DNA of 64,000 nucleotides from Teretinema zuelzerae (lineage in GTDB: Bacteria; Spirochaetota; Spirochaetia; Treponematales; Treponemataceae): positions 992,001 through 1,056,000 of the forward strand of contig NZ_JAINWA010000001.1 of assembly GCF_021021555.1 (NCBI RefSeq). Direction: 5' to 3'. The notes under the pieces are model-generated. The model made no database searches, was not told the DNA's origin, and saw only the letters and a list, made by a program, of their open reading frames with translations. Both the position numbers and the translations under genes were made by a program. Every line of letters starts with the position of its first letter. Within the stretch, counting starts at the first letter, position 1. Below are positions 1 through 64,000 of this stretch, in pieces.

Positions 1-299
1 ATGAATTTTGCGCCGACGATTGTTCCGCCGAAGGCGTAGCCGATAGCCTGATGGCCGAGGCAGACGCCGAGAATCGGGATCTTGCCGGCGAAATAACGCA
101 GGGCTTCAACGCTGATTCCTGCGTTCTCCGGGCGGCCCGGACCGGGGGAAATCACCAGGCGGCTGGGATTCAGCGCCGCAATTTCAGCGACGGTCGCCTC
201 GTCGTTCCGGACGACGCGGATTTCCTCCGGGGAGAGGCGGGCCAGATATTGGTATACGTTATAGGTAAACGAATCGTAATTGTCGATGAGCACTATCAT
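1..299 (-). CDS. trpG: Anthranilate synthase component II / glutamine amidotransferase (3' part outside window)
   Basis: Class I glutamine amidotransferase, which releases ammonia from glutamine for anthranilate synthesis in tryptophan biosynthesis. Only the first 99 codons are present; the gene runs off the left edge. It opens with [14 protein letters not shown], the usual TrpG/PabA start, and has the oxyanion-loop [11 protein letters not shown]. It also has the nucleophile elbow [15 protein letters not shown] with the catalytic Cys. ATG is at 299-297 and overlaps the trpE stop in ATGA, so the two are translationally coupled. A dual TrpG/PabA role is possible, but pairing with a TrpE-type partner favours tryptophan. 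Confidence 0.93.
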
Positions 300-1726
300 T
301 TCTTCTCTCCTTCCAGCACAGACCGCATTGCCATCAGCTTCTCGTTTGTTTCTTCCCATTCGCGCTCGGGGTCCGAAGCGTGGACGATTCCCGCGCCGGC
401 CTGAAGCGTCCAGAATTTACCTTTTTTCAGGGCGCAGCGGATCGCGATGCAGAAGTCGAGGTCGCCGTCCGGTTCGATGTAACCGACCGCTCCCGCATAG
501 AAGGAACGCTTCTCGCGCTCGAGCCGGGACAGGGTTTCGATCGCCCGTATCTTGGGAGCGCCCGAAACGGTGCCGGCGGGAAAGGCCGAGCGCAGCACGT
601 CGATTCCGCGGGCAGGCTTTCCGGACAAGCCGTTTCCGCCGTTTCCGGTTTGGCCGACCACGTCCGATACGATGTGCATCACATGGCTGAACATTTCGAC
701 TTCCATATTGCGTGTGAGCCTGACTGTTCCGGGAAGGCAGACGCGGCCGAGATCGTTGCGGGCCAGATCCACGAGCATCAGATGCTCAGCCCGCTCCTTG
801 GGGTCCGCGAGAAGCTCTTCGCGGAGCACCGCGTCCTCGGCCGCGTTTTTTCCGCGCCTGCGGGTGCCGGCTATCGGCCTGATCGAAGCGACGGAATCGC
901 GCACGCGCACGAGGCTTTCCGGAGAGGCGCCGACCAGCTGGTAGCCGCCGAAATCCAGATAAAAAAGATAGGGGGACGGGCTTTTCGAGCGGAGGCGCCG
1001 GTATACCTCGAGGGCGGATTCCGCCGATTCAAGGACGAGGCGGCGGGACATGACGCATTGAAGGAGGTTCCCCGCGACGATGTCTTCTTTTATGCTGCGG
1101 ACACCCGAAACGAATTCGTCATGGCTCTTCCCGAGATCAGTCGCGACAGAGCAGGAAGAAGATTCCGCGGGCGGGGCGAGATACGAAAAATCGAGATCGC
1201 CGAGCCGAGCCTTGATCTCCGCGACGGCCGCTTCAAGATCAATCTCGTGCTGCTCGTAATTCAGGGCGAGAATATGGATGGTGTCTGTGAAATGATCGAA
1301 TACCAGGTACACGTGGCCGACGATGAACTCGGATTCGGGAATTCCGGTCGAGTCTTCCTGGGAGGAAAGCGCGATTGTGTCGCAGCGGGCGCAGAACTCG
1401 TAGCCGAGAAAACCGATTCCGGCGCCGGGAAGGGGAATTCCGTCCGGCGGCAGGACGTTCTGGGAAGCTACAGACATCTGGGCGTCGAGTATGTCTCCTT
1501 CGGTAAAGGGAACATCGACGCCTTCGATGGTGAAACGGACGCCAGAATCATCTTCCCGTATCCGGAAGGCTTCCCGGGCGAGGATGATGGAATACCGGTC
1601 CCGACCGTGCGTGAAGGACGCGGATTCGAGAATAGCCAGAGCTCCCAGTTTTTTCGCAAGGGCGAAGGGCGTATACCGTTCGCCGGGTATTGAAGTTACG
1701 ATAGCGTCGCCGCGTTTCAGATTCAT
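296..1726 (-). CDS. trpE: Anthranilate synthase component I
   Basis: Chorismate-utilising enzyme of 476 aa that makes anthranilate with TrpG. The N-terminal domain carries ILESAS near residue 33, matching the LLES-type tryptophan feedback site. The C-terminal catalytic half has [35 protein letters not shown] and [19 protein letters not shown], all hallmarks of TrpE/PabB. The feedback motif and overlap with trpG make TrpE more likely than PabB. Transcription probably starts near 1823 from a strong promoter embedded in two operator-like palindromes. The roughly 97-nt leader holds no Trp-rich leader peptide, so repression rather than ribosome-mediated attenuation is expected. Confidence 0.94.
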
Positions 1727-1790
1727 CCGGAGTTCTCCTGTTTCGGTTATGACTCGCGAGCGCTTACATTGCGCGCTCGATACATTGCCG

Positions 1791-1828
1791 CTTTCAGGAT
1801 GTTACTACTAATAGTAACATCCTGAAAG
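1791..1828. promoter_or_regulatory. Perfect 17-bp inverted repeat over the trpE start site (operator O1)
   Basis: Arms CTTTCAGGATGTTACTA and its exact complement are separated by CTAA. The core ATGTTACTA...TAGTAACAT (1799-1820) recurs imperfectly at 1847-1868. It is not followed by a T-run in either direction, so it reads as an operator rather than a terminator. Confidence 0.7.
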
Positions 1829-1829
1829 C

Positions 1830-1859
1830 ACTATACAAGTTTCACCGTGTTACTGTCAA
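1830..1859 (-). promoter_or_regulatory. Sigma-70 promoter of trpEG
   Basis: On the minus strand TTGACA (1859-1854) is followed after 18 bp by TATAGT (1835-1830), giving a start near 1823. The -35 hexamer lies inside the second palindrome (1847-1868), and the start site lies inside the first (1791-1828). Confidence 0.75.
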
Positions 1860-1868
1860 TAGAAACAT
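1847..1868. promoter_or_regulatory. Second, imperfect operator copy (O2) over the trpE -35
   Basis: GTGTTACT-N6-AGAAACAT is an imperfect dyad matching the O1 core half-sites. Its centre is 48 bp from the O1 centre, and it covers the trpE -35 hexamer. No regulator gene for it is visible in the window. Confidence 0.55.
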
Positions 1869-1884
1869 CTAAAAAAAAGAGGTT

Positions 1885-1914
1885 TTGAGTTTCTCTTCTG
1901 TTCCATGCTACAAT
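1885..1914 (+). promoter_or_regulatory. Promoter of the ATP-cone/Mrr gene, leaderless type
   Basis: TTGAGT (1885-1890), an 18-bp spacer and TACAAT (1909-1914) preceded by TGC. Only 6 nt separate the -10 from ATG 1921 and no Shine-Dalgarno is present, so the transcript should start at or within a base or two of the start codon. Confidence 0.55.
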
Positions 1915-1920
1915 TTGCCC

Positions 1921-2778
1921 ATGAACGCACCAAACGCACCGCGAAACATACTCGTCCGCAAAGCCTCCGGGGAAGAAGAATCGTTCGAGCCGGAAAAGCT
2001 CCTGCAATCGCTGCGATCGGCCGGCGCCGACGATGCAATGGCGAATGAAATTCTCGCGGACATAGAGAAATGGCTTACGAACGGTACGCCGACCCGAAAA
2101 ATTTACGCGCGCGCGCTATCCCTGCTCGGCCACCGCACGAAGAGCGCGGCCGGAAGATACCGCATAAAAGACGCACTCATGGAGCTGGGCAACTCGGGTC
2201 GACCCTTCGAAATATTCGTCGGAGAGATTTTCAAGGCGAAGGGATACGAGGTGGAAACCGGAATCGTGGTTCAGGGGAAAAGCATCACCCACGAAATGGA
2301 TGTAATCGCAACGGGACACGGAAGGCAGCACCTGGTGGAATGCAAGTACAGCCAGATGCAGGGAAACCACGTAAGCATCCAGGTGCCGCTCTATGTCCAC
2401 TCGCGGATCAACGATATCGTGGCGCTCAGGCAAACCCTGAACGAATACCGGAATCTCAGATTTACCGGATGGATCGCCACCAACACACGCTTTTCAACCG
2501 ATTCGATACAGTATTCATCCGATTACAGTCTCGAGCTGCTCTCCTGGGACTATCCGCGCGGAGAATCCCTCAGGAACATCATTGAACGGGACAGAATTTT
2601 TCCGGTCACGATACTTTCCGCCCTGAATCCGAAGGAGAAAGTCTCGCTCATAGCCCGGGATATCGTTACCTGCGGCCAGCTCGCGGCAAACAGAGGCGTT
2701 CTCAAGGATATGGGAATATCCGGTAAAAAGGAGACGATTCTCCTGGACGAGCTGGGAATGATTGAAACGGGAAGATAA
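1921..2778 (+). CDS. ATP-cone domain protein with Mrr-like restriction endonuclease fold
   Basis: 285 aa. Residues about 8-90 resemble an ATP-cone (VRKASGEEESFEPEKLLQSLRSAGA), the nucleotide-sensing module also found in NrdR and ribonucleotide reductases. Residues about 95-210 look like the Mrr_cat/PD-(D/E)xK nuclease fold, with the likely active-site set HEMDVIA followed by VECKYSQ. Proteins of this architecture are widespread but lack a settled role; ATP- or dATP-gated nuclease activity is a guess. I start it at ATG 1921 rather than an upstream in-frame codon because the promoter -10 lies immediately before it. It stands alone, divergent from trpE. Confidence 0.75.
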   Translation: MNAPNAPRNILVRKASGEEESFEPEKLLQSLRSAGADDAMANEILADIEKWLTNGTPTRKIYARALSLLGHRTKSAAGRYRIKDALMELGNSGRPFEIFVGEIFKAKGYEVETGIVVQGKSITHEMDVIATGHGRQHLVECKYSQMQGNHVSIQVPLYVHSRINDIVALRQTLNEYRNLRFTGWIATNTRFSTDSIQYSSDYSLELLSWDYPRGESLRNIIERDRIFPVTILSALNPKEKVSLIARDIVTCGQLAANRGVLKDMGISGKKETILLDELGMIETGR

Positions 2779-2916
2779 ATACGTATAAAAAACCGCAAAT
2801 ATTTCATTTTTTTGCATAATTATGCATTGACCAAAAAAAGGCGAAGTGATAGTTTGTATTCATCGCTGATCGTTGCAAGAAAAAGGCAACGAAGGCAACA
2901 CAGAAAAAAGACAAGG

Positions 2917-2955
2917 GAGTCATTTTCGGCAATCCGAAAATGACTCTTTTTTTTT
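2917..2955 (+). terminator. Strong intrinsic terminator hairpin 1
   Basis: Perfect 13-bp arms GAGTCATTTTCGG (2917-2929) and CCGAAAATGACTC (2934-2946), loop CAAT, then nine T (2947-2955). It lies 138 nt after the nuclease-fold gene and 71 nt before the transporter start. It may end the first gene, attenuate the second, or both. Confidence 0.85.
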
Positions 2956-2967
2956 ATTTTTACCACA

Positions 2968-3010
2968 AGACGGCAAGGCGGCCATCAACCCGCCCTGCCG
3001 TCTTTTTTTT
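2968..3010 (+). terminator. Intrinsic terminator hairpin 2, just before the pyrimidine operon
   Basis: Arms AGACGGCAAGGCGG (2968-2981) and CCGCCCTGCCGTCT (2990-3003) pair with one A-C mismatch and are followed by a run of eight T (3003-3010). The next gene starts only 16 nt later, so transcription of the operon must either pass through this hairpin or start inside it. Confidence 0.8.
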
Positions 3011-3025
3011 CAGGAGAGCGCCCAG

Positions 3026-3820
3026 ATGAACAGCATCACAGAGCGAATAAGCAGTAAAGACGAAATCGTCATGGACAAAGTCGGAATGACGTATCAAGCG
3101 GACGGAGGAAAAAGCGTCGCAGCCCTCTCCGAGGTATCCTTTTCCATCCATAAGGGGGAGTTCATCTCCCTCCTCGGACCCTCCGGCTGCGGAAAAACCA
3201 CTCTCCTGCGCATCATCGCGGATTTGATCAAACCGACTACGGGCAAGGTTTTCGTCGCTGGAGATACGCCCGAATCCGCGCGGAAAAGCAGAAAGTACGG
3301 AATCGTATTCCAGAATTCGGTGTTGTACGACTGGAGGAGCGTTCGGGCGAACATACAGCTTCCCCTCGAGGTTATGAGAGTGCCGAAGCCGGAATGGAAG
3401 GAGAGAATCGATTCCATGCTGGAGCTCGTGGGACTGTCGGACTTCGGTTCGCATTATCCGCATCAACTTTCCGGAGGCATGCAGCAGCGGGTGTCCATCG
3501 CCCGGGCGTTGGCCATCAATCCTGAAATTCTGCTCATGGACGAACCTTTTTCCGCGCTGGATGAATTCACGCGAGAGAAGCTGCACGAAGATTTATTGCG
3601 CATTTGGAGAAGGACAAACAAGACGATCGTTTTCGTAACGCACAACATAGCCGAATCGGCATATCTTTCGGACCGGGTGTGCGTCCTGTCGCCTCATCCG
3701 GGAAGGCTTTCCGCGGTCGTCGACGTCGATCTGCCGCGCCCCCGCACGGCGGAACTCAGGCAGAAACCTGAATTTCACGCTCTCGTGGCGAAAATTCGCA
3801 ACAGCTTCGAGGGAGTATGA
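3026..3820 (+). CDS. ABC transporter ATPase, nitrate/sulfonate/pyrimidine class
   Basis: 264-aa nucleotide-binding subunit of the SsuB/TauB/ThiZ class, energising the two permeases encoded next. Walker A GPSGCGKTT, Q-loop VFQNSVLYDW, signature LSGGMQQRV, Walker B ILLMDEPFSALD and the switch His in VFVTHNIAESA are all present. ATG 3026 is chosen because AGGAG sits 9 nt upstream and terminator hairpin 2 ends just before it. Its stop overlaps the next start in ATGA. Cargo is inferred from the pyrimidine catabolic genes downstream; thiamine precursors remain possible for this transporter class. Confidence 0.92.
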   Translation: MNSITERISSKDEIVMDKVGMTYQADGGKSVAALSEVSFSIHKGEFISLLGPSGCGKTTLLRIIADLIKPTTGKVFVAGDTPESARKSRKYGIVFQNSVLYDWRSVRANIQLPLEVMRVPKPEWKERIDSMLELVGLSDFGSHYPHQLSGGMQQRVSIARALAINPEILLMDEPFSALDEFTREKLHEDLLRIWRRTNKTIVFVTHNIAESAYLSDRVCVLSPHPGRLSAVVDVDLPRPRTAELRQKPEFHALVAKIRNSFEGV

Positions 3821-4656
3821 CGATGAAAACCGGATCGCTCCTGTCGAACGAAAAGCTCATCCCCTGTGTGTGGACTATCGGACTGGCCGTTCTCTGGGAA
3901 GGAGTCGCCTTCATTCTTGCGGAAATCGTTCAGGATCAAATGGCCGGGATGAGGCTCCCCTACCTTCACGACATCCTGATCACGCTCGTTCAGAATGCGG
4001 GATTTCTCGCAGGAGCGAGCGCCACGACGCTGAGCCGCGCGATTCTGGGATTCGCGGCAGGCGCGGCCGCGGGGTTTCTGCTGGCTATCGCAATGAGCCT
4101 CTACTCCCGGCTCGAGAAGGCTTTGTACCCCTATCTGCTGCTTTCGCAGATGATTCCGATCCTGGGGCTCGCGCCGGTCGTGGTGTCGATCGTGAGAAAG
4201 GCGCAGATCGGTCCGTACACAATCGCCGCGAGCGATATTACCAGGGTCATAATCGCCGGATACATCACGTTTTTTCCGGTGGCGACGAACATACTGTCCG
4301 GCTTGAAAAGCGTAGATCGGGACAAACGCAATCTGATGTATTCCTACGCCGCGGGCAAACCGACGGTGTACGCGAAACTCATGATTCCCTTCTGCGTGCC
4401 GTATCTTTTCACCGGCATGAAGATAGCGGCTCCTCTCGCGATCACCGCATCGATTCTTGTCGACAGCCTCGGCGCGGCGGAAGGAATCGGATACAACCTG
4501 ACCTACGCGTTGTATACAGGCGCCTACCCGGTGTTCTGGGCAAGCGTTCTGTGCAGCGCCGCCTTGGGAATCGCCGGATACAGCGTCGCCGCTTTCTTCG
4601 AGAGAATTTGCCTTCCGTGGAAGACTGCAGTTCAGAAAAAGGAGGCGGGAGTATGA
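3817..4656 (+). CDS. ABC transporter permease 1 (pyrimidine-type importer)
   Basis: 279-aa inner-membrane permease of the BPD_transp_1 family, SsuC/ThiX-like. It is hydrophobic throughout, with about six membrane segments. The cytoplasmic coupling region around YSYAAGKPTVYAKLMIPFCVPYLFTG resembles the EAA loop that docks on the ATPase. It overlaps the ATPase gene by 4 nt and the second permease by 4 nt, so the three proteins are probably made in fixed ratio. A downstream ATG at 3823 is an alternative start. Confidence 0.9.
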   Translation: MTMKTGSLLSNEKLIPCVWTIGLAVLWEGVAFILAEIVQDQMAGMRLPYLHDILITLVQNAGFLAGASATTLSRAILGFAAGAAAGFLLAIAMSLYSRLEKALYPYLLLSQMIPILGLAPVVVSIVRKAQIGPYTIAASDITRVIIAGYITFFPVATNILSGLKSVDRDKRNLMYSYAAGKPTVYAKLMIPFCVPYLFTGMKIAAPLAITASILVDSLGAAEGIGYNLTYALYTGAYPVFWASVLCSAALGIAGYSVAAFFERICLPWKTAVQKKEAGV

Positions 4657-5447
4657 CCGGAAAGCTGCAAAAAGCCGTCAAGAGGTTATGGAAGGACGCG
4701 GAGGGATTCGTTCTTCCGGCGCTGTTCGGGATCCTTATCATCGCGTTCTGGGAGAAAAAGGTGTTCCACGCGCTCCTGGGAGTCAAGGTGCTCCAGTTGC
4801 CGATACCGAGCAGAATAACGGCGGTGTTTCTGGAAAATGCGCACCGCATGGCGCCGGACTCGCTGGCGACTCTGAACACGGCGCTTTCAGGCATGATTCT
4901 GGGGTCTTTGGCGGGATTCGCGGTCGCGCTCATTGCGACCATGTTTCCCAAATGGGGAGCGGGCGCGCTTACGCTGCTTTCCGCAATGAACGCGGTTCCG
5001 GTCGTCGCTCTTTCGCCGATCATGAACGTCTGGTTTGCCGACGCGGAAAGCGCGAAGACGGCTGTGGTCGCGATCGTCTGCATGGTCGCCATGGCCGCGA
5101 ACGCGTTCAGGGGAATGAACGACACAAAACAGTTCGCTCTCGATCTTATGAAGTCGTACGCGGGTTCGAAGCGGCAGATATTCCTGAAGCTTCGGCTGCC
5201 GAACAGCGTTCCCTACGTCTTTACCGGACTCAGGATCAATGTAGCGGCGGCCATGATCGGAGCCATAGTAAGCGAGTATTTTTCCCCGGCCAGCAAGGGC
5301 TTGGGATACGGAATCAGAAACCGGCTCTCGACGGGTCAATTCCCGTTGGGGTGGGCATATATCATCGCAGCGTCGCTCATCGGCATCGCATTGTACGCGG
5401 CCGTAGCGGCTCTGGAGCGCTGGGCAACGACGCACAGACAAGTTTGA
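4653..5447 (+). CDS. ABC transporter permease 2 (pyrimidine-type importer)
   Basis: 264-aa membrane permease homologous to the previous one; the pair probably forms a heterodimer. The EAA-like loop is KSYAGSKRQIFLKLRLPNSVPYVFTGLRI. The start at 4653 is supported by GGAGG at 4641-4645 and ATGA overlap with permease 1. A long open frame continues upstream but is out of frame with permease 1 and is coding shadow. The binding protein follows after 19 nt. Confidence 0.9.
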   Translation: MTGKLQKAVKRLWKDAEGFVLPALFGILIIAFWEKKVFHALLGVKVLQLPIPSRITAVFLENAHRMAPDSLATLNTALSGMILGSLAGFAVALIATMFPKWGAGALTLLSAMNAVPVVALSPIMNVWFADAESAKTAVVAIVCMVAMAANAFRGMNDTKQFALDLMKSYAGSKRQIFLKLRLPNSVPYVFTGLRINVAAAMIGAIVSEYFSPASKGLGYGIRNRLSTGQFPLGWAYIIAASLIGIALYAAVAALERWATTHRQV

Positions 5448-5466
5448 GAGAAGCGGAGGTAAGAGA

Positions 5467-6519
5467 ATGCAGGCACTCAAGCGAAACAGGATTGTTACAA
5501 CGGCGGTTCTCGCGGCGTCCATGGCGGCGTCCGCGTGGGCGGGAGGAACGGCGGAAGCGGCGGGAGCGGCAAAAACCGACGAGCTGACGCTCCATCTGAA
5601 ATGGCTCCCCCAGGCGCAATTCATGGGCTATTACGTCGCGGACGCGATGGGCTACTACGCCGAGGAAGGTTTGAAGGTGACGATTACGCCGTGCGACGGA
5701 ACCATACCGCCGGAGCAGGGAGTCAGCACCGGAACGGCGGACATCGGGGTAACCTGGGTTCCGACCCTGCTCACCTATAAGGCGCAGGGCTACGATTTCG
5801 TCGAAGTAGCGCAAATCTATCAGAAGTCCGGTCTTTTGCTCATTGCGAAAAAGACTTCCGGAATTTCTTCCGCGAAGGACATCACGGCTTCCACGAAGGT
5901 GGGAAACTGGGGATTGGGGAACGAATACGAGGTCAAGGCGCTGCTGCAGAAGCTCGGACTGCCGACAGGCTACACCAACCAGGATTTCACCATGAACGGT
6001 TTTCACCGGGGAGACATCGATCTTGCTTCCGCGATGACCTACAACGAATACGGCCTGGTAATAAACAGCTATCAGGGAGCGCTCGGCTACGGCAAAGACA
6101 ATGTTACCGTCATCGACATGAATGCCGAAGGCGTCGCGATGATGGAAGACTGCCTGTTCGTTTCCAAGGAATGGCTGAGCGACAAGAAAAACGAAGACAA
6201 GCTCGTCAGGTTCCTGAGAGCGTCCCTGAAGGGCTGGAAGACGGCTTGCGAAGACACCGACAAGGCGGCTGAAATCGTAATGAAGGCCGGTTCGAGCATT
6301 TCGCTCGAGCACCAGAAGTTCATGGCGGCGGAGGTAAAAAAACTCGTGTCGCCCGATGCAGCGCCGATCGGATCCTTTAATCAGGCGAAGCTCGCTCAAA
6401 CGCTGGACTTGACTCAGCGCTACGCTGAACTGGGCGACTCGAGCGCGATGAAAGCCCTGAAGGCCATGAAGCTGACCGATTTATACACTGATACATACTA
6501 CCAGCTCGCCGCGAAATAA
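5467..6519 (+). CDS. NMT1/THI5-like substrate-binding protein
   Basis: 350-aa exported binding protein for the preceding ABC importer. It has a type I signal peptide (basic KRNR, hydrophobic core, cleavage near AWA-GG) and no lipobox Cys. The mature start LTLHLKWLPQAQFMGYYVADAMGYYAEEGL is characteristic of the NMT1/THI5 fold used for thiamine precursors, riboflavin and pyrimidines. The next gene is dihydropyrimidinase, so uracil, thymine or a hydantoin-like compound is the likely ligand. That ligand is inference from context. Confidence 0.9.
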   Translation: MQALKRNRIVTTAVLAASMAASAWAGGTAEAAGAAKTDELTLHLKWLPQAQFMGYYVADAMGYYAEEGLKVTITPCDGTIPPEQGVSTGTADIGVTWVPTLLTYKAQGYDFVEVAQIYQKSGLLLIAKKTSGISSAKDITASTKVGNWGLGNEYEVKALLQKLGLPTGYTNQDFTMNGFHRGDIDLASAMTYNEYGLVINSYQGALGYGKDNVTVIDMNAEGVAMMEDCLFVSKEWLSDKKNEDKLVRFLRASLKGWKTACEDTDKAAEIVMKAGSSISLEHQKFMAAEVKKLVSPDAAPIGSFNQAKLAQTLDLTQRYAELGDSSAMKALKAMKLTDLYTDTYYQLAAK

Positions 6520-6628
6520 ACGGGCAGAGCAGAAGCAACACGGCGATACAGCCGTTAGCCGGACGGCGGAGACGGATGAGTACGATCCGCCTTCGCCATT
6601 CGGCCTTTGAAAGAGAGCGGAGGTTGTC

Positions 6629-7996
6629 ATGGATGTCATCATTCGGAACGGAACAGTCGTTACCGCCGCGGAATCGTATATCGCGGACGTAGGAATAAAG
6701 GACGGCAAAATCGCCGCCGTGGGCGCGGGCCTTGAAGATCCCGGCGCGCGCATCGTCGAAGCGAAAGGTCTTTTAGTGTTGCCCGGCGCGATCGATGCGC
6801 ATACCCATCTCGCGATGCCGTTCGGAGGCACCGTCTCCGCCGACGACTACCGGTCGGGAACAACCGCGGCTTTATGCGGAGGAGTTACGACCGTCATCGA
6901 TTACGCGATTCAGAGAAAAGGCGCCGGCATCATCGAAACAGTGGAGAAGCGGAGGGCGCTCGCTGAAGAACAGGCCTGCGCCGATTTCGCCTTCCACTGC
7001 GCGGTGACCGATCTCAACGGGGGCGCCGTTCTCGAAGAATTTCGCAAAGCCGTCGAGTACGGAGTCACCAGCCTGAAGTGCTTCATGGTGTACAAGAAAG
7101 AAGGAATGATGGTCGACGACGGAACCCTGGCGAAGGTTCTGCTCAAGGCGAAAGAAACAGGAATGCTGGTGAACATACACGCCGAAAATCCCGACCTCAT
7201 CGATCTGAGAGTCGCCCAGTTTCTCGCGGAGGGAAAAACATCGCCCTGGCACCATTATTTGAGCCGTCCGGAATTCGTGGAGGCGGAGGCGGACATCAGA
7301 GCGATACACCTCGCGAAAAACCTGGGAACGCCGTTGTACATCGTGCACCTCGCAAACGAAGAAGGCGCCGCTGCAGTCACGAAGGCAAGGGATGAAGGAT
7401 ACGACATTATCGCTGAAACCTGCCCGCAGTATCTTCAATTCACCAGCGACGTATATAAAAGAGAAGACGGTCGCAATTTCGTCTGTTCCCCGCCGATCAA
7501 GGGAGAGGAAAGCAGGAATGCGTTATGGGACGCCTTGCGGCGCGGAGACATTTCCGTCGTAGCGACAGACCACTGTCCCTTCCAGAGCTTTGAAAAAGAC
7601 TGGGGGAAGGACGACTTTACCAAGATACCGAACGGATGCGGAGGAATAGAACAGATGTATCCGTACATGCTGAGCGCGGCCGGCGAAGGAAAAATTACGT
7701 ATGAAAAAGCGGTGGAAGTGTGCGCGGCGAACCCTGCCAGACTATTCGGCTGTACGGGGAAAGGTTCAATAGCGGTCGGAAAAGACGCGGACATAGTGCT
7801 CTACGACCCGGCTTTGGATTATACCGTGACCGCGGCCGCATCCAATTCGAATTGCGATCACACCATTTGGGAAGGAACTACGCTGACCGGATATCCGGTT
7901 CAAACATGGCTCCGCGGAAACCTGGTCTACGACCGCGGCGAATTCCTGGGCAAACCGGGAGACGGACGCTTCATTCGGCGCGCCCTACGTAAGTAG
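6629..7996 (+). CDS. hydA: Dihydropyrimidinase / D-hydantoinase
   Basis: 455-aa cyclic amidohydrolase that opens dihydrouracil or dihydrothymine to the N-carbamoyl-beta-amino acid, the second step of reductive pyrimidine breakdown. Metal-site motifs are in order: DAHTHLAMPFGG, the carbamylated Lys in SLKCFMVYKKEG, NIHAEN, YIVHLANEEG and VATDHCPF. Length is normal for the family. GGAGG lies upstream of ATG 6629. The 109-nt gap after the binding protein contains only a GGCGGA/TCCGCC stem without a T-run, so the operon probably continues. Confidence 0.93.
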   Translation: MDVIIRNGTVVTAAESYIADVGIKDGKIAAVGAGLEDPGARIVEAKGLLVLPGAIDAHTHLAMPFGGTVSADDYRSGTTAALCGGVTTVIDYAIQRKGAGIIETVEKRRALAEEQACADFAFHCAVTDLNGGAVLEEFRKAVEYGVTSLKCFMVYKKEGMMVDDGTLAKVLLKAKETGMLVNIHAENPDLIDLRVAQFLAEGKTSPWHHYLSRPEFVEAEADIRAIHLAKNLGTPLYIVHLANEEGAAAVTKARDEGYDIIAETCPQYLQFTSDVYKREDGRNFVCSPPIKGEESRNALWDALRRGDISVVATDHCPFQSFEKDWGKDDFTKIPNGCGGIEQMYPYMLSAAGEGKITYEKAVEVCAANPARLFGCTGKGSIAVGKDADIVLYDPALDYTVTAAASNSNCDHTIWEGTTLTGYPVQTWLRGNLVYDRGEFLGKPGDGRFIRRALRK

Positions 7997-8025
7997 CGCG
8001 GAACACCACAAAGGGAAAACAAGAG

Positions 8026-9594
8026 ATGAACTTTATTATAGAAGGAAAAAAAGGAGTGCTGATTCCAAGAGACGAAGCGGCACGATGCCTGTTGTGCCAC
8101 GACGCGCCGTGCGCTTCCGCCTGCCCGAAGGGACAGGATCCTGCGCGCTTTCTCAGAGCGGTGCGTTTCGACCGGGAAAAGGGATCGTGCTCTCATATGG
8201 CCGAATGCGATGACTGCGCCGAATGCGGATCGCCGTGCGAAAAAGCGTGCATCCATCGGGATTTTCCCCTGCGCATACGGGAAACCAGGAACGCGGTGAT
8301 GAAAAAATTCGGAGCGGGCGCTGTCCGGCAGGATGAAGGACCGGACTTGAGCGTGGAATTTTGCGGAGTCAAATGCCAGAACCCCTTCTTTCTTTCTTCA
8401 TCAGTCGTAGCCTCGGGTTACGAAATGTGCGCGCAAGCTTTTCGAGCGGGATGGGCGGGCGTCGTCTACAAAACGATCGGCTTCATCATGCCGGAGGAAG
8501 TATCTCCGCGATTCGCCGCCATCGGCAAAGAAGGGACGCCTTTCATCGGATTCAGGAATCTCGAACAGATATCCGATCGGCCCCTGCAGGAAAACCTCGA
8601 AACGCTCAGAAGATTGAAAACTGATTTTACGGACAAGGTAATCGTTTCATCCATCATGGGCCGGGACGAATACGAATGGACCCAGCTCGCTCTCATGTCG
8701 GACAAGGCGGGAGCCGATTTGATCGAATGCAACTTTTCCTGTCCTCACATGTCGGGCAAGTCGCTCGGCTCCGACGTCGGGCAGGATCCGGCTCTCGTCG
8801 CGCGGTACACAGCAGCGGCCCGAAGAGGCACGGGAAAGCCGATCATCGCGAAGATGACTCCGAACATCGGCAACATGGAAATACCGGCCCTTGCGGCCGT
8901 CGAAGCGGGAGCCGCCGCTCTGGCCGCGATCAACACGATTAAAAGCATCACCGCTTTGGATCTGGGCAGCTTCGCGGCGGAACCGGCGGTAGCGGGGCTT
9001 TCATCCGTATCGGGATATTCGGGAAAAGCGGTAAAACCAATCGCGCTGCGGTTCATCCACGACATGGCCAAGCATGCGGAACTCAAGACTATTCCGTTGA
9101 GCGGGATGGGCGGCATTGAAACATGGAGGGATGCGGCGGAGTTCATCGCGCTGGGATGCGGAAACCTTCAGGTGACGACAGCCGTCATGCAGTACGGCTA
9201 CCGGATAATCGACGATCTGATCGGCGGCCTTAAGGCGTTTCTTGCGGAAAGCGGACTGGAAAGCGTTGACGAGCTGAAAGGGAAAGCCCTCGGAGGACTC
9301 GTAAACGCCGACAAGCTCGACCGTAAAACCATCGTATTCCCCGCGTTCAACGCCGAACTCTGCGTCGGATGCGGACGATGCATGATCTCCTGCAGAGACG
9401 GCGGACATCAGGCTATTCTCTGGACAGAAAATCGACAGCCGAAACTTGACGGCTCGAAGTGCGTCGGATGCCATCTGTGCTCGACCGTATGCCCCGTCGG
9501 GGCCATCGGAATGGCGAACAGGATTCCCAAGCCGAAAAAACAACAGAAAAAGAACGACGACGACGGACAGAACAGCATAAGGAGCGCATCATGA
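8026..9594 (+). CDS. preA: Dihydropyrimidine dehydrogenase, PreA-like with an extra N-terminal Fe-S module
   Basis: 522 aa. Residues about 108-420 match the FMN/pyrimidine-binding PreA barrel (EFCGVKCQNPFFLSSS, VYKTIGFIMPEEVSPRF, ECNFSCPHM, GSDVGQDP, SGMGGIETW). The C-terminus has two 4Fe-4S motifs, CVGCGRCMISC and CVGCHLCSTVCP. E. coli PreA is about 411 aa. The extra N-terminus carries C21, C24, C29, C33 and then C55, C61, C64, C67, C71, C75, resembling the N-terminal Fe-S domain of PreT and mammalian DPD. No FAD- or NAD(P)H-binding domain is present here or next door. It probably reduces uracil to dihydrouracil, with ferredoxin or a distant flavoprotein as donor. Confidence 0.9.
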   Translation: MNFIIEGKKGVLIPRDEAARCLLCHDAPCASACPKGQDPARFLRAVRFDREKGSCSHMAECDDCAECGSPCEKACIHRDFPLRIRETRNAVMKKFGAGAVRQDEGPDLSVEFCGVKCQNPFFLSSSVVASGYEMCAQAFRAGWAGVVYKTIGFIMPEEVSPRFAAIGKEGTPFIGFRNLEQISDRPLQENLETLRRLKTDFTDKVIVSSIMGRDEYEWTQLALMSDKAGADLIECNFSCPHMSGKSLGSDVGQDPALVARYTAAARRGTGKPIIAKMTPNIGNMEIPALAAVEAGAAALAAINTIKSITALDLGSFAAEPAVAGLSSVSGYSGKAVKPIALRFIHDMAKHAELKTIPLSGMGGIETWRDAAEFIALGCGNLQVTTAVMQYGYRIIDDLIGGLKAFLAESGLESVDELKGKALGGLVNADKLDRKTIVFPAFNAELCVGCGRCMISCRDGGHQAILWTENRQPKLDGSKCVGCHLCSTVCPVGAIGMANRIPKPKKQQKKNDDDGQNSIRSAS

Positions 9595-10907
9595 CAAAAG
9601 AAGAAATCGTATCGGCGCACGGCGAGTATAATCTCCAATCCTGGTCGAAGCAGAAAGGCTTGTCTCCCATCGCGGTTCGCAACGGCGACGGACTGTATTT
9701 CTGGGATATGGACGGAAAGCGCTACAGCGATATGTCCTCCCAGCTGGTCAATCTCAATCTGGGGCACGGAAACAGGGCCATCATCGACGCGATTAAAGAA
9801 CAAGCGGAGAAATATTGCTACATATCCCCCGGCTACGCGAGCGAAAGCCGCTCGCAGCTTGCGAAAGACCTGGTCTCCTTTCTCCCGGATACGTTCGGAA
9901 AAATCTTCTTCACAAACGGAGGAGCCGATGCGAACGAGAACGCGGTGAAAATCGCCCGCATGTATACCGGAAGACACAAGATATTCTCGCGCTACAGAAG
10001 CTATCACGGCTCGACCTTCGGCGCCGGAAACCTGACCGGCGAACCGAGGCGGTATCCGCTTGAACCGGGAATTCCGGGATTCGTGAAATTTTTCGATCCC
10101 TACCTGTACCGCGACGGACTCGACGAAACGGATCAGGAAAAAGCGTCGAAACAATATCTTGCGCGCCTGAGAGAACAGATCATATACGAAGGCCCGGACA
10201 GCGTAGCGGCGATCGTTATAGAAACGGTCACCGGGTCGAACGGCGTCATCATTCCGCCCTCGGGATATCTTCCGGGACTCCGCGCTCTCTGCGACGAATT
10301 CGGCATTCTATTGATCTGCGACGAAGTGATGGCGGGTTTCGGACGGACGGGAGCCATGTTCGCCTTCGAAAACTGGGGGATTAAGCCCGACCTGGTCACC
10401 TTCGCGAAAGGGGTTACCTGCGGGTACGTCCAGCTCGGGGGAGTCGCGGTCAGCTCAAAAATCGCCGCGCACTTCGACGATGCGGTTCTTTCCTGCGGAT
10501 TGACCTATAGCGGTCATCCCCTCGCTTGCGCGGCCGGCGTCGCCTGCGTCAGGTACTACGGCGAACACGGCATTCTGGAAAACGCGAAGGAGCGGGGAAA
10601 AACGCTTTCGTCTCTTTTACAGAACATTCAAACGGCTCACCCCGGCGTCGGCGACGTTCGATCGATCGGTCTTTTCGCGGCGGTCGAACTGGTGAAGGAC
10701 AAAAAAACACGGGAACCGCTGGTGCCCTACGGAAAAGATCCTGAAGGAATAATGAAAGCCATTCTCCGCCGCCTCGCCGCCAAGGGCTTCATGACCTACA
10801 GCCATGAGAACATGATCATCGTGGCGCCGCCGCTCATCATCACCGACGACCAGCTCGTCGAAGAACTTGCGAAACTCGATGAAGCGCTGACCGAGGCGGG
10901 ATTATGA
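9591..10907 (+). CDS. Class III aminotransferase (beta-alanine/omega-amino acid type)
   Basis: 438-aa PLP enzyme. Catalytic-Lys motif TFAKGVTCGYVQLGGV, cofactor-binding DEVMAGFGRTG and the substrate-domain start GDGLYFWDMDGKRYSDMSSQLVNLNLGHGN are typical of class III omega-aminotransferases. In this operon it most likely moves the amino group of beta-alanine (or beta-aminoisobutyrate) to pyruvate or 2-oxoglutarate, giving malonate semialdehyde. The start at 9591 overlaps the preA-like stop in ATGA. The product would feed the dehydrogenase encoded next. Confidence 0.9.
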   Translation: MTKEEIVSAHGEYNLQSWSKQKGLSPIAVRNGDGLYFWDMDGKRYSDMSSQLVNLNLGHGNRAIIDAIKEQAEKYCYISPGYASESRSQLAKDLVSFLPDTFGKIFFTNGGADANENAVKIARMYTGRHKIFSRYRSYHGSTFGAGNLTGEPRRYPLEPGIPGFVKFFDPYLYRDGLDETDQEKASKQYLARLREQIIYEGPDSVAAIVIETVTGSNGVIIPPSGYLPGLRALCDEFGILLICDEVMAGFGRTGAMFAFENWGIKPDLVTFAKGVTCGYVQLGGVAVSSKIAAHFDDAVLSCGLTYSGHPLACAAGVACVRYYGEHGILENAKERGKTLSSLLQNIQTAHPGVGDVRSIGLFAAVELVKDKKTREPLVPYGKDPEGIMKAILRRLAAKGFMTYSHENMIIVAPPLIITDDQLVEELAKLDEALTEAGL

Positions 10908-12448
10908 GCGCGGAGATGAAATTTCATTGCCCGACGAAGATACTCTCAGGGCCTGATTGCGTTAAAAAAAACGCGGCCGAATTCAAAAAATTCGGAACCA
11001 GGGCTCTTGTGGTTACGGGTTCGTCGTCGGCTAAACTCAACGGGTCTCTTGACGACTCGATGGCGGCTCTCTCTCTGAACGAACAGGAAGCGGTCCTGTT
11101 CGAGGGAGTGCCGGCGAATCCCGGACCCGAATGCGTGTACGCGGGCGCCGCCAGGGCAAAACAGGAGGGCTGCGACTTCGTCCTCGCGATCGGAGGCGGG
11201 TCGGCCATCGACGCGGCTAAGCTGATCGCCATGCTTGCGGTCTCGAATATTCCAGAGGAAGACCTTATGGCCGGACAGACGGGCGGCTCGTGCCTCCCCC
11301 TCGTCTGCGTTCCGACAACCGCGGGAACGGGTTCAGAAAGCACACAGTACTCGATACTGACGAATCACGAATCCGAAACAAAGACCGGAATAGCCTCGCC
11401 CCTGCTCTTCCCGCGCCTCGCGCTTTTAGACTCTAAATATCTGGAGTCTGCGCCGAGGACGGTGCTTGCGCATACGGCAGTCGACTCGATGTCGCACTCC
11501 ATCGAAGGGCTGATTTCTGCACGGGCCTCCGACGCCACGGATGCGCTGGCATCGAAGGGTCTCAGACTGATTTCGGAATGCATCGACGGCCTGATCAGAG
11601 GAAAACTCTCATCCGTTCAGAGGGACAGGTTGATGACCGCTTCGACGCTCGGCGGGATGGTCATCGCGAATACGGGAACGACGGCGCTGCACGCCATGGG
11701 ATACTCGCTGACGTATTATCACGGCATCGACCACGGCAGAGCGAACGGCATTCTCCTTCCTTCCTGGCTCGATGCCGTTGCGAAAACGAAGCCCGAACTT
11801 ACTTATAAAGTTCTGGAAGCGTTGCGAATGCGCGGCACCGCGGAGCTCAGGCAAACGCTCAAGGAAATTCTGGGGCCATCGCCGGTTCCCGAAGGCTTCG
11901 ATCCGGAAAAATACGCGGCGAAGGCTATGGCTTCGAAAAACATCGCGAATTGCGCGGCGAAACCGACTCTTTCCGAGGTGATTGAAACATTCAAGACTTC
12001 TTTCGACGAAGGAAACGCGGCGCAAGAGTCCGGGAGGCCAGCGGCGAACGGAAATTCAGCCCCGCTCGCAAGCATCCTCCCCGCGGAAACAGTCAGACTC
12101 ATTCCCTATCGGTTCAGGGATGTTCCGAAGGGTCCAACGGAAGTGCCGCTCGAAATTCGCTTATCGGAAAACTTCAAACCCGGAATTCCTCTTCCCAGGG
12201 CATGGGACGGCCGCGTGTTCGGCTATGTGAGGGACAACGACGAGCTGAAAAAGCTCTTCTCGGGAAAAATGGCGGAAGGCTACGCTCACAGAAGAATCTA
12301 CCTGAACGACATGGAAGAGAACTTCCGGCTGACGCTGGAAAGCGGGTCAGGAGAGCATGAATCGATATTCGCCGTCGCTTCCAGCGACGTTCGCACCCTG
12401 CTTCGAAACTGCAGAGTGCAGGGCGAGCCGCAAGACCTCATCGAATAG
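10904..12448 (+). CDS. Iron-containing alcohol dehydrogenase with a C-terminal extension
   Basis: 514 aa. Residues 1 to about 370 are a group III Fe-ADH: NAD-binding AIGGGSAIDAAKL, TTAGTGSESTQY, and metal ligands in HTAVDSMSHSIEG and HAMGYSLTYYHGIDHGRANG. Family members are usually about 380-400 aa, so the last 130-140 residues are an extra region of unknown function (LIPYRFRDVPKGPTEVP, ending near EPQDLIE). It overlaps the aminotransferase in ATGA. The likely reaction is reduction of malonate semialdehyde to 3-hydroxypropionate, inferred from position. Confidence 0.88.
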   Translation: MSAEMKFHCPTKILSGPDCVKKNAAEFKKFGTRALVVTGSSSAKLNGSLDDSMAALSLNEQEAVLFEGVPANPGPECVYAGAARAKQEGCDFVLAIGGGSAIDAAKLIAMLAVSNIPEEDLMAGQTGGSCLPLVCVPTTAGTGSESTQYSILTNHESETKTGIASPLLFPRLALLDSKYLESAPRTVLAHTAVDSMSHSIEGLISARASDATDALASKGLRLISECIDGLIRGKLSSVQRDRLMTASTLGGMVIANTGTTALHAMGYSLTYYHGIDHGRANGILLPSWLDAVAKTKPELTYKVLEALRMRGTAELRQTLKEILGPSPVPEGFDPEKYAAKAMASKNIANCAAKPTLSEVIETFKTSFDEGNAAQESGRPAANGNSAPLASILPAETVRLIPYRFRDVPKGPTEVPLEIRLSENFKPGIPLPRAWDGRVFGYVRDNDELKKLFSGKMAEGYAHRRIYLNDMEENFRLTLESGSGEHESIFAVASSDVRTLLRNCRVQGEPQDLIE

Positions 12449-12462
12449 CAGGAGGAAACGCA

Positions 12463-13695
12463 ATGTACACATGCAATACAGAACGAATGATCGATAAAAT
12501 CGCCGCATTCTCGAAATTCGGCGACGCCGGCCGCGGAGGAATCACCAGATTCTCCCTGTCGCCTGAAGACCATCTGGCGAGGAATGAATTCGCGACAAGG
12601 ATGGAAAAGATCGGAGCGGCGATCGAATGCGACGACATGGCGAACATATACGCGACGCTTCCCGGAAGCGATCCCGCGGCCAAGCGCATCGCGATGGCGT
12701 CCCATTCGGATTCGGTGCAAAACGGTGGCAATTACGACGGAATTCTCGGCGTCATATCCGCCATGGAAGTGCTTGAAACGATTGCGTCGGAAAAGATACC
12801 GCACAGGCATCCGCTCACCGCAATGATATGGACCAATGAAGAAGGATCGCTCTTTCCCCCCGCGATGATGTCTTCGGGCGTAATCACGGGCAGATTCGAC
12901 AAAGAAAAAATGCTTGCGTCGAAGAGCCGGCTCGATCAGGGAATAACTTTCGGCGCGGTTCTCGAAGCGAGTCCCTGGATGGGAGCCGCGACGAACAGGC
13001 TCTCGGCGGAAAAATACGAGGCGATGTTCGAGCTTCATATCGAGCAGGGCCCGATTCTCGAAGAAGCAGGAGCGGAAATCGGAGTGGTCACCTGCGTTCT
13101 GGGAATGGTCAACTACCGGATCAGAACCTTCGGGCAGGCCGATCACGCCGGAACGACTCCGATGAAAAACCGGAAGGACGCTCTTTTCGCCGCGGCGAAG
13201 GTATTAACCTATCTTCATGAAAAGCTCGACCGTCTGGATCCCGCGCTTGTGTATACGACCGGCGAAATCAAATGCCATCCGTGCATTCATACCGTCATTC
13301 CCGATGAGGTCGATTTCTCCCTGGACGCACGGCATGAAAATCCCGAGGTTATACAAAAAGTAATCGAAGTCATCGAAGGAATTCCTGCCGAAATCGCAGG
13401 ATGCAAAACCGGGCATGAACGCTCATGGGCGCGAGACACCGTGTACTTCGATTCGGACCTCGTAGGCATGGTAAAAACGGCGGCGGACTCGCTGAGCATC
13501 AAGAACCGGTACATCAACAGCGGCGCCGGACACGACGCTCAATTCGTATGCGGAATGATGCCGACGACGATGATTTTCGTGCCATCGAAGGACGGACACA
13601 GCCATTGCGAGCCTGAATACACCTCTCCCGAGGAATGCACAGCGGGAGCGAGCGTCTTATTGAACGCGGTCCTCGCGGCCGACGCGCATTACTAA
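12463..13695 (+). CDS. M20-family N-carbamoyl amino acid hydrolase (beta-ureidopropionase type)
   Basis: 410-aa zinc amidohydrolase of the hydantoinase/carbamoylase subgroup of peptidase M20. Metal and dimerisation motifs: ASHSDSVQNGGNYDGILGV, TNEEGSLFPPAMM, HIEQGPILEE, GQADHAGTTPM, and C-terminal SGAGHDAQF and HCEPEYTSPEEC. It should cleave N-carbamoyl-beta-alanine to beta-alanine, CO2 and ammonia, the third catabolic step. It ends the operon 5 nt before a convergent gene. Allantoate amidohydrolase is the nearest alternative function; context disfavours it. Confidence 0.9.
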   Translation: MYTCNTERMIDKIAAFSKFGDAGRGGITRFSLSPEDHLARNEFATRMEKIGAAIECDDMANIYATLPGSDPAAKRIAMASHSDSVQNGGNYDGILGVISAMEVLETIASEKIPHRHPLTAMIWTNEEGSLFPPAMMSSGVITGRFDKEKMLASKSRLDQGITFGAVLEASPWMGAATNRLSAEKYEAMFELHIEQGPILEEAGAEIGVVTCVLGMVNYRIRTFGQADHAGTTPMKNRKDALFAAAKVLTYLHEKLDRLDPALVYTTGEIKCHPCIHTVIPDEVDFSLDARHENPEVIQKVIEVIEGIPAEIAGCKTGHERSWARDTVYFDSDLVGMVKTAADSLSIKNRYINSGAGHDAQFVCGMMPTTMIFVPSKDGHSHCEPEYTSPEECTAGASVLLNAVLAADAHY

Positions 13696-13700
13696 AAAAA

Positions 13701-14078
13701 TCAATTCCCCGAGGAAGCCTTGTTCAGGGCTTCCTCTACTGCGCGCAGGATGACCTTGCTGCTGAGCGTCGCGCCGCTGACGACGTCGACGCTGGTCGAT
13801 TGCGAAGCGATCACCTGATCGATCACCGCTTCCGCTTTTTTTCCCATCCCGTTGTCGTGTCTGACGATTTCAATGTCGGCGATTTTTTCGTTCTCCGTCG
13901 TCACCAGCACCGTCGCCTTGACGAGGTCGGTATCGAAGGAGCCTTCCCACACGCCGTCCCTGGTTCCTTCGGGGCCGCGGCCGGCGAGGTCGACTTCTAT
14001 CGAACACTTTTGAGCGGTAAGGGTGAATACGAGAAGGACGACTAATACGCCCGTCGGCAAAAGTTGAGCAGTTTTCAT
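13701..14078 (-). CDS. Exported FMN-binding domain protein (covalent flavinylation site)
   Basis: 125 aa with an N-terminal hydrophobic export/anchor segment (LLPTGVLVVLLVFTL) and one FMN_bind domain. The C-terminal DVVSGATLSS matches the Dxx(S/T)GA(S/T) motif to which ApbE attaches FMN through phosphoester to Thr. Such proteins shuttle electrons outside the membrane, as in NqrC/RnfG and extracellular reductases. ATG 14078 is chosen because GAAGGAA precedes it; an open frame extends further upstream without a better start. A MITE copy begins 27 nt upstream, so its promoter may lie in or beyond that element. Confidence 0.85.
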   Translation of the reverse strand: MKTAQLLPTGVLVVLLVFTLTAQKCSIEVDLAGRGPEGTRDGVWEGSFDTDLVKATVLVTTENEKIADIEIVRHDNGMGKKAEAVIDQVIASQSTSVDVVSGATLSSKVILRAVEEALNKASSGN

Positions 14079-14105
14079 GATTCCTTCGTAGCAACAATGA
14101 ATATT

Positions 14106-14215
14106 GGGCACCTCGAAAAACTCGGTTAGTTTTCCTCGGTGCCCTTGTAAATCCTTACAGGATTTACACCTATATTAAGGTAGACCTCTAAAAACTGAAG
14201 TTTTTAGAGGTGCCC
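14106..14215 (+). mobile_element. MITE copy 1, 110 bp with 17-bp terminal inverted repeats
   Basis: The ends are GGGCACCTCGAAAAACT and the complement of GGGCACCTCTAAAAACT (16 of 17 match). It is flanked by TATT on both sides (14102-14105 and 14216-14219), a target duplication. Internally it holds three hairpins: GGGCACC/GGTGCCC, TGTAAATCC/GGATTTACA and ACCTCTAAAAACT/AGTTTTTAGAGGT. A copy in the opposite orientation lies at 47698-47807 and differs at one internal base and one terminal base. It has no coding capacity. Confidence 0.9.
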
Positions 14216-14507
14216 TATTGTTTTTACGCGACGAAATCGAAGTTCCGCGCGCATGAAGTACAACAGCCGGCGGGGCAGAAAGCGTTACTGCGCGATGGAG
14301 TAAAAAGCGGGGGTGAGCGGAAAAACGCCGGGGCCTGAGGCATACGCAAAGTAAAGGAGGCTTTCTATACCTACCGGTAGGTATAGAACATAGCCAAACA
14401 AACGCAAAACCCCGGCTTTTGGAGCTCAGGGGGAGCCGGCCCGAGACCGGCATGCGCGCCCGGAGAAAAACCGAAAACGCGCGAATTCCGCTGATCCCCC
14501 CTCCTCC
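14216..14507. other. Gene-free stretch with a 26-bp perfect palindrome
   Basis: No credible gene is visible. Open frames here lack a ribosome-binding site and have atypical Arg/Pro-rich composition. The stretch holds the palindrome described separately and a GCCGGGG/CCCCGGC pair that brackets it at longer range. Confidence 0.5.
14363..14388. promoter_or_regulatory. 26-bp perfect palindrome, TetR-operator-like
   Basis: Half-site TTCTATACCTACC is followed directly by its exact complement, with no spacer. The central ACCTACCGGTAGGT has the look of many TetR-family operators. There is no TetR-type gene in the window and no gene directly downstream, so the target is unclear. Confidence 0.45.
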
Positions 14508-14771
14508 TTATTTTTCCGCGCGAACGCCTGCGATTTTGTAGCAGAGAATCACAACCGCGAGAATGGTCGTAATGAAATTGGAAATGACGATGGCCGGCTG
14601 ACCCGTCGCGATTCCGTACGCCATCCAGAGCATGACGCCCCCGGTGAACATGACGTACATTCCCAGGGAAATGCTTGCGGTGTCCTTTGTCCTGATGGTT
14701 TTAACGGCCTGGGGCACGAAGGACGCGGTGGTGAGAAAGGCTGCGATGTAGCTGACGACGGTGAAAAACAT
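14508..14771 (-). CDS. SemiSWEET-type sugar transporter
   Basis: 87-aa membrane protein with three predicted helices and the PQ motif TTASFVPQAVKTIRTKD in helix 1, matching bacterial SemiSWEET (MtN3/saliva family). Homodimers facilitate passive diffusion of sugars such as sucrose or glucose. The conserved Asn of helix 3 is probably the one in VISNFITTILAV. It sits just upstream, on the same strand, of the FMN-binding gene and downstream of a sugar ABC operon, with 138 nt of spacer. Length is typical. Confidence 0.88.
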   Translation of the reverse strand: MFFTVVSYIAAFLTTASFVPQAVKTIRTKDTASISLGMYVMFTGGVMLWMAYGIATGQPAIVISNFITTILAVVILCYKIAGVRAEK

Positions 14772-14909
14772 GGGATGTTCCTTATTTTCGGCGGATACGG
14801 GATCGCCGCTTCGATGGTGCGGTCAAAAAAAAGACCGCCCGCTCGCCCGAGCGCTGGAGGGCGTTCGGAAGGGCGGACGGTACAGGATAGCTCCGGAGAG
14901 GCTTTAGGA

Positions 14910-16106
14910 TCAACCCAACCCGGCTTTGCGGCGGGAGTAAATATCGTAAAAGACGGCGAGGAGAAGGATTATCGCTTTTACGACGTATTGCCATTGAGCC
15001 GCAATATTCATGAGGGACATTCCGTTGTTGATGCCGGCCATGACGAGGCCGCCGATGATCGCGCCGGTTACCGAGCCGATTCCTCCGGTGGCCGAGGCGC
15101 CGCCGATGTAGCAGGCCGCGATGGAGTCCATGTCGAACATGGTTCCCGCCTGGGGGAGGGCCGAGTTCATGTAGCCGGTGAAGACGATCGAGGCGAGGCC
15201 GGCGACCGAGCCCATCATGCAGAATACGATGAAGATGACGAATTCGGAGTTAATTCCGGAAAGTTTCGCAGACCGGGCGTTTCCGCCGACGGCGTAGATG
15301 TAGCGGCCGAGGACGGTGTTCCGGGAGACGAAGTGGATGATGCCGACCGTACAGCCGAGGACCACGACGACGACGGGGATTCCGCGGTAGGTGGCGAACT
15401 TCCAGCCGAGGGCGAAGATGAGGGCGCCTATCACGATGATTTTTGCGATGAATACGGCGACGGGCGGAATCGCGAAGCCGTAGCGGATTTTCTTGCGGCG
15501 GGCGGCGATTTCGGACACGACGTACAGCACGAAGAGGACTGCCGCGACGAGCATGGCGGTGTAGTGGACCCGGTCGACCGTGAGGGCGGGTATGTTGAAA
15601 ATTCCCGAGGAGATTTTCTTGTAGCCGTCGTCCTTGAGGGCGATGGGAGTCACGTTGGTGATGATGTACACCAGGCCGCGGAACAAAAGCATGAAGCCGA
15701 GGGTGACGATGAACGCCGGCATGCGCATGTACGCCACCATGAAGCCCATGACCGCGTAGATGGCGATGCTCAGCAGGATGCTCAAGAGCACGGTCGGAAT
15801 CATGCCCATGCCGGTGTTGTACAGCATGGCGCTCACCGCTCCGATGAAGGCGCAGGTGGCGGGGCAGGACAGGTCGATGTTGCAGGTGATGATGAGCAGG
15901 ATCATCGTGGTCGCCAGCAGCAGGATGTGGCTGTTCTGCATGAAGATGTTCGTGATGTTGCGGGAGTTGAGGTTAACCCCGTCCGTCATGAACGCGAAGA
16001 TGATCATGATCAGCGCGAGCATCAAAACCATCGAGTAGTTTTTCGCGTTCGACTTGATCAGATTGCGAAAGCTCATTTTATTGGCGGCGGCAATGGAGTC
16101 GCTCAT
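14910..16106 (-). CDS. Multiple-sugar ABC transporter permease (GguB/MmsB/XylH class)
   Basis: 398-aa polytopic permease of the RbsC/XylH family; the length fits the longer GguB/MmsB branch. About ten hydrophobic segments are visible. The conserved IDLSCPATCAFIGAVSAML and GGASATGGIGSVTGAIIGGLVMAGINNG segments are diagnostic. It overlaps the ATPase gene by 4 nt in ATGA and is the last gene of the sugar operon. Substrate is probably xylose, arabinose, galactose or glucose, inferred from the ChvE/XylF-like binding protein. Confidence 0.92.
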   Translation of the reverse strand: MSDSIAAANKMSFRNLIKSNAKNYSMVLMLALIMIIFAFMTDGVNLNSRNITNIFMQNSHILLLATTMILLIITCNIDLSCPATCAFIGAVSAMLYNTGMGMIPTVLLSILLSIAIYAVMGFMVAYMRMPAFIVTLGFMLLFRGLVYIITNVTPIALKDDGYKKISSGIFNIPALTVDRVHYTAMLVAAVLFVLYVVSEIAARRKKIRYGFAIPPVAVFIAKIIVIGALIFALGWKFATYRGIPVVVVVLGCTVGIIHFVSRNTVLGRYIYAVGGNARSAKLSGINSEFVIFIVFCMMGSVAGLASIVFTGYMNSALPQAGTMFDMDSIAACYIGGASATGGIGSVTGAIIGGLVMAGINNGMSLMNIAAQWQYVVKAIILLLAVFYDIYSRRKAGLG

Positions 16107-17650
16107 GGGGTACTCTCCTTCTGTGTATCTCCGAGAATCGCGTAATGCATTATTTTTTCCTGGGTCGCTTCTTCACGGTGAAGCATTCCCTTTATCCGGC
16201 CTTCGTTCATGACGTAGATTCTGTCCGCGAGACTCAGAGCCTCGGGCAGTTCCGAAGTCACCATGATGACGCTCTTTCCCTGCCGCACCAGGTCGTTGAG
16301 AATCGCGTAGATCTCGAACTTGGCGCCGATGTCGATTCCGCGGGTGGGCTCGTCGACGATGAAGATTTCAGGCTCGGCGAGGAGGCAACGGCTCAAGACG
16401 ACCTTCTGCTGGTTTCCGCCCGAGAGGTTCCGGGTGAGCTGGTTGATCGACGGCGTTTTAATCCGCAAAGAGGCGCGGTATTTTTCAGCCGCGGATATTT
16501 CCTCTGCGTCGTTGACGACGCCGAAGCGGGAGAGCTTGCCGAGGCTCGAGGCGGAGATGTTCGACTTGATGTCCTGCAGCAGCACGAGGCCGAGGCTCTT
16601 GCGGTCTTCGCTCACGTAGCCGATTCCGGCGTCCAGCGCCTTTCGCGTGGTCGAGGTGTCTGCTTTCTTGCCGTTGATGAAGACTTCGCCTTCGCACTTC
16701 GATCCGTAGGATCTGCCGTACACGCTCATCATGAGCTCCGTCCTGCCGGCGCCCATCGGCCCGCAGAACGCGAGGATTTCGCCCTTGCGCAGATAGAATG
16801 AAGCGTCTTCGACCGTTTTCATCGAGTGGTAGTCGGGATGCCACACAGTCCAGTTTTTGACTTCGAAGACGGTGTCTCCGATCGTAACCGCGTGCTTGTC
16901 GTAGTGGGTGCCGAGCTCGCGGCCGACCATGTCGCGGATGATTTTGGATTCGTCGAGCTTGTCGGCCTTCACGTCGTAGGTCGATATCGACCGTCCGTCG
17001 CGCAGGATGGTGACGGTGTCCGCGATCTTGAGCACTTCCTTGAGCTTATGGGAAATCATGATGGAGGTGATGCCGCGGCTCTTGAGTTCAAGGATGAAGT
17101 CCAACAGCTTTTCGCTTTCGTCGTCGTTCAGTGACGAGGTCGGCTCGTCCAGAATAAGAAGCTCGACCTGTTTGGAAAGCGCGCGGGCGATTTCCACCAG
17201 CTGCTGCTTGCCTACTCCGAGTTTGCTGACGACGGTGGCTGGATTTTCCTTGAGCCCTACCTGGTCGAGGTATTTTTTAGATTCGAGTATGTATTTGTCC
17301 CAGTTGATGACCCCGAAGCGGGTTTTCATGTGTCCCAGGAACATATTCTCATAGATTGATAAATACGGACTCAAGGCCAATTCCTGATGGATGATGGCGA
17401 GCCCTTCCTTTTCGCTGTCCTTTACGCTCGAGTAATGGGTTTCCTTCCCGTGGAAGAACACTTTTCCTTCATACGATCCCTTGGGATATACCCCGGAGAT
17501 GACGCTCATGAGCGTCGATTTTCCCGCCCCGTTCTCTCCGCAGAGAGAATGGATTTCGCCCTTTTTAACCTTGAGGTTAACCGAGTCTAAGGCCCGGACG
17601 CCGGGGAAATCCTTGGTCAGATTCTGAATTTCCAGTATGTATTCGCTCAC
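16103..17650 (-). CDS. Sugar ABC transporter ATPase, duplicated domains (GguA/MmsA/XylG class)
   Basis: 515 aa with two ABC modules. The first has GENGAGKST, LGVGKQQLVEIARAL and [11 protein letters not shown]. The second has a degenerate Walker A (GPMGAGRTE) with LSGGNQQKVVLSRCL and IFIVDEPTRGID, as usual for carbohydrate importers of this family. I choose GTG 17650 (VSEYILEIQNLTKDFPGVRAL) because AGGA lies 9 nt upstream and homologues begin here; a longer frame runs further upstream. It is separated from the binding-protein gene by a 171-nt hairpin-rich spacer. Confidence 0.92.
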   Translation of the reverse strand: MSEYILEIQNLTKDFPGVRALDSVNLKVKKGEIHSLCGENGAGKSTLMSVISGVYPKGSYEGKVFFHGKETHYSSVKDSEKEGLAIIHQELALSPYLSIYENMFLGHMKTRFGVINWDKYILESKKYLDQVGLKENPATVVSKLGVGKQQLVEIARALSKQVELLILDEPTSSLNDDESEKLLDFILELKSRGITSIMISHKLKEVLKIADTVTILRDGRSISTYDVKADKLDESKIIRDMVGRELGTHYDKHAVTIGDTVFEVKNWTVWHPDYHSMKTVEDASFYLRKGEILAFCGPMGAGRTELMMSVYGRSYGSKCEGEVFINGKKADTSTTRKALDAGIGYVSEDRKSLGLVLLQDIKSNISASSLGKLSRFGVVNDAEEISAAEKYRASLRIKTPSINQLTRNLSGGNQQKVVLSRCLLAEPEIFIVDEPTRGIDIGAKFEIYAILNDLVRQGKSVIMVTSELPEALSLADRIYVMNEGRIKGMLHREEATQEKIMHYAILGDTQKESTP

Positions 17651-17690
17651 TTCGTTTCGTCCTGTCTTTTCGTCCGGTACACGAATGAAG

Positions 17691-17815
17691 CCGGAAGGCC
17701 TGCGCGGCCTTGAAGAACCGCGCACAACTCCTTCCGGCCCGGATAATCGGGCGGAACGCCGTTCGGGCGTTCCGCCTGTCGCCGGTTCGGTTCAGGCGTC
17801 AAGCGGCCTGAACCG
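17691..17815 (-). repeat. Cluster of three strong hairpins between binding-protein and ATPase genes
   Basis: Hairpin a: CCGGAAGG (17691-17698) with CCTTCCGG (17730-17737), enclosing TGCGCGG/CCGCGCA. Hairpin b: GGCGGAACGCC (17750-17760) with GGCGTTCCGCC (17766-17776). Hairpin c: CGGTTCAGGC (17788-17797) with GCCTGAACCG (17806-17815). None has a T-run. They probably stabilise the upstream binding-protein mRNA, so that it is made in excess over the membrane components. Confidence 0.75.
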
Positions 17816-17821
17816 TTCCTC

Positions 17822-18925
17822 TTACTTGATGTCTTCCGCTTTGTAGTATCCGGAGTCGACCATGACGGCCTTCCAGTTGTCCTTGTTTACGATAACCGGC
17901 TCGAGAAGATAGGCTTTCACCACTTTTTTTCCGGTGTCGTAGCTGGTCGTGTCGAGGCGCGCTCCGGCGATCTTGGGATCGGCACCCTTAAGAAGAGCGT
18001 CGGCAAGTTCGATGGTCGCGGCTGCGAGTTTGCGGGTGTCCTTGAATACGGTCATGTTCTGCTTGCCGTCGCGGATCGCCGCGATGGAGGCGACTTCGCC
18101 GTCCTGTCCGGTTACTACGGGGAGTTTTCCGCCGGAGTATTTTCCGTCTGTGGCGCATGCTTCGATGATGGCGCGGGCAAGGGTGTCGTTGGGAGCGAGG
18201 ACCGCGTCGAGAACTACGTTCTTGGCATCGTTGTTGAGCAGGTTCTCCATGCGAGCCTTGGCGATATCCGCGCGCCAGTTTTCCGTGGTGATCTTGGTGA
18301 AGCTCGCGTCAGAGGATTTCAGGGGAGCGGGTCCGACGATCACGAGGGAGCCTTTCTCGGCATAGGGGCGGAGAACGTCGATCGCTCCGTCGAAGAACAC
18401 TTTCGCGTTGTTGTCGGTGGGAGATCCGGCGAACAGGGTGATGTACTTGGGCTTGTCCTTGGTTGCGGCCGCGAGGTTAAGAGCGGATTCGATCGCTTTT
18501 CCCTGGAACTGTCCGACCTTGTAGTTGTCGAAGGTGATGTAGTAGTCGTAGTCCTTCGAACCGGTGATGAGGCGGTCGTAGGCGATGACGATGGCTCCGT
18601 CGGTGGCAGCGTCCGCTACTGCGGATACGACGCCTTCGTTAACGGAACCGATGACGAGCAGCTTGGCTCCCTTGGTCAGGAAGTCCTGGATCTGCTGGTT
18701 CTGCTTGCTCTGGTCGGCGTCGCCGTAAGCGACTTCTGCTTTATAGCCTTTCGCGGTCGCGTCTGCGAGCAGGGCCGCGCCGTCTTTCTGCCAGCGCTCG
18801 ACGTGGGTTTCCGGCATTGCCAGGCCGATCATTCCGCCTGCTTCTTTTTTCTCGGCTCCGCCGCCTGCAAATACAGACCCCGCGACGAGCGCAAGGGCGA
18901 TCACTGTTGCGATACTCTTTTTCAT
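17822..18925 (-). CDS. Periplasmic sugar-binding protein (ChvE/XylF-like)
   Basis: 367-aa type I periplasmic binding protein delivering sugar to the GguA/GguB-like permease. It has a cleavable signal peptide (MKKSIATVIALALVAGSVFAGG) and no lipobox. Conserved elements include MPETHVERWQKDG, VIAYDRLI and VTGQDGEVASIAAI, matching D-xylose/multiple-sugar-binding proteins. ATG 18925 follows AAGGAGG, and a 15-bp stem abuts that Shine-Dalgarno. It is the best-expressed candidate of the operon given the hairpins behind it. Confidence 0.92.
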   Translation of the reverse strand: MKKSIATVIALALVAGSVFAGGGAEKKEAGGMIGLAMPETHVERWQKDGAALLADATAKGYKAEVAYGDADQSKQNQQIQDFLTKGAKLLVIGSVNEGVVSAVADAATDGAIVIAYDRLITGSKDYDYYITFDNYKVGQFQGKAIESALNLAAATKDKPKYITLFAGSPTDNNAKVFFDGAIDVLRPYAEKGSLVIVGPAPLKSSDASFTKITTENWRADIAKARMENLLNNDAKNVVLDAVLAPNDTLARAIIEACATDGKYSGGKLPVVTGQDGEVASIAAIRDGKQNMTVFKDTRKLAAATIELADALLKGADPKIAGARLDTTSYDTGKKVVKAYLLEPVIVNKDNWKAVMVDSGYYKAEDIK

Positions 18926-18938
18926 ACTGTCCTCCTTG

Positions 18939-18999
18939 AAAAACTTTCGCTTGATACAGTATGCCCCGGTCTTCTCCAAGCGAAAACGGGAAAGTTTTT
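18939..18999 (-). promoter_or_regulatory. Leader stem next to the Shine-Dalgarno of the sugar-binding-protein gene
   Basis: AAAAACTTTCGCTTG (18939-18953) pairs with CAAGCG (18977-18982) and AAAGTTTTT (18991-18999), leaving an 8-nt one-sided bulge. In the minus-strand mRNA the stem ends one base before AAGGAGG (18937-18931), so its formation could tune translation. Confidence 0.45.
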
Positions 19000-19058
19000 T
19001 GATTATCGGGTATTCGTTTTCACTCGGACTGAACGACCGGACGCAAACCGGTAAAATC

Positions 19059-20144
19059 TTAAGGTTCGGATTTTACCCGCTCGTCGAGATTGCGGTACAC
19101 GTCGGAGGCCGAGTGAAAACCGTCGGCGATGACGATGTCGTCCATGTTGGAGGAGAACACCGCGCGGGGGGACTCCCTGTAAAAGGGAACCGGCGTTCCG
19201 CTGCGGTTATCGACGAAAAGATCGGCCGCCACAGAGTTTCCTCCGGCAAGGGCGACGGCCAGGGAGGCTGCCTTCGCGGCGAGGCGGGCGATGGGCTTGT
19301 AGACCGTCATGAGCTGAATGCCTTCGACTACCTTTTGGCAGGCTCCGATGTCAGCGTCCTGTCCGACGACGGCGACTTTTCCGGCAAGGCGGTATTCGGA
19401 GAGAAGCTGGATAGCGGCGCTCGCGATCTGGTCGTTCGCGCAGGAAATAGCGGCGATGTCCGTGCGCCGTTCTAGTATTTCTCCTATCCTCCTGCGGGCT
19501 TCGTCCGAGCTCCATTCTTCAAGCCACACTTCGTCGATTATCGTAATCTTCTTTTTGGAAGCCGCTTCGTCGAGGATTTCATGCAGGCCCGCGTTCACTT
19601 CGTAGCTGTTGTTGTCCCGCAGCGATCCGTTCACGATCACGTAATTTCCTTCAGGCGCGGCTTCGAGAAGGGCTCTGCCGAAAAGGCGCCCGACTTCGCG
19701 GTTGTCGAAGGACACATAGGCGTCGATGGGCACGTCCATGACGAGCCGGTCGTAGGCGATGACCGGAATTCCCGAGTCCCGCGCTTTTTTCACCACGCCT
19801 GAAAGCATGTCCGTGTCGTGGGCTATCACCACCAGCACGTCGATCTTCCGGTCGAGGAGAAAATTGATCTGGGATATCTGTTCTTTCGTTCCCCCTGCGG
19901 AAAGCTGGACTATCACCTCGGCGCCGAGTTCGCGCGCGGCCCCGGAGAAAATCTTGATGTCCTTGTTCCAGCGCTCGAGGATGAAGGTATCGGTAGCGAT
20001 GGAAAAACCGATGACCGGCTTTTTTTCCGAACTCCGATTCCGAATCTCGCCCCTTCCCCTGCAAGACGCAACGGACAGGCTCAGCGCGGCTGAAACGCAG
20101 AAGAAGGCAACGCGTTTCGCGATCGGCAGGATCTTTCTTTTCAT
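19059..20144 (-). CDS. Sugar-binding lipoprotein, XylF-like, linked to the two-component system
   Basis: 361-aa type I periplasmic binding protein. The N-terminus has an export signal ending in the lipobox-like VASC, suggesting a lipoprotein. The core (GFSIATDTFILERWNKD, VIAYDRLVMDVPIDAYVSFDN, VVGQDADIGACQKVVEG) is homologous to the transporter's own binding protein. It begins 4 nt after the response-regulator gene. Having a second, anchored binding protein beside a YesM/YesN pair recalls XylFII-LytS systems of clostridia, so a sensory role is plausible; it could also be a second transport receptor. Confidence 0.85.
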   Translation of the reverse strand: MKRKILPIAKRVAFFCVSAALSLSVASCRGRGEIRNRSSEKKPVIGFSIATDTFILERWNKDIKIFSGAARELGAEVIVQLSAGGTKEQISQINFLLDRKIDVLVVIAHDTDMLSGVVKKARDSGIPVIAYDRLVMDVPIDAYVSFDNREVGRLFGRALLEAAPEGNYVIVNGSLRDNNSYEVNAGLHEILDEAASKKKITIIDEVWLEEWSSDEARRRIGEILERRTDIAAISCANDQIASAAIQLLSEYRLAGKVAVVGQDADIGACQKVVEGIQLMTVYKPIARLAAKAASLAVALAGGNSVAADLFVDNRSGTPVPFYRESPRAVFSSNMDDIVIADGFHSASDVYRNLDERVKSEP

Positions 20145-20148
20145 GGAA

Positions 20149-21633
20149 TTATTCTCCCCGCTCGTACATGCTCGGCGACATTCCCACAACCTTGCGGAAC
20201 GTCTTGCTGAAATAATTCGCGTCCTGGTAGCCCACCCGGGCGGCGATTTCCTTTATGCTCAGGCCTCCGCCGCGGATGAGGTCTTCCGCCCGTTCGATTC
20301 TGAGGCGCGTAAGGCAGTCGACGAAGGTCGAATTGAGATGCTCGGAAAAAAGGCGGCTCAGATACGCGGGAGAAACGGAGGCGGCGTCTGCGGCGTCCGA
20401 GAGCTGCAGAGGCCGGTCGAATTCGGCCTCGATATAGGCCATCGCCTTGATGAGCGGAATCGGCATGACGGCGCTCCGCCTTCTCTGGGCAAGGGAGCTC
20501 AGGCGCGCAAAGGCCGAAGAAGCCCACACCGCCCACTCGTCGACGGACGACAGAGACGCAATCTCTCCCGCGTAGTCGAAGCAGGGAGAATCTTCGGAAG
20601 GCTCGAGGCAGCGGCCCGAAGCGTCGTCTTCCAGAAGGGCGAACAAGGCGATCATCCGGGCGCGGGCTGTTTCGAAGGGCCAGGTGGAGAACACCGCCTT
20701 CCAGTGGGTTTCGAACAATTCGCGGAGTTCGTTCGAATCGCCGAGGCCGAGCCTTCTGCGCAGCCTGCTCACCCTCAGGCGTTCGCCCAGGAGGTCCCCG
20801 CTTCTGATGCGCTTTTCCCGGGCTTCCTGCAGGGCTTCCAGAGCGGACTCGCGGAGCTCGGGGCCGTCGCGGAGAGAGCCGAAACCGGCGAAGCTCACCA
20901 CGTCGGGAGAACTGATTTCCGCGAGAGCCGCGTTCACCGCCGACTCTACGAGGGATTGGTCGGTCTCTCCGGGAAAAAAGAAAATGCCGAGATCGAGATA
21001 GGGAGCGAAGACGATTCTGAATTTTTTCGACAACAGTTCTACGAGCTTTTCGAAGCGGTCCTTCTTGTCCGAATCGATGCCGGCTATGCAGATCCGGCCG
21101 CGGTTGGAATCGATGAGGAGACGGTCGCGCCATATCTCCCATTCTTCTCGCGTGGAAGAACGCCACACGTCGCGGGAAAGGAAGCGGACCGCGGCGGAAC
21201 GTCCGCCCCGCCCGTCCGCGCCGTCAGCATCGTCGAATCCTCCGCGAGAGCGTTTTTTCCGCTCCAGTACGAGGGCCGCTTCGGCGAGCGTTTCGAGAAA
21301 TACTTTTTTTGTTACCGGTTTTACGAGGTACGAATGCACGCCGAGCGGGATCGCCCGGCGCGCGAGATCGAAGCGTTCATAGGCCGTGGAAAGAATGAAA
21401 ACGGTGTCCGGGAATTTTCCGTGGATTTCGCTCAAGGTATCAAGCCCGTCCATTCCCGGCATCTGTATGTCCATGAACACCAGATCAGGCTTGTGCTCGT
21501 ACATGAACTTGATCGCCTCGTAGCCGTTGCGCGCTTTGCCGGCGAGAGAGAAGCCGGAAGGGCAGCCTTCCAGAAGAAAGGCGTAGCTGTCGAGAACGGG
21601 TTCTTCGTCGTCGACGATCAGGACGGTATGCAT
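20149..21633 (-). CDS. YesN-type response regulator (REC plus AraC HTH)
   Basis: 494 aa. The N-terminal receiver has VLIVDDEEPVLD, phospho-acceptor Asp in DLVFMDIQMPGMDG and Lys in YLVKPVTKK. A middle region of about 250 aa is followed by a C-terminal double-HTH AraC domain (LSDAADAASVSPAYLSRLFSEHL, IKEIAARVGYQDANYFSKTFRK). It should bind DNA near the sugar operon when phosphorylated. The gene start overlaps the kinase 3' end by 16 nt, so the pair is cotranslated. Confidence 0.93.
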   Translation of the reverse strand: MHTVLIVDDEEPVLDSYAFLLEGCPSGFSLAGKARNGYEAIKFMYEHKPDLVFMDIQMPGMDGLDTLSEIHGKFPDTVFILSTAYERFDLARRAIPLGVHSYLVKPVTKKVFLETLAEAALVLERKKRSRGGFDDADGADGRGGRSAAVRFLSRDVWRSSTREEWEIWRDRLLIDSNRGRICIAGIDSDKKDRFEKLVELLSKKFRIVFAPYLDLGIFFFPGETDQSLVESAVNAALAEISSPDVVSFAGFGSLRDGPELRESALEALQEAREKRIRSGDLLGERLRVSRLRRRLGLGDSNELRELFETHWKAVFSTWPFETARARMIALFALLEDDASGRCLEPSEDSPCFDYAGEIASLSSVDEWAVWASSAFARLSSLAQRRRSAVMPIPLIKAMAYIEAEFDRPLQLSDAADAASVSPAYLSRLFSEHLNSTFVDCLTRLRIERAEDLIRGGGLSIKEIAARVGYQDANYFSKTFRKVVGMSPSMYERGE

Positions 21634-23207
21634 GCGGCCCTCCCGGTATCGATGCTGATGAATACGACGCTGCCCTCTTCCGGAGGCGAAAGCTCCGGCA
21701 GAGGAGGATACGCTCCCGGATCCTCCGGAAGCGGGGCGGGATGCACATAGCCTGCTCCCGGCAGAGCCCCCTGCGGCGCGCCGGTCGACGCGATGCGGAC
21801 GACTCCGGGATCGTCGGGCCAGAAAAAGCGGAGCCGGTGGATCACGTTCGCAAGGCCCGTCACCTTCACCAGGCCGTCCTCTCCCTGGGGATGGACGAAC
21901 AGGCGTTCGGCGTCCTCATGTGGAATTCCGGTGCCGTTGTCTGAAACGGAGAGGGCGAGCCGGCCCGGCGTTTCGAACACGCGGACGATGATCGAGTTCC
22001 GACCTTCGCTTCGATTGAATCCGTGGACGACCGAGTTTTCGACAAGGGGCTGCAGAATCGAAGCGGGAACCTGATGGGCATCCAGCAGTTCTTCAGGGCA
22101 ATCCAGAATCAGATCGAGATTTTTCGGGAAGCGCACCCGGAGTATATAGAAGAAAGATTCCAATCCTTCGATCTCGTGCCTGAGCGGAACGATCACGTTC
22201 TTTTCGCGAAGGTTATGCCGAAACAGGCGCGCAAGGTGGTCCATGTATTCGCTCGTCCGCTCGGCGCCTTCGACTATTGCCAACTGGATTCCGGTATTGA
22301 GCGTATTGAACAGGAAGTGAGGATTCATCTGAGCCTGCAAGGTGTAGAGCTCCATGCGGCGCATCATCTGTTCCATCTTCATGTTCCGCACGCGCTCGTT
22401 CATGTATTCCTGCTCGACATTCCGCTGCCAGCGTATTTCCTGTATGTAGGTGTGGATGTCCCGCTTCATGCGGTTGAAGGCCTCGACCACATGGTCGATT
22501 TCATGCATCGAAGACATTCCCACGTCCTCCGCGTCGAAGCGGCCCGCCGATATTTCCGAAGCCATGCGAGACAGATTCGCCATCGGCTCGTTCATCTTGT
22601 CCGCCACATGGAGGAGGAGGAGGATAGAAAACGCCGAAATCGAAATGATGAACAGAAGGTTCAGAAGCTGGATATTCCGGGAGAGCGAAACGAAGAGGGA
22701 ATAGCTTTTCTGCTGGTTCGCGAAACGGACGGCGGAGAGCCGAGCGTTCTCCTCCGAGATGTAGGAACGGATTCTCTCCATCTCGTCGAAGCGGGCGGTG
22801 TATCCCGCGACATCCATTCCGCGCTTTTCCTCAATCGCCGAATCCGCCAGATCAAGCCATGAGTGGAAGAGGAAATGAAGCTCCCGCGTGCGCAGGGCCG
22901 TCTCGTCCAGGGGGATGGGGCTGTCGACGTCGAGGCGTGCCCGCAGGGATTGGGAGAGGATGAGCACCTGCGAAAGAGCGTCGGAAGAACGGTTGGAGAG
23001 GTACTCCAGAAGCGGTTCCCGCAGCGTTTCAAGGGCGGCGCAGGCTTCGTCTATCGTTTCCTGCCCCGCGAGCGTCTCTCCCGCGAGGGTTTGAAGGCGC
23101 ACCGTGGAAAACAGTATCCAGGTTGATGAAATCACCAGGATGAGAACCACCCAGGAAATATTGAACAATAGCTGGGCGCGGAAGGAGTGGAACATCCGGT
23201 AGCTCAT
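21618..23207 (-). CDS. YesM-type sensor histidine kinase
   Basis: 529 aa: N-terminal transmembrane helix (LLFNISWVVLILVISSTWIL), a periplasmic helical region of about 140 aa, a second helix (LLNLLFIISISAFSILLLLH), HAMP, then a His_kinase domain. Its phospho-accepting His lies in QMNPHFLFNTLN, and it has an HATPase with SDNGTGIPHEDAERLF. The cognate regulator overlaps its 3' end, and its own start overlaps the preceding binding-protein gene in ATGA. The input is probably the ligand-loaded binding protein encoded just upstream. Confidence 0.93.
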   Translation of the reverse strand: MSYRMFHSFRAQLLFNISWVVLILVISSTWILFSTVRLQTLAGETLAGQETIDEACAALETLREPLLEYLSNRSSDALSQVLILSQSLRARLDVDSPIPLDETALRTRELHFLFHSWLDLADSAIEEKRGMDVAGYTARFDEMERIRSYISEENARLSAVRFANQQKSYSLFVSLSRNIQLLNLLFIISISAFSILLLLHVADKMNEPMANLSRMASEISAGRFDAEDVGMSSMHEIDHVVEAFNRMKRDIHTYIQEIRWQRNVEQEYMNERVRNMKMEQMMRRMELYTLQAQMNPHFLFNTLNTGIQLAIVEGAERTSEYMDHLARLFRHNLREKNVIVPLRHEIEGLESFFYILRVRFPKNLDLILDCPEELLDAHQVPASILQPLVENSVVHGFNRSEGRNSIIVRVFETPGRLALSVSDNGTGIPHEDAERLFVHPQGEDGLVKVTGLANVIHRLRFFWPDDPGVVRIASTGAPQGALPGAGYVHPAPLPEDPGAYPPLPELSPPEEGSVVFISIDTGRAACIPS

Positions 23208-24166
23208 TTCGCGGTCCTTTCCCGGGAAAGGATTTCTATTCCCGTATCAACAGAACTGGAGGTATATCCGGTTCGCGCGAGTTCTATGAGAGAGCGGACG
23301 GCCTGGGCGCCGGTGGGTCCGGGATTCACTGCGAGGGAGCCGTTTAAAACGCCTTTTCTGATATAGTCTCGGATTTCGGGGCTGTCTCCGTAGCCGATCA
23401 CCTGAACAACGCCGACGAGATTCAGGTCGATCAAAGCCTGGCAGCCGGCTATGGTGTCCTCCGCATCGGTGAACACGAGAACATTTACCTCGGGACGCTG
23501 GCGAAGCAGTTCATGAACGACATTTTCCGCGTCCCGCGGATTCACGGCGGTTTTCACCGACGGAAGAAGCTGGGCGGAACGTCCGGAGAACACCGTGGAC
23601 AAGCCCATTTCCACGAGCTCGCGCTCAGAATAGACTGCGGGATTTTTATCGCTGTATACGACGACGATGCGGGGATCGCTTCGAACCTCGCGGCTTACCA
23701 GAGCCCCGGCTTTTTTTCCGAAATCGAAATTATTCGCGCCGACGAAGGCCCAGGGAAGATCCGACGGAATCGAGTGGTTAACCAGCACGACGGGGATTCC
23801 CCGCTTTCTGAGGGCTTCCATTTCGCGCAGAATGACCCGGTCGCCTCCGTCCGGATGCACGATCACGCCCTGGGCTCCCGTCCACTGCGCCATGCCGAGG
23901 GTGCTGCCGTCCGAGTCGAGGGAGTGGACGGATAATGCCGCGCCTTCCGCCGCGGCTGTTTCGCGCGCCGCCGAAACAAGGGCGTCGAGCGACGAGCTCC
24001 GCGTTCGGGGCACGTAGAGGGCGAGGTGCAAAGCCGCCGGCGGCTCGATGCCCCGGCGACCGGCGATTTCTCCGGTGAGTCTTGCCAAAAGGAAAACGGA
24101 CACCGCGAAGGGCGCCAGGGAGCACACGGCAGAGAGGAACAAACCGGCGCGGACGATCTTTTTCAT
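23204..24166 (-). CDS. Membrane-anchored periplasmic binding protein, likely sensor partner of the kinase
   Basis: 320-aa type I periplasmic binding fold with an uncleaved-looking N-terminal anchor (LFLSAVCSLAPFAVSVFLLARL). Typical segments include ALYVPRTRSSSLDALV, GIPVVLVNHSIP, VGANNFDFGKKAG and VIGYGDSPEIRDYI. It is first in the minus-strand set sensor, kinase, regulator, lipoprotein, transporter, and overlaps the kinase by 4 nt. This order matches three-component sugar sensing. Its start appears leaderless: a TGG-TATAAT promoter ends 8 nt before ATG and no Shine-Dalgarno is visible. Confidence 0.85.
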   Translation of the reverse strand: MKKIVRAGLFLSAVCSLAPFAVSVFLLARLTGEIAGRRGIEPPAALHLALYVPRTRSSSLDALVSAARETAAAEGAALSVHSLDSDGSTLGMAQWTGAQGVIVHPDGGDRVILREMEALRKRGIPVVLVNHSIPSDLPWAFVGANNFDFGKKAGALVSREVRSDPRIVVVYSDKNPAVYSERELVEMGLSTVFSGRSAQLLPSVKTAVNPRDAENVVHELLRQRPEVNVLVFTDAEDTIAGCQALIDLNLVGVVQVIGYGDSPEIRDYIRKGVLNGSLAVNPGPTGAQAVRSLIELARTGYTSSSVDTGIEILSRERTAK

Positions 24167-24174
24167 GGAAAGTA

Positions 24175-24183
24175 ATTATACCA
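24175..24183 (-). promoter_or_regulatory. Extended -10 promoter of the sugar-sensing operon
   Basis: TATAAT (24180-24175) with upstream TGG on the minus strand. There is no good -35, consistent with extended -10 recognition. The -10 ends 8 nt before ATG 24166. Confidence 0.6.
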
Positions 24184-24231
24184 TATTTCCCGCCCGGCCG
24201 GATTCATTCGATCGGCCGGGGCGGAAAAAAA

Positions 24232-25401
24232 TTAAAGAGCAGCCTCTAAAATCGATTGAACAGCGGCCGAATCAAGTTTTACGAAGCCGCCGATCATTCC
24301 GCCGCCCTTGAGCGTGCTTTTCCGCGCCATTTCCGGAATGCGGTCGGCCGGAATGCCGGCTTCAGAAAGACGCACGGGCAAACCGATTCTCCGGAAAAAG
24401 GATTCCAGACGGCCGATGCCCTCGAGGGCTGTCCGTTCGATATTGAACGGATCGTATTCTACAGCGAACACCTCGTGAGCGAAACGGGCGAAGCGGGCCG
24501 GATCGTGCCGGTATACCCGGCGCATCCAGGAGGGGAATACGATGGCGAGTCCCGCTCCGTGCGCGATGTCGTACAGGGCGCTCAGCTCGTGCTCGATGCC
24601 GTGAGAAGCCCAGTCCTGCTCGCGGCCAGTGCCCAGAAGGTCGTTATGGGCGATGGTTCCCGCCCACATGATTTCCGCCCGCGCGGCGTAATCCTGCGGA
24701 TTTTCCAGGGCTCTCGGCACATTCGAAATGACGGTTTTCAGCGTCGCCTCGCACAATCTATCGGTGAACTCCACGTCCCGCGTATTGGTGAAGTACCGCT
24801 CCATGACGTGAGCCATGATGTCGGCGGCTCCGCAGGCTGTCTGGTAGGCGGGGAGCGTCATGGTGAGCTCTGGGTTCATGAGCGCGAAGCGTGGACGGAG
24901 GAGCTGGCTCGTCAGGCCGCGCTTGAGCTCCTTTTCCGCGTTGGTGATGACGGTGCTGCCGCTCGTCTCGCTTCCGGCTGCCGGGATAGTAAGCACTACG
25001 CCGACCGGCAGAGCGGTCTCGGGAGAGGCGGAGTACTCCCAGAAATCCCAGGGATCGCCCGCATACGGCACGGCGGCGGCAATCGCCTTTGCGGAGTCGA
25101 TTACGCTCCCGCCGCCGACCGCAAGAATAAACGGAATTTTTTCATCCCGGCAGATTTTCATGCCCTCGAGCACCAGCGAAAGGCGGGGATTCGGCTGGAC
25201 GCCTCCGAGTTCCCGGTATTCTACGCCCGCTTCTGTAAGCGATGAGCGAACCCGATCCAGCAGGCCGCTTTTCAACGCGCTTGCGCCGCCGAAATGCAGG
25301 AGAACCTTTGAGGCGTGGCGGGCGGTCTCCCTTCCTACGGTGTTTTCAACACCCTGGCCGAATACGATCCGGGTGGGATTTTCAAATTCGAACTGAAGCA
25401 T
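24232..25401 (-). CDS. Iron-containing alcohol dehydrogenase (YqhD/butanol dehydrogenase-like)
   Basis: 389-aa group III alcohol dehydrogenase of normal length. NAD(P)-binding FILAVGGGSVIDSAKAIA, then AAGSETSGSTVI, metal-site segments ADIMAHVMERYF and HGIEHELSALYDIAHGAGLAIVFPSWMRR match YqhD/BdhA. These NADPH-dependent enzymes reduce aldehydes, in fermentation or detoxification. The gene stands alone between the sugar-sensing operon and a divergent chemoreceptor. It is only distantly similar to the longer Fe-ADH at 10904-12448. Confidence 0.9.
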   Translation of the reverse strand: MLQFEFENPTRIVFGQGVENTVGRETARHASKVLLHFGGASALKSGLLDRVRSSLTEAGVEYRELGGVQPNPRLSLVLEGMKICRDEKIPFILAVGGGSVIDSAKAIAAAVPYAGDPWDFWEYSASPETALPVGVVLTIPAAGSETSGSTVITNAEKELKRGLTSQLLRPRFALMNPELTMTLPAYQTACGAADIMAHVMERYFTNTRDVEFTDRLCEATLKTVISNVPRALENPQDYAARAEIMWAGTIAHNDLLGTGREQDWASHGIEHELSALYDIAHGAGLAIVFPSWMRRVYRHDPARFARFAHEVFAVEYDPFNIERTALEGIGRLESFFRRIGLPVRLSEAGIPADRIPEMARKSTLKGGGMIGGFVKLDSAAVQSILEAAL

Positions 25402-25492
25402 GTGTTACTCTCCTTTTCCCCGCGGCTTTCGCGGATCTCTCAATAAAATATACATACATTAAATGACGAAAGAAACAATTAATATCGCTTTT

Positions 25493-25521
25493 TTGCGTTT
25501 ATAAAAAAAGTCTCTTATACT
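25493..25521 (+). promoter_or_regulatory. Sigma-70 promoter of the Cache chemoreceptor
   Basis: TTGCGT (25493-25498), 17-bp A/T-rich spacer, TATACT (25516-25521), followed by a leader of about 58 nt. The two hexamers are identical to those of the GH51 promoter at 37887-37915. Confidence 0.7.
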
Positions 25522-25585
25522 TTACAAAGTAATCCGAAATCCTTTCATTTGGAACGTACACGCACTATTTATCTGGAGGCTGTTC

Positions 25586-27148
25586 TTGAAAAGCATCACA
25601 ACGAAAATCATCATCCTGGTAGCCGGAGTCGCGGTTTTAATCGCCGGCATATTAATGGGTACTTTTTTTGTATCCATTCGTTCGATAACACAGGATGAAA
25701 TTGCTCTGTTGGACGCGACGTTACGGGAAAGCTTCGACCGCGGAATCCGCTGGGAAGTGGAAACCGCCCAGACCATGCTGGAACGCATCGCGAAATTGAA
25801 GGACGAAGGAATCCTGCAGCCCGCTCAGGCCGAGGAAGTTGCCAAGCGCCTCCTCCGGGACATCCGCTACAATAAAACCGAATATTTCTGGGCAGATACT
25901 CCGAACGGTGACAACGTAGTTCTGCTGGGGGGCAAGAGCGAGGGGACGAACCGCCTCAATCTCGTCGACGCGAACGGCTATGCGATGATCAAGGACATTA
26001 TCGCGAACGGAATGAAGAGCGAAGGCGGCTACACCAATTACTGGTTCCCCAAGGCGGGATCCGACATTCCGCTTCCCAAGAGAAGCTACAGCCTTCTCTC
26101 CCCCAGCTGGGGCTGGGTTGTGGGAACCGGGGCATACACGGACGACATCGACGTTATAGTCGGAGAAAAGAAGGCCGAGGTTCAGGCTGCCATGGCTGCT
26201 GCCCTGATTACGACGCTGGCTTTCACCATTCTCGCGACTATCGCGGGCATCATCATAGCTATCGCGGTCGGAAAGCGACTCAGCAGGCCGATCATCCACG
26301 CCTCGCTGAGAACGGAAGCCTTCGCCTCCGGAGATCTCTCTGACACCGGAGAATCCGAATTTGCGCATCTGAAGGATGAAACGGGATCACTCGTGCGGTC
26401 TCTCGACACCATGAGAAGCGATCTTTCCTCTCTGATCGGCGGAATAGTCGACATATCCGAGCGGGTTGAAAACGGCTCGGGACAGCTGAGGGACACGGCG
26501 ATAGAAGTGTCCGAAGGAGCGACCAGGCAGGCGGCTTCAACGGAAGAAATTTCGGCCTCGGTAGAACAGATGGCGGCGACCATCCGGCAGAACGCCGAAA
26601 ATGCGACGGAAACGGAGCGCATCGCGCGCAAGGCGGCGATCGACGCTAAGGAAGGATTCACCGCGGTCGAAGAAGCCATCGAAGCGGTAAAGCGGATCGC
26701 GGAAAAGATTGCTGTAATAGAAGAAATCGCCCGGCAAACGAACCTGCTTGCCCTGAATGCGGCTATAGAAGCGGCGCGAGCCGGAGAAGCGGGAAAAGGA
26801 TTCTCGGTAGTCGCCGGAGAAATCAGAAAGCTCGCGGAGCGGAGCGGCGGATCAGCCTCGGAAATTCGGGATATTTCCGCTAATACGACCGCCGTCGCCA
26901 CAAAGGCGGGCACGGTGCTGAGCGGGCTAACCCCGGACATCGTGCGCACCGCCGACCTCGTGGCGGAGATCAGCGCGGCCTCGAACGAACAGCGGATGGG
27001 CGTTGATCAGATCGGACAGGCGATGATTCAGCTGGACACCGTCGTACAAAAGAACGCGGCGGCTTCGGAAGAACTCACCGCCGCCGCTCAAACCCTCAAC
27101 GACGAAGCCCTCTCGCTCAAGGAAAACGTAAACCGCTTCATTATTTGA
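25586..27148 (+). CDS. Methyl-accepting chemotaxis protein with single Cache domain
   Basis: 520 aa. N-terminal helix ([21 protein letters not shown]), a periplasmic sCache_2 domain of about 150 aa ([43 protein letters not shown]), a second helix ([22 protein letters not shown]), HAMP, then the cytoplasmic signalling domain with the tip [43 protein letters not shown] split around the hairpin. sCache_2 domains often bind small carboxylates. Translation starts at TTG 25586, six nt after GGAGG (25575-25579); no ATG is available at this position. Confidence 0.93.
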
Positions 27149-27201
27149 CGATCCGCCTCCGGAGTCTTACGTTTAAGGCGGAACACGGAAGGAGGCGCAT
27201 T

Positions 27202-27855
27202 ATGAGCGTAATAACCATTTCGAGAGAAGCCGGCAGCGCCGGCACCAGTATCGCCCGGGCGATAGCCGAAAAAACAGGCTATCGCTTAGCCGATAAAAAC
27301 CTGATCGGCTCGATCCTTTCCAAATACGGACTCATCGGCTTCGAGCGCATCCACGACAATATTCCGGCTTTCTGGGAAGGCTTCGACGCGCAAAAGGCCG
27401 AGCAACGCGCCGTCACCATCGATATGATGAACCGGACTATACAAGCTCTCGCGCGGCACGGGGACGTAATCATCGTCGGGCGGGGAGGCTTCGCCGTTCT
27501 TTCAGGCTACGCGGACGTGCTGAACGTACGTATTCAAGCGCCGCTCGCCGTCCGGGTAGAGCGGATCATGAACGCCGATGCTCTGAACGCGGAAGATGCT
27601 GAAAAACTGGTTCGGGAGAAAGACCGGGTACGCAACAAGTTCATTGAAACGGTCTACGGCGCCAACAGGGAAACAGCGGTAGCCTTCGATTTAGTCGTCG
27701 ATACCGGTAAAATCGCCCCGAGTCTCGCCTGCGACTGGATCATCCAGGCGCTCGGCGATATGACAAGAGAGATCCGGACGGGCGCTACACAGGCAAAAAA
27801 CATCGAAGTAGACCAGATACTCGCGGATGCAGTCGCCGAAGCCCTGAAAAAATAA
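27202..27855 (+). CDS. Cytidylate kinase-like family protein
   Basis: 217 aa, P-loop kinase of the cytidylate-kinase-like family (PF13189). The start is MSVITISREAGSAGTSIARAIAEKTG, with the nucleotide-binding loop REAGSAGTSIA. Further features are DVIIVGRGGFAVL and a basic LID region VREKDRVRNKFIETVYG. Members often lie beside signalling genes and their true substrate is not established. The start at 27202 follows GGAAGGAGG; a longer in-frame extension lacks a ribosome site. It begins 53 nt after the chemoreceptor, probably in the same transcript. An AGCGGCG/CGCCGCT hairpin directly follows the stop. Confidence 0.82.
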   Translation: MSVITISREAGSAGTSIARAIAEKTGYRLADKNLIGSILSKYGLIGFERIHDNIPAFWEGFDAQKAEQRAVTIDMMNRTIQALARHGDVIIVGRGGFAVLSGYADVLNVRIQAPLAVRVERIMNADALNAEDAEKLVREKDRVRNKFIETVYGANRETAVAFDLVVDTGKIAPSLACDWIIQALGDMTREIRTGATQAKNIEVDQILADAVAEALKK

Positions 27856-27907
27856 GCGGCGCCGAAACGCCGCTGAAAATTCGATGAGCTGAAACTTAGG
27901 GGAAGGC

Positions 27908-28633
27908 TTACTCGACGGCAGGAGGAAGAGCCGAGACTACGACCGAACGCACCTGTTCGGGAAGAGCCGCCGCTTCCTCGCGCGAAAGGCCGGCGGTGGG
28001 AATAGCGGGATGCAGAGTGACCCGGACATGAGTTTTAGCGAATTTGCCTGTAGCCTCGAAGATTCGCCAGGACCCGTCGATCGTAACCGGAATAATGGGA
28101 ACTCCGGCCTTCAACGCGAGCTTCAAACTACCGGCCTTGAAATCGCCGACCGGGCCGCCCCGGCTTCGGGTTCCCTCCGGGAAGATCACCAGAGAATATC
28201 CCCGTTTCACCGTTTCAATCGCTTCTCCCATGGCGCGCACAGACTGGCGCATATCCTTTCTGTCGAGAAAGGTGCACTGCATGAGCTTCATCCAATCTGA
28301 AAGCAGAGGCACCTTGAGAATTTCTATCTTCGAGATAAAAGCCTTGGTTTTATTTACATAGCCGAGAAGTATGGGAATATCGAAATAACCCTGATGGTTT
28401 CCGATGAATACGACGGCGGTGTCCCGGGGAATGTGCTCCTCTCCGATCACTTCAACCGTCGAACCGGACAGTTCGACCATGAACCGGGCCCATTCGGCGA
28501 CGCCCTCGCGGACCTTCTCGTCCCGCTCCTGAATCTTTCCTTCCCTGTCGAGGCGTTTCGCTATTTTCAACTGGGGGCGGCGGTATATCAGGTATCCGCA
28601 AATTCTGAAAAAGGCTATCAGTGTCTTAAACAT
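27908..28633 (-). CDS. plsC: 1-acyl-sn-glycerol-3-phosphate acyltransferase
   Basis: 241-aa PlsC-family acyltransferase that converts lysophosphatidate to phosphatidate in phospholipid synthesis at the inner membrane. Catalytic block I is GNHQGYFDIP (variant of NHxxxxD), and block III is VIFPEGTRSRGGPVG. The PVIPVTIDGS block is also present. An N-terminal hydrophobic stretch (LIAFFRICGYLIY) provides membrane association. GGAGACTC precedes the start. It follows the response regulator on the same strand after 35 nt. Confidence 0.9.
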   Translation of the reverse strand: MFKTLIAFFRICGYLIYRRPQLKIAKRLDREGKIQERDEKVREGVAEWARFMVELSGSTVEVIGEEHIPRDTAVVFIGNHQGYFDIPILLGYVNKTKAFISKIEILKVPLLSDWMKLMQCTFLDRKDMRQSVRAMGEAIETVKRGYSLVIFPEGTRSRGGPVGDFKAGSLKLALKAGVPIIPVTIDGSWRIFEATGKFAKTHVRVTLHPAIPTAGLSREEAAALPEQVRSVVVSALPPAVE

Positions 28634-28668
28634 AGTATGAGTCTCCGTAAAAAAATACTACCAGAAAA

Positions 28669-29802
28669 TCAGGAAAGGCGAAACAGGGCGAGCGTCGAAT
28701 CGAAGGGAAGCGTCCTGCTCCCGAGCATTCCGCCGAGCAGACTTCCCGCAGATGTCGAGGAATCGCCTTTCGCGTAGCCTTCAAGCGCAGAAACGAACAG
28801 GGGCTCGAGCGACGGCGTCCGGTACAAAAGGCGGGAAAAGAGAACGAGAGTCGTGGACGAGCGGAAGGCATAGCGCTTGACCGGGTAGATCACGCCGCCG
28901 CGAACGCCGAGAACGGGAGACGGAAGCGTGTGCACCGCGAGCCGCCCGGAATCGACGAGGGCGAAATGTTCGCCGCCGGCGTGGGCGCAGGAAAAGAAAT
29001 CATCTCCGCGGGAAAAGCGGAACGCGCTCAGGGAAAGCGAGTTTTCCGGAAGATCGGGAAAATCGGAACAAAGGGTTTCGTTCAAGGAAGCGAGCAATGC
29101 GTCCGGACCCGTTCCCGCGTCCAGTCCGCGGCCGGCAAGGAGCAGGGATTCGCGGATTTTCGCGCCGTGGAAGGTGCCCTCCACGCCCGTGACGGATAGA
29201 GAGCCGAAACAGAGAAACAGGGCGCCGTCTACAGCCTGAAAGGACAGAATGAGGTCTCCGCCGCAGTCGAGCGTTCCGCCGGCAAAAGCGGTTCCGATGT
29301 CGATTCGCCCCCAGTCGCCGGGAAGCTTTTCGTTCAAGAGGAGTTCATGGTGAAGCCGGCGCGTCCACGTAAAGTCGGTCTCCAGCCGGCGGAAATACTC
29401 GTCATGCTCCCTGCGCAGGCGGGTCAAAGCGACTACGCGCTCCAGCTCGGCGCGGAGAATATCCCGGTTCCACGGTTTTTGCAGGAAAGAGACAATCCCT
29501 GCCTTTATGCAGTCCTTTATCTCGTCCATATCGGAAAATCCCGTCAAACGGATGGTTCCGAGAGCCGGCCACCGCCGCGCAATCTCTAACAGCAGCTCCG
29601 ACCCCTTTCTCTGGGGCATTTTCAGATCGGAGACGACCGCCTGGCAGGTGTCGTGGTCGGCGTTGAGAATCTCCAACGCCTGATTCGCGCTTCCGGCGCT
29701 CCGGAAGGCGAGACCGCGCTCCTCAAGCCAATCTTCGAGCTCGCGCTCAAGAGACAGCAGGATCTTGTCTTCGTCGTCGACAAACAGAATATAGTTGCTC
29801 AC
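28669..29802 (-). CDS. Response regulator with receiver and PP2C/SpoIIE-like output
   Basis: 377 aa. The receiver (ILFVDDEDKILLSLERELEDW, phospho-acceptor in AVVSDLKMPQRKG, Lys in FLQKPWNRD) is followed by a C-terminal domain resembling RsbU/SpoIIE phosphatases: GTLDCGGDLILSFQAVDGALFLCFG, then FFSCAHAGGEHFALVDSG. Several of the usual metal-binding Asp positions are hard to place, so activity is uncertain. The start overlaps the upstream kinase frame by ATGA. This suggests a phosphorelay controlling a partner-switch, provided the kinase is intact. Confidence 0.82.
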   Translation of the reverse strand: MSNYILFVDDEDKILLSLERELEDWLEERGLAFRSAGSANQALEILNADHDTCQAVVSDLKMPQRKGSELLLEIARRWPALGTIRLTGFSDMDEIKDCIKAGIVSFLQKPWNRDILRAELERVVALTRLRREHDEYFRRLETDFTWTRRLHHELLLNEKLPGDWGRIDIGTAFAGGTLDCGGDLILSFQAVDGALFLCFGSLSVTGVEGTFHGAKIRESLLLAGRGLDAGTGPDALLASLNETLCSDFPDLPENSLSLSAFRFSRGDDFFSCAHAGGEHFALVDSGRLAVHTLPSPVLGVRGGVIYPVKRYAFRSSTTLVLFSRLLYRTPSLEPLFVSALEGYAKGDSSTSAGSLLGGMLGSRTLPFDSTLALFRLS

Positions 29803-30690
29803 AGCTCCTCCTCGACCGGAAGCGAGTCCCGGGGTTGCTCCATCGGTATGCGGATGATAAAGCGTGCCCCGCCTTCCGGCGAATTCTCCGCGCTCAACAC
29901 GCCCGTATGTTTTTTAACGATTCTGTCGTAGGATACGCTCAAACCCAGTCCTGTTCCCTGCCCGATCGGCTTGGTCGTGAAAAACGGATCGAACAGTTTT
30001 CGCATATGCTCTTCCGGTATTCCGGGACCGTCGTCGCTGATGATTATTACCGCGTCGTTTCCCTCGCGGCGGGTTTCTATGCGAATCGCTCCAAGTTCCG
30101 TTCTCCCCTGCCCCTGTATCGCCTGCGCCGCGTTCACGATGATGTTCATGAACACCTGATTCAGCAGATCTCCGTAGGCCTCGACCGGAGAGTTCAGCTT
30201 GAAATCGGTCGTCGCTTCGGCGACGTATTTCCAGCTGTTCCGGGACACGTTCAGGGTATCCTCCAGGAGCTTTTCGACGAACACCTGAGACAGTTCCCCG
30301 CGGCTCTCCGTCCGCGAAAAATCCTTCAAACTCTGGATAATCCTGGTAATCCGGCTGAACCCCTCGTCGCAATCGTCGACCAGGGACGAAACCCGCTCCA
30401 GCGCCTTTCCTGCCTTCGCTTCGGCGCGGAACCTCGGGAATCCCCGACGCGTCGATTTCAGGAGGAGCGATGGACAGAGGAAGGCGGACGCCCGCTCCGC
30501 CGGACTCGTCGAGAATCATCGACATGATGACGGGACCGTCGATAAAGAACCAAAAGCCGATATCCGCGCCCAGATACTCCCGGAGCAGCTTGAGCAAATG
30601 CTTGAGATTATACTTCTCGCCCTTCTTGAGAATCGAGTGAAGAATTTCCGTGTTGATCTTGTGAAGCAGGGCGCGGTCGATGCCGGTCAT
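29799..30690 (-). pseudogene. Histidine kinase interrupted by a frameshift
   Basis: The 5' frame from ATG 30690 encodes a sensor module (MTGIDRALLHKINTEILHSI, ADIGFWFFIDGPVIMS) down to about residue 88 (EIDASGIPEVP). After that point another frame carries the kinase core: AGKALERVSSLVDDCDEGF, RIIQSLKDFSR, NIIVNAAQAIQGQG, DDGPGIPEEHMRKLFDPFFTTKP and GTGLGLSVSYDRIV. The shift lies near 30421-30433; removing one base would restore a kinase of 296 aa. It overlaps its response regulator in ATGA. It may be a genuine pseudogene, a programmed shift or a sequencing error. Confidence 0.82.
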
Positions 30691-30698
30691 ATACCCCA

Positions 30699-30727
30699 AG
30701 TATTGGCGACTCAGGCTATGCGGTCAA
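30699..30727 (-). promoter_or_regulatory. Promoter of the frameshifted kinase operon, leaderless type
   Basis: TTGACC (30727-30722), 17-bp spacer, AATACT (30704-30699) on the minus strand. The -10 ends 8 nt before ATG 30690, which makes that ATG, rather than the in-frame TTG inside the -10, the likely start. Confidence 0.5.
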
Positions 30728-30743
30728 ATTTACGTCGCTGTTA

Positions 30744-31499
30744 TTAGGGGACTTCTTTCCGCAGATATTCGAGGACCCCGGCCGCGGAAGGAGAAACCGA
30801 CAGATAGACTCCCGGCAGAGATGAGAGATCCGCAAGCTCTTCTGAATGATTGGCGACGAGAATCGTCTTCCATCCTCGTTCCATCATGTCCCTGTCGTTT
30901 CCGGCGTCGCCGGCCACCACGAAGGCGGTCTCGGGGATTCCGAGCTTTTCGCCGAGCCAGAGCACGGGAGAGCCCTTGCCTCCCCAGGAGGGCAGGATGT
31001 CCAGATAGATTCCCAGGCAGGACGAGATTTTGCAGGAAAGGCCGGAGGAGGCGTTCCATCCGGAACAGATCGAAGCGACGCGCTCAAGGACCGCCGGCGA
31101 ATCATCATCCAGATAATACGAAAGCTTCGCCGGATGCTGGTGCCAGGCTTCCTGTTCGCGAAGTCCGGGAACAGAGCTCAGCAGATCGCGGATTTCGTCG
31201 CGGCCCCAGTCGCGGGCCATGAGAGAAGCCCACTCGTCCTCGGCGGTGTCGGGGGTGAATCCCCGCGAGATAGCGGTGCCCATGTCGGAGATGATCCAGT
31301 CGGGGCGGGGCAGAGGCCCGCATTCGGCGACCATCGCGATCTCATCGAGGCTGCGTCCGGAATTCACGGCGAATACGACCCGGCCGCGATGCGCTTCCAG
31401 CCAGGCGGAAAATTCCTCAAGCCCCGGATTGCCGTGTTCCGGATAATAAAGAGTTCCGTCGATATCGCAAACCAGCAGGATTCTGTCGTTCGCAGCCAT
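30744..31499 (-). CDS. HAD-superfamily sucrose-phosphatase-like hydrolase
   Basis: 251 aa. Motif I is LLVCDIDGTLYY with the nucleophile Asp. Motif II is in VNSGRSLDE, and motif III/IV in VVAGDAGNDRDMM. The cap resembles the S6PP (sucrose-6-phosphate phosphatase) family, which also includes mannosylfructose-phosphate and glucosylglycerol-phosphate phosphatases. The substrate is probably a phosphorylated sugar or compatible solute. It begins 5 nt after the DUF3820 gene with GGAGG upstream, the last member of the TRAP operon on the minus strand. Confidence 0.85.
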   Translation of the reverse strand: MAANDRILLVCDIDGTLYYPEHGNPGLEEFSAWLEAHRGRVVFAVNSGRSLDEIAMVAECGPLPRPDWIISDMGTAISRGFTPDTAEDEWASLMARDWGRDEIRDLLSSVPGLREQEAWHQHPAKLSYYLDDDSPAVLERVASICSGWNASSGLSCKISSCLGIYLDILPSWGGKGSPVLWLGEKLGIPETAFVVAGDAGNDRDMMERGWKTILVANHSEELADLSSLPGVYLSVSPSAAGVLEYLRKEVP

Positions 31500-31503
31500 A
31501 GTA

Positions 31504-31740
31504 TCAGTATCCTCCGCGCCTGAGAGGGCGCAACAGATATTCCAGCCCGTTGGTGTGAATATCTTCGATCATCCGAAGCTGGTCTCCCAGCTTTCCCGGC
31601 GGATAGCCCTTCCCCTTGAACCACAGCACATAGGTTTCAGGCAGATCCACCAGATACCGTCCGGCATACTTGCCGAAGGGCATCTTCGCGTTCGCGAGTT
31701 CGATGAGAATTTCCGCTTCCGCGTCCGGAGAATCAGACAT
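31504..31740 (-). CDS. DUF3820 family small protein
   Basis: 78 aa with the family signature MPFGKYAGRYLVDLPETYVLWF followed by KGYPPGKLGDQL, typical of DUF3820. The fold is small and basic-to-neutral, and its biochemical role is not established; some members are annotated as quorum-sensing-regulated factors. It overlaps the TRAP permease 3' end by 8 nt and precedes the HAD gene by 4 nt, so it is cotranscribed with transporter genes. Confidence 0.85.
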   Translation of the reverse strand: MSDSPDAEAEILIELANAKMPFGKYAGRYLVDLPETYVLWFKGKGYPPGKLGDQLRMIEDIHTNGLEYLLRPLRRGGY

Positions 31741-33751
31741 GTCGCGCGCGCTTCGCAGGGTCCAGGGCGGGTACGTACTGAAGGCCGACCATCAAAGCGA
31801 TGACAGCGAAACCGATGATATCGGTCGTAAGGCCGGGCATTATCAAAAGAAGACCCGCTCCCACGAGGAAAAAGCGCTCCCAGACGCGGCACGGCCGCCT
31901 GATGTAGCCTTCCAAACCGGCTCCCACGCCGAACATGCCGATCAGTGAGGTGCCGATAATGAGAATCACGTTCGACATCGTGGTATTTATAAGAAGCATT
32001 TCGGGATTGAACACGAACATGTACGGGATGATAAAGGCCGCGATCGCGAGCTTAGTCGCCTGAACGGCGGTGGCCATCGGCTTCGATTTCGCGATGGCGG
32101 AGCCGGCTATGGCCGCGAGGGCGACCGGAGGGGTGATGTCGGCGATAATGCCGAAATAGAACGCGAACATATGCGCCGCCAGCGGCTCGAAGCCGAGGCC
32201 GACTATGGCGCCGGCGGTAATGGTAGAAGTGATCAGATAGTTCGCGGTCGTCGGCGCGCCCATGCCGAGCACGATCGAAGAAACCATCGTCAAAAAGAGC
32301 GTAATGATCGGAATGCCGTGCGAAACCGCGATGAGGCCGGCTCCGAGCTTGAGGCCGATTCCGGTAAGCGTTACGATGCCGATGATGATTCCGGCCATGC
32401 CGCACGCGACGGCCACTCCGATAATGTTGCGCGCCGCGGTGATCATGATCTCGACGAAGTCTTTCACGTTCATTCTGGGCTGATCGCCCCGGATGATATC
32501 GATCACCGAAGCGGCGACGCCCAGAATCGCGCAGGCTAGAATCCCCATGAGCGCGGAGAAGGTCGCGGTTTTGCCCTCGATCAAAAAGTAGATGATGACG
32601 CCCAGTGGAAGCATCAGGTAACCCTTGGCGAGAAAGAGCGGGAGGAAGCGGGGAATCTGATCCTTGCTCATTCCCTTCAGCCCGAGCTTCTTCGCCTCAA
32701 GATGAACCATGATGAAGATGCCGGAAAAATACAGGATAGCCGGAATGACGGCCGCCTTGGCCACCGTCAGATAGGGAATGCCGAGGCTTTCCGCCATCAA
32801 AAAGGCGGCAGCGCCCATGATCGGCGGCATGATCTGGCCTCCGGTCGAAGCCGCGGCTTCCACGGCAGCGGCGAACTCCCCCTTGTAGCCGAGCTGCTTC
32901 ATCATCGGGATGGTAAAGCTGCCGGAGCCTACCGTGTTGGAAACAGAACTTCCGGATACGGTGCCCTCGAGGGCGCTGGTCAGAACCGCAACCTTGGCCG
33001 GTCCTCCGGAAGCGCCGCCGGCGATCGCGTTGCAAATGTCGATAAAGAACTGCCCGATGCCCGTTTTTTCCAAAAAGGCTCCGAACATGATGAACAGGAA
33101 AATGAAGGACGCGCAGGCTCCTATCGGAGTGCCCATGATTCCTTCAGTGTTGTAAAAAAGATGGGTGACCACGCGCTCGAAGCTGTAGCCGCGGTGGTTG
33201 AAAAAGCCCGGCAGCCAGGGGCCGGCGAAGGCGTATACGATAAAGGTTCCCGCGATGAGCATGATGGGAAGGCCCGCCACGCGCCGGCAAGCCTCGAACA
33301 AAATCAGAATGCCGACTACGCCCACCGCGATGTCGAGCGGAAGATAGGCGCCGGTGCGCCGAACGAGAGTGTCGAAGTTGATTACAATGTACATCCAGGC
33401 CGAAAAACCGGCGATGCCGAGAAATACGTCGTAGAGGGGAAGCGTGTTCAGGGGCATTTTCCGGGAAGCCGGATACAGGATGAAGCCGAGAAGCATGACG
33501 AAGGCGAGATGGGTCGCGCGGAGCACCTGGGCGGTTACCGCCCCGGAAAGGGTCGCATACAGCTGAAACCCGCAAAACGCGAGAGAAATCATGACCGAGA
33601 TGTACCGTTTCCAGCACTGATGCTCGCGATAGGCCGACCCCGGATCGTACTGCTTCATGAACTCCTGGATGTCCTCCTCGTTGGAGGTCGGAATTATGGA
33701 GTCGCTGATGTCTTCTATAGTCTTGCTCGCATGCCTCTCTTTTTCGGTCAT
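31733..33751 (-). CDS. TRAP transporter fused permease (4TM plus 12TM, TAXI type)
   Basis: 672-aa fused DctQ-DctM type permease that imports solutes with a sodium or proton gradient. The N-terminal quarter contains four membrane helices. The DctM core has GMGAPTTANYLITSTITAGAIV and GALEKTG-like and GGQIMPPIMGAAAFLMAESLGIPYL segments typical of TAXI-family partners. AAGGAGC lies before the start. The periplasmic receptor and a DUF1850 protein are encoded immediately upstream, and the three form the standard TRAP-TAXI cassette. Confidence 0.93.
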   Translation of the reverse strand: MTEKERHASKTIEDISDSIIPTSNEEDIQEFMKQYDPGSAYREHQCWKRYISVMISLAFCGFQLYATLSGAVTAQVLRATHLAFVMLLGFILYPASRKMPLNTLPLYDVFLGIAGFSAWMYIVINFDTLVRRTGAYLPLDIAVGVVGILILFEACRRVAGLPIMLIAGTFIVYAFAGPWLPGFFNHRGYSFERVVTHLFYNTEGIMGTPIGACASFIFLFIMFGAFLEKTGIGQFFIDICNAIAGGASGGPAKVAVLTSALEGTVSGSSVSNTVGSGSFTIPMMKQLGYKGEFAAAVEAAASTGGQIMPPIMGAAAFLMAESLGIPYLTVAKAAVIPAILYFSGIFIMVHLEAKKLGLKGMSKDQIPRFLPLFLAKGYLMLPLGVIIYFLIEGKTATFSALMGILACAILGVAASVIDIIRGDQPRMNVKDFVEIMITAARNIIGVAVACGMAGIIIGIVTLTGIGLKLGAGLIAVSHGIPIITLFLTMVSSIVLGMGAPTTANYLITSTITAGAIVGLGFEPLAAHMFAFYFGIIADITPPVALAAIAGSAIAKSKPMATAVQATKLAIAAFIIPYMFVFNPEMLLINTTMSNVILIIGTSLIGMFGVGAGLEGYIRRPCRVWERFFLVGAGLLLIMPGLTTDIIGFAVIALMVGLQYVPALDPAKRARHV

Positions 33752-33773
33752 GGGGTGCTCCTTGCTGTTATTT

Positions 33774-34316
33774 TTACTGCTTCCGCAAATACTGTTTTAC
33801 GATTAAGGAATAGAGGGAAATCTTGCGAACCTCTATCGCTATCGAGGTTTGAACCGGCCAGACGTCTTTCAGAACGAAGGTACGCCCGCCGCAGTCGATC
33901 CGGTGATCGGCGCTCGATCCGAGGGCCAGGACGATTCGCGGAACCGTCACGCCCAGATTGTCCAGTTCAAGCCAGCCGTCTCCCGAGCGGAACCGGCTCC
34001 CGTCTTCGGGCTCCGGCATTCCCGCCCCGTACGAAACGAAGCGGGTTTTATAAATATCGATCGAGCCGCCGCTTCCGAGCCGGCAAAAGTCGCGCACGCG
34101 GCCCTTATTGACCGAGTGCGTATACGAAATAACGAATTCAACCTCGCGCATCCCGGCGGAAAGATCCTCGAGGATCAGCACGGGGCCGGGCCGGGTGCGC
34201 GGACGGGCGCACAGGACCGGCGCAAGCGGGAGGAACAGAATCGCCCCCGCGGCGCCGGATAGTACCGCCGCGAAAAGGAAAAGGGCTGCGCCCTTGCGCC
34301 CCTTCCCCGCGATCAC
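33774..34316 (-). CDS. DUF1850 protein of the TRAP-TAXI cassette
   Basis: 180 aa. N-terminal hydrophobic segment (GAALFLFAAVLSGAAGAILFLPLAPVL interrupted only by small residues) anchors or exports it. The DUF1850 hallmark FVISYTHSVNKGRVRDFC is followed by YKTRFVSYGAGMPEP. DUF1850 genes are habitual neighbours of TAXI receptors and fused permeases; their role is unknown. It overlaps the receptor gene by 4 nt and ends 22 nt before the permease. Confidence 0.85.
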   Translation of the reverse strand: MIAGKGRKGAALFLFAAVLSGAAGAILFLPLAPVLCARPRTRPGPVLILEDLSAGMREVEFVISYTHSVNKGRVRDFCRLGSGGSIDIYKTRFVSYGAGMPEPEDGSRFRSGDGWLELDNLGVTVPRIVLALGSSADHRIDCGGRTFVLKDVWPVQTSIAIEVRKISLYSLIVKQYLRKQ

Positions 34317-35281
34317 TTGACGATAAGACCTTTTTCCTTAAAGTACTTCGCCGCGCCCGGGTGGAAGGGTACGGAAACGCCGGTAACCGCGTATTCCGCG
34401 CTCAGGTCCTTGCCCTTCGCGTGCGAGTTGGCAAGCTCTGCCTGGTTTTCGAAAAGCGCCTTAGTCAGATCGTAGACGGTTTTTTCGTCGAGCTTCGCGC
34501 TCACCGCAAGGGTCGCCTTCACGGCCACGGTCGTCACGTCGACGTCCATGCCCTTATAGGTGCCGGAGGGAATAACCTTCTCGGTGTAGTAGCCGTGGGC
34601 AGCCTTGATCGCTTCGGCGGCGGAGCCGTCAACGGGGATCAGCACGAGGCCGGCAGAAAGAGCGAGCTCCTGGAGAGCCGCGTTCGGAACGCCGGCGGTC
34701 ACGAAGCAGGCGTCGAGGGTTCCGTTCTGAAGCCCGTCGCTGGACTCCTTGAACGAAAGGTTTGATTTCTTGATGTCGTCGAATGAAAGTCCGTATCCGG
34801 CAAGGATCTGCTTCGCGTTGAATTCGACTCCCGATCCCGCGTCTCCGACGGAAACGCGTTTACCCTTCATGTCCGCGACAGAGGCGATTCCGCTGGACTT
34901 CGAAGCGGCGATCTGGATGACTTCGGGATACAGGGTTCCCAGGGTGCTCAGGTTCTCGAGCTTCTGGCCGTCGAACATATCGGTTCCGTTGAAGGCGTAA
35001 TCCATTACGTCGTTCTGAACGATTCCGAATTCGGCTTCGCCCTTGCTGATCAAGCGGAGATTTTCCGCAGACGCTCCGGTCGACTGGGCGGTTACGTTCA
35101 TGCCCTCGACCTTCGTGTTCCAGATATTGGCGATCGCTCCGCCGAACGGATAGTAGGTTCCGCCGGTGCCGCCGGTAGCTAAAATGAAATTCTTGTTCGC
35201 AGGCTTTGCGCAACCCGCAAAAACTCCGACGAGCGCGGCCGCGGCAACCATCGCCGCGACAAAAGCCGTTCCTCTTTTCAT
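34313..35281 (-). CDS. TAXI-family TRAP substrate-binding lipoprotein
   Basis: 322 aa. The lipobox VGVFAGC predicts an N-terminal lipoprotein. The family signature LATGGTGGTYYPFGGAIANIWN opens the mature protein, and AQSTGASAENLRLISKGEAEFGIVQND continues the TAXI fold. Known TAXI ligands include glutamate and other carboxylates, so an organic acid is likely but unproven. GAGGAGG precedes the ATG. It is the first gene of the five-gene operon TAXI, DUF1850, permease, DUF3820, HAD. Confidence 0.92.
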   Translation of the reverse strand: MKRGTAFVAAMVAAAALVGVFAGCAKPANKNFILATGGTGGTYYPFGGAIANIWNTKVEGMNVTAQSTGASAENLRLISKGEAEFGIVQNDVMDYAFNGTDMFDGQKLENLSTLGTLYPEVIQIAASKSSGIASVADMKGKRVSVGDAGSGVEFNAKQILAGYGLSFDDIKKSNLSFKESSDGLQNGTLDACFVTAGVPNAALQELALSAGLVLIPVDGSAAEAIKAAHGYYTEKVIPSGTYKGMDVDVTTVAVKATLAVSAKLDEKTVYDLTKALFENQAELANSHAKGKDLSAEYAVTGVSVPFHPGAAKYFKEKGLIVK

Positions 35282-35478
35282 ATAATCCTCCTCTTACACT
35301 GATGCAGTCTCACTGTACCATTCTTGAACCGCTTTTGTACACCAGAAATCGAGGCAGAACGTCCCTGCCGGGGCGAAGGTCCATGCTCGGAGCCCCCTCG
35401 AAGGCGTCGAAAAGAGGGGCGGCTTCTTTTTACCCATGCGTTTCCGCGGTATAGTCGTAGCGTAAGGGAGAACCGCGT

Positions 35479-36036
35479 ATGAACGAACCGCTTGCGAATT
35501 CCGCGTCGATAGAGAAAGAACTAGAAAAAGCGTTGGCCGAACTGTTCGAGGCCGCGAAGGGAAAACCGGGACAGGTGCTGATAGTCGGGTGCAGCACCAG
35601 CGAGGTGCTCGGCAAAAAGATCGGGACCGCCGGCAGCGCGGAAACCGCCGGGGCGCTCTGGAAGGCGATCGATCGATTCTGCCGCAAAAAAAAGCTCCGC
35701 GCCGCCGTTCAGTGCTGCGAGCATTTGAACCGCGCCCTCGTAGTGGACCGCGCGCTCCTGGAAGAAAAGGGCTGGCAGGAAGTGTTCGCCGTTCCCCGTC
35801 CGACCGCCGGAGGAGCCCTTGCGGCTGCCGCGTGGAAGGGAATGAAAGACCCGGCGCTCGCGGAGACTATCCAGGCGGACATGGGCCTCGACATCGGCTC
35901 GACACTCATCGGTATGCACCTCAAGCGCGTCGCCGTTCCGGTCAGGCTCGAAACCCGGAAAATCGGAGAAGCTCCGATTACCGCCGCGCGCACGAGGCCT
36001 CCCTACACCGGCGGTCCCCGCGCGGTATATAACTAG
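35479..36036 (+). CDS. ywlG: YwlG/UPF0340 (TIGR01440) family protein
   Basis: 185 aa. Conserved stretches VLIVGCSTSEVLGKKIGT, QCCEHLNRALVVDRA, VPRPTAGGALAAAAWKG and DIGSTLIGMHLKRVAVPVR match the UPF0340 family found across Firmicutes and spirochaetes. No enzymatic role is established. AAGGGAG precedes ATG 35479, with a TATAGT -10 at 35450-35455. The stop overlaps the convergent GH2 stop at the palindrome CTAG (36033-36036). Confidence 0.88.
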   Translation: MNEPLANSASIEKELEKALAELFEAAKGKPGQVLIVGCSTSEVLGKKIGTAGSAETAGALWKAIDRFCRKKKLRAAVQCCEHLNRALVVDRALLEEKGWQEVFAVPRPTAGGALAAAAWKGMKDPALAETIQADMGLDIGSTLIGMHLKRVAVPVRLETRKIGEAPITAARTRPPYTGGPRAVYN

Positions 36037-37763
36037 CGGGCCGGGGAGTCCTGGCCGGGATAGGCAAGACTCGCGTTGACCGAGCGCAGGAACGAGGGTT
36101 CTATCTTGACGACCGCGCGGTCGCAGGTAACGAGACCGTTGATTTCTTCTTCCACGTCGCTCAGCTGGGTGTACACCGTCGCGGAAAGACCTTCCGGAAT
36201 GAGAGGCGCGACTACGTCCTCTACCAGTTTCTTGTAGCCGGCGGCGAGAGACTCGGCGGTTTTGAACACCTTGTAGCCGAATTCCTTTTTCTCGTCGTAC
36301 ACGTGGCCGGGAACCCGCAGGGAATAGCCGCCGAATTCGGATAGCACCACGGCTCGCGTTTCGCCCTTGGGAACCTTCGGTTTTGTGTAATAGATATGGA
36401 GGCTCTTCAGGTCGCTCGAATCGGGGCCCTGATCGTGCCAGCCGCTCACCGAATCGATGATCCGGCTCGAATCCAAACCCTTGAGAACTTCAGTCAGGCG
36501 GCGGCTGTCGAACTGGCCCCACCCCTCGTTGAACAAAACCCAGACGGCGAGCGAGGCGGAGTTCCCGAGGTGGCGAACGGTTTCGGCCATCTCGCTCTCG
36601 AACTCCAGCCGGCCGGCAGCGTCGGTTCGTTCCATGAATCGATGGTTTTTATCGTTGAATCGGAAGCCCAGAAACGGCAAAAGGGCGATTTTGAGGAAGC
36701 GGTAAGGACCGCCTCCGCACACGAAGTCCTGCCACACCAAAAGGCCGAGGCGGTCGCAGTGCCAATACCAGCGCTGGCTTTCGATCTTGATGTGCTTGCG
36801 CAGCATGTTGAAGCCCATCTCCTTCGCCAGGGCGAGCTCGCGGACTATCGCCGCGTCGTCCGGAGGAGTCAGCAGGCCCTCGCTCCAGTATCCCTGATCC
36901 AGCAAGCCCCGGTGGAAGTACGGCCGGTTGTTGAGAAAGAGGCGGCGATGCGTTCCGTCGCTCTCGACGGAAAATTTGCGCATGCCGAACCAGGAGCCCA
37001 CGTAGTCTCCCGGAGTGGAAACGGCCAGGCGATAGAGCTTGGGATTTTCAGGCGACCAGAGTTCGAACTCCGGAAGCTGAAGAACCGCCTTCGCGAAGCC
37101 GCCGGAAACGTTTAAAGACGCCTCGGCGACGATCTCGGAGCCGTCCATGACCTTCACGCGCGCGGTCGAGGCGGCGGTGCGGAAGCTCGCCGAGACGGTA
37201 CCCGCGTCGATGTCCGGCACAATGGAAAGATCCCGAATGTAGTCGAGGGAGACGCTTTCCATCCAGACCGTCTGCCAGATGCCGGACTGGGGCGTATACC
37301 AGATGCCGCCGCGCTTGAGCTTTTGCTTGCCGCGCGCTTGTACGCCGCCGTCAGTCGGATCGGTCGCGTCGAGCTCGAGAACGTTTTCGCCTTCTTTCAA
37401 GGCTGACGTAATATCGAAGAAAAACGGGAGAAAACCGCCCCGATGCTGGCCTACAGGAACACCGTTGAGTCTGCAACGGCATTCGTAATCGACGGCGCCG
37501 AAATGGAGAAACACCCGGTCGCAGACGAAATCCGGCGGCAGTACGAAGGTTCGTCTGTAATGGAGTTCTTCGTCGTCCTGTAAAATGAAATTTCCTAATC
37601 CGCTCGCCCTGGATTCCGGAGAAAAGGGAACGACGATCCGGTCGGAGAAGGCATAGGAAGCGCCCTTTTTGCCGCGCGAAAAATCCCACAGGCCGTTCAA
37701 ATTGAAATAACTGTCTCGTTCAAGATAGGGCCTCGGATATTCAGTATGAACAGTCGTATGCAT
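36033..37763 (-). CDS. Glycoside hydrolase family 2 (beta-galactosidase/glucuronidase-like)
   Basis: 576 aa, shorter than LacZ and without obvious signal peptide, so probably cytoplasmic. Sugar-binding N-terminal domain (YFNLNGLWDFSRGK), immunoglobulin-like middle and TIM barrel are recognisable. The acid/base lies in WVLFNEGWGQFD and the nucleophile in VVLSEFGGYS. ATG 37763 is chosen since GGAG precedes it and GH2 homology begins at EYPRPYLERDSYFNLNG; the long upstream open frame is antisense to the GH51 gene. It is divergent from two GH51 genes, pointing to hemicellulose side-chain breakdown. Specificity is not assignable. Confidence 0.88.
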   Translation of the reverse strand: MHTTVHTEYPRPYLERDSYFNLNGLWDFSRGKKGASYAFSDRIVVPFSPESRASGLGNFILQDDEELHYRRTFVLPPDFVCDRVFLHFGAVDYECRCRLNGVPVGQHRGGFLPFFFDITSALKEGENVLELDATDPTDGGVQARGKQKLKRGGIWYTPQSGIWQTVWMESVSLDYIRDLSIVPDIDAGTVSASFRTAASTARVKVMDGSEIVAEASLNVSGGFAKAVLQLPEFELWSPENPKLYRLAVSTPGDYVGSWFGMRKFSVESDGTHRRLFLNNRPYFHRGLLDQGYWSEGLLTPPDDAAIVRELALAKEMGFNMLRKHIKIESQRWYWHCDRLGLLVWQDFVCGGGPYRFLKIALLPFLGFRFNDKNHRFMERTDAAGRLEFESEMAETVRHLGNSASLAVWVLFNEGWGQFDSRRLTEVLKGLDSSRIIDSVSGWHDQGPDSSDLKSLHIYYTKPKVPKGETRAVVLSEFGGYSLRVPGHVYDEKKEFGYKVFKTAESLAAGYKKLVEDVVAPLIPEGLSATVYTQLSDVEEEINGLVTCDRAVVKIEPSFLRSVNASLAYPGQDSPAR

Positions 37764-37867
37764 CGTTTCTCCGCCGTCGTGGTTTCTGGTGCCGTATTCT
37801 ATCCCGATTTTCAGGTCATGGTCATCCCCGCCGGAAAAAAACGTATAAAATTCACGATACATACCAA

Positions 37868-37881
37868 ATAAACCGGTTACA
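37868..37881. promoter_or_regulatory. Dyad between GH2 and GH51, possible LacI-type operator
   Basis: The perfect core AACCGGTT (37871-37878) with C/G centre lies just upstream of the GH51 -35 and within the divergent GH2 upstream region. The site is short, so the call is tentative. Confidence 0.3.
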
Positions 37882-37886
37882 AAGCA

Positions 37887-37915
37887 TTGCGTGTACGAAA
37901 ATGATGGGGTATACT
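37887..37915 (+). promoter_or_regulatory. Promoter of the GH51 operon, near-leaderless
   Basis: TTGCGT (37887-37892), 17-bp spacer, TATACT (37910-37915). Only 10 nt separate the -10 from ATG 37926 and there is no Shine-Dalgarno, so the 5' leader is expected to be about 3-4 nt. Confidence 0.65.
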
Positions 37916-37925
37916 CAGCACTGTT

Positions 37926-39455
37926 ATGAAAAACTTGATTACAATCAACACCCGGACGCCGGGTCCAGTCATTGAGCGGGATGTCTACGGACATTTCTCG
38001 GAGCATCTCGGTCGCTGTATTTACGGCGGACTGTGGGTCGGGCCCGATTCGGATATTCCCAATATCAACGGATACCGCAAGGACGTGGTGGAAGCCCTGA
38101 AGAAGATGGGCATCCCCAATCTCCGGTGGCCGGGCGGCTGCTTCGCCGACGAATACCACTGGAAGGACGGCATCGGACCGAAGGAAGAGCGGAAGCGCAT
38201 GGTGAACACCCACTGGGGCGGGGTCGTGGAGGATAACACCTTCGGCACCCACGAGTTCATGGATTTGTGCGAACTGCTGGACTGCAAGGCCTATGTCTGC
38301 GGAAACGTCGGAAGCGGAAGCATTCAGGAAATGCAGGAATGGGTGGAATACATCACCTGCCCCGGAGACACCCCGATGGCGCGACTGCGCGCGAAGAACG
38401 GCAGAAAAGAACCGTGGAAGCTCCCCTACTTCGGCGTGGGAAACGAGAACTGGGGCTGCGGCGGAAACATGAAGCCCGAATATTACGCGGATCTGTATCG
38501 CCGGTATCAAACCTATGTGCGCAAATACGGACCGGATAAAATCTTCAAGATAGCCGGAGGGCCGAACGTCGCGGACTACCGCTGGACGGAAGTCCTGATG
38601 CGCGAGGCCGGCCCCCTCATGGACGGGCTGAGTTTGCACAACTACTGCTTCGAGGAACGCTGGGAAAACAAAAAGTCCGCGACGGACTTCGACAGGACCG
38701 GCTGGTTCAAGACGCTGAGAAACGCCTACCGCATGGACGAGCTCATCGCCGAGCACTCGAAAATCATGGACCGCTACGACCCGGACAAGCGGGTCGCCCT
38801 GGTCGTGGACGAATGGGGATGCTGGCACGAAGCGGAGCCGGGAACGAACCCCGGATTCCTCTATCAGCAGAACACCGTCCGGGACGCCCTGGTCGCCGGC
38901 ATTACGCTCAATATTTTCAACAACCGCGCCGACCGGGTGCGCATCGCGAATCTCGCGCAGCTGGCGAACGTGCTCCAGTCCCCGATTCTCACCGAGGGCG
39001 CGAAGATGGTGCTGACCCCCACCTGGCATGTGCTGGAAATGTACAAGGGCCACCAGGGGGCGAAGCTCCTTTCGACCGCGGTCTGCACGGACTTCTACTA
39101 CGAGGAAAACGGGATGGTTTCGGGACTCGCGGAACGCGGCGGACTCCCGATCGGAACCGGAATCCCGGCCCTCAACGCCTCGGCGTCCGTCTCCGATTCG
39201 GGCGCGTACACGGTAACCCTGTGCAACGCCGACCCCGAGGAGTCGAAATCCGTCTCGCTGAGGTTCGACGGCCTCGCATCCCTGCCGAAAACCATTACCG
39301 CCCGCTGCCTCGAAGGGGCGGATATGAATTCGATGAACACCTTCGAAGATCCGGACAGAGTGCAGGCCAGGGCCTTCGCGCTGCCGGCCGCGAAGGGAAA
39401 CGAACTTGCGCTTGAACTGCCCGCACGGTCGGTGCTCGCGATAACTCTGGGCTGA
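37926..39455 (+). CDS. GH51 alpha-L-arabinofuranosidase (1)
   Basis: 509-aa retaining arabinofuranosidase removing L-arabinose from arabinan or arabinoxylan oligosaccharides. Acid/base Glu174 lies in FGVGNENWG and nucleophile Glu296 in [25 protein letters not shown] and [14 protein letters not shown] are family landmarks. No signal peptide, so it acts in the cytoplasm on imported oligosaccharides. It is followed after 23 nt by a second GH51 gene and then an AraC-type regulator, forming one operon. Confidence 0.93.
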
Positions 39456-39478
39456 GAGCCCTCCGGAGGTTTTACATC

Positions 39479-40984
39479 ATGGATACAGTGAGAATCAGCA
39501 TCGAACCGGATTTTACGCTCGCGAAGGTGGACGAGAGGCTTTTCAGTTCCTTCATCGAACATCTGGGGCGGGCCGTCTACGACGGCATTTACGAACCCGG
39601 GCATCCCGAGGCCGACGAGCAGGGATTCCGGAAAGACGTCATCGCCCTGGTCAAGGATCTGCAGGTGCCGCTGGTGCGCTACCCGGGAGGAAACTTTCTT
39701 TCCGGCTACGAGTGGACCGACGGCATCGGACCGCGGGATCAGCGCCCGTCGCGCCTCGACCTCGCCTGGCGGACGATCGAGCCGAACCTCGTCGGCATAG
39801 ACGAATTCTACGACTGGTCGAAAAAGGCCGGCACCGGAATCATGGGCGCGGTCAACATGGGAACCGGAAGCCCGAAGGACGCGGGAAACCTGCTCGAATA
39901 CTGCAACTTCCCCAAAGGCACGTATTGGAGCGACCTGCGCCGGAAAAACGGGCACGAGACTCCCTACGGCATTAAAACCTGGTGCATCGGAAACGAAATG
40001 GACGGCCCCTGGCAGATCTGCCACCTCGACGCGGCGGACTACGGCAAAAAGGCGAGAGAAACCGCGAAGATCATGAAGTGGATCGACAACGGAATCGAGC
40101 TGGTCGCGTGCGGAAGCTCCACCTCGAAAATGCCGACCTTCCCCGAATGGGACCGCGTGGTGCTCGAGCATACCTACGACCACGTCGACTATATTTCGCT
40201 CCATCGCTACTACGAAAACATGGGCAACGAAGACGACTTCCTCTCCTCCTTCGCTGACATGGACTCCTTCATTAAAACGGTGAGCGCGACCGCCGACTAC
40301 GTGAAGGCGCTGAAGCGGAGCAAAAAGACGATGAATCTGTCCTTCGACGAATGGAACGTCTGGTACCAGCAGAAGATCCAGCTCAGGGACTGGGAGACCG
40401 CTCCGGAAATTCTGGAAGACCGGTACAGTCTGCTCGACGCTCTAGTCGTAGGCGGACTCGGAATCAGCCTGCTGAACAACGCGGACCGGGTGAAGATCGC
40501 CTGCCTCGCGCAGCTCGTGAACGTCATCGCGCCCATTTTTACGAAAAAGGGCGGAGCGGCGATCAAACAGGCGAGCTACCACCCGTTCCGGGACATCTCG
40601 GTGTACGGAAGGGGAACGGTGCTCACGCCGGTCGTGCGCGGCCCGAAGCGGGAAACCTGCTGGGGAGACGCGCCGGAAGTCGCTGTTTCCGTGGTGTATA
40701 ACGAAGAAGAAAACATGCTGACCGTGTTCGCCATGAACTCGAACCGGGCGGAGGGCAGAAAAGTCGAGCTGGATCTGAGGTCATTCGAATCGCCGCGCAT
40801 GACGTTCCGCACAGAACTTTCAGGGCCGGATCTGCATGTTATCAACACCTTCGAAAATCCGCATGCCGTTGAGCCCAAAGGCCTGGATCTTACGCAGCCT
40901 GACGGCGGAAAAGCATCCATAACGCTTTCCCCCGCGTCGTGGAACGTCATCCGCTTCTCGGTCTCCCCCGAGGGAAGCCGCTGA
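39479..40984 (+). CDS. GH51 alpha-L-arabinofuranosidase (2)
   Basis: 501-aa GH51 paralogue. Acid/base Glu173 is in WCIGNEMDGPW and nucleophile Glu291 in LSFDEWNVWYQ. The flanking FIEHLGRAVYDGIYEPG and VRYPGGNFLSGYEWTDGIGP belong to the classical bacterial AbfA-like branch. The first GH51 diverges at both active-site contexts, so the two probably split linkages or substrates. GGAGG precedes ATG. It is cytoplasmic by lack of a signal. Confidence 0.93.
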   Translation: MDTVRISIEPDFTLAKVDERLFSSFIEHLGRAVYDGIYEPGHPEADEQGFRKDVIALVKDLQVPLVRYPGGNFLSGYEWTDGIGPRDQRPSRLDLAWRTIEPNLVGIDEFYDWSKKAGTGIMGAVNMGTGSPKDAGNLLEYCNFPKGTYWSDLRRKNGHETPYGIKTWCIGNEMDGPWQICHLDAADYGKKARETAKIMKWIDNGIELVACGSSTSKMPTFPEWDRVVLEHTYDHVDYISLHRYYENMGNEDDFLSSFADMDSFIKTVSATADYVKALKRSKKTMNLSFDEWNVWYQQKIQLRDWETAPEILEDRYSLLDALVVGGLGISLLNNADRVKIACLAQLVNVIAPIFTKKGGAAIKQASYHPFRDISVYGRGTVLTPVVRGPKRETCWGDAPEVAVSVVYNEEENMLTVFAMNSNRAEGRKVELDLRSFESPRMTFRTELSGPDLHVINTFENPHAVEPKGLDLTQPDGGKASITLSPASWNVIRFSVSPEGSR

Positions 40985-40991
40985 CCAGCGC

Positions 40992-41849
40992 ATGAAGCGA
41001 TTCAGTTTCCCCGGCCTTCGGAATATACGGGCCGGGGACTGCGGATGCGCCATGCTGCATCCCGGATGGAAGCATATGAGCCGATGCCTCTCGCGGGATT
41101 CGGTGTTCATCCTCGGCAGGAAGAACGCCGCGCCCCTTGTGATAGGCGAAGAAACAGCGGAGATACGTCCCGGACGGGTTCTGATTCTCCCGGCCGGGAT
41201 TCCCCACCGCGGACTGGCCGGGATACAGGAGCCGGTGTCCTATTACTGGATGCACTTTCGCCTCCCCTGCCAGCCCCTGCCGATTCCGGAGGCGGAACCG
41301 GAACGCAGCGCCTTCCCGCTCGCTCCGGACGGAGTCGTCCTTCCCCTTTATGTTGATCTTTCCGAACCGCTGCTTGTGTCCCGTTTATTCCGCGAGCTTT
41401 TGCAGGAACGCAGGCAGCATCGAACGGAATCGCTTGCGGCCGACCTTCTGTGCGCGGGAATCCTCCTCAAGGCCGCCCGGCTTTCAGATGACCGCGCCGC
41501 CGTAGACGGAAAGAGAATTCCGGAAATTTTATTGATGGTGGAGGACGAGCTTTCCAACCCGGATCTGTCGGTGAAATATATCGCTGTCAGGGCGGGATTG
41601 AACGAGGATTATCTTGGAAGGATATTCAGGGAAGCGACGGGCGGCCCGCTGGGCCGGTACATCATAACGAGACGGGTCGAACTCGCGGCGAACCGACTGA
41701 GGGACACCCACTGCGCCCAGGAGCAAATCGCCCGCGGCTGCGGCTTTTCATCCATGCGCCAGTTCCGCCACCACTTCAAGGAAGTCGCCGGAACCAGCCC
41801 CGGCCTCTATCGCCGCCAAAGCCAGCTCATCGAAACAAACACGCTGTAG
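40992..41849 (+). CDS. AraC-family transcriptional regulator
   Basis: 285 aa. The N-terminal cupin-like sensor (GKNAAPLVIGEET-type strand pattern, RPGRVLILPAGIPHRGLAG) is followed by a C-terminal pair of HTHs (VKYIAVRAGLNEDYLGRIFREATGGPLGRYI, then QEQIARGCGFSSMRQFRHHFKEVAGTSPGLYRR broken over two helices). It starts 7 nt after the second GH51 and probably controls the arabinofuranosidase genes in response to a pentose. An array of short tandem repeats begins directly behind it. Confidence 0.9.
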   Translation: MKRFSFPGLRNIRAGDCGCAMLHPGWKHMSRCLSRDSVFILGRKNAAPLVIGEETAEIRPGRVLILPAGIPHRGLAGIQEPVSYYWMHFRLPCQPLPIPEAEPERSAFPLAPDGVVLPLYVDLSEPLLVSRLFRELLQERRQHRTESLAADLLCAGILLKAARLSDDRAAVDGKRIPEILLMVEDELSNPDLSVKYIAVRAGLNEDYLGRIFREATGGPLGRYIITRRVELAANRLRDTHCAQEQIARGCGFSSMRQFRHHFKEVAGTSPGLYRRQSQLIETNTL

Positions 41850-41852
41850 CTT

Positions 41853-42386
41853 AAGCCGCCTGCCAGGCGCGCTTACCGCCAGCCAACACGCTTACCGCCA
41901 GCCAACACGCTTACCGCCAGCCAACACGCATACCGCCAGCGCGGCACGCTTACCGCCAGCCGGGCACGCATACCGCCAGCGCGGCACGCTTACCGCCAGC
42001 CGGGCACGCATACCGCCGGCCAGGCACGCTTACCGCCAGCGCGGCGCGCTCACCGCCAGCGCGGCACGCTTACCGCCAGCGCAGCGCGCTTACCGCCAGC
42101 GCAGCGCGCTTACCGCCAGCGCAGCACGCTTACCGCCAGCCAACACGCATACCGCCAGCCGACACGCATACCGTCAGCCGACACGCTTACCGCCAGCCGA
42201 CACGCATACCGCCAGCGCGGCACGCTTACCGCCAGCGAGGCACGCTTACCGCCAGCCGACACGCTTACCGCCAGCAGGGCGCGCTTACCGCCAGCCGAGG
42301 CACGCTTACCGCCAGCGCAGCGCGCTTACCGCCAGCGCAGTACGCATACCGCCAGCCGGGCGCGCTTACCGCCGGCCGGGCGCGCG
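41853..42386. repeat. Intergenic minisatellite, about 26 units of 19-20 bp
   Basis: The constant part is CGC(T/A)TACCGCCAGC, repeated 26 times from about 41870 to 42375, with a degenerate unit before the first. Between constant parts come 4-6 variable bases (CAACA, CGACA, GCGGCA, CGGGCA, GCAGCG, GAGGCA and others), giving periods of 19, 20 and once 21 bp. A T/A toggle at the fourth base of the unit divides units into two types. The mixed period prevents a conserved reading frame. It fills the whole gap between the convergent AraC gene and the small membrane-protein gene. Confidence 0.95.
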
Positions 42387-42387
42387 G

Positions 42388-42663
42388 TTAGTCTGCCTGC
42401 GAGTCTTGATCGGCGGGAGAGGCGTCCGCTGCGGCGGATATGTCGGCGGCTTCGTCGCGGACGCGATCCGAATGAACCTTCCGCCAGCCCATCCAGCACA
42501 CGAGCAGGGCGACTATGGCGCCGTTTCCCACAGTGCGGATCGATTCTTCAGAAGCGAATCCAAGCTCGGTCGCGATGAAGCCGTAGCCGATCATCACCGC
42601 TCCGCTGAGGAACACTCCGGCGAGCAGCAGTTTTTCCGTCAGTTTCGACTGTTCTTTCGTCAT
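42388..42663 (-). CDS. Small two-helix membrane protein, function unknown
   Basis: 91 aa. Two hydrophobic segments (LLLAGVFLSGAVMIGYGFIA and NGAIVALLVCWMGW) are followed by a polar, acidic C-terminus (DEAADISAAADASPADQDSQAD). GGGGGA lies 8 nt before the ATG. It begins 15 nt after the alpha-galactosidase stop on the same strand, so it is likely in that transcript. Its stop abuts the tandem repeat array. I do not recognise the family. Confidence 0.6.
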   Translation of the reverse strand: MTKEQSKLTEKLLLAGVFLSGAVMIGYGFIATELGFASEESIRTVGNGAIVALLVCWMGWRKVHSDRVRDEAADISAAADASPADQDSQAD

Positions 42664-42678
42664 TGATCGAATCCCCCG

Positions 42679-44028
42679 TTAGCGAACCGCCTTTAGCGCC
42701 GGCTCGAGCTTGTATAATACACTCGCATGCGGGGAAAGCACAACAGAATACCGGGAGGGAAGCGTAAACGCGCGGCCGCTCCAGATGTCGACGGCGGAGA
42801 ATTTACGCACCCCGGGCGCGGCCTCGCCGAGCGAAAAGCCTATGCGCGATTTCCGGTCGGACAGATTGAAGACCGCAAGATGCCATCCGCCCTCGGGATT
42901 TTCCGCTATCCACGCGCAGGAGTCGGGAGTCCAGCTCAGCACCCGGTTCCCCCTGCTCCGCTGATTGACGGCGATGAGATCGGGGTTGCACAGGAGGGAA
43001 ATCGACCAGGCGTCCGAGCGGGGAAGATCGCCGCCCATCATCAGGGGAGAGCGGATGATGGCCCACAGGTTCATCATCGTCAGCTGCTCGTCCTTCGTAA
43101 AGCGGCTGTCTTCTCCGGCGCCGCCGGAGGCGGCTATCCTCAGCTTGCCGAGAGGGAGCATGTCCGCGTCGGGCCAGGCGTTATCCATTCCGATGAAGGG
43201 CGCCCATTCGCGGGCGAAATCGAACTGGCGGCGCAAAAGGGGCCAGCTGTCCCAGAAATCGTCGGAGATGCGCCACATATGCGCCCATCGCCGGAAAAAG
43301 GCCGCTTCCGAGACGGGAGCAGGACCCGGCGAAAGGCTCAACACCATGGGGCGGCCGCACTTTTCGATCGCGCGATGAATCGCCTTAATCTCCTCCGGCT
43401 GATATAAATGGCTTGCGGCGTCGTCGGCCTTGATAAAATCGACCCCCCAGGATGCGTAAAGCTCCATCAGCGAGTCGTACCATCTCTGAGCCCCCGGCCG
43501 GGTCATGTCGACCCCGTACATATCCGGATTCCAGGCGCAGCCGTTTTCCGCGTCCGCGATGTCTCCTGCGCGCACCTCTGTCCCCGCAAGAGCACGCGCA
43601 TCGGCCGGTTTGACCGGAAGGTTTTCGCGCACCGCCTGCCGGGGAATGCCCCGCATGATGTGGATGCCGAACTTGAGGCCGAGAGAATGGATGTATTCTC
43701 CCAGAGCTTGGAATCCCGAGGGAAATCGGTTGGGCGCCGGCTGAAGACGCCCCCATTGATCCATTTCGAGGCGGGCTTCAGGATCATAGTCGTGGCCGCT
43801 TGCGTTCGGCTGGTACCACTGGATGTCCACCACCACGTACCGCCACCCGTAGCGCGCCAAATGAGCGGCCATGAATTCCGCGTTCGCGCGGACGTCTGTT
43901 TCGGTGATTCCTGTACCCCAGGCGTCCCAGCTGTTCCAGCCCATCGGGGGCGTTCGACAACGATCGATGAAAGAGACTTGCTTGTCAATCGAATTATATT
44001 GATTTGTATCGATATTTTCAGTTTTCAT
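42679..44028 (-). CDS. GH27 alpha-galactosidase
   Basis: 449 aa. Family start TPPMGWNSWDAWGTGITE, nucleophile Asp in WGVDFIKADDAASH, and acid/base region DDFWDSWPLLRRQF fit GH27. It releases alpha-1,6-galactose from galactomannan or raffinose-type sugars. No signal peptide. ATG 44028 is preceded by no Shine-Dalgarno; a TTGACA-N16-TATATT promoter ends 8 nt away, implying a leaderless message. A longer frame upstream overlaps the promoter and is not used. Confidence 0.92.
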   Translation of the reverse strand: MKTENIDTNQYNSIDKQVSFIDRCRTPPMGWNSWDAWGTGITETDVRANAEFMAAHLARYGWRYVVVDIQWYQPNASGHDYDPEARLEMDQWGRLQPAPNRFPSGFQALGEYIHSLGLKFGIHIMRGIPRQAVRENLPVKPADARALAGTEVRAGDIADAENGCAWNPDMYGVDMTRPGAQRWYDSLMELYASWGVDFIKADDAASHLYQPEEIKAIHRAIEKCGRPMVLSLSPGPAPVSEAAFFRRWAHMWRISDDFWDSWPLLRRQFDFAREWAPFIGMDNAWPDADMLPLGKLRIAASGGAGEDSRFTKDEQLTMMNLWAIIRSPLMMGGDLPRSDAWSISLLCNPDLIAVNQRSRGNRVLSWTPDSCAWIAENPEGGWHLAVFNLSDRKSRIGFSLGEAAPGVRKFSAVDIWSGRAFTLPSRYSVVLSPHASVLYKLEPALKAVR

Positions 44029-44036
44029 ATGGCCAG

Positions 44037-44064
44037 AATATATCCGGCCCGCCGATTGTGTCAA
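44037..44064 (-). promoter_or_regulatory. Promoter of the GH27 gene, leaderless type
   Basis: On the minus strand TTGACA (44064-44059), 16-bp spacer, TATATT (44042-44037). Eight nt separate the -10 from ATG 44028. Confidence 0.65.
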
Positions 44065-44077
44065 CTAAAAGACGCGC

Positions 44078-44145
44078 GCAACCACCAGGTTGATGCAACC
44101 TGATGGCTGCCGCAACCTGGTGGTTGCATCAGCCTTATGGCTGCG
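44078..44145. repeat. Four tandem 17-bp quasi-palindromic units
   Basis: Units start at 44078, 44095, 44112 and 44129. Each is an imperfect dyad of the form GCAACC-N4/5-GGTTGC; the third, GCAACCTGGTGGTTGCA, is nearly perfect. Units 1 and 3 also pair with each other (GCAACCACCAGGTTG with CAACCTGGTGGTTGC), giving a long-range stem. The array ends one base before the ClC stop codon and starts 14 bp upstream of the GH27 -35. Confidence 0.8.
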
Positions 44146-45714
44146 TCAGCCCGAAGGTTCGAGAAGGGCGGCGCAGGCCTCGTTCACCGAGCCGAGATGG
44201 AAGCAGTCGGTGAGCATCACCAGATAATCTCCGGCTTCGATTCCGGTTTCTCCGTGGGGGATGATTTCGCTTTGGCCGCGGCGAACCGCCACTATCAGGG
44301 AGTGCTCAGGCCAGGCTACGTCCTGGATCCGCACCCCGTCGAGCCCCGAGCCGGGCGACACCGCGAGTTCGAATACGGTTTTCTCATGCGGCTTGAAGCC
44401 CTCCTCCCGGCACGATCCGCGGAAGCGCAAAAGGCGTTCGAGCAAGGCTTCGTAGACGGGCGGGGAGCGCATCAGGTCCGCGCTCACGTAGGCGGTTATG
44501 CTCACCAGAGAGATGGAGAGCAAATGCTGGAAGGAGCCGGTCATCTCGGTGATGAGTATGATGCCGGTGATCGGAGCGCGCACGATGGCGGAAAACAAGC
44601 CGGCCATCCCGAAAATGATGAAGTTATCCAGGAACGCGGGATCGACTCCCGCGGGAACCGCGATTACGCGGGCCCACAGGGCTCCGGCCAGCGCGCCGAG
44701 AGACAACAGCGGAAGGAAGATGCCTCCGGGAGCGCCTGAGCCGTAGCAGATCATCGTAAAGACGAACTTGCCGGCGAGCAGGACGAAGAGAAAGACCGGA
44801 GCGAACGAGCTACCGATCAATTCCACGACGAGTTCATGGCCTCCGCCGAGAACTTCCGGCAGATAAAACAGGAAGGGAACCGAAAGGGCGAGCGGGATGA
44901 AGGAGCGGAACCGCGGAGAGAGGCCCGTTCGAGCGTAGAGATCCTGGCTCTTGAACAGCGAACTGTTGAACAGAACGCCGAGAAGTCCGAGAGCGAGGCC
45001 CAATAAAAGCACGAAAACGTAGTGTTCGGCCGGAAGCGCCGCCAACTGGGGAAAGGAAAACACCGGTTTGAGGCCGAAGAAAAAGCCCGAGACGTAGCTC
45101 GCCGTCAAAGCCGAGGAAAGCGCCGTGATCAGGACGAAGGGAGAAAAGTTTTTATGAAGCTCCTCGAGCGCGAAGACGACGCCGGCGAGCGGCGCGTTGA
45201 AGGCGGCGGCCAGGCCGGCGCCCGCTCCTCCGGTTACGAGGAAGCGCTCCTCGACGCGGGTTCGTCCGGCTACGCGGCTGAATCCGAGGCCGACCGCGGC
45301 GCCCAGCTGGACGGAGGGTCCTTCGCGTCCGAGGGAAAGGCCCGAACCGATTGCCAGCACGCCGCCTGCGAATTTCGCTAAAAGTATGCGCCACCAGCTC
45401 ATTTCCAGGCGTCCCGATAAAAAACCTTCGATCTGGGGGATGCCGCTTCCGGATATGAGGGGATTGCGCTTCACCAGCTCTCCGATGACGAGGCCGCAGA
45501 GGATGAGCGCTCCTATCCAGACGACGACCGACTCGGGCTTCCCGATAATCGTCTCTCTGACCAGACCCAAGAGATGAAAGGCCTGTTCAAGCGCGTACCG
45601 GTAGGCTGAAACGATGAGGCCGCACGCAAGACCTATCAACACTCCTTCGATCACCAACTTGAACCTGAAACTGTACCAATGCCGCAGGGTATGCGCTGTT
45701 CCGTCCTTATCCAT
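44146..45714 (-). CDS. ClC-family chloride channel/antiporter with C-terminal RCK_C domain
   Basis: 522 aa, about ten to twelve hydrophobic segments. Anion-selectivity motifs GSGIPQIEGFL, GREGPSVQLGA (with the gating Glu) and GSGAPGGIFLPLLSLG are intact. The Glu in GREGP is kept, as in both channels and proton antiporters. The C-terminal FELAVSPGSGLDGVRIQDV to DYLVMLTDC is a TrkA_C/RCK_C-like ligand domain. ATG 45714 is preferred because GGAG lies 6 nt upstream; ATG 45762 is an in-frame alternative lacking a ribosome site. Confidence 0.92.
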   Translation of the reverse strand: MDKDGTAHTLRHWYSFRFKLVIEGVLIGLACGLIVSAYRYALEQAFHLLGLVRETIIGKPESVVVWIGALILCGLVIGELVKRNPLISGSGIPQIEGFLSGRLEMSWWRILLAKFAGGVLAIGSGLSLGREGPSVQLGAAVGLGFSRVAGRTRVEERFLVTGGAGAGLAAAFNAPLAGVVFALEELHKNFSPFVLITALSSALTASYVSGFFFGLKPVFSFPQLAALPAEHYVFVLLLGLALGLLGVLFNSSLFKSQDLYARTGLSPRFRSFIPLALSVPFLFYLPEVLGGGHELVVELIGSSFAPVFLFVLLAGKFVFTMICYGSGAPGGIFLPLLSLGALAGALWARVIAVPAGVDPAFLDNFIIFGMAGLFSAIVRAPITGIILITEMTGSFQHLLSISLVSITAYVSADLMRSPPVYEALLERLLRFRGSCREEGFKPHEKTVFELAVSPGSGLDGVRIQDVAWPEHSLIVAVRRGQSEIIPHGETGIEAGDYLVMLTDCFHLGSVNEACAALLEPSG

Positions 45715-45781
45715 CACTCGCTCCGCCTCTATTTTCGTACCAGTATATGAAACGAGAGACATAGTGGCAAGAACGAGCGGT

Positions 45782-45810
45782 TTGACACATAAGAAAACAG
45801 GGGATATGAT
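45782..45810 (+). promoter_or_regulatory. Promoter of the GNAT gene
   Basis: TTGACA (45782-45787), 17-bp spacer, TATGAT (45805-45810). The leader is about 27 nt and carries AGAGGG before ATG 45844. Confidence 0.7.
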
Positions 45811-45843
45811 AATTGTAACGTCATTGTAAAAAGTAGAGGGCGT

Positions 45844-46338
45844 ATGGACATCAGACCTCTGGGCGCAGACTCGACAAATGCGGTTCTCCACCTTTTTAAT
45901 ACTGTAATTCGCGACATGAAGCAAAAGGGAATCGACCAGTGGGACGATATCTACCCTTCAAAGGAACTTCTGAGAAACGACATTCTCGCGGGTTCCGCCT
46001 GGGGCTGTTTCGAGGGAGAAACCCTTGCCGGATACCTTGCCATCGATGCCGACGAACCGAAAGAATACGCGGCGCTCCCCTGGGAATGGGGAATAGACAA
46101 TCATCTGATGATCCACCGGATCTGCATACATCCGCTCAAACGCCAGAACGGATACTCGCAGGCCCTCCTCGCCGCCGTAGAAAAATGGGCGGCGGAAACG
46201 GGCTGCAAGGCGATCAGGCTGGACACCCACATGACGAACAAGGTTGCCCAATACACATTCGAAAAAAACGGCTACGCGTTTCGGGGAACGGTCGAATTCC
46301 GCAAGGGCACTTTTTTCTGTTACGAAAAAGAACTCTAA
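45844..46338 (+). CDS. GNAT-family N-acetyltransferase
   Basis: 164 aa. Acetyl-CoA-binding region IHRICIHPLKRQNGYSQALL (a variant of the RxxGxG/A loop with RQNGYS), followed by AAETGCKAIRLDTHMTNKVAQYTFEKNGYAFRG, is typical of GNAT enzymes. The substrate is unknown; similar small GNATs often modify amino acids, peptides or antibiotics. It is divergent from the ClC gene and followed after 51 nt by the nuclease-like gene. Confidence 0.88.
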   Translation: MDIRPLGADSTNAVLHLFNTVIRDMKQKGIDQWDDIYPSKELLRNDILAGSAWGCFEGETLAGYLAIDADEPKEYAALPWEWGIDNHLMIHRICIHPLKRQNGYSQALLAAVEKWAAETGCKAIRLDTHMTNKVAQYTFEKNGYAFRGTVEFRKGTFFCYEKEL

Positions 46339-46389
46339 AAAAACGCCGGCGCCCTTCCACAAAATCCCGATGAACAGTACAGTCTTCCG

Positions 46390-47241
46390 GTGACAGAAGA
46401 CGCGCATATCGGTTTTTTCAACGCGGAAAATTTCTCCCTCCTCCTCGACCGCTCCTATACCCGGGAGGAGCTGGAAAACCTGGACGAAGACGTCTACCAG
46501 GGAATGAATCCTTCCATATACAACCCCAACAAGAACCGCTCCAAAATAGCGGCGATCGCGGAGATGATACTCGAACAGGATTTCGATTTTCTGGGACTCT
46601 GCGAAATCGGAGGGATGGAAACCCTGGAAGCCTTCAACCGCATCTATCTTGAAGGCAGGTACGATTGCTTCTTGTATGAAGAAAACTCCACCCGGGGAAT
46701 CTTCGTCGGCGCGCTGGTTAAAAAAGGGCGGTTTCCCGGAACCCGCGCGGTCAACGTCAAAGAAGACTTTTCCCGGAACCTCCTGAAAATCGAGCTGAAA
46801 ACCCGCGGAGGAACTCTGAAAATCTTCGTGGTGCATCTGAAAAGCCAGCACGGAGACGACCGGGGGCTCGAGAGGCGGCTGGAAGAGGTCGAGAAACTCG
46901 CCCGGCTTGTGAGAGAGCGCAAGTGCGTCGTGATGGGAGACTTCAACGGCATACTGATCCGCGGCCTGCATCAATTCGAATACGAAAAATTCCTGGAGCT
47001 CCCCCTCTGCGACGTGCTTGCGGCAGCGGGAGTGCCCGCGAACCAGCGGCATACGCACTATTACTTCGGCTCTGGCAAGAACTTCGCCCAGCTCGATTAC
47101 ATATTCTGCACCCACGACATCGACATTCTCGACGCCGGAGTTCTGGAGGACGGCATCCCCCAAAACAGGGACGAACGATTCCGCCTTCCCTCGGATCACC
47201 TGTGCATCCGCGCCGTCGTGCGCGTCGGAGCGCCCCGGTGA
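46390..47241 (+). CDS. Endonuclease/exonuclease/phosphatase-fold protein
   Basis: 283-aa EEP-superfamily hydrolase. Motifs visible: GFFNAENF (metal-site Asn), LGLCEIGG (metal-binding Glu), FVVHLKSQHGD, VVMGDFNG (catalytic Asp and Asn) and LPSDHLCIRAVV (C-terminal Asp-His). It probably cleaves phosphodiesters in nucleic acids or inositides; the exact substrate is unknown. No export signal. The start is GTG 46390. TACAGT lies 6 nt upstream and no Shine-Dalgarno is apparent, so it may be another leaderless gene. Confidence 0.85.
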   Translation: MTEDAHIGFFNAENFSLLLDRSYTREELENLDEDVYQGMNPSIYNPNKNRSKIAAIAEMILEQDFDFLGLCEIGGMETLEAFNRIYLEGRYDCFLYEENSTRGIFVGALVKKGRFPGTRAVNVKEDFSRNLLKIELKTRGGTLKIFVVHLKSQHGDDRGLERRLEEVEKLARLVRERKCVVMGDFNGILIRGLHQFEYEKFLELPLCDVLAAAGVPANQRHTHYYFGSGKNFAQLDYIFCTHDIDILDAGVLEDGIPQNRDERFRLPSDHLCIRAVVRVGAPR

Positions 47242-47311
47242 CTTGATCACCGATGCCGCGGCGGGAAAGAGTTATACTAACTGTAAGCATATCGTTCTCA
47301 AGGAGGACCAC

Positions 47312-47692
47312 ATGAAACAGACGACTGTATTAATCGCCGCCGCCCTGCTGTTTCTCGGAACAGCCGGAGCCCAGACGGCGCGAAGCGAAAAAATCCGCGC
47401 GGACGACGCGAAACGTTTGCTGGAGACGAACAAGGCAACCGTGCTGGCGGACGTGCGCACGCAGGAAGAATACGACGCGGGGAGAATCCCCGGCGCGATA
47501 CTTCTTCCCTTTGATCAGATAACCGCCGCCTCCGCCGCGAAGGCCCTGCCGGATAAGAACGCGCCCGTCATCGTCTACTGCAGAACCGGCAGGCGATCGG
47601 CCGTCGCCGCGAAAACTCTCACCGATTTGGGATACCGCACAGTCTACGACATGGGCGGAATCAACCAATGGAAGGGAAAACTGGAACGATAG
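47312..47692 (+). CDS. Exported single-domain rhodanese
   Basis: 126 aa with a signal peptide (MKQTTVLIAAALLFLGTAGAQ) and one rhodanese domain: ADVRTQEEYDAGRIPGAILLP and the catalytic loop VIVYCRTGRRSAVAAKTL with the sulfur-carrying Cys. It would act in the periplasm on sulfane sulfur or as a redox/sulfur carrier. AAGGAGG precedes ATG 47312. A longer open frame upstream overlaps the EEP gene and is not used. MITE copy 2 begins 5 nt after its stop. Confidence 0.9.
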   Translation: MKQTTVLIAAALLFLGTAGAQTARSEKIRADDAKRLLETNKATVLADVRTQEEYDAGRIPGAILLPFDQITAASAAKALPDKNAPVIVYCRTGRRSAVAAKTLTDLGYRTVYDMGGINQWKGKLER

Positions 47693-47697
47693 AATAA

Positions 47698-47807
47698 AGG
47701 CACCTCTAAAAACTTCAGTTTTTAGAGGTCTACCTTAATATAGGTGTAAATCCAGTAAGGATTTACAAGGGCACCGAGGAAAACTAACCGAGTTTTTCGA
47801 GGTGCCC
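47698..47807 (-). mobile_element. MITE copy 2, 110 bp, opposite orientation to copy 1
   Basis: Reverse complement of the element at 14106-14215, differing at one internal base (TTACTGG against TTACAGG) and one terminal base. It is flanked by ATAA on both sides (47694-47697 and 47808-47811), a 4-bp target duplication. It separates the rhodanese stop from the promoter of the chemoreceptor, whose -35 starts 13 bp beyond its end. It may act as a terminator through its hairpins. Confidence 0.9.
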
Positions 47808-47819
47808 ATAAGTCTTTGT

Positions 47820-47848
47820 TTGACGAAGTCGGGAAACAGACGTAGTAT
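47820..47848 (+). promoter_or_regulatory. Promoter of the permuted chemoreceptor, leaderless type
   Basis: TTGACG (47820-47825), 17-bp spacer, TAGTAT (47843-47848), then 7 nt to ATG 47856. No Shine-Dalgarno is visible before that ATG. Confidence 0.65.
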
Positions 47849-47855
47849 TTCGTTT

Positions 47856-50153
47856 ATGAAACTGCACTTCGCCGGATCGAGAACCGTAACATCCATACTA
47901 CACATTCTGTGCGCGGCGGCGGCTCTGCTGCTGTCGGCTTACCTTTTCCCCGCTCCCCTCCCGACCCTCGCGGGCATACTGCTTTTCGCGGGAAACGCGC
48001 TTGGCTTTTTGCTTACGCGCTCGCAGGGCAAACGCCAGGAGCGATTGCTCGAGGACACGACCGGCACGGTCAAGGAGATGGCGAGGCAGATCGCCCACGG
48101 CGTTTCGTCGTTCGCCTCCGGCGACATGAGATACCGCCTGACGATGCCGGGAAAGCCCTGCCTGACGGAAGAAGGAGAAGCCGTCGCTAAGAGGCTGCGG
48201 ACAGGAATCGACGATTTCAACAGCATGACCGAGAGCCCTCCCAAGCGGATTTGCTTTGTCGGAGCGAACTCGTACCAGGAAGGCCGCGCAGCCGGCGAGA
48301 ACATCGCCCGCATGCTTTCCGGAAAAGGCAAGATAGCCTATATAATTCCGATGTATACCCAGGTAAACCATGTGCTGCGCATGAAGGGCTGCAGGGATTA
48401 CCTCGCCGAATACGCCCCCGGCATACAGAACGAGGGCATTTTCGAATCGCGGGGAAATCCGCCGACGGCCGCCGAAATCGCGCTTAAGGCCTGCTCCGAA
48501 ACCCCCGACTTGAGCGTCATATTCATAACCGACGGACACACGCCTTCGGCCGTAGCGGAAGCGTTGGCGGAACGGAAATGCCGCGTTCAGCTGGTAATCT
48601 TCGACGCGACCGAAACCAACATCGGCCTTTTGAAACAAGGGAAGATCGCGTCCCTCATCGAACAGAACCCCTACGGTCAGGCCTGGAACGCCCTTGTGCA
48701 CCTCTACAACGCCTGCGAAGCTTCGTGGAAGCCGACCACGAGAAAGCTCTTCATGGATCCCATCTACATCGACAAAGCGAACTACGCAACCTACTGGGAC
48801 GACGGCAGGAACCGCCGGATCATGAAGGAAGACGAGCGGTCTCAGCTGGCCGTTCCCGCGCCGAACAGATCGGGAAAGAAATACCGCTTCGGAATCATCA
48901 TGCCCCAGAAAACGGGCTTCTTCGCCGCCCTGGTCGAAGGCGCGGAGGCGGCCGCTTCCAAACTGTCGGAATACGGGGTCGAGGTCGAACTTGTCGACGC
49001 CTATCACGCGCAGGAGGACTTCGGCAGCGCCGGTCTGTACTGCCCCATCATCCAATCATTCATAGACCGGAAATTCGACGGTTTCATGACGAGCATCATC
49101 GATCCGCAGGTTATGAAATGCGTGAACAAGGCTGTCGAGAGCGGACTCAAGGCGACGACGTTCAGCACCGAGCCTTCAAGCTTCCGGGAAATAATTCTCA
49201 CCCTCATGGACAACGCGGAAGGCCTCATGGGCGCGAGCCAAAACCTCGCGTCGGCCGCTGAGGAATCGGCCCGGGCGAATATCCAGATAGGCTTGTCGAT
49301 TTCGGGAATCCGGGACGACATGGACGAGCAGCAAAGCAGCGTATCTGATACGGAAAACCGGCTGGAACAGCTGAACCGCACGATGGAAACGATGAAGGCC
49401 TCGCTCGATTCGTATACCGAGCTCGTGCGGAAAATGAGCGCGGAGTCCACCGGAGGCGCGGAAGAAATGGACGCGGCGGTAAGGGAAAGCGGAGAGCTGA
49501 GAACGGCGATCGCTTCGATCGAGCATGCGCTCGTCTCCTTCTCGGAAAAACTGGGCTCGGTGAAGGATTTCGCCGGAGTGATCGAAGGTTTGGCGGAAAG
49601 CACGAACGTGTTGGCGATTAACGCCTCGATACAGGCGGCCCGCGCGGGAACGGCGGGAAAATCGTTCGCGGTGGTCGCCGGGGAAATTCGCAGTCTTTCG
49701 GCGAATTCCCGAACCGCGGCGGAAAATATCCGCGCGACGGTGAATGACATAACCGGTTCTATGGATGAAATTCTTGAGGTAAGCACGGGAGGCAGCAAGC
49801 TGGTAGACCGAAATCTGGCGAAAACCAGGGGCGCCCAGCAAACCTTTTCTTCTATCACGCAGGGACTGCGGGGTTCGGCTGAAAGCATTCAGACTATCGG
49901 AGAATCCGCGTCCGAGGTTGCCGCTAACGGCAAAACGGTCAAAGAAAACCTTGACGCGATAGCCACGGCTACGGGAAGCACCGCCGAACGCATCCAGGAA
50001 ATATCGATCGCCATCGCCCAGCTTGAACGGCAGGGAAGCAGTCTTTCGGAAACCGCCAACTCGCTTCTGGACATGGCGGCGAATCAGAAGGTAGCCTTCT
50101 CGCAGCTTTCGGTGAAAGACACGGAGAAGGCCCCCGGACGTAGCACTCGCTAG
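47856..50153 (+). CDS. Chemoreceptor with an apparently circularly permuted sugar-binding domain
   Basis: 765 aa. Two adjacent N-terminal helices (about residues 12-31 and 35-54) are joined by a very short turn. Everything after is soluble, so the rest should be cytoplasmic. Residues 131-312 (RICFVGANSYQEGRAAGENI, FITDGHTPSAVAEAL, LIEQNPYGQAWNALVHLYN) match the second part of a type I periplasmic binding fold. Residues 342-443 (YRFGIIMPQKTGFFAALVEG to LKATTFSTEPSSF) match the first part. The order is thus inverted. Residues about 445-760 form the signalling helix hairpin, with tip near VLAINASIQAARAGTAGKSF. It probably reports an intracellular sugar to the chemotaxis array. Confidence 0.85.
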   Translation: MKLHFAGSRTVTSILHILCAAAALLLSAYLFPAPLPTLAGILLFAGNALGFLLTRSQGKRQERLLEDTTGTVKEMARQIAHGVSSFASGDMRYRLTMPGKPCLTEEGEAVAKRLRTGIDDFNSMTESPPKRICFVGANSYQEGRAAGENIARMLSGKGKIAYIIPMYTQVNHVLRMKGCRDYLAEYAPGIQNEGIFESRGNPPTAAEIALKACSETPDLSVIFITDGHTPSAVAEALAERKCRVQLVIFDATETNIGLLKQGKIASLIEQNPYGQAWNALVHLYNACEASWKPTTRKLFMDPIYIDKANYATYWDDGRNRRIMKEDERSQLAVPAPNRSGKKYRFGIIMPQKTGFFAALVEGAEAAASKLSEYGVEVELVDAYHAQEDFGSAGLYCPIIQSFIDRKFDGFMTSIIDPQVMKCVNKAVESGLKATTFSTEPSSFREIILTLMDNAEGLMGASQNLASAAEESARANIQIGLSISGIRDDMDEQQSSVSDTENRLEQLNRTMETMKASLDSYTELVRKMSAESTGGAEEMDAAVRESGELRTAIASIEHALVSFSEKLGSVKDFAGVIEGLAESTNVLAINASIQAARAGTAGKSFAVVAGEIRSLSANSRTAAENIRATVNDITGSMDEILEVSTGGSKLVDRNLAKTRGAQQTFSSITQGLRGSAESIQTIGESASEVAANGKTVKENLDAIATATGSTAERIQEISIAIAQLERQGSSLSETANSLLDMAANQKVAFSQLSVKDTEKAPGRSTR

Positions 50154-50656
50154 GCCTTCCTGACCGCTTCAAGGGCCGCTTTATAATCGGGTTCCTGCTT
50201 GATCTCGGGAACCTGTTCCGTGTACACGACCGTGTTGTTCGCGTCCAGAACCACGACGGCCCGGGACAGAAGGCCGGCAAGCGGGCCGGTGGTTATTTCC
50301 GCCCCCCAGTCTTTTCCGAACGAGCGGTTGCGGAGCTGAGAAAGCGAAATAATGTTCGAAAGGTTTTCCGCCTTGCAGAAGCGGGCCATCGCGAACGGAA
50401 GATCGTTCGAAACGGTCAGGAGAACCGCGTCTCCCATGGATGCGATCTCGGCGTCGAAGCGCCGCGCGCTCGCCGCGCATACGCCGGTATCGAGGCTGGG
50501 CACGATGTTCAGTATCTTCTTTTTCCCCGCGAACGAGGCGAGAGTCGCATCCGATAAATCTTCTTTGGTAAGCAGAAAATCCGGAGCCGCGGAGCCGACC
50601 GCAGGCAGATTTCCGATAGTCTCTATACGCGAACCCCCAAGGGTAATGTGAGCCAT
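50150..50656 (-). CDS. tpx: Thiol peroxidase (atypical 2-Cys peroxiredoxin)
   Basis: 168 aa, standard length. Peroxidatic Cys lies in PSLDTGVCAASARRF and resolving Cys in MARFCKAENL, the E. coli Tpx arrangement. It reduces hydrogen and alkyl peroxides with thioredoxin. The N-terminal ITLGGSRIETIGNLPAVGSAAPDF is typical. Start ATG 50656 has AGGAAATAT upstream. The stop overlaps the convergent chemoreceptor stop at the palindrome CTAG (50150-50153). A MITE remnant sits 66 nt upstream. Confidence 0.94.
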   Translation of the reverse strand: MAHITLGGSRIETIGNLPAVGSAAPDFLLTKEDLSDATLASFAGKKKILNIVPSLDTGVCAASARRFDAEIASMGDAVLLTVSNDLPFAMARFCKAENLSNIISLSQLRNRSFGKDWGAEITTGPLAGLLSRAVVVLDANNTVVYTEQVPEIKQEPDYKAALEAVRKA

Positions 50657-50721
50657 ATATTTCCTCCATCACTAAATGTTACCCTAATATTACTTACAAT
50701 TCCGGCGAAAAGCAAATTCTT

Positions 50722-50758
50722 GACCTCGAAAAAAAAACTTGAGTTTTTCGAGGTGCCC
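50722..50758 (+). mobile_element. Solo MITE terminal hairpin (remnant)
   Basis: ACCTCGAAAAA (50723-50733) pairs with TTTTTCGAGGT (50744-50754) and is followed by GCCC, like the right end of the 110-bp element, but with four extra A in the left arm. The remainder of the element is absent. It lies between tpx and the BNR-protein promoter, and could serve as a terminator. Confidence 0.7.
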
Positions 50759-50788
50759 GATTATCTTTCCGGAAAAAGAGGCTCATGC

Positions 50789-50794
50789 TAGTAT
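50789..50794 (+). promoter_or_regulatory. Extended -10 of the BNR-protein gene, leaderless type
   Basis: TAGTAT preceded by TGC, 6 nt before ATG 50801. The arrangement TGCTAnnAT-N6-ATG is the same as at the 1921 gene. No Shine-Dalgarno is present. Confidence 0.5.
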
Positions 50795-50800
50795 GAAGCC

Positions 50801-51787
50801 ATGAATGTGCCGGAACTGATTCTCGAAGACGTCTCCATGATATGGGACGGCGCGCCCCACTGCGCGTTTACGGATCTTGCGCGCTACAAGGCGAAGTGGT
50901 ACTGCGCCTTCCGCGAGGGCAAGGCCCATGCCTGGTGTCCCGGCAAAATACGGGTGCTCGCCTCGACCGACGGAGAGAAGTGGGAAACCGCCTTTGTGCT
51001 TTCCGCCCGCTCGACCGACTACCGCGACCCGAAGCTCGCTCCAGGCCCCGGCGGAAGCCTCGAACTCGTCGTCGGGGTTACCCGGTTGAAAGGGGGAAGG
51101 CCAGAGGGCCGGCATTCCGCCGCGCTGCGGACTTTTGACGGAGTAAGCTGGTCGACGCCTGCGCAGATCGGAGGCGAGGGAGACTGGATATGGCGGACTG
51201 AACGGAACGGCGGCGAAACGTGGGGAATCAGCTACCGGCTTCCGGGGAAGCGGCGATGGACGGTGCATCTGATGCGGAGCGCGGACGGCCGTGCGTGGAG
51301 CGATCATGTCAGGCTCAAGGTTCCAGGCCTCCCGAACGAGGCGACTGTCCGCTTCTGCGGAGAGGCGGCGATAGCCCTGGTGCGCCGGGAAGCGAAGGGC
51401 GGAGAAGCATGGATAGGAAAATCCGGCTCTCCGTTCTTGGAATGGGAGTGGACTGGTTGCGGAGAGCGGGTCGGCGGGCCGAACTTTCTTATCGCGCCGC
51501 CGGGAACGCTCTATGCGGAGCGGACGCCGGATGATGCGGTTCAACCGGAACCGGAAATGATCGCCGCGACGCGGCTGTGGAACGGCAGGACGCCCCGAAC
51601 CTCGGTATGTCTGATGCGGGCCGGAAAACTTTTTTCCCTCCTGGACCTTCCTTCCGAGGGAGACTGCGGATATCCGGGAATGGTTCTGCACCGCGGGAAG
51701 CTGTGGGTCAGCTATTATTCGTCCCATGAAGGGCGGGCGAGAATATACCTCGCCCGCGTTAAAATCAGGAAAGCCCGAAGGCCGTAG
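50801..51787 (+). CDS. BNR/sialidase-like beta-propeller protein
   Basis: 328 aa with repeated propeller strands: KIRVLASTDGEKWETAFVLS, VHLMRSADGRAWSDHVRL and AWIGKSGSPFLEWEWTG resemble Asp-box (SxDxGxxW) variants. GAPHCAFTDLARYKAKWYCAFREG and YRDPKLAPGPGGSLELVVG fit the exo-alpha-sialidase-like superfamily. The full sialidase Arg triad is not confirmed, so it may be a glycan-binding or other glycosidase-like protein. No signal peptide. The 3' end overlaps the convergent yejF by 23 nt. Confidence 0.7.
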   Translation: MNVPELILEDVSMIWDGAPHCAFTDLARYKAKWYCAFREGKAHAWCPGKIRVLASTDGEKWETAFVLSARSTDYRDPKLAPGPGGSLELVVGVTRLKGGRPEGRHSAALRTFDGVSWSTPAQIGGEGDWIWRTERNGGETWGISYRLPGKRRWTVHLMRSADGRAWSDHVRLKVPGLPNEATVRFCGEAAIALVRREAKGGEAWIGKSGSPFLEWEWTGCGERVGGPNFLIAPPGTLYAERTPDDAVQPEPEMIAATRLWNGRTPRTSVCLMRAGKLFSLLDLPSEGDCGYPGMVLHRGKLWVSYYSSHEGRARIYLARVKIRKARRP

Positions 51788-53612
51788 AAATAAGATTGCG
51801 GGTATACGCGTCCTTGGGATTCGCGAACACCTCGGAAGAAAGCCCCTGCTCGACCACCCTGCCGGCCTTCATGATCATGAGCCGATGGCTGAGCGCGCGA
51901 AGCACCTTCAAATCATGGCTGATGAAAATGTACGAAAGCCCGTGCTTTCTCTGGATATCCCGGAGAAGGGCGATAACCTGGAACTGGACGGTCCTGTCGA
52001 GAGACGAGGTCGGCTCGTCGAGGACGATCACTTCGGGCTTGAGCACGAGGGCCCGCGCGATCGCGATCCTTTGGCGCTGGCCGCCTGAATACTCGTGGGG
52101 ATAGCGGAAGCGGATTTCAGGATCGAGCCCGACCTCGCGGAGAGTCTCGCAGACGAGGGCGTCCCGCTCCGTGCGGTCCTTCATTCCGTGGGCTTCAAGT
52201 CCTTCCGCGATGATGTCGGCGACGGTCATGCGCGGATTAAGGCTCCCGAAGGGGTCCTGGAAGATGATCTGCATGCGGCGGCGCAGGAGCCGTAAGGGCG
52301 CGCCTTCAAGCTCGTCTATCCTGATGCCTCCGAGGCGGATCTCTCCGCTCGAGGCGGTAAGCTTGAGAAGAGCCTTTCCGAGCGTTGTTTTCCCCGAACC
52401 GGATTCGCCGGCGATGCCGAGAGTCTCTCCGGGATAGAGAACCGCGTCCACCCCGTCGACGGCCTTGATCCATTCGGCCGATCTCCGCAAGAAACCCTTT
52501 TGCACCGGAAACCACACTTTTATGCCCCGGCCCTCGAGCACCGGAACGCCCGAACTTTCGCCCGCAAGCGCAGCACCGCCGCCGACAGACTTCGCACCGT
52601 CGGTAGTTTGCGCGCCGGCGGGAGTTTGCGTGCCGTCGGTGGGAGGTGCCGCACCGTCGGGAGTTTCCGCAGCACCGTGAGATTGCGCGCCGTCGGCGAG
52701 ATGTGCCGAGTTGCCGACAGATTGCGCGCCGTCGCCGACAGATTGCGCGCTGTCGCCGACGGCCGGCGAGCCCTCTATCCCGGCGGCTTCAGGGTCGGCG
52801 GAAAGGAGGCGCTTCGTGTACGGGTGTTCGGGCGAAGTGAAAACTTTTTCCACAGGGCCGGTTTCCACGATGAGACCGTCCTGCATGACGGCAACCCGGT
52901 CCGCGACCCGGCTGACGATCTCCAGATTGTGGGTGATAAACAACATTGCCATGCCGAGTTCCCGCTGGAGCTGGAGCAGAAGGTCCAGAATCTGAGCCTG
53001 AACGGTAACGTCCAGCGCGGTAGTCGGCTCGTCCGCGATGAGCAGGGCCGGCTCGTTCGCCAGGGCCATCGCGATCATGACGCGCTGCCGCTCGCCGCCG
53101 GAAAGCTGGTGCGGATAGGAGCGGAACTTTTTTTCCGGCTCGGCGAGGCCTACCCGATCGAGCCATTGCAGGGTTACCGGACGGGCCTGAGAGCGGGAAA
53201 GGCCGCGGTGCAGAAACAAGGTTTCGCCGATCTGCTGTTCGACCGTGTGCAGGGGATTCAGGGAGCTCATCGGCTCCTGAAACACCATGCCGATTTCTCT
53301 GCCTCTCAGGGAACGGAGCTCGTCCTCTCCGGCGGAAAGGATGTCCCTGCCCCGGAAAAGGATTTTTCCGCCCGGGTAGGAGGCCGATGCAGACGGAAGA
53401 AGACGCAGAATCGACTGGGCGGAGACCGTCTTGCCCGAACCGGATTCGCCTACGAGGGCAAGCGTCTCGTTCGCGCTGATCGAAAAATCCACTCCGTAAA
53501 CCACCTCGCGAATCCGGTCGCGCGACTTGAACGCGATGCGGAGGGAGGACACTTCGAGAAGGGGTGCGGCCGCGTTTACCGCGATGCCGCCGTTTTGCAT
53601 ACTATCCGTCAT
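51765..53612 (-). CDS. yejF: Peptide ABC transporter ATPase with two fused domains
   Basis: 615 aa. The first ABC domain has [26 protein letters not shown] and [12 protein letters not shown]. The second has [30 protein letters not shown] and [12 protein letters not shown]. It drives import of short peptides (and, in E. coli, microcin C) through YejB/YejE. Between the domains is an unusual low-complexity linker of about 65 residues rich in Gly, Ala, Ser, Asp (repeats such as [17 protein letters not shown]). The start at 53612 overlaps the yejE stop; further upstream open frame is shadow of yejE. Confidence 0.93.
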
Positions 53613-54751
53613 ACAGCCCTCCGGGGATCGAGCGCGTCCCGTACCGCTTCTCCGATGAACACGAGAAGGCTCAGGGTTCCGGCGAGCACGGCGAAGGCGG
53701 TGATGCCGAGCCAGGGAGCGTGCAGATTGTCCTTCCCCTGAGCCAGAAGTCCGCCGAGGGACGGAGAGCCGGGAGGAAGGCCGAAGCCGAGAAAGTCCAG
53801 GGAGGTGAGAGTCGTAATGGAGCCGCACAGGATGAACGGCAGAAAGGTGAGCGTCGCCACAAGGGCGTTCGGCAGAATATGGCGAAAGATGATCCGCGAA
53901 TCCCGCAAACCCAGCGCGCGGGCGGCGAGCACGTACTCGTAGTTCCGGGTGCGCAGGAACTCCGCGCGCACCACGCCGACGAGGCCCATCCAGCCGAACA
54001 GCAGATTGATCAGCAGGAGCCACCAGAAATTGGGCTGCACGACGCTGGAAAGAATTATCAGAATGAAGAGGGTCGGCATGCCGGACCACACCTCCATGAA
54101 GCGCTGGCCGGCGAGATCGACCCAGCCGCCGTAGTAGCCCTGAAGGGCTCCCGCCGCGATGCCGACCAGGGAGGAAAGCAGGGTGAGGGTCAGGCCGAAG
54201 AGCACTGAAATGCGGAATCCGTAAATCACGACAGCGAGCACGTCCCTGCCCTGATCGTCTGTCCCGAGGGGATTCGTCCAGGTCGGGCCGGAAGGCGCTG
54301 GGCCGGGAAGGTCGTAGTTGATCGTGTTATAGCGGAAGCGCACCAGGGGCCACAGCATAAAGCCCTTTTCCCCGATGAGATCCGCGATGTACGGGTCGCG
54401 GTAATCGGTCTTGATGGGGAACTCCCCGCCGAACACCGTCTCCGGATAATCCCGGACGAGCGGGAAATACACACTCCCCTCGTACACCACCAACAGGGGA
54501 ACCTCGTTCGCGAGGAAGTCGGCCCCGAGGCTGAGCAGGAAAAGCACGGAAAAAATCCACAGGGAAATCCAGCCGCGGCGGTTCGCGCGGAATCTCCTCC
54601 AACGCTCGCGGCCGGGACTGTTCGCCGCGCGGTCGCGCGCCTGCTCCAGCTCTGCCGCCTGGGCCCGCTCCTGCGCTTCAAGCTGTGCGCCGGCCGGGCT
54701 TTTCGGCGCGGCCGGGACGGTTGCGCCGTCTGTTTGAATTTCGCCGCTCAT
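53609..54751 (-). CDS. yejE: Peptide ABC transporter permease
   Basis: 380-aa permease of the DppC/OppC class. Cytoplasmic N-terminal extension is Ala/Gln/Glu-rich, followed by the first helix ([20 protein letters not shown]). YejE-type periplasmic insert [29 protein letters not shown] is a specific family marker. Then [24 protein letters not shown] and the EAA-like loop [26 protein letters not shown] are visible. It overlaps both neighbours by 4 nt. Confidence 0.95.
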
Positions 54752-55866
54752 GCAGACCTCCGTTCAAAGTCGATGCGGGGATCGACGAGGGTATAGGTGA
54801 TGTCGCTCACAAGAGAGAGAACGAGACCCATCAGGGTAAAGATATAGAGGGTGCCGAACATGACCGGATAGTCCCGCTGCATGGTCGCCTCGAAGCCGAG
54901 AAGTCCGAGGCCGTTGAGCGAGAAGATTACTTCGATCAGAACGGAACCGGTGAAAAACATGCTGATGAAGGTCGCAGGAAACCCCGCTATCACCAGAAGC
55001 ATGGCGTTTCTGAACACATGGTCCCTGAGAATGGCACGCTCGCCTAAGCCCTTCGCCCGAGCCGTCGTAACATACTGCTTGTGTATTTCGTCCAGAAAAG
55101 AATTCTTGGTCAGCATGGTGAGCGTCGCGAAACCGCCGATCGTCATCACGAAAACGGGGAGGAAAATATGGCTCGCGTAGTCGAGGATCTTTCCGCCGAG
55201 GCTGAGAGTCGCGAAATCGGCGGACACGAGGCCGCGAAGGGGGAATATCTTCAAAAAGCTCCCGCCCGCGAACAGAACGATGAGGAGGACGGCGAACAAA
55301 AAGGTGGGAATCATGTTCCCCAGGATGACGGCGGTGCTCGTCCACACGTCAAAGCGGCTGCCGTGCCTCACCGCCTTGCGGATGCCGAGCGGAATCGAAA
55401 CCAGATAAATGATGAGGGTGCTCCACAACCCGAGAGAGACCGAAACCGGCAGGCATCGGCCGATCAAGCCCAGAACGCTCTCACCCCGGAAAAGGCTGTC
55501 CCCGAAATCGAAGAGGGCGTACTGTTTGAGCATTTGAAAGTACCGGACCAGAATCGGCTTGTCGAAGCCGTACTGTACCTTGATCGCCTCGACTACCTCC
55601 GGATCGAGCCCGCGGCCGCCGCGATAGCCGGACCGCCCGTCCGCCGGGTTCGATCCGGCAGGAGACAGAGCGGAGCCGCCGGTTTCGCTCCGCCCCTGCC
55701 CGGTGAGCCGTTCGGTGGCTCCGCCGGGGCCGAGGCCGCTCATCGCCGCCAAAGCCTGGTCCACCGGACCGCCGGGCGCTATCTGCACAATGAAAAAATT
55801 CACCGTGATGATGGCCCAAAGGGTCGGAATAATAAGCAGCAGCCGTTTCAGTATGTACCGGGTCAT
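54748..55866 (-). CDS. yejB: Peptide ABC transporter permease
   Basis: 372-aa DppB/OppB-class permease. It starts [20 protein letters not shown] and has [20 protein letters not shown] variable Gly/Ser-rich stretch follows ([20 protein letters not shown]), and then [19 protein letters not shown] and the EAA-type loop [25 protein letters not shown]. The start at 55866 overlaps the yejA stop in ATGA. Like yejF, it carries a low-complexity insertion, here after the first helix. Confidence 0.95.
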
Positions 55867-57716
55867 TTCGACGCCCCCTTCGCGGGCTTCCCGCCCGCGT
55901 CCTTTCCTGTTGTCCCGCCGCGCAGGAGCCGGTCGCGCTCCGGATCGAACCACCAGGAATCCAGCCCCAGATCGTACCGCGGCGGAGTCGCCGGACGGTC
56001 GAAGCGGTCCCAGTACGCGACCCGGTACTGAGCCAGATGCCAGCGGGGAATCACGTAGAAGTTCCAGGTCAGCGCCCGGTCGAGGGCATGGCCCCAGGCA
56101 AGGAGCCCTTCCGCGTTTTCCTGATTCGCGACGATGCCGTCAACGAGGTAGTCGATCGCCGGATCCCTCACGCCGGCGAGGTTATAGGTGGAATCGATAT
56201 AAGCCGATTTCCACGGAAGCTCCAGATCGGTGCTCGGATAATACAGGGCTCCGTAGCCCTGATCGATCAAATCGAAGTCCCGGTTGCGCATCCGGTTCGT
56301 ATATTGGGTCGTGTCCACGATCCTGATGTCCATGAGTATTCCCATGCGCTCGAGGTTGCGCTTCAGGGGAGAGGCGATCCGTTCCATGGCCGGGCTGTAC
56401 ACCAGAAGCTCGAAGCGGAACTGCTCTCCCGTCGTCTGGTTGCGCATCTTCCCCTGCGCGTCTATCTCCCAGCCGGCTTCGCGAAAAAGGCGGAGGGCCT
56501 CCCGCATCTGGGGCCGAATATTCCCCGTGCCCGCCGTTTCCGGGGGCCGGTATTCTTCCGTAAACACGCGGGGATCCAGAGACTCGCGGATCGGCTCCAG
56601 AATCGCGAGCTCGGCGGGAGTCGGAAGCCCGCGGGCTTCGTACGGCGTATTGGTGAAGTAGCTGCGGCTCCGCACATACTGGCCGTAGAAAAAGTTCTTG
56701 TTCATCCACTCGAAGTCCATCGCGCAGCCGACCGCCTCGCGCACCCGCCGGTCGCTGAAAATCGCCCGCTCCGTGTTGAAGGTGAACGCAGACATGCCCT
56801 GGGGGCGCAGGTCGGGAATCGTTTCCCGCTTGATCAGGCCGCGCTCGAACTGCTTGCCCGTATAGAGAGTCGCCCAGTTCTTCGCGATGTTTTCCAGATA
56901 GAAATCATACTCGCCGGCCTTGAAAGCCTCGAAGGCGACCGTATCGTCGCGGTAGTACTCGAACCGTATATAATCGAAATTATTCAAGCCGCGGTTGACC
57001 GGGAGATCCGCCGCCCAGTACTCCTTCACCCGCTCGTACACCAGGTACTGGCCGATCTTGTAATCGGACACCGTGTACGGTCCTGAGCCCATGGGAACCT
57101 CGGTCAACGGGTCCGCGAGGTTGCGGGAAGACCACCAGTGCTTCGGAAGCATCTTCAATCCCGCGAGCGAAAGCGCCATGCTCCGGTCCGGAACCGGCAG
57201 CTCGAAGCGCACCCTCCGGTCGTCGAGCACGACGGCCTTCACGTCCTTATAATACATCCTGAACTGGGGAACGCCCTCCGCCATGAACTTTTCGAAGGAA
57301 AAAGCGGCGTCCCGGGCGGTCAGAGCGACGCCGTCGCGCGAGCGGACGCGCGGATCTATATGGAAGATAATCCAGGAAAAATCGCGCGGATATTCGACCT
57401 TCTCGGCAACCAGCGGATAATACACGTCCGCCTCGTCGAGGGAACCGGCCATCAGGGTGTCGTAAAAAAGATCCCCGGCTCCAGCGCCAGAAACGCCCCG
57501 GCTCGCGTACCGGTTGAAATTGTCCCAGGTGCCCGTCGTTCCCCTGCGCAGGGTTCCGCCCTTGGGAGCGCCGGGATTCGCGTAATCGAAATGCTCGAAA
57601 CCGTCGGCGTACTTCGGAACCCCCTGAACTGCGACTGAACGCGCGACCGTTACGTCCGAGCCCCACAACAACGCGGAACCCAGAAACACAGCCGCGGCGG
57701 CGGTGAGTCTTTTCAT
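55863..57716 (-). CDS. yejA: Peptide-binding protein of the Yej transporter
   Basis: 617-aa SBP_bac_5 family receptor with a signal peptide ([21 protein letters not shown]). The opening [37 protein letters not shown] is the YejA hallmark, interrupted by normal variation. [26 protein letters not shown] and [21 protein letters not shown] also fit. It delivers peptides to YejBEF in the periplasm. ATG 57716 follows GGGAGGGG; a TGC-TACAAT -10 (57756-57751) suggests a leader of about 28 nt. Confidence 0.94.
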
Positions 57717-57859
57717 TGCCCCTCCCAACGAATCTTTTGTATGTCAAGGAATTGTAGCAAAGAAGAGGCAGAACGCGCAACGATAAACGAACGTCCTCGC
57801 GCGGAGCCCCCGCGTTCGAAAGAAAAAACAGGGTCGTTTTCTTTTTTTCAATGTTAGAC

Positions 57860-57888
57860 TTGACATACATTTAAACCTGATATATATT
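57860..57888 (+). promoter_or_regulatory. Strong promoter of the small-RNA candidate
   Basis: TTGACA (57860-57865), 17-bp spacer, TATATT (57883-57888). The predicted start is near 57895. The ten-mer TTGACATACA beginning at this -35 recurs on the minus strand at 57748-57739. Confidence 0.75.
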
Positions 57889-57894
57889 CAATTC

Positions 57895-58010
57895 AAGAGA
57901 GTTGAAAACAGACATGCTGTTACCCCCAATTACAGCATATCGTCCTTATCCGTAGCCATGGGTAACCGTTTTAACCCCCGCTGTCGTCGTCGATGGAGCG
58001 GGGGTTTTTT
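57895..58010 (+). ncRNA. Candidate small RNA with C-rich hairpin loop and intrinsic terminator
   Basis: A promoter at 57860-57888 and a terminator define a transcript of about 115 nt with no downstream gene on the same strand for 500 bp. Hairpin 1: ATGCTGT (57914-57920) with ACAGCAT (57932-57938), loop containing CCCCC. Terminator: AACCCCCGCT (57973-57982) with AGCGGGGGTT (57997-58006), then T6. C-rich loops are typical of sRNAs that pair with Shine-Dalgarno sequences. A 13-codon frame from 57914 (MLLPPITAYRPYP) could alternatively be a leader or small peptide. Confidence 0.6.
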
Positions 58011-58021
58011 ATTGCACGGAG

Positions 58022-58249
58022 CTACCCCTTGCCGAGAGCGGCCAACACATCCTTCACCCGGTACGTCTGCGAAGGATAGAGGTCCGCGGGCACGTTTTCG
58101 CTTCCCGCCGCGACCTTCACCTGATGCCGGGCGCAGCCTGAGCTGTCCCCCTGGCAATACTGCTTTTTCATCATGCCCGCGGTAGCCGGTTTATCGGCCA
58201 TCTTGTCGTTGAAAAACGGGCACTTGGGCAAACACTCTCAATCCGCCAT
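58022..58249 (-). CDS. Small Cys-rich protein with in-frame TGA at codon 4
   Basis: From ATG 58249 the frame reads M-A-D-(TGA)-E-C-L-P-K-C-P-F-F-N-D-K, then MADKPATAGMMKKQYCQGDSSGCARHQV split over the rest, 75 codons in all. AGGAGG (58260-58255) lies 5 nt before this ATG, a perfect ribosome site. The only start after the TGA in this frame is TTG 58231, which has no ribosome site. Cys-rich proteins with this CPFFNDKMA core exist in other anaerobes, as far as I recall. TGA could encode selenocysteine, giving a U-x-C motif, or the gene is nonsense-mutated. Confidence 0.6.
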
Positions 58250-58260
58250 ACACGCCTCCT

Positions 58261-58517
58261 CATTTTTGTACGTTGAGATATTGCTCTCATAAAGAGAAGT
58301 ATAGGCCTTCGCCGAAAACATGCGAGCTTTTTTTTCAGGGCAGATGATTGCAATAACGCAATTCATACATTGCACATTTGCTAGACCATCATGCTGAAAA
58401 CAATTCCGCAGCATAAAAACACTCGATGCCACCCGTACATACGGCACATTCGGCGACTGTTACAGATGGCACGGAAATTGCATCAAATAAGGTAGATTAA
58501 CTTGAAGGAGGCATGAT
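58261..58517. other. Regulatory gap upstream of the DUF5320 gene
   Basis: No gene is visible. It contains an ATTGC-N6-GCAAT dyad (58347-58362), about 130 bp upstream of the sigma-54 promoter start and so placed like an enhancer-binding-protein site, and the sigma-54 promoter itself. Confidence 0.45.
58467..58482 (+). promoter_or_regulatory. Sigma-54 (-24/-12) promoter
   Basis: TGGCACGGAAATTGCA matches TGGCAC-N5-TTGCA exactly, with GG (58468-58469) and GC (58480-58481) separated by the required 10 bp. The predicted start is near 58493, 25 nt before the DUF5320 gene. Confidence 0.8.
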
Positions 58518-58817
58518 ATGCCGGGAAGAAATGGAACAGGACCCCAGGGACAGGGGCCGATGACGGGACGGGGCGCGGGATTCTGCGCAGGAAAAGGCAC
58601 GGGGTCCGGCAGGCAGTTCGAATACGGATGCGGAGCTGGATTCGGCAACGGATTCGGAGAGGGCTGCGGGGCGGGCTTCGGCAACGGCGCGTTTTTTCCC
58701 GCGACGCCGGCTGACGAAAAAAGCGTTCTTGCTGCGCGCAAGGAATTTCTCCAAAGAGAACTCGGCGCTCTCGACGCACGACTCTCGGAACTGGACACAA
58801 CGCCGGACAGCGAATAA
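58518..58817 (+). CDS. DUF5320 family Gly/Cys-rich protein
   Basis: 99 aa. The start [21 protein letters not shown] is the signature of DUF5320, commonly found beside NifX/NifB-domain (dinitrogenase iron-molybdenum cofactor-type) proteins and Mrp-like ATPases in anaerobes. The middle is Gly/Phe/Cys-rich with three Cys, and the C-terminus is a short predicted coiled coil ([21 protein letters not shown]). GAAGGAGG precedes the ATG. Its sigma-54 promoter implies condition-specific expression. Metal-cluster handling is a guess from family neighbourhood; no such partner is present here. Confidence 0.85.
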
Positions 58818-58921
58818 ACTGCAGCAAACCTGAAAATAAGAAACGGATACTCGGTCGGAGACTGGGTAGTCGCCTCTCGGGGCGGGCAAGCGAATACACT
58901 GACTGGAAAGGACGCCGCCGT

Positions 58922-59269
58922 ATGATCGAACGAACGCCGCAGGACGAAGAACGACAAAAAGCGCAACCGGCAGAAACCGGCGAGAGCGCGGTAGTCAAGG
59001 CAGAGCCGAAGGAAGAGCAGCCCAACAATCCGCTCCACGGCATAACGCTGGAAAAAATAGTCACCAGGCTGGTCGACGAACTGGGCTGGATCGAAATGAA
59101 TCGGAGAATCAAAATAAATTGTTTTTATAGCCATCCCAGCGTCAAATCGAGCTTGAAGTTTTTGCGCCAGACCGAATGGGCGCGAACGCAGGTGGAAAAC
59201 CTCTACCTGGAAGTAATGTACAGCAAGCGGATGAAGGAAAAAAACGCCCCGGACAAGCCGGGGCGCTGA
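58922..59269 (+). CDS. VF530 family DNA-binding protein (DUF2132)
   Basis: 115 aa. After a charged N-terminal tail of about 35 residues comes the VF530 domain: [41 protein letters not shown] and [11 protein letters not shown]. The family has a compact helical fold with proposed double-stranded DNA binding. It starts 104 nt after DUF5320 with no clear promoter of its own, so it may be cotranscribed. A CCCCGG/CCGGGG stem overlaps the last codons, and the convergent GH94 gene ends 3 nt away. Confidence 0.9.
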
Positions 59270-59272
59270 GAA

Positions 59273-62203
59273 TCACGCGAACTCGACGCTGAGCGTATGC
59301 GATCCCGGAGAAAGGGGGAGCGCGATTACGTTGCCTTCGAGAGCCCGGCCGTCGAACGAGACGGAGAGAGGCGAATCCTTCGCGCGACGGAAACCGGCCG
59401 GCTTCGAGTAGCGGATATCGAGCACGGCATCTCCCATCGTCAATTTCAATTCAGCCCTATTTTCATCTGCCCGCAGAACGGGGTCCATGACCAAGCCCTT
59501 GCCGGAAAGCTCGATGCCGTAGGCCTTGAGCAGGGCCAGAATGAACCAGGTCGAGGTACCGCTCAGCAGGGGACCGATGTTTTCGCCGGTCTCGCTGTTG
59601 TTGTACTGGGTGCAAAACCGCGGATTTCCCGCCAGCACGAAGGGATCGGCCATGGAGCGGCCGGGATAGACGAGGTCGATCATGGTCCAGGCTTCCTCGG
59701 CCAGATTCCGCGCGAGCTCCGCGTCGGACACGCTTTTAGCCGCGTCCAGCATCGCGGAAACGGCCATCATGCTTGCGTGCTTGAACACCGCCCCGTTTTC
59801 GCGGTCGCCGGGGAAATACTCGGCGCTCGCCGCGTCCGGCACGACCCGGCTCAGATCGTTCGGAGAAACGAGCTTGAGTCCGTGCGGGGTTTTCAGTTTT
59901 GTGCGGACAACCTCGAGCATCGAGGCGATCTGTTTTTCGTCGGCAACACCTGAAAGAATGGACCAGGAAAAGCTGTTGAGGAAGAAGGTTCCGCCGCTGC
60001 CGTCGGTGTCGAGCCCGTCTCCGTCCGCTCCTGCGTACGCGAAGCCCGGATACTGGTTAAAGAGAAGGCGCGCGTAGGCGTTTCCCTTCCAGGCGTGGGC
60101 GCGGACGGCTTCAGCGAGCGAGCCGGCCGTGCGGGAAAGCTGTGCGGAGGCCGCCGAGTCTCCCTTCAGATCGGCAAGGGATTTGAGCTCCCGGGCGGCG
60201 ATTATCGCGAGGAAGGCGTTCATGACGCTTTCGGTGCAGTCCGAACTGTAGCGTCCTTTTTCAGCGTAGATCTTTTGTTTTTCCGGGCCGGAATCGTAGT
60301 TGCGGTCCAGGCGGAGGCAATCGTTCCAGTCGGCGCGGTCCAGGAGCGGAAGGCCGTGGCGTCCGACCGAGATTTCCGCGGAGTAGCGGACGGCGGCGAG
60401 AAGGGTTTCGAATACGGAGCGCTTCTTTCCGCCCGATCCGGCCATCTCGACCTGCTCGTCGAGGAAGGCGGCGTCTCCTGTCAAATGCACGTAGCGCCCG
60501 ACCGCCTGGTGAAGCCACAGCGCGTCGTCGGACCACTTGCCCGCCTCCTTTCCTTCCCAGAAAAAGTTATGGTTCGCGAAGCCGAACTCGTGCACCTGGG
60601 AGATCCATTCGACCAACAGCTGCTTCGCGAAGGAGCTTTTCCCCTGCGCGTGGAAATAGTACATCGACGCGAAGAGATCCTGGATCTCCCTGAAGCCGAT
60701 CTCCCGGTAGCCTTTCTGGGTTTGGCCGAAGGAGCGGGAAACGAAGGTTTGGTAGAGCACCTGAAAGGGAAGGTTGCGGCTGCAGTACGCGGAAAAATCC
60801 TTCCGCCCCGTCTCGAGCCGGAAGAACGAGGCATACTGCCTGAAGAAATCGAGAGCCGCCTGCAGGGAAGCCCTCACGGAGTCGGGTTCGCGATAGCGGT
60901 TCAGCAGCGCGTCCACTTCCTTGGCAAGCGATTCGTTTGAAAAATCGGGATTCGTCTTTTTGGAGACGAGACCGGTGAAGTTATCTACGACGATCGTCTC
61001 CCCGGGTTCAAGGACGAACTCGGCGGCGAGGGCGAAAAATCCCGGACCCTTGCGGTACAGTTCGTTCGGCAGAGACGCAAGGCCGTCGGGAGACTCGAGC
61101 GTCCCCCTTCCGACGAAGTCGTTGTAGTTAAGGCAGTATTCGTCGGGAAAGGCGTTTCCCTTCGGCGTGCGTACGACCATGCTGTGAAAGCGGAGGTCGT
61201 CCCGATCCTGCGCGGGGAAGTAGCGGGGGCTCGCCGCGCGGACCGTGCCGTCGTCGTTGAGGAGAAGGCCGCCTTCCATGATGATGTTGCTGTACAGCAC
61301 GTCTTCCTGAAGCGCCGGCGGCTTGGTCGGTCCGAACATTCCGGTGTACACGAGGCGGAGCTTACGTGTTTTCGAACTCATGTTCGCGATGCCGATCCGC
61401 TGGATCTCGACCGCGAGCGGAAGGCCAGCTTCCTGCATGGGCAAAAAGATGGTTCTCCCGATGGTGAGGCCGCAGGAGGTTTCGTAGGAAATGCGGGTAT
61501 GGTTTTGCCCGTGCACGCAGGAGCCCCGGACTACGTCGGGAGAATCGGGGTCGGCCGAGTAGAAAATCTGCGAGCCGTTTTCAGCGAGGTAAAACTGGCG
61601 GTTGCAGGGAAAGCCGTTCTCCTCCTGCCGCATGTCCCAGCGGGTCGCGAGAACCTGGGACGCGGCGTGGGAGCGGAAGCTTCCCCTGCCGAGCCGGTCC
61701 ACCACGCTTTTCGGCGTGGTCTGCAGAGGATTCGCGAAGCCCATCCGGTTTCCGAGGAGGAGGTTGACGAAGAAGTGCGGCCCCGGGGACGGGGTTTTCA
61801 GATCGATGACGTGCTCGCCCTCCGTGTTGATCGATCCTGCCCATCCGGGCACCGCGGAAAGAACCGCGAGCATTTCGGCCTTCGCCGCTTCGGGTATCGG
61901 AGAGGAGGAGACCGACGACCCGTTCGAGCGAAAGGCGGAAAGGCCGCTTTCTCCGTCGAAACAGAAGAGGCAGGAGGAGCCTTCTTCTTTCAACTGTCTG
62001 AAATACGCGCCGAACGCTTCCTTTTTCGCCAGTTCCTTCAAAACCGGAGCCTTGAAGGGAAGCCCGCAAACGCCGACGGCTGAATCGCAGCGGCTGCTCA
62101 GGAAGAGCGCGTCGGACGCGCCTTTAAAATGCGAAGAAAACAGCCCGCTTAAAAAGCTTTCAGGCTGTTTCTTTCCGGTTCTTGCCGAAATGTACTGACT
62201 CAT
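59273..62203 (-). CDS. GH94-like beta-glucan/oligosaccharide phosphorylase
   Basis: 976 aa, probably cytoplasmic. The GH94-type catalytic Asp lies in LLDRADWNDCLRL. Flanking landmarks are FREIQDLFASMYYF, WSDDALWLHQAVGRYV and TYPPYSGEY-like C-terminal region seen here as AEYFPGDRENGAVFKH and FCTQYNNSETGENIGPLLSGTSTWF. Members phosphorolyse beta-linked gluco-oligosaccharides such as cellobiose or laminaribiose. Next to a secreted beta-glucanase, a laminari- or mixed-linkage oligosaccharide is likely. Specificity and exact family (GH94 against GH149/GH161) need comparison. AAGGA precedes the ATG. Confidence 0.82.
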   Translation of the reverse strand: MSQYISARTGKKQPESFLSGLFSSHFKGASDALFLSSRCDSAVGVCGLPFKAPVLKELAKKEAFGAYFRQLKEEGSSCLFCFDGESGLSAFRSNGSSVSSSPIPEAAKAEMLAVLSAVPGWAGSINTEGEHVIDLKTPSPGPHFFVNLLLGNRMGFANPLQTTPKSVVDRLGRGSFRSHAASQVLATRWDMRQEENGFPCNRQFYLAENGSQIFYSADPDSPDVVRGSCVHGQNHTRISYETSCGLTIGRTIFLPMQEAGLPLAVEIQRIGIANMSSKTRKLRLVYTGMFGPTKPPALQEDVLYSNIIMEGGLLLNDDGTVRAASPRYFPAQDRDDLRFHSMVVRTPKGNAFPDEYCLNYNDFVGRGTLESPDGLASLPNELYRKGPGFFALAAEFVLEPGETIVVDNFTGLVSKKTNPDFSNESLAKEVDALLNRYREPDSVRASLQAALDFFRQYASFFRLETGRKDFSAYCSRNLPFQVLYQTFVSRSFGQTQKGYREIGFREIQDLFASMYYFHAQGKSSFAKQLLVEWISQVHEFGFANHNFFWEGKEAGKWSDDALWLHQAVGRYVHLTGDAAFLDEQVEMAGSGGKKRSVFETLLAAVRYSAEISVGRHGLPLLDRADWNDCLRLDRNYDSGPEKQKIYAEKGRYSSDCTESVMNAFLAIIAARELKSLADLKGDSAASAQLSRTAGSLAEAVRAHAWKGNAYARLLFNQYPGFAYAGADGDGLDTDGSGGTFFLNSFSWSILSGVADEKQIASMLEVVRTKLKTPHGLKLVSPNDLSRVVPDAASAEYFPGDRENGAVFKHASMMAVSAMLDAAKSVSDAELARNLAEEAWTMIDLVYPGRSMADPFVLAGNPRFCTQYNNSETGENIGPLLSGTSTWFILALLKAYGIELSGKGLVMDPVLRADENRAELKLTMGDAVLDIRYSKPAGFRRAKDSPLSVSFDGRALEGNVIALPLSPGSHTLSVEFA

Positions 62204-62303
62204 GACTCAATCCTTATCTTATGTATTCTACGCGATCCGGGAAGAAGCAGCGCCCCTTCCCGGAATTAAACCAAATAAGTCTACGCCGTATGCGGGCGAC
62301 GCC

Positions 62304-63083
62304 TTATTTCGGCGTGAATTTCACGTAGTCGTAATACGCGTACAGGGGGCTGGAGTACCTGAAGGGTCCGAGCCAGCTGTCGACGCCGGTTCCCGGCCAC
62401 AGGTTCACCATGATCTGCATGGGGTGGCTCGGCATGGCGGCTCCCTTGGGTGCGTTCATGCCGTTATTGTTTACGCCCCATTTCCACTTGCCGTCGACAT
62501 ACCAGTTGATGTAGCCGTTGCCGTATTCGATGGCGTATTTGTGGAAGCCGTAGGCCGAGTCGAAGCCGAGGTCAACGATCTTCTCATGGCCGCCGACTCC
62601 GTTGACGTAATAGTTGAACTGGACCTTCGTCGTGTCCTTACCGAGGATTTCCACGTCGATTTCGTCCCAGGGGCTTCCGGTGTAGAGAAAGAACGAGGTG
62701 ACGGTTCCCGAGGCTTTGGCAGCCTTCATGTTGACTTCGAAGGTTCCGTAGGAAAAGGTGTTGTTCGTGCGGTATTCTCCGCTCGAATAGGGCTTGCCGG
62801 AGCTCGCGACGTTGTCGAGCTTGAGCACGAGCTGTCCGTTCTGGAAATAACCATGATCGGCCTTGAAGCCGCAGTTGAACATGCCGCCGTTCGACCAGGT
62901 CGCCTTGTTCCAGACGCCGGTATTAAAGCTGTTCATAGGCTCCCACAGAGACCAGTTCTGAACCGCCCGTTCTACGGAATTAGGTTCTGTTTCCTCAACC
63001 GCGTCCACATTCATCCCGCACGACAAAAAAAGAGTCCCCGCGATAAGAGACGTCAACAGCAGAATCGTGAATTTCTTGTTCAT
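62304..63083 (-). CDS. GH16 endo-beta-1,3-1,4-glucanase (lichenase) lipoprotein
   Basis: 259 aa. The lipobox TLFLSC gives an outer-surface or periplasmic lipoprotein. The retaining active site WDEIDVEILGKDTTKVQFNY holds both catalytic Glu and is nearly the classical lichenase sequence. WSNGGMFNCGF, YHKYAIEY-like FHKYAIEYGNGYINWYVDG and PMQIMVNLWPGTGVDSWLG complete the fold. It should cut cereal or lichen mixed-linkage beta-glucan to oligosaccharides for the adjacent phosphorylase. GAGGAGG precedes the ATG. Confidence 0.95.
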   Translation of the reverse strand: MNKKFTILLLTSLIAGTLFLSCGMNVDAVEETEPNSVERAVQNWSLWEPMNSFNTGVWNKATWSNGGMFNCGFKADHGYFQNGQLVLKLDNVASSGKPYSSGEYRTNNTFSYGTFEVNMKAAKASGTVTSFFLYTGSPWDEIDVEILGKDTTKVQFNYYVNGVGGHEKIVDLGFDSAYGFHKYAIEYGNGYINWYVDGKWKWGVNNNGMNAPKGAAMPSHPMQIMVNLWPGTGVDSWLGPFRYSSPLYAYYDYVKFTPK

Positions 63084-63155
63084 GATTCATCCTCCTCTAC
63101 AGTCATGCTACAACCTCGGGGAGAATGCAAAAGATACCGGCGGTCGTCATTTCTC

Positions 63156-63172
63156 CAGTACTAAAAGTACTG
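63156..63172. promoter_or_regulatory. Perfect dyad upstream of the GH16 gene
   Basis: CAGTACT-AAA-AGTACTG, 17 bp, lies between the LuxR-type regulator stop and GH16, about 75 bp upstream of the glucanase start. On the plus strand it is followed by T6, so it could also act as a weak terminator. An operator for the neighbouring regulator is the more interesting reading. Confidence 0.45.
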
Positions 63173-63201
63173 CTTTTTTGCCGATCGCGCCGGGAGCCTG
63201 G

Positions 63202-64000
63202 CTACGAGGGGTCTTCTATCGACAATAAACGGTTCACGAGGGAAAGAACGTAGGCGCTGAAGCCGTAGCGGCCTCCCTGCTCGTCTTTGAGAAGCCGCAG
63301 GAGCTCTCCCTTGCCGGTGATTCCCAGCTTGTTGTAGACCTGGGTCAGGTGCCCCTTGACCGTGCTTTCCGCGATGAACAGTTTCTCCGCGATGTCCTTG
63401 ATCCGGTAGCCCTGCAGCTGCAGCTCGATTATTTCCTTCTCGCGCTTCGTAATGTTGCGGTTCGCGAAGAAATCGCTGTCCGGAAGGAGGCCGTCTCCCA
63501 GGAAGGTCAGCGGATCGAGGGCGTTCCACCGGATGCTCCGCAGATTTCCCTTGCGGTCCACGATGCCGGATATCCGCGCAACCGGAATGTAGCGCTTATG
63601 TTCCGGACAGATGAGCCTCAGCCCCGGATAGTCGAGTATCCGCTCTCGATCGAGCCGGTGAACGAGCTCGTCGACGGCGGACGCGTCGTCGGCCTCAAGG
63701 AATTTCTTCAGAGAGGTCAAGCCTCCCGCCTCTTGCAGGCAGAGGCCTTTAAGCGCGCTCGGGTTCGCGTAGGTGATCCTGAGAAGCGTGTCCGTCTCTA
63801 AAATCATGACAGGTACGGCGGCGGCGATATCGCGGTAGCGTTCCTCGCTTTCGCGCAAAGCCAGGTCCGCGGAATCCCGCTCCCTTCGGAGAGAAAGCGA
63901 TTCGAGGGCCTGAGAAATCTGGTCCCGCAGGGACTCGAACACCACCGGGTCGACTCCCGATCCTTCCAGAATAATGTAGCCGTACGACTCCCTGTTTCCG
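63202..64000 (-). CDS. PBP-PAS-LuxR one-component regulator (5' part outside window)
   Basis: At least 265 codons, open to the right edge. The first visible residues, ESYGYIILEGSGVDPVVFESLRDQISQALESLSL, look like the end of a LacI/periplasmic-binding-type sensor joined by a coiled coil to a PAS domain (ESEERYRDIAAAVPVMILETD). It ends in a LuxR HTH (ITKREKEIIELQLQGYRIKDIAEKLFIAESTVKGHLTQVYNKLGI, broken by normal variation). This domain order is common in treponemes near carbohydrate genes. It is likely to regulate GH16/GH94. The true start lies beyond the window. Confidence 0.82.
   Translation of the reverse strand, partial: GNRESYGYIILEGSGVDPVVFESLRDQISQALESLSLRRERDSADLALRESEERYRDIAAAVPVMILETDTLLRITYANPSALKGLCLQEAGGLTSLKKFLEADDASAVDELVHRLDRERILDYPGLRLICPEHKRYIPVARISGIVDRKGNLRSIRWNALDPLTFLGDGLLPDSDFFANRNITKREKEIIELQLQGYRIKDIAEKLFIAESTVKGHLTQVYNKLGITGKGELLRLLKDEQGGRYGFSAYVLSLVNRLLSIEDPS

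Follow-up and report, generated by a model that had tools for sequence, protein, structure and literature searches.

A probable IS5-type MITE family with three covarying hairpins in Teretinema zuelzerae and its relatives

Two 110-bp sequences in opposite orientation within the window, the 64,000-nucleotide stretch of Teretinema zuelzerae DNA analysed here, raised the question of what kind of element they represent, what moved them and how their hairpins came to be maintained. A sequence-only reading of the window had taken them for transposed copies of a MITE. At a probability of roughly 0.87, we consider them members of a non-autonomous IS5-type MITE family that would depend on an IS5-family transposase acting in trans, hold its three local hairpins at the DNA level and decay by deletion to solo hairpins. 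As a kind, the MITE is well known; what is unusual here is the set of three covarying hairpins and the decay to solo hairpins in which the insertion scar persists. The earlier reading had noted neither the folding into three hairpins and its conservation nor the solo hairpins derived from the element, all of which are described below. Features of the window that bear on the question are collected in Table 1.

Table 1. Positions in the window of the two MITE copies, their parts and their neighbours
Feature	Position	Strand	Remark
FMN_bind gene	13701..14078	-	start codon 27 bp from copy 1, which lies upstream; outside element
Left target duplication of copy 1	14102..14105	.	sequence TATT
MITE copy 1	14106..14215	+	110 bp; same sequence as three further genome copies
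Left hairpin	14106..14144	+	TIR and adjoining inverted TIR-like arm, 5-nt loop
Middle hairpin, TGTAAATCCT-TAC-AGGATTTACA	14146..14168	+	not TIR-derived
Right hairpin	14184..14215	+	ends in right TIR
Right target duplication of copy 1	14216..14219	.	sequence TATT
Left target duplication of copy 2	47694..47697	.	sequence ATAA; 1 nt past rhodanese gene stop codon
MITE copy 2	47698..47807	-	differs from copy 1 by two substitutions, one in the terminal base
Right target duplication of copy 2	47808..47811	.	sequence ATAA
Chemotaxis receptor gene (Peripla_BP_4 + MCPsignal)	47856..50153	+	ATG 48 bp downstream of copy 2 end; outside element
Single-hairpin relative, GACCTCGAAAAAAAAACTTGAGTTTTTCGAGGTGCCC	50722..50758	-	TSD: none seen

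The coordinates, opposite orientation, two differences and perfect TATT and ATAA target duplications (TSDs) reported in the sequence-only reading were exact to the base, the substitutions between the copies falling at element positions 54 and 110. Its 17-bp terminal repeats (TIRs) were likewise borne out, with one mismatch between the left and right TIR (GGGCACCTCGAAAAACT and GGGCACCTCTAAAAACT). Counting copies by their end sequence across the host assembly (3.62 Mb in 3 contigs, 97% complete), a check that the same reading had proposed, returned ten near-full-length copies, four of which were identical, copy 1 among them; the TIR pattern matched 31 times, compared to a single match for a reversed-pattern control. 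Perfect 4-bp TSDs flanked eight of the ten host copies (TATA, TTAT, TGTA, TATT, TTTA, ATAA, ATAA and TTAA), against a mean of 1.1 and a maximum of 6 when left and right flanks were randomly re-paired (20,000 permutations), and a perfect TSD was also present in 15 of 22 relatives of the 110-bp type. Across the 23 perfect TSDs pooled, 92% of bases were A/T, with T in first position in 17 and A in last position in 18. The element was 110 bp long, multicopy, without a transposase gene, and bounded by TIRs and TSDs; its ten copies, eight of them with perfect TSDs at differing targets, support both MITE status and movement by transposition. Bacterial MITEs (reviewed in PMC10969869) share with it their short length, AT-rich intergenic targets, TIRs and TSDs, their capacity to fold and their presumed mobilization in trans by an IS. 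Unpaired MITE-type ends were also located at C1:71089 and C1:85842 of the host genome, neither with a partner end within 1.5 kb, and are probably element remnants.

Recent movement, which had been proposed from the near identity of the window copies, was supported by the four identical host copies and by the finding that no copy in 11 congeneric genomes shared flanks with either window copy. No strict empty site was found, as the flanks of both copies were non-syntenic in the congeneric genomes examined; orthologous neighbour genes were present in congeners, but in a different order. Copies in another genome of the same genus (G083; 77% complete, 6% contamination) were 90-97% identical to host copies, whereas comparable neighbour genes within the genus, of which few were compared, were mostly 66-75% identical at the DNA level, which suggests recent or horizontal spread of the element. 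G083 seems to correspond to the public record Treponema sp. MAG11, because the stretches L333 and L093 have a solo hairpin in common, flanks included. It had further been suggested that the inverted copies could invert the 33 kb between them. Such an inversion is possible in principle, but both copies are still flanked by matching TSDs of their own, which shows that crossing-over between these two has caused no net inversion since insertion. Beyond the genus, a covariance model built on the 110-bp type had matches in 97 of the 195 genomes sampled from the host's family, in 10 of 20 genera, some of the matches (at most 19 listed per genome, hence a minimum count) being partial or degenerate, which places the MITE family in about half of the sampled genomes. 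The element had no match in plasmid and phage collections, and none of the papers searched named it or Treponema MITEs.

Clues to the transposase lay in the ends of the element. The terminal GGGCACCTCNAAAAAC of the MITE matched the ends of complete IS5-family ISs (NCBIfam NF033581). Public genomes contained at least 118 stretches matching GGGCACCTCTAAAAACT, distributed over many phyla; several bounded elements of 85-290 bp that had 4-bp TSDs, and some ended complete ISs, which encoded IS5-family transposases (PF01609 + DUF772; NF033581 E 1.7e-70 to 4e-81). One IS with the same ends (L150) was 1236 bp long, with the TSD TTAT and a transposase of 358 aa. Within the host's own family, genome G033 possessed seven intact copies of a ~1210-bp IS with ends GGGCACCTCTAAAAACC, TSDs such as TTTA and TGTA, and a 337-aa transposase (NF033581 E=3e-90). 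The ends of the MITE are those of these two transposase-bearing ISs, and from this match we infer that an IS5_4-type transposase moved it; ~16 bp of shared ends could fit a whole IS5 subgroup rather than single out the actual partner. IS5-family ISs (NF033581) resemble the MITE in their GGGCACCTCTAAAAAC ends and 4-bp AT-rich TSDs, but differ in carrying a transposase gene, the MITE sharing only the ~16-bp ends with them, and the hairpins of the MITE were absent from the IS5-family IS ends read here.

The expectation of an active transposase elsewhere failed for this 97%-complete assembly, in which no IS5_4 type was detected; G033 has it. NF033581 (transpos_IS5_4) had no match in the host assembly at E <= 0.001, while control genomes gave matches, the G033 transposase had none at E <= 10, and the suggested search for a host transposase gene with the same terminal repeats found none in the assembly. 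The 411-aa DDE transposase of the host was rejected as partner, as it belongs to an IS4-type IS with unrelated ends (TCACTGCTGTCC). That IS, the sole DDE_Tnp_1 IS in the host, was present in eight copies with ends TCACTGCTGTCCAAGATAA (e.g. C1:575482 and C3:1200354). No partner of the MITE could be detected in this assembly, where the element stands as an orphan. The partner was presumably lost, is carried on a replicon outside the assembly, or was active in passing; it is also possible that it was missed in a 97%-complete assembly. We propose that an IS5-family DDE transposase would recognize the GGGCACCTCNAAAAAC ends in trans, and that the element would insert into AT-rich 4-bp targets, favouring T first and A last. 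It would fold into three local hairpins, with the TIR at each end facing an adjoining inverted copy. Arm sequences would then drift while complementarity is kept, through quasipalindrome correction at replication, through a requirement for extruded DNA hairpins, or through both, and deletions between TIR-like direct repeats would yield solo hairpins of 36-41 bp that retain the TSD.

In typical MITEs, the two TIRs pair together in one long stem. Here, by contrast, each end folds back alone and a third hairpin, unrelated to the TIRs, stands between them: the DNA fold comprised three successive hairpins without any stem pairing the two TIRs (z = -8.2), and divergent relatives kept the three hairpins in this order as well. 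Alignment A1, which comprised 23 elements of the 110-bp type, showed double-sided changes at 22 of 39 pairs. Double-change cells in A1 numbered 67 compared to 19.4 after shuffling, and the covariation score was 0.232 compared to 0.080 in shuffles and no more than 0.064 in slid controls, where the structure, partly hand-set from the host copy, is favoured in the slid control and kinship inflates the shuffle control. A second alignment of 15 elements of 130-143 bp (A2) was scored for the middle and right helices, omitting the left helix, whose loop length varies; these were 99.2% paired, with 20 double-change cells against 5.9 shuffled.

Such an element is a natural test case for whether function or palindrome correction underlies covariation in repeats. 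Template switching, or quasipalindrome correction, is described in two papers (PMC7202029, PMC8604942) as homogenizing the arms of inverted repeats, and it is quite possible, if somewhat short of an even chance, that the compensatory changes arose in this way alone and serve no function. Covariation was symmetric between strands and half-changed pairs were few, as correction would have it; however, the order of the three hairpins was retained despite diverged middle stems, and the near-invariant tips and CGAG...ATCGC base that recur in the 130-143-bp type suggest some constraint.

In the host, solo hairpins 36-41 bp long and flanked by perfect TSDs were found at C3:1000652 (TTAT) and C1:1128158 (TATA), and solo hairpins in G083 and G158 were flanked by the perfect TSDs ATAA, TACT, TAAT, TTAA and ATTA. 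The four TIR-like arms of the element are direct repeats as well as inverted ones, and deletions between them predict three products: a 36-bp right-type hairpin from the CACCTC repeats, a 39-bp left-type hairpin from GGTGCCC and a 39-bp hybrid from AGTTTT. All three were observed, so deletion accounts for the solo hairpins with no added assumptions, and we infer that they arise by deletion between internal direct repeats with the TSD retained, leaving scars that may be likened to solo LTRs. Alternatively, the solo hairpins might transpose by themselves, since identical 36-bp hairpins occurred at differing perfect TSDs in G083 and G158. We regard this as unlikely: deletion would likewise keep the TSD and yield identical products, and the three hairpin types are exactly those predicted from CACCTC, GGTGCCC and AGTTTT. 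A possible role for the folded-back ends and middle hairpin would lie in transposition itself, for example as extruded hairpins presenting paired transposase sites, with the 36-bp solo hairpins, each a head-to-head pair of TIRs, mobile in their own right. We give this combination a rather low chance; if true, the 36-bp solo hairpins would be among the smallest DDE-transposed units.

The compensatory pairing, which is strong in each of the three helices, might also be read as the mark of a MITE-borne structured RNA (a terminator, processing signal or cis-regulator) selected as RNA, and the location of copy 1, 27 bp upstream of the FMN_bind gene, and of copy 2, between two co-oriented genes encoding a rhodanese and a chemotaxis receptor, would suit such a role. 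Selection on an RNA made from one strand is expected to raise G-U pairs above A-C on that strand, but G-U cells were no commoner than A-C cells (18 vs 27 in A1 and 1 vs 1 in A2). Since neither strand showed a wobble-pair excess, the arms appear to be maintained as a DNA palindrome and not through an RNA function. Copies were inserted in both orientations, and Rfam gave no match in the window and none for the host copy in a permissive search. A promoter and terminator scan found no outward promoters at copy 1, where scores were no better than shuffles; copy 2 held a single terminator-like site, with one promoter-like site near it but outside the element. Taken with these results, RNA selection is very unlikely. 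Paired changes that look not to be driven by RNA, in a repeat this widespread, call for caution in calling structured RNAs from intergenic covariation. REP/BIME-type palindromes moved by RAYT (TnpA_REP) are also short palindromic units present many times per genome, but they are defined by the lack of a target duplication, and the 4-bp TSDs and IS5-type TIRs found here leave that origin next to no probability.

Two Rfam families, TD-1 and TD-2 (RF03155 and RF03162), were compared with the element. The middle hairpin of the 130-bp type (CGAG-stem-ATCGC) resembled part of TD-1, with L294 scoring 29.2 bits against TD-1 (gathering score 64.5), but the 110-bp element of the host matched neither family and its overall layout differed. 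GGGCACC ends were absent from the TD-1 copies inspected. TD-1 was rejected as the same element for the host copies, the resemblance being partial and restricted to the 130-bp type. TD-1 itself scored above its cut-off in 37 of 195 family genomes, with at least 17 copies per genome in several, and may be a mobile repeat. Its copies often adjoined Shine-Dalgarno-like sequence, and were arranged in tandem at G029:C1:599348-599970 and G033:C1:1445309-1445793, with spacings of ~165 and 174 bp.

Two further repeats were observed in the window. A perfect palindrome, TATACCTACCGGTAGGTATA, was situated at 14366-14385 (host C1:1006366-1006385) and recurred at 27 host sites with up to three mismatches, compared to none for a reversed-pattern control; several copies had longer arms that were complementary yet variable (e.g. 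GTAAAGC...GCTTTAC), and the sequence is either an operator or a member of a second family of palindromic repeats. At 41870-42420, the window carried an array of ~20-bp tandem units (CACGCTTACCGCCAGC...).
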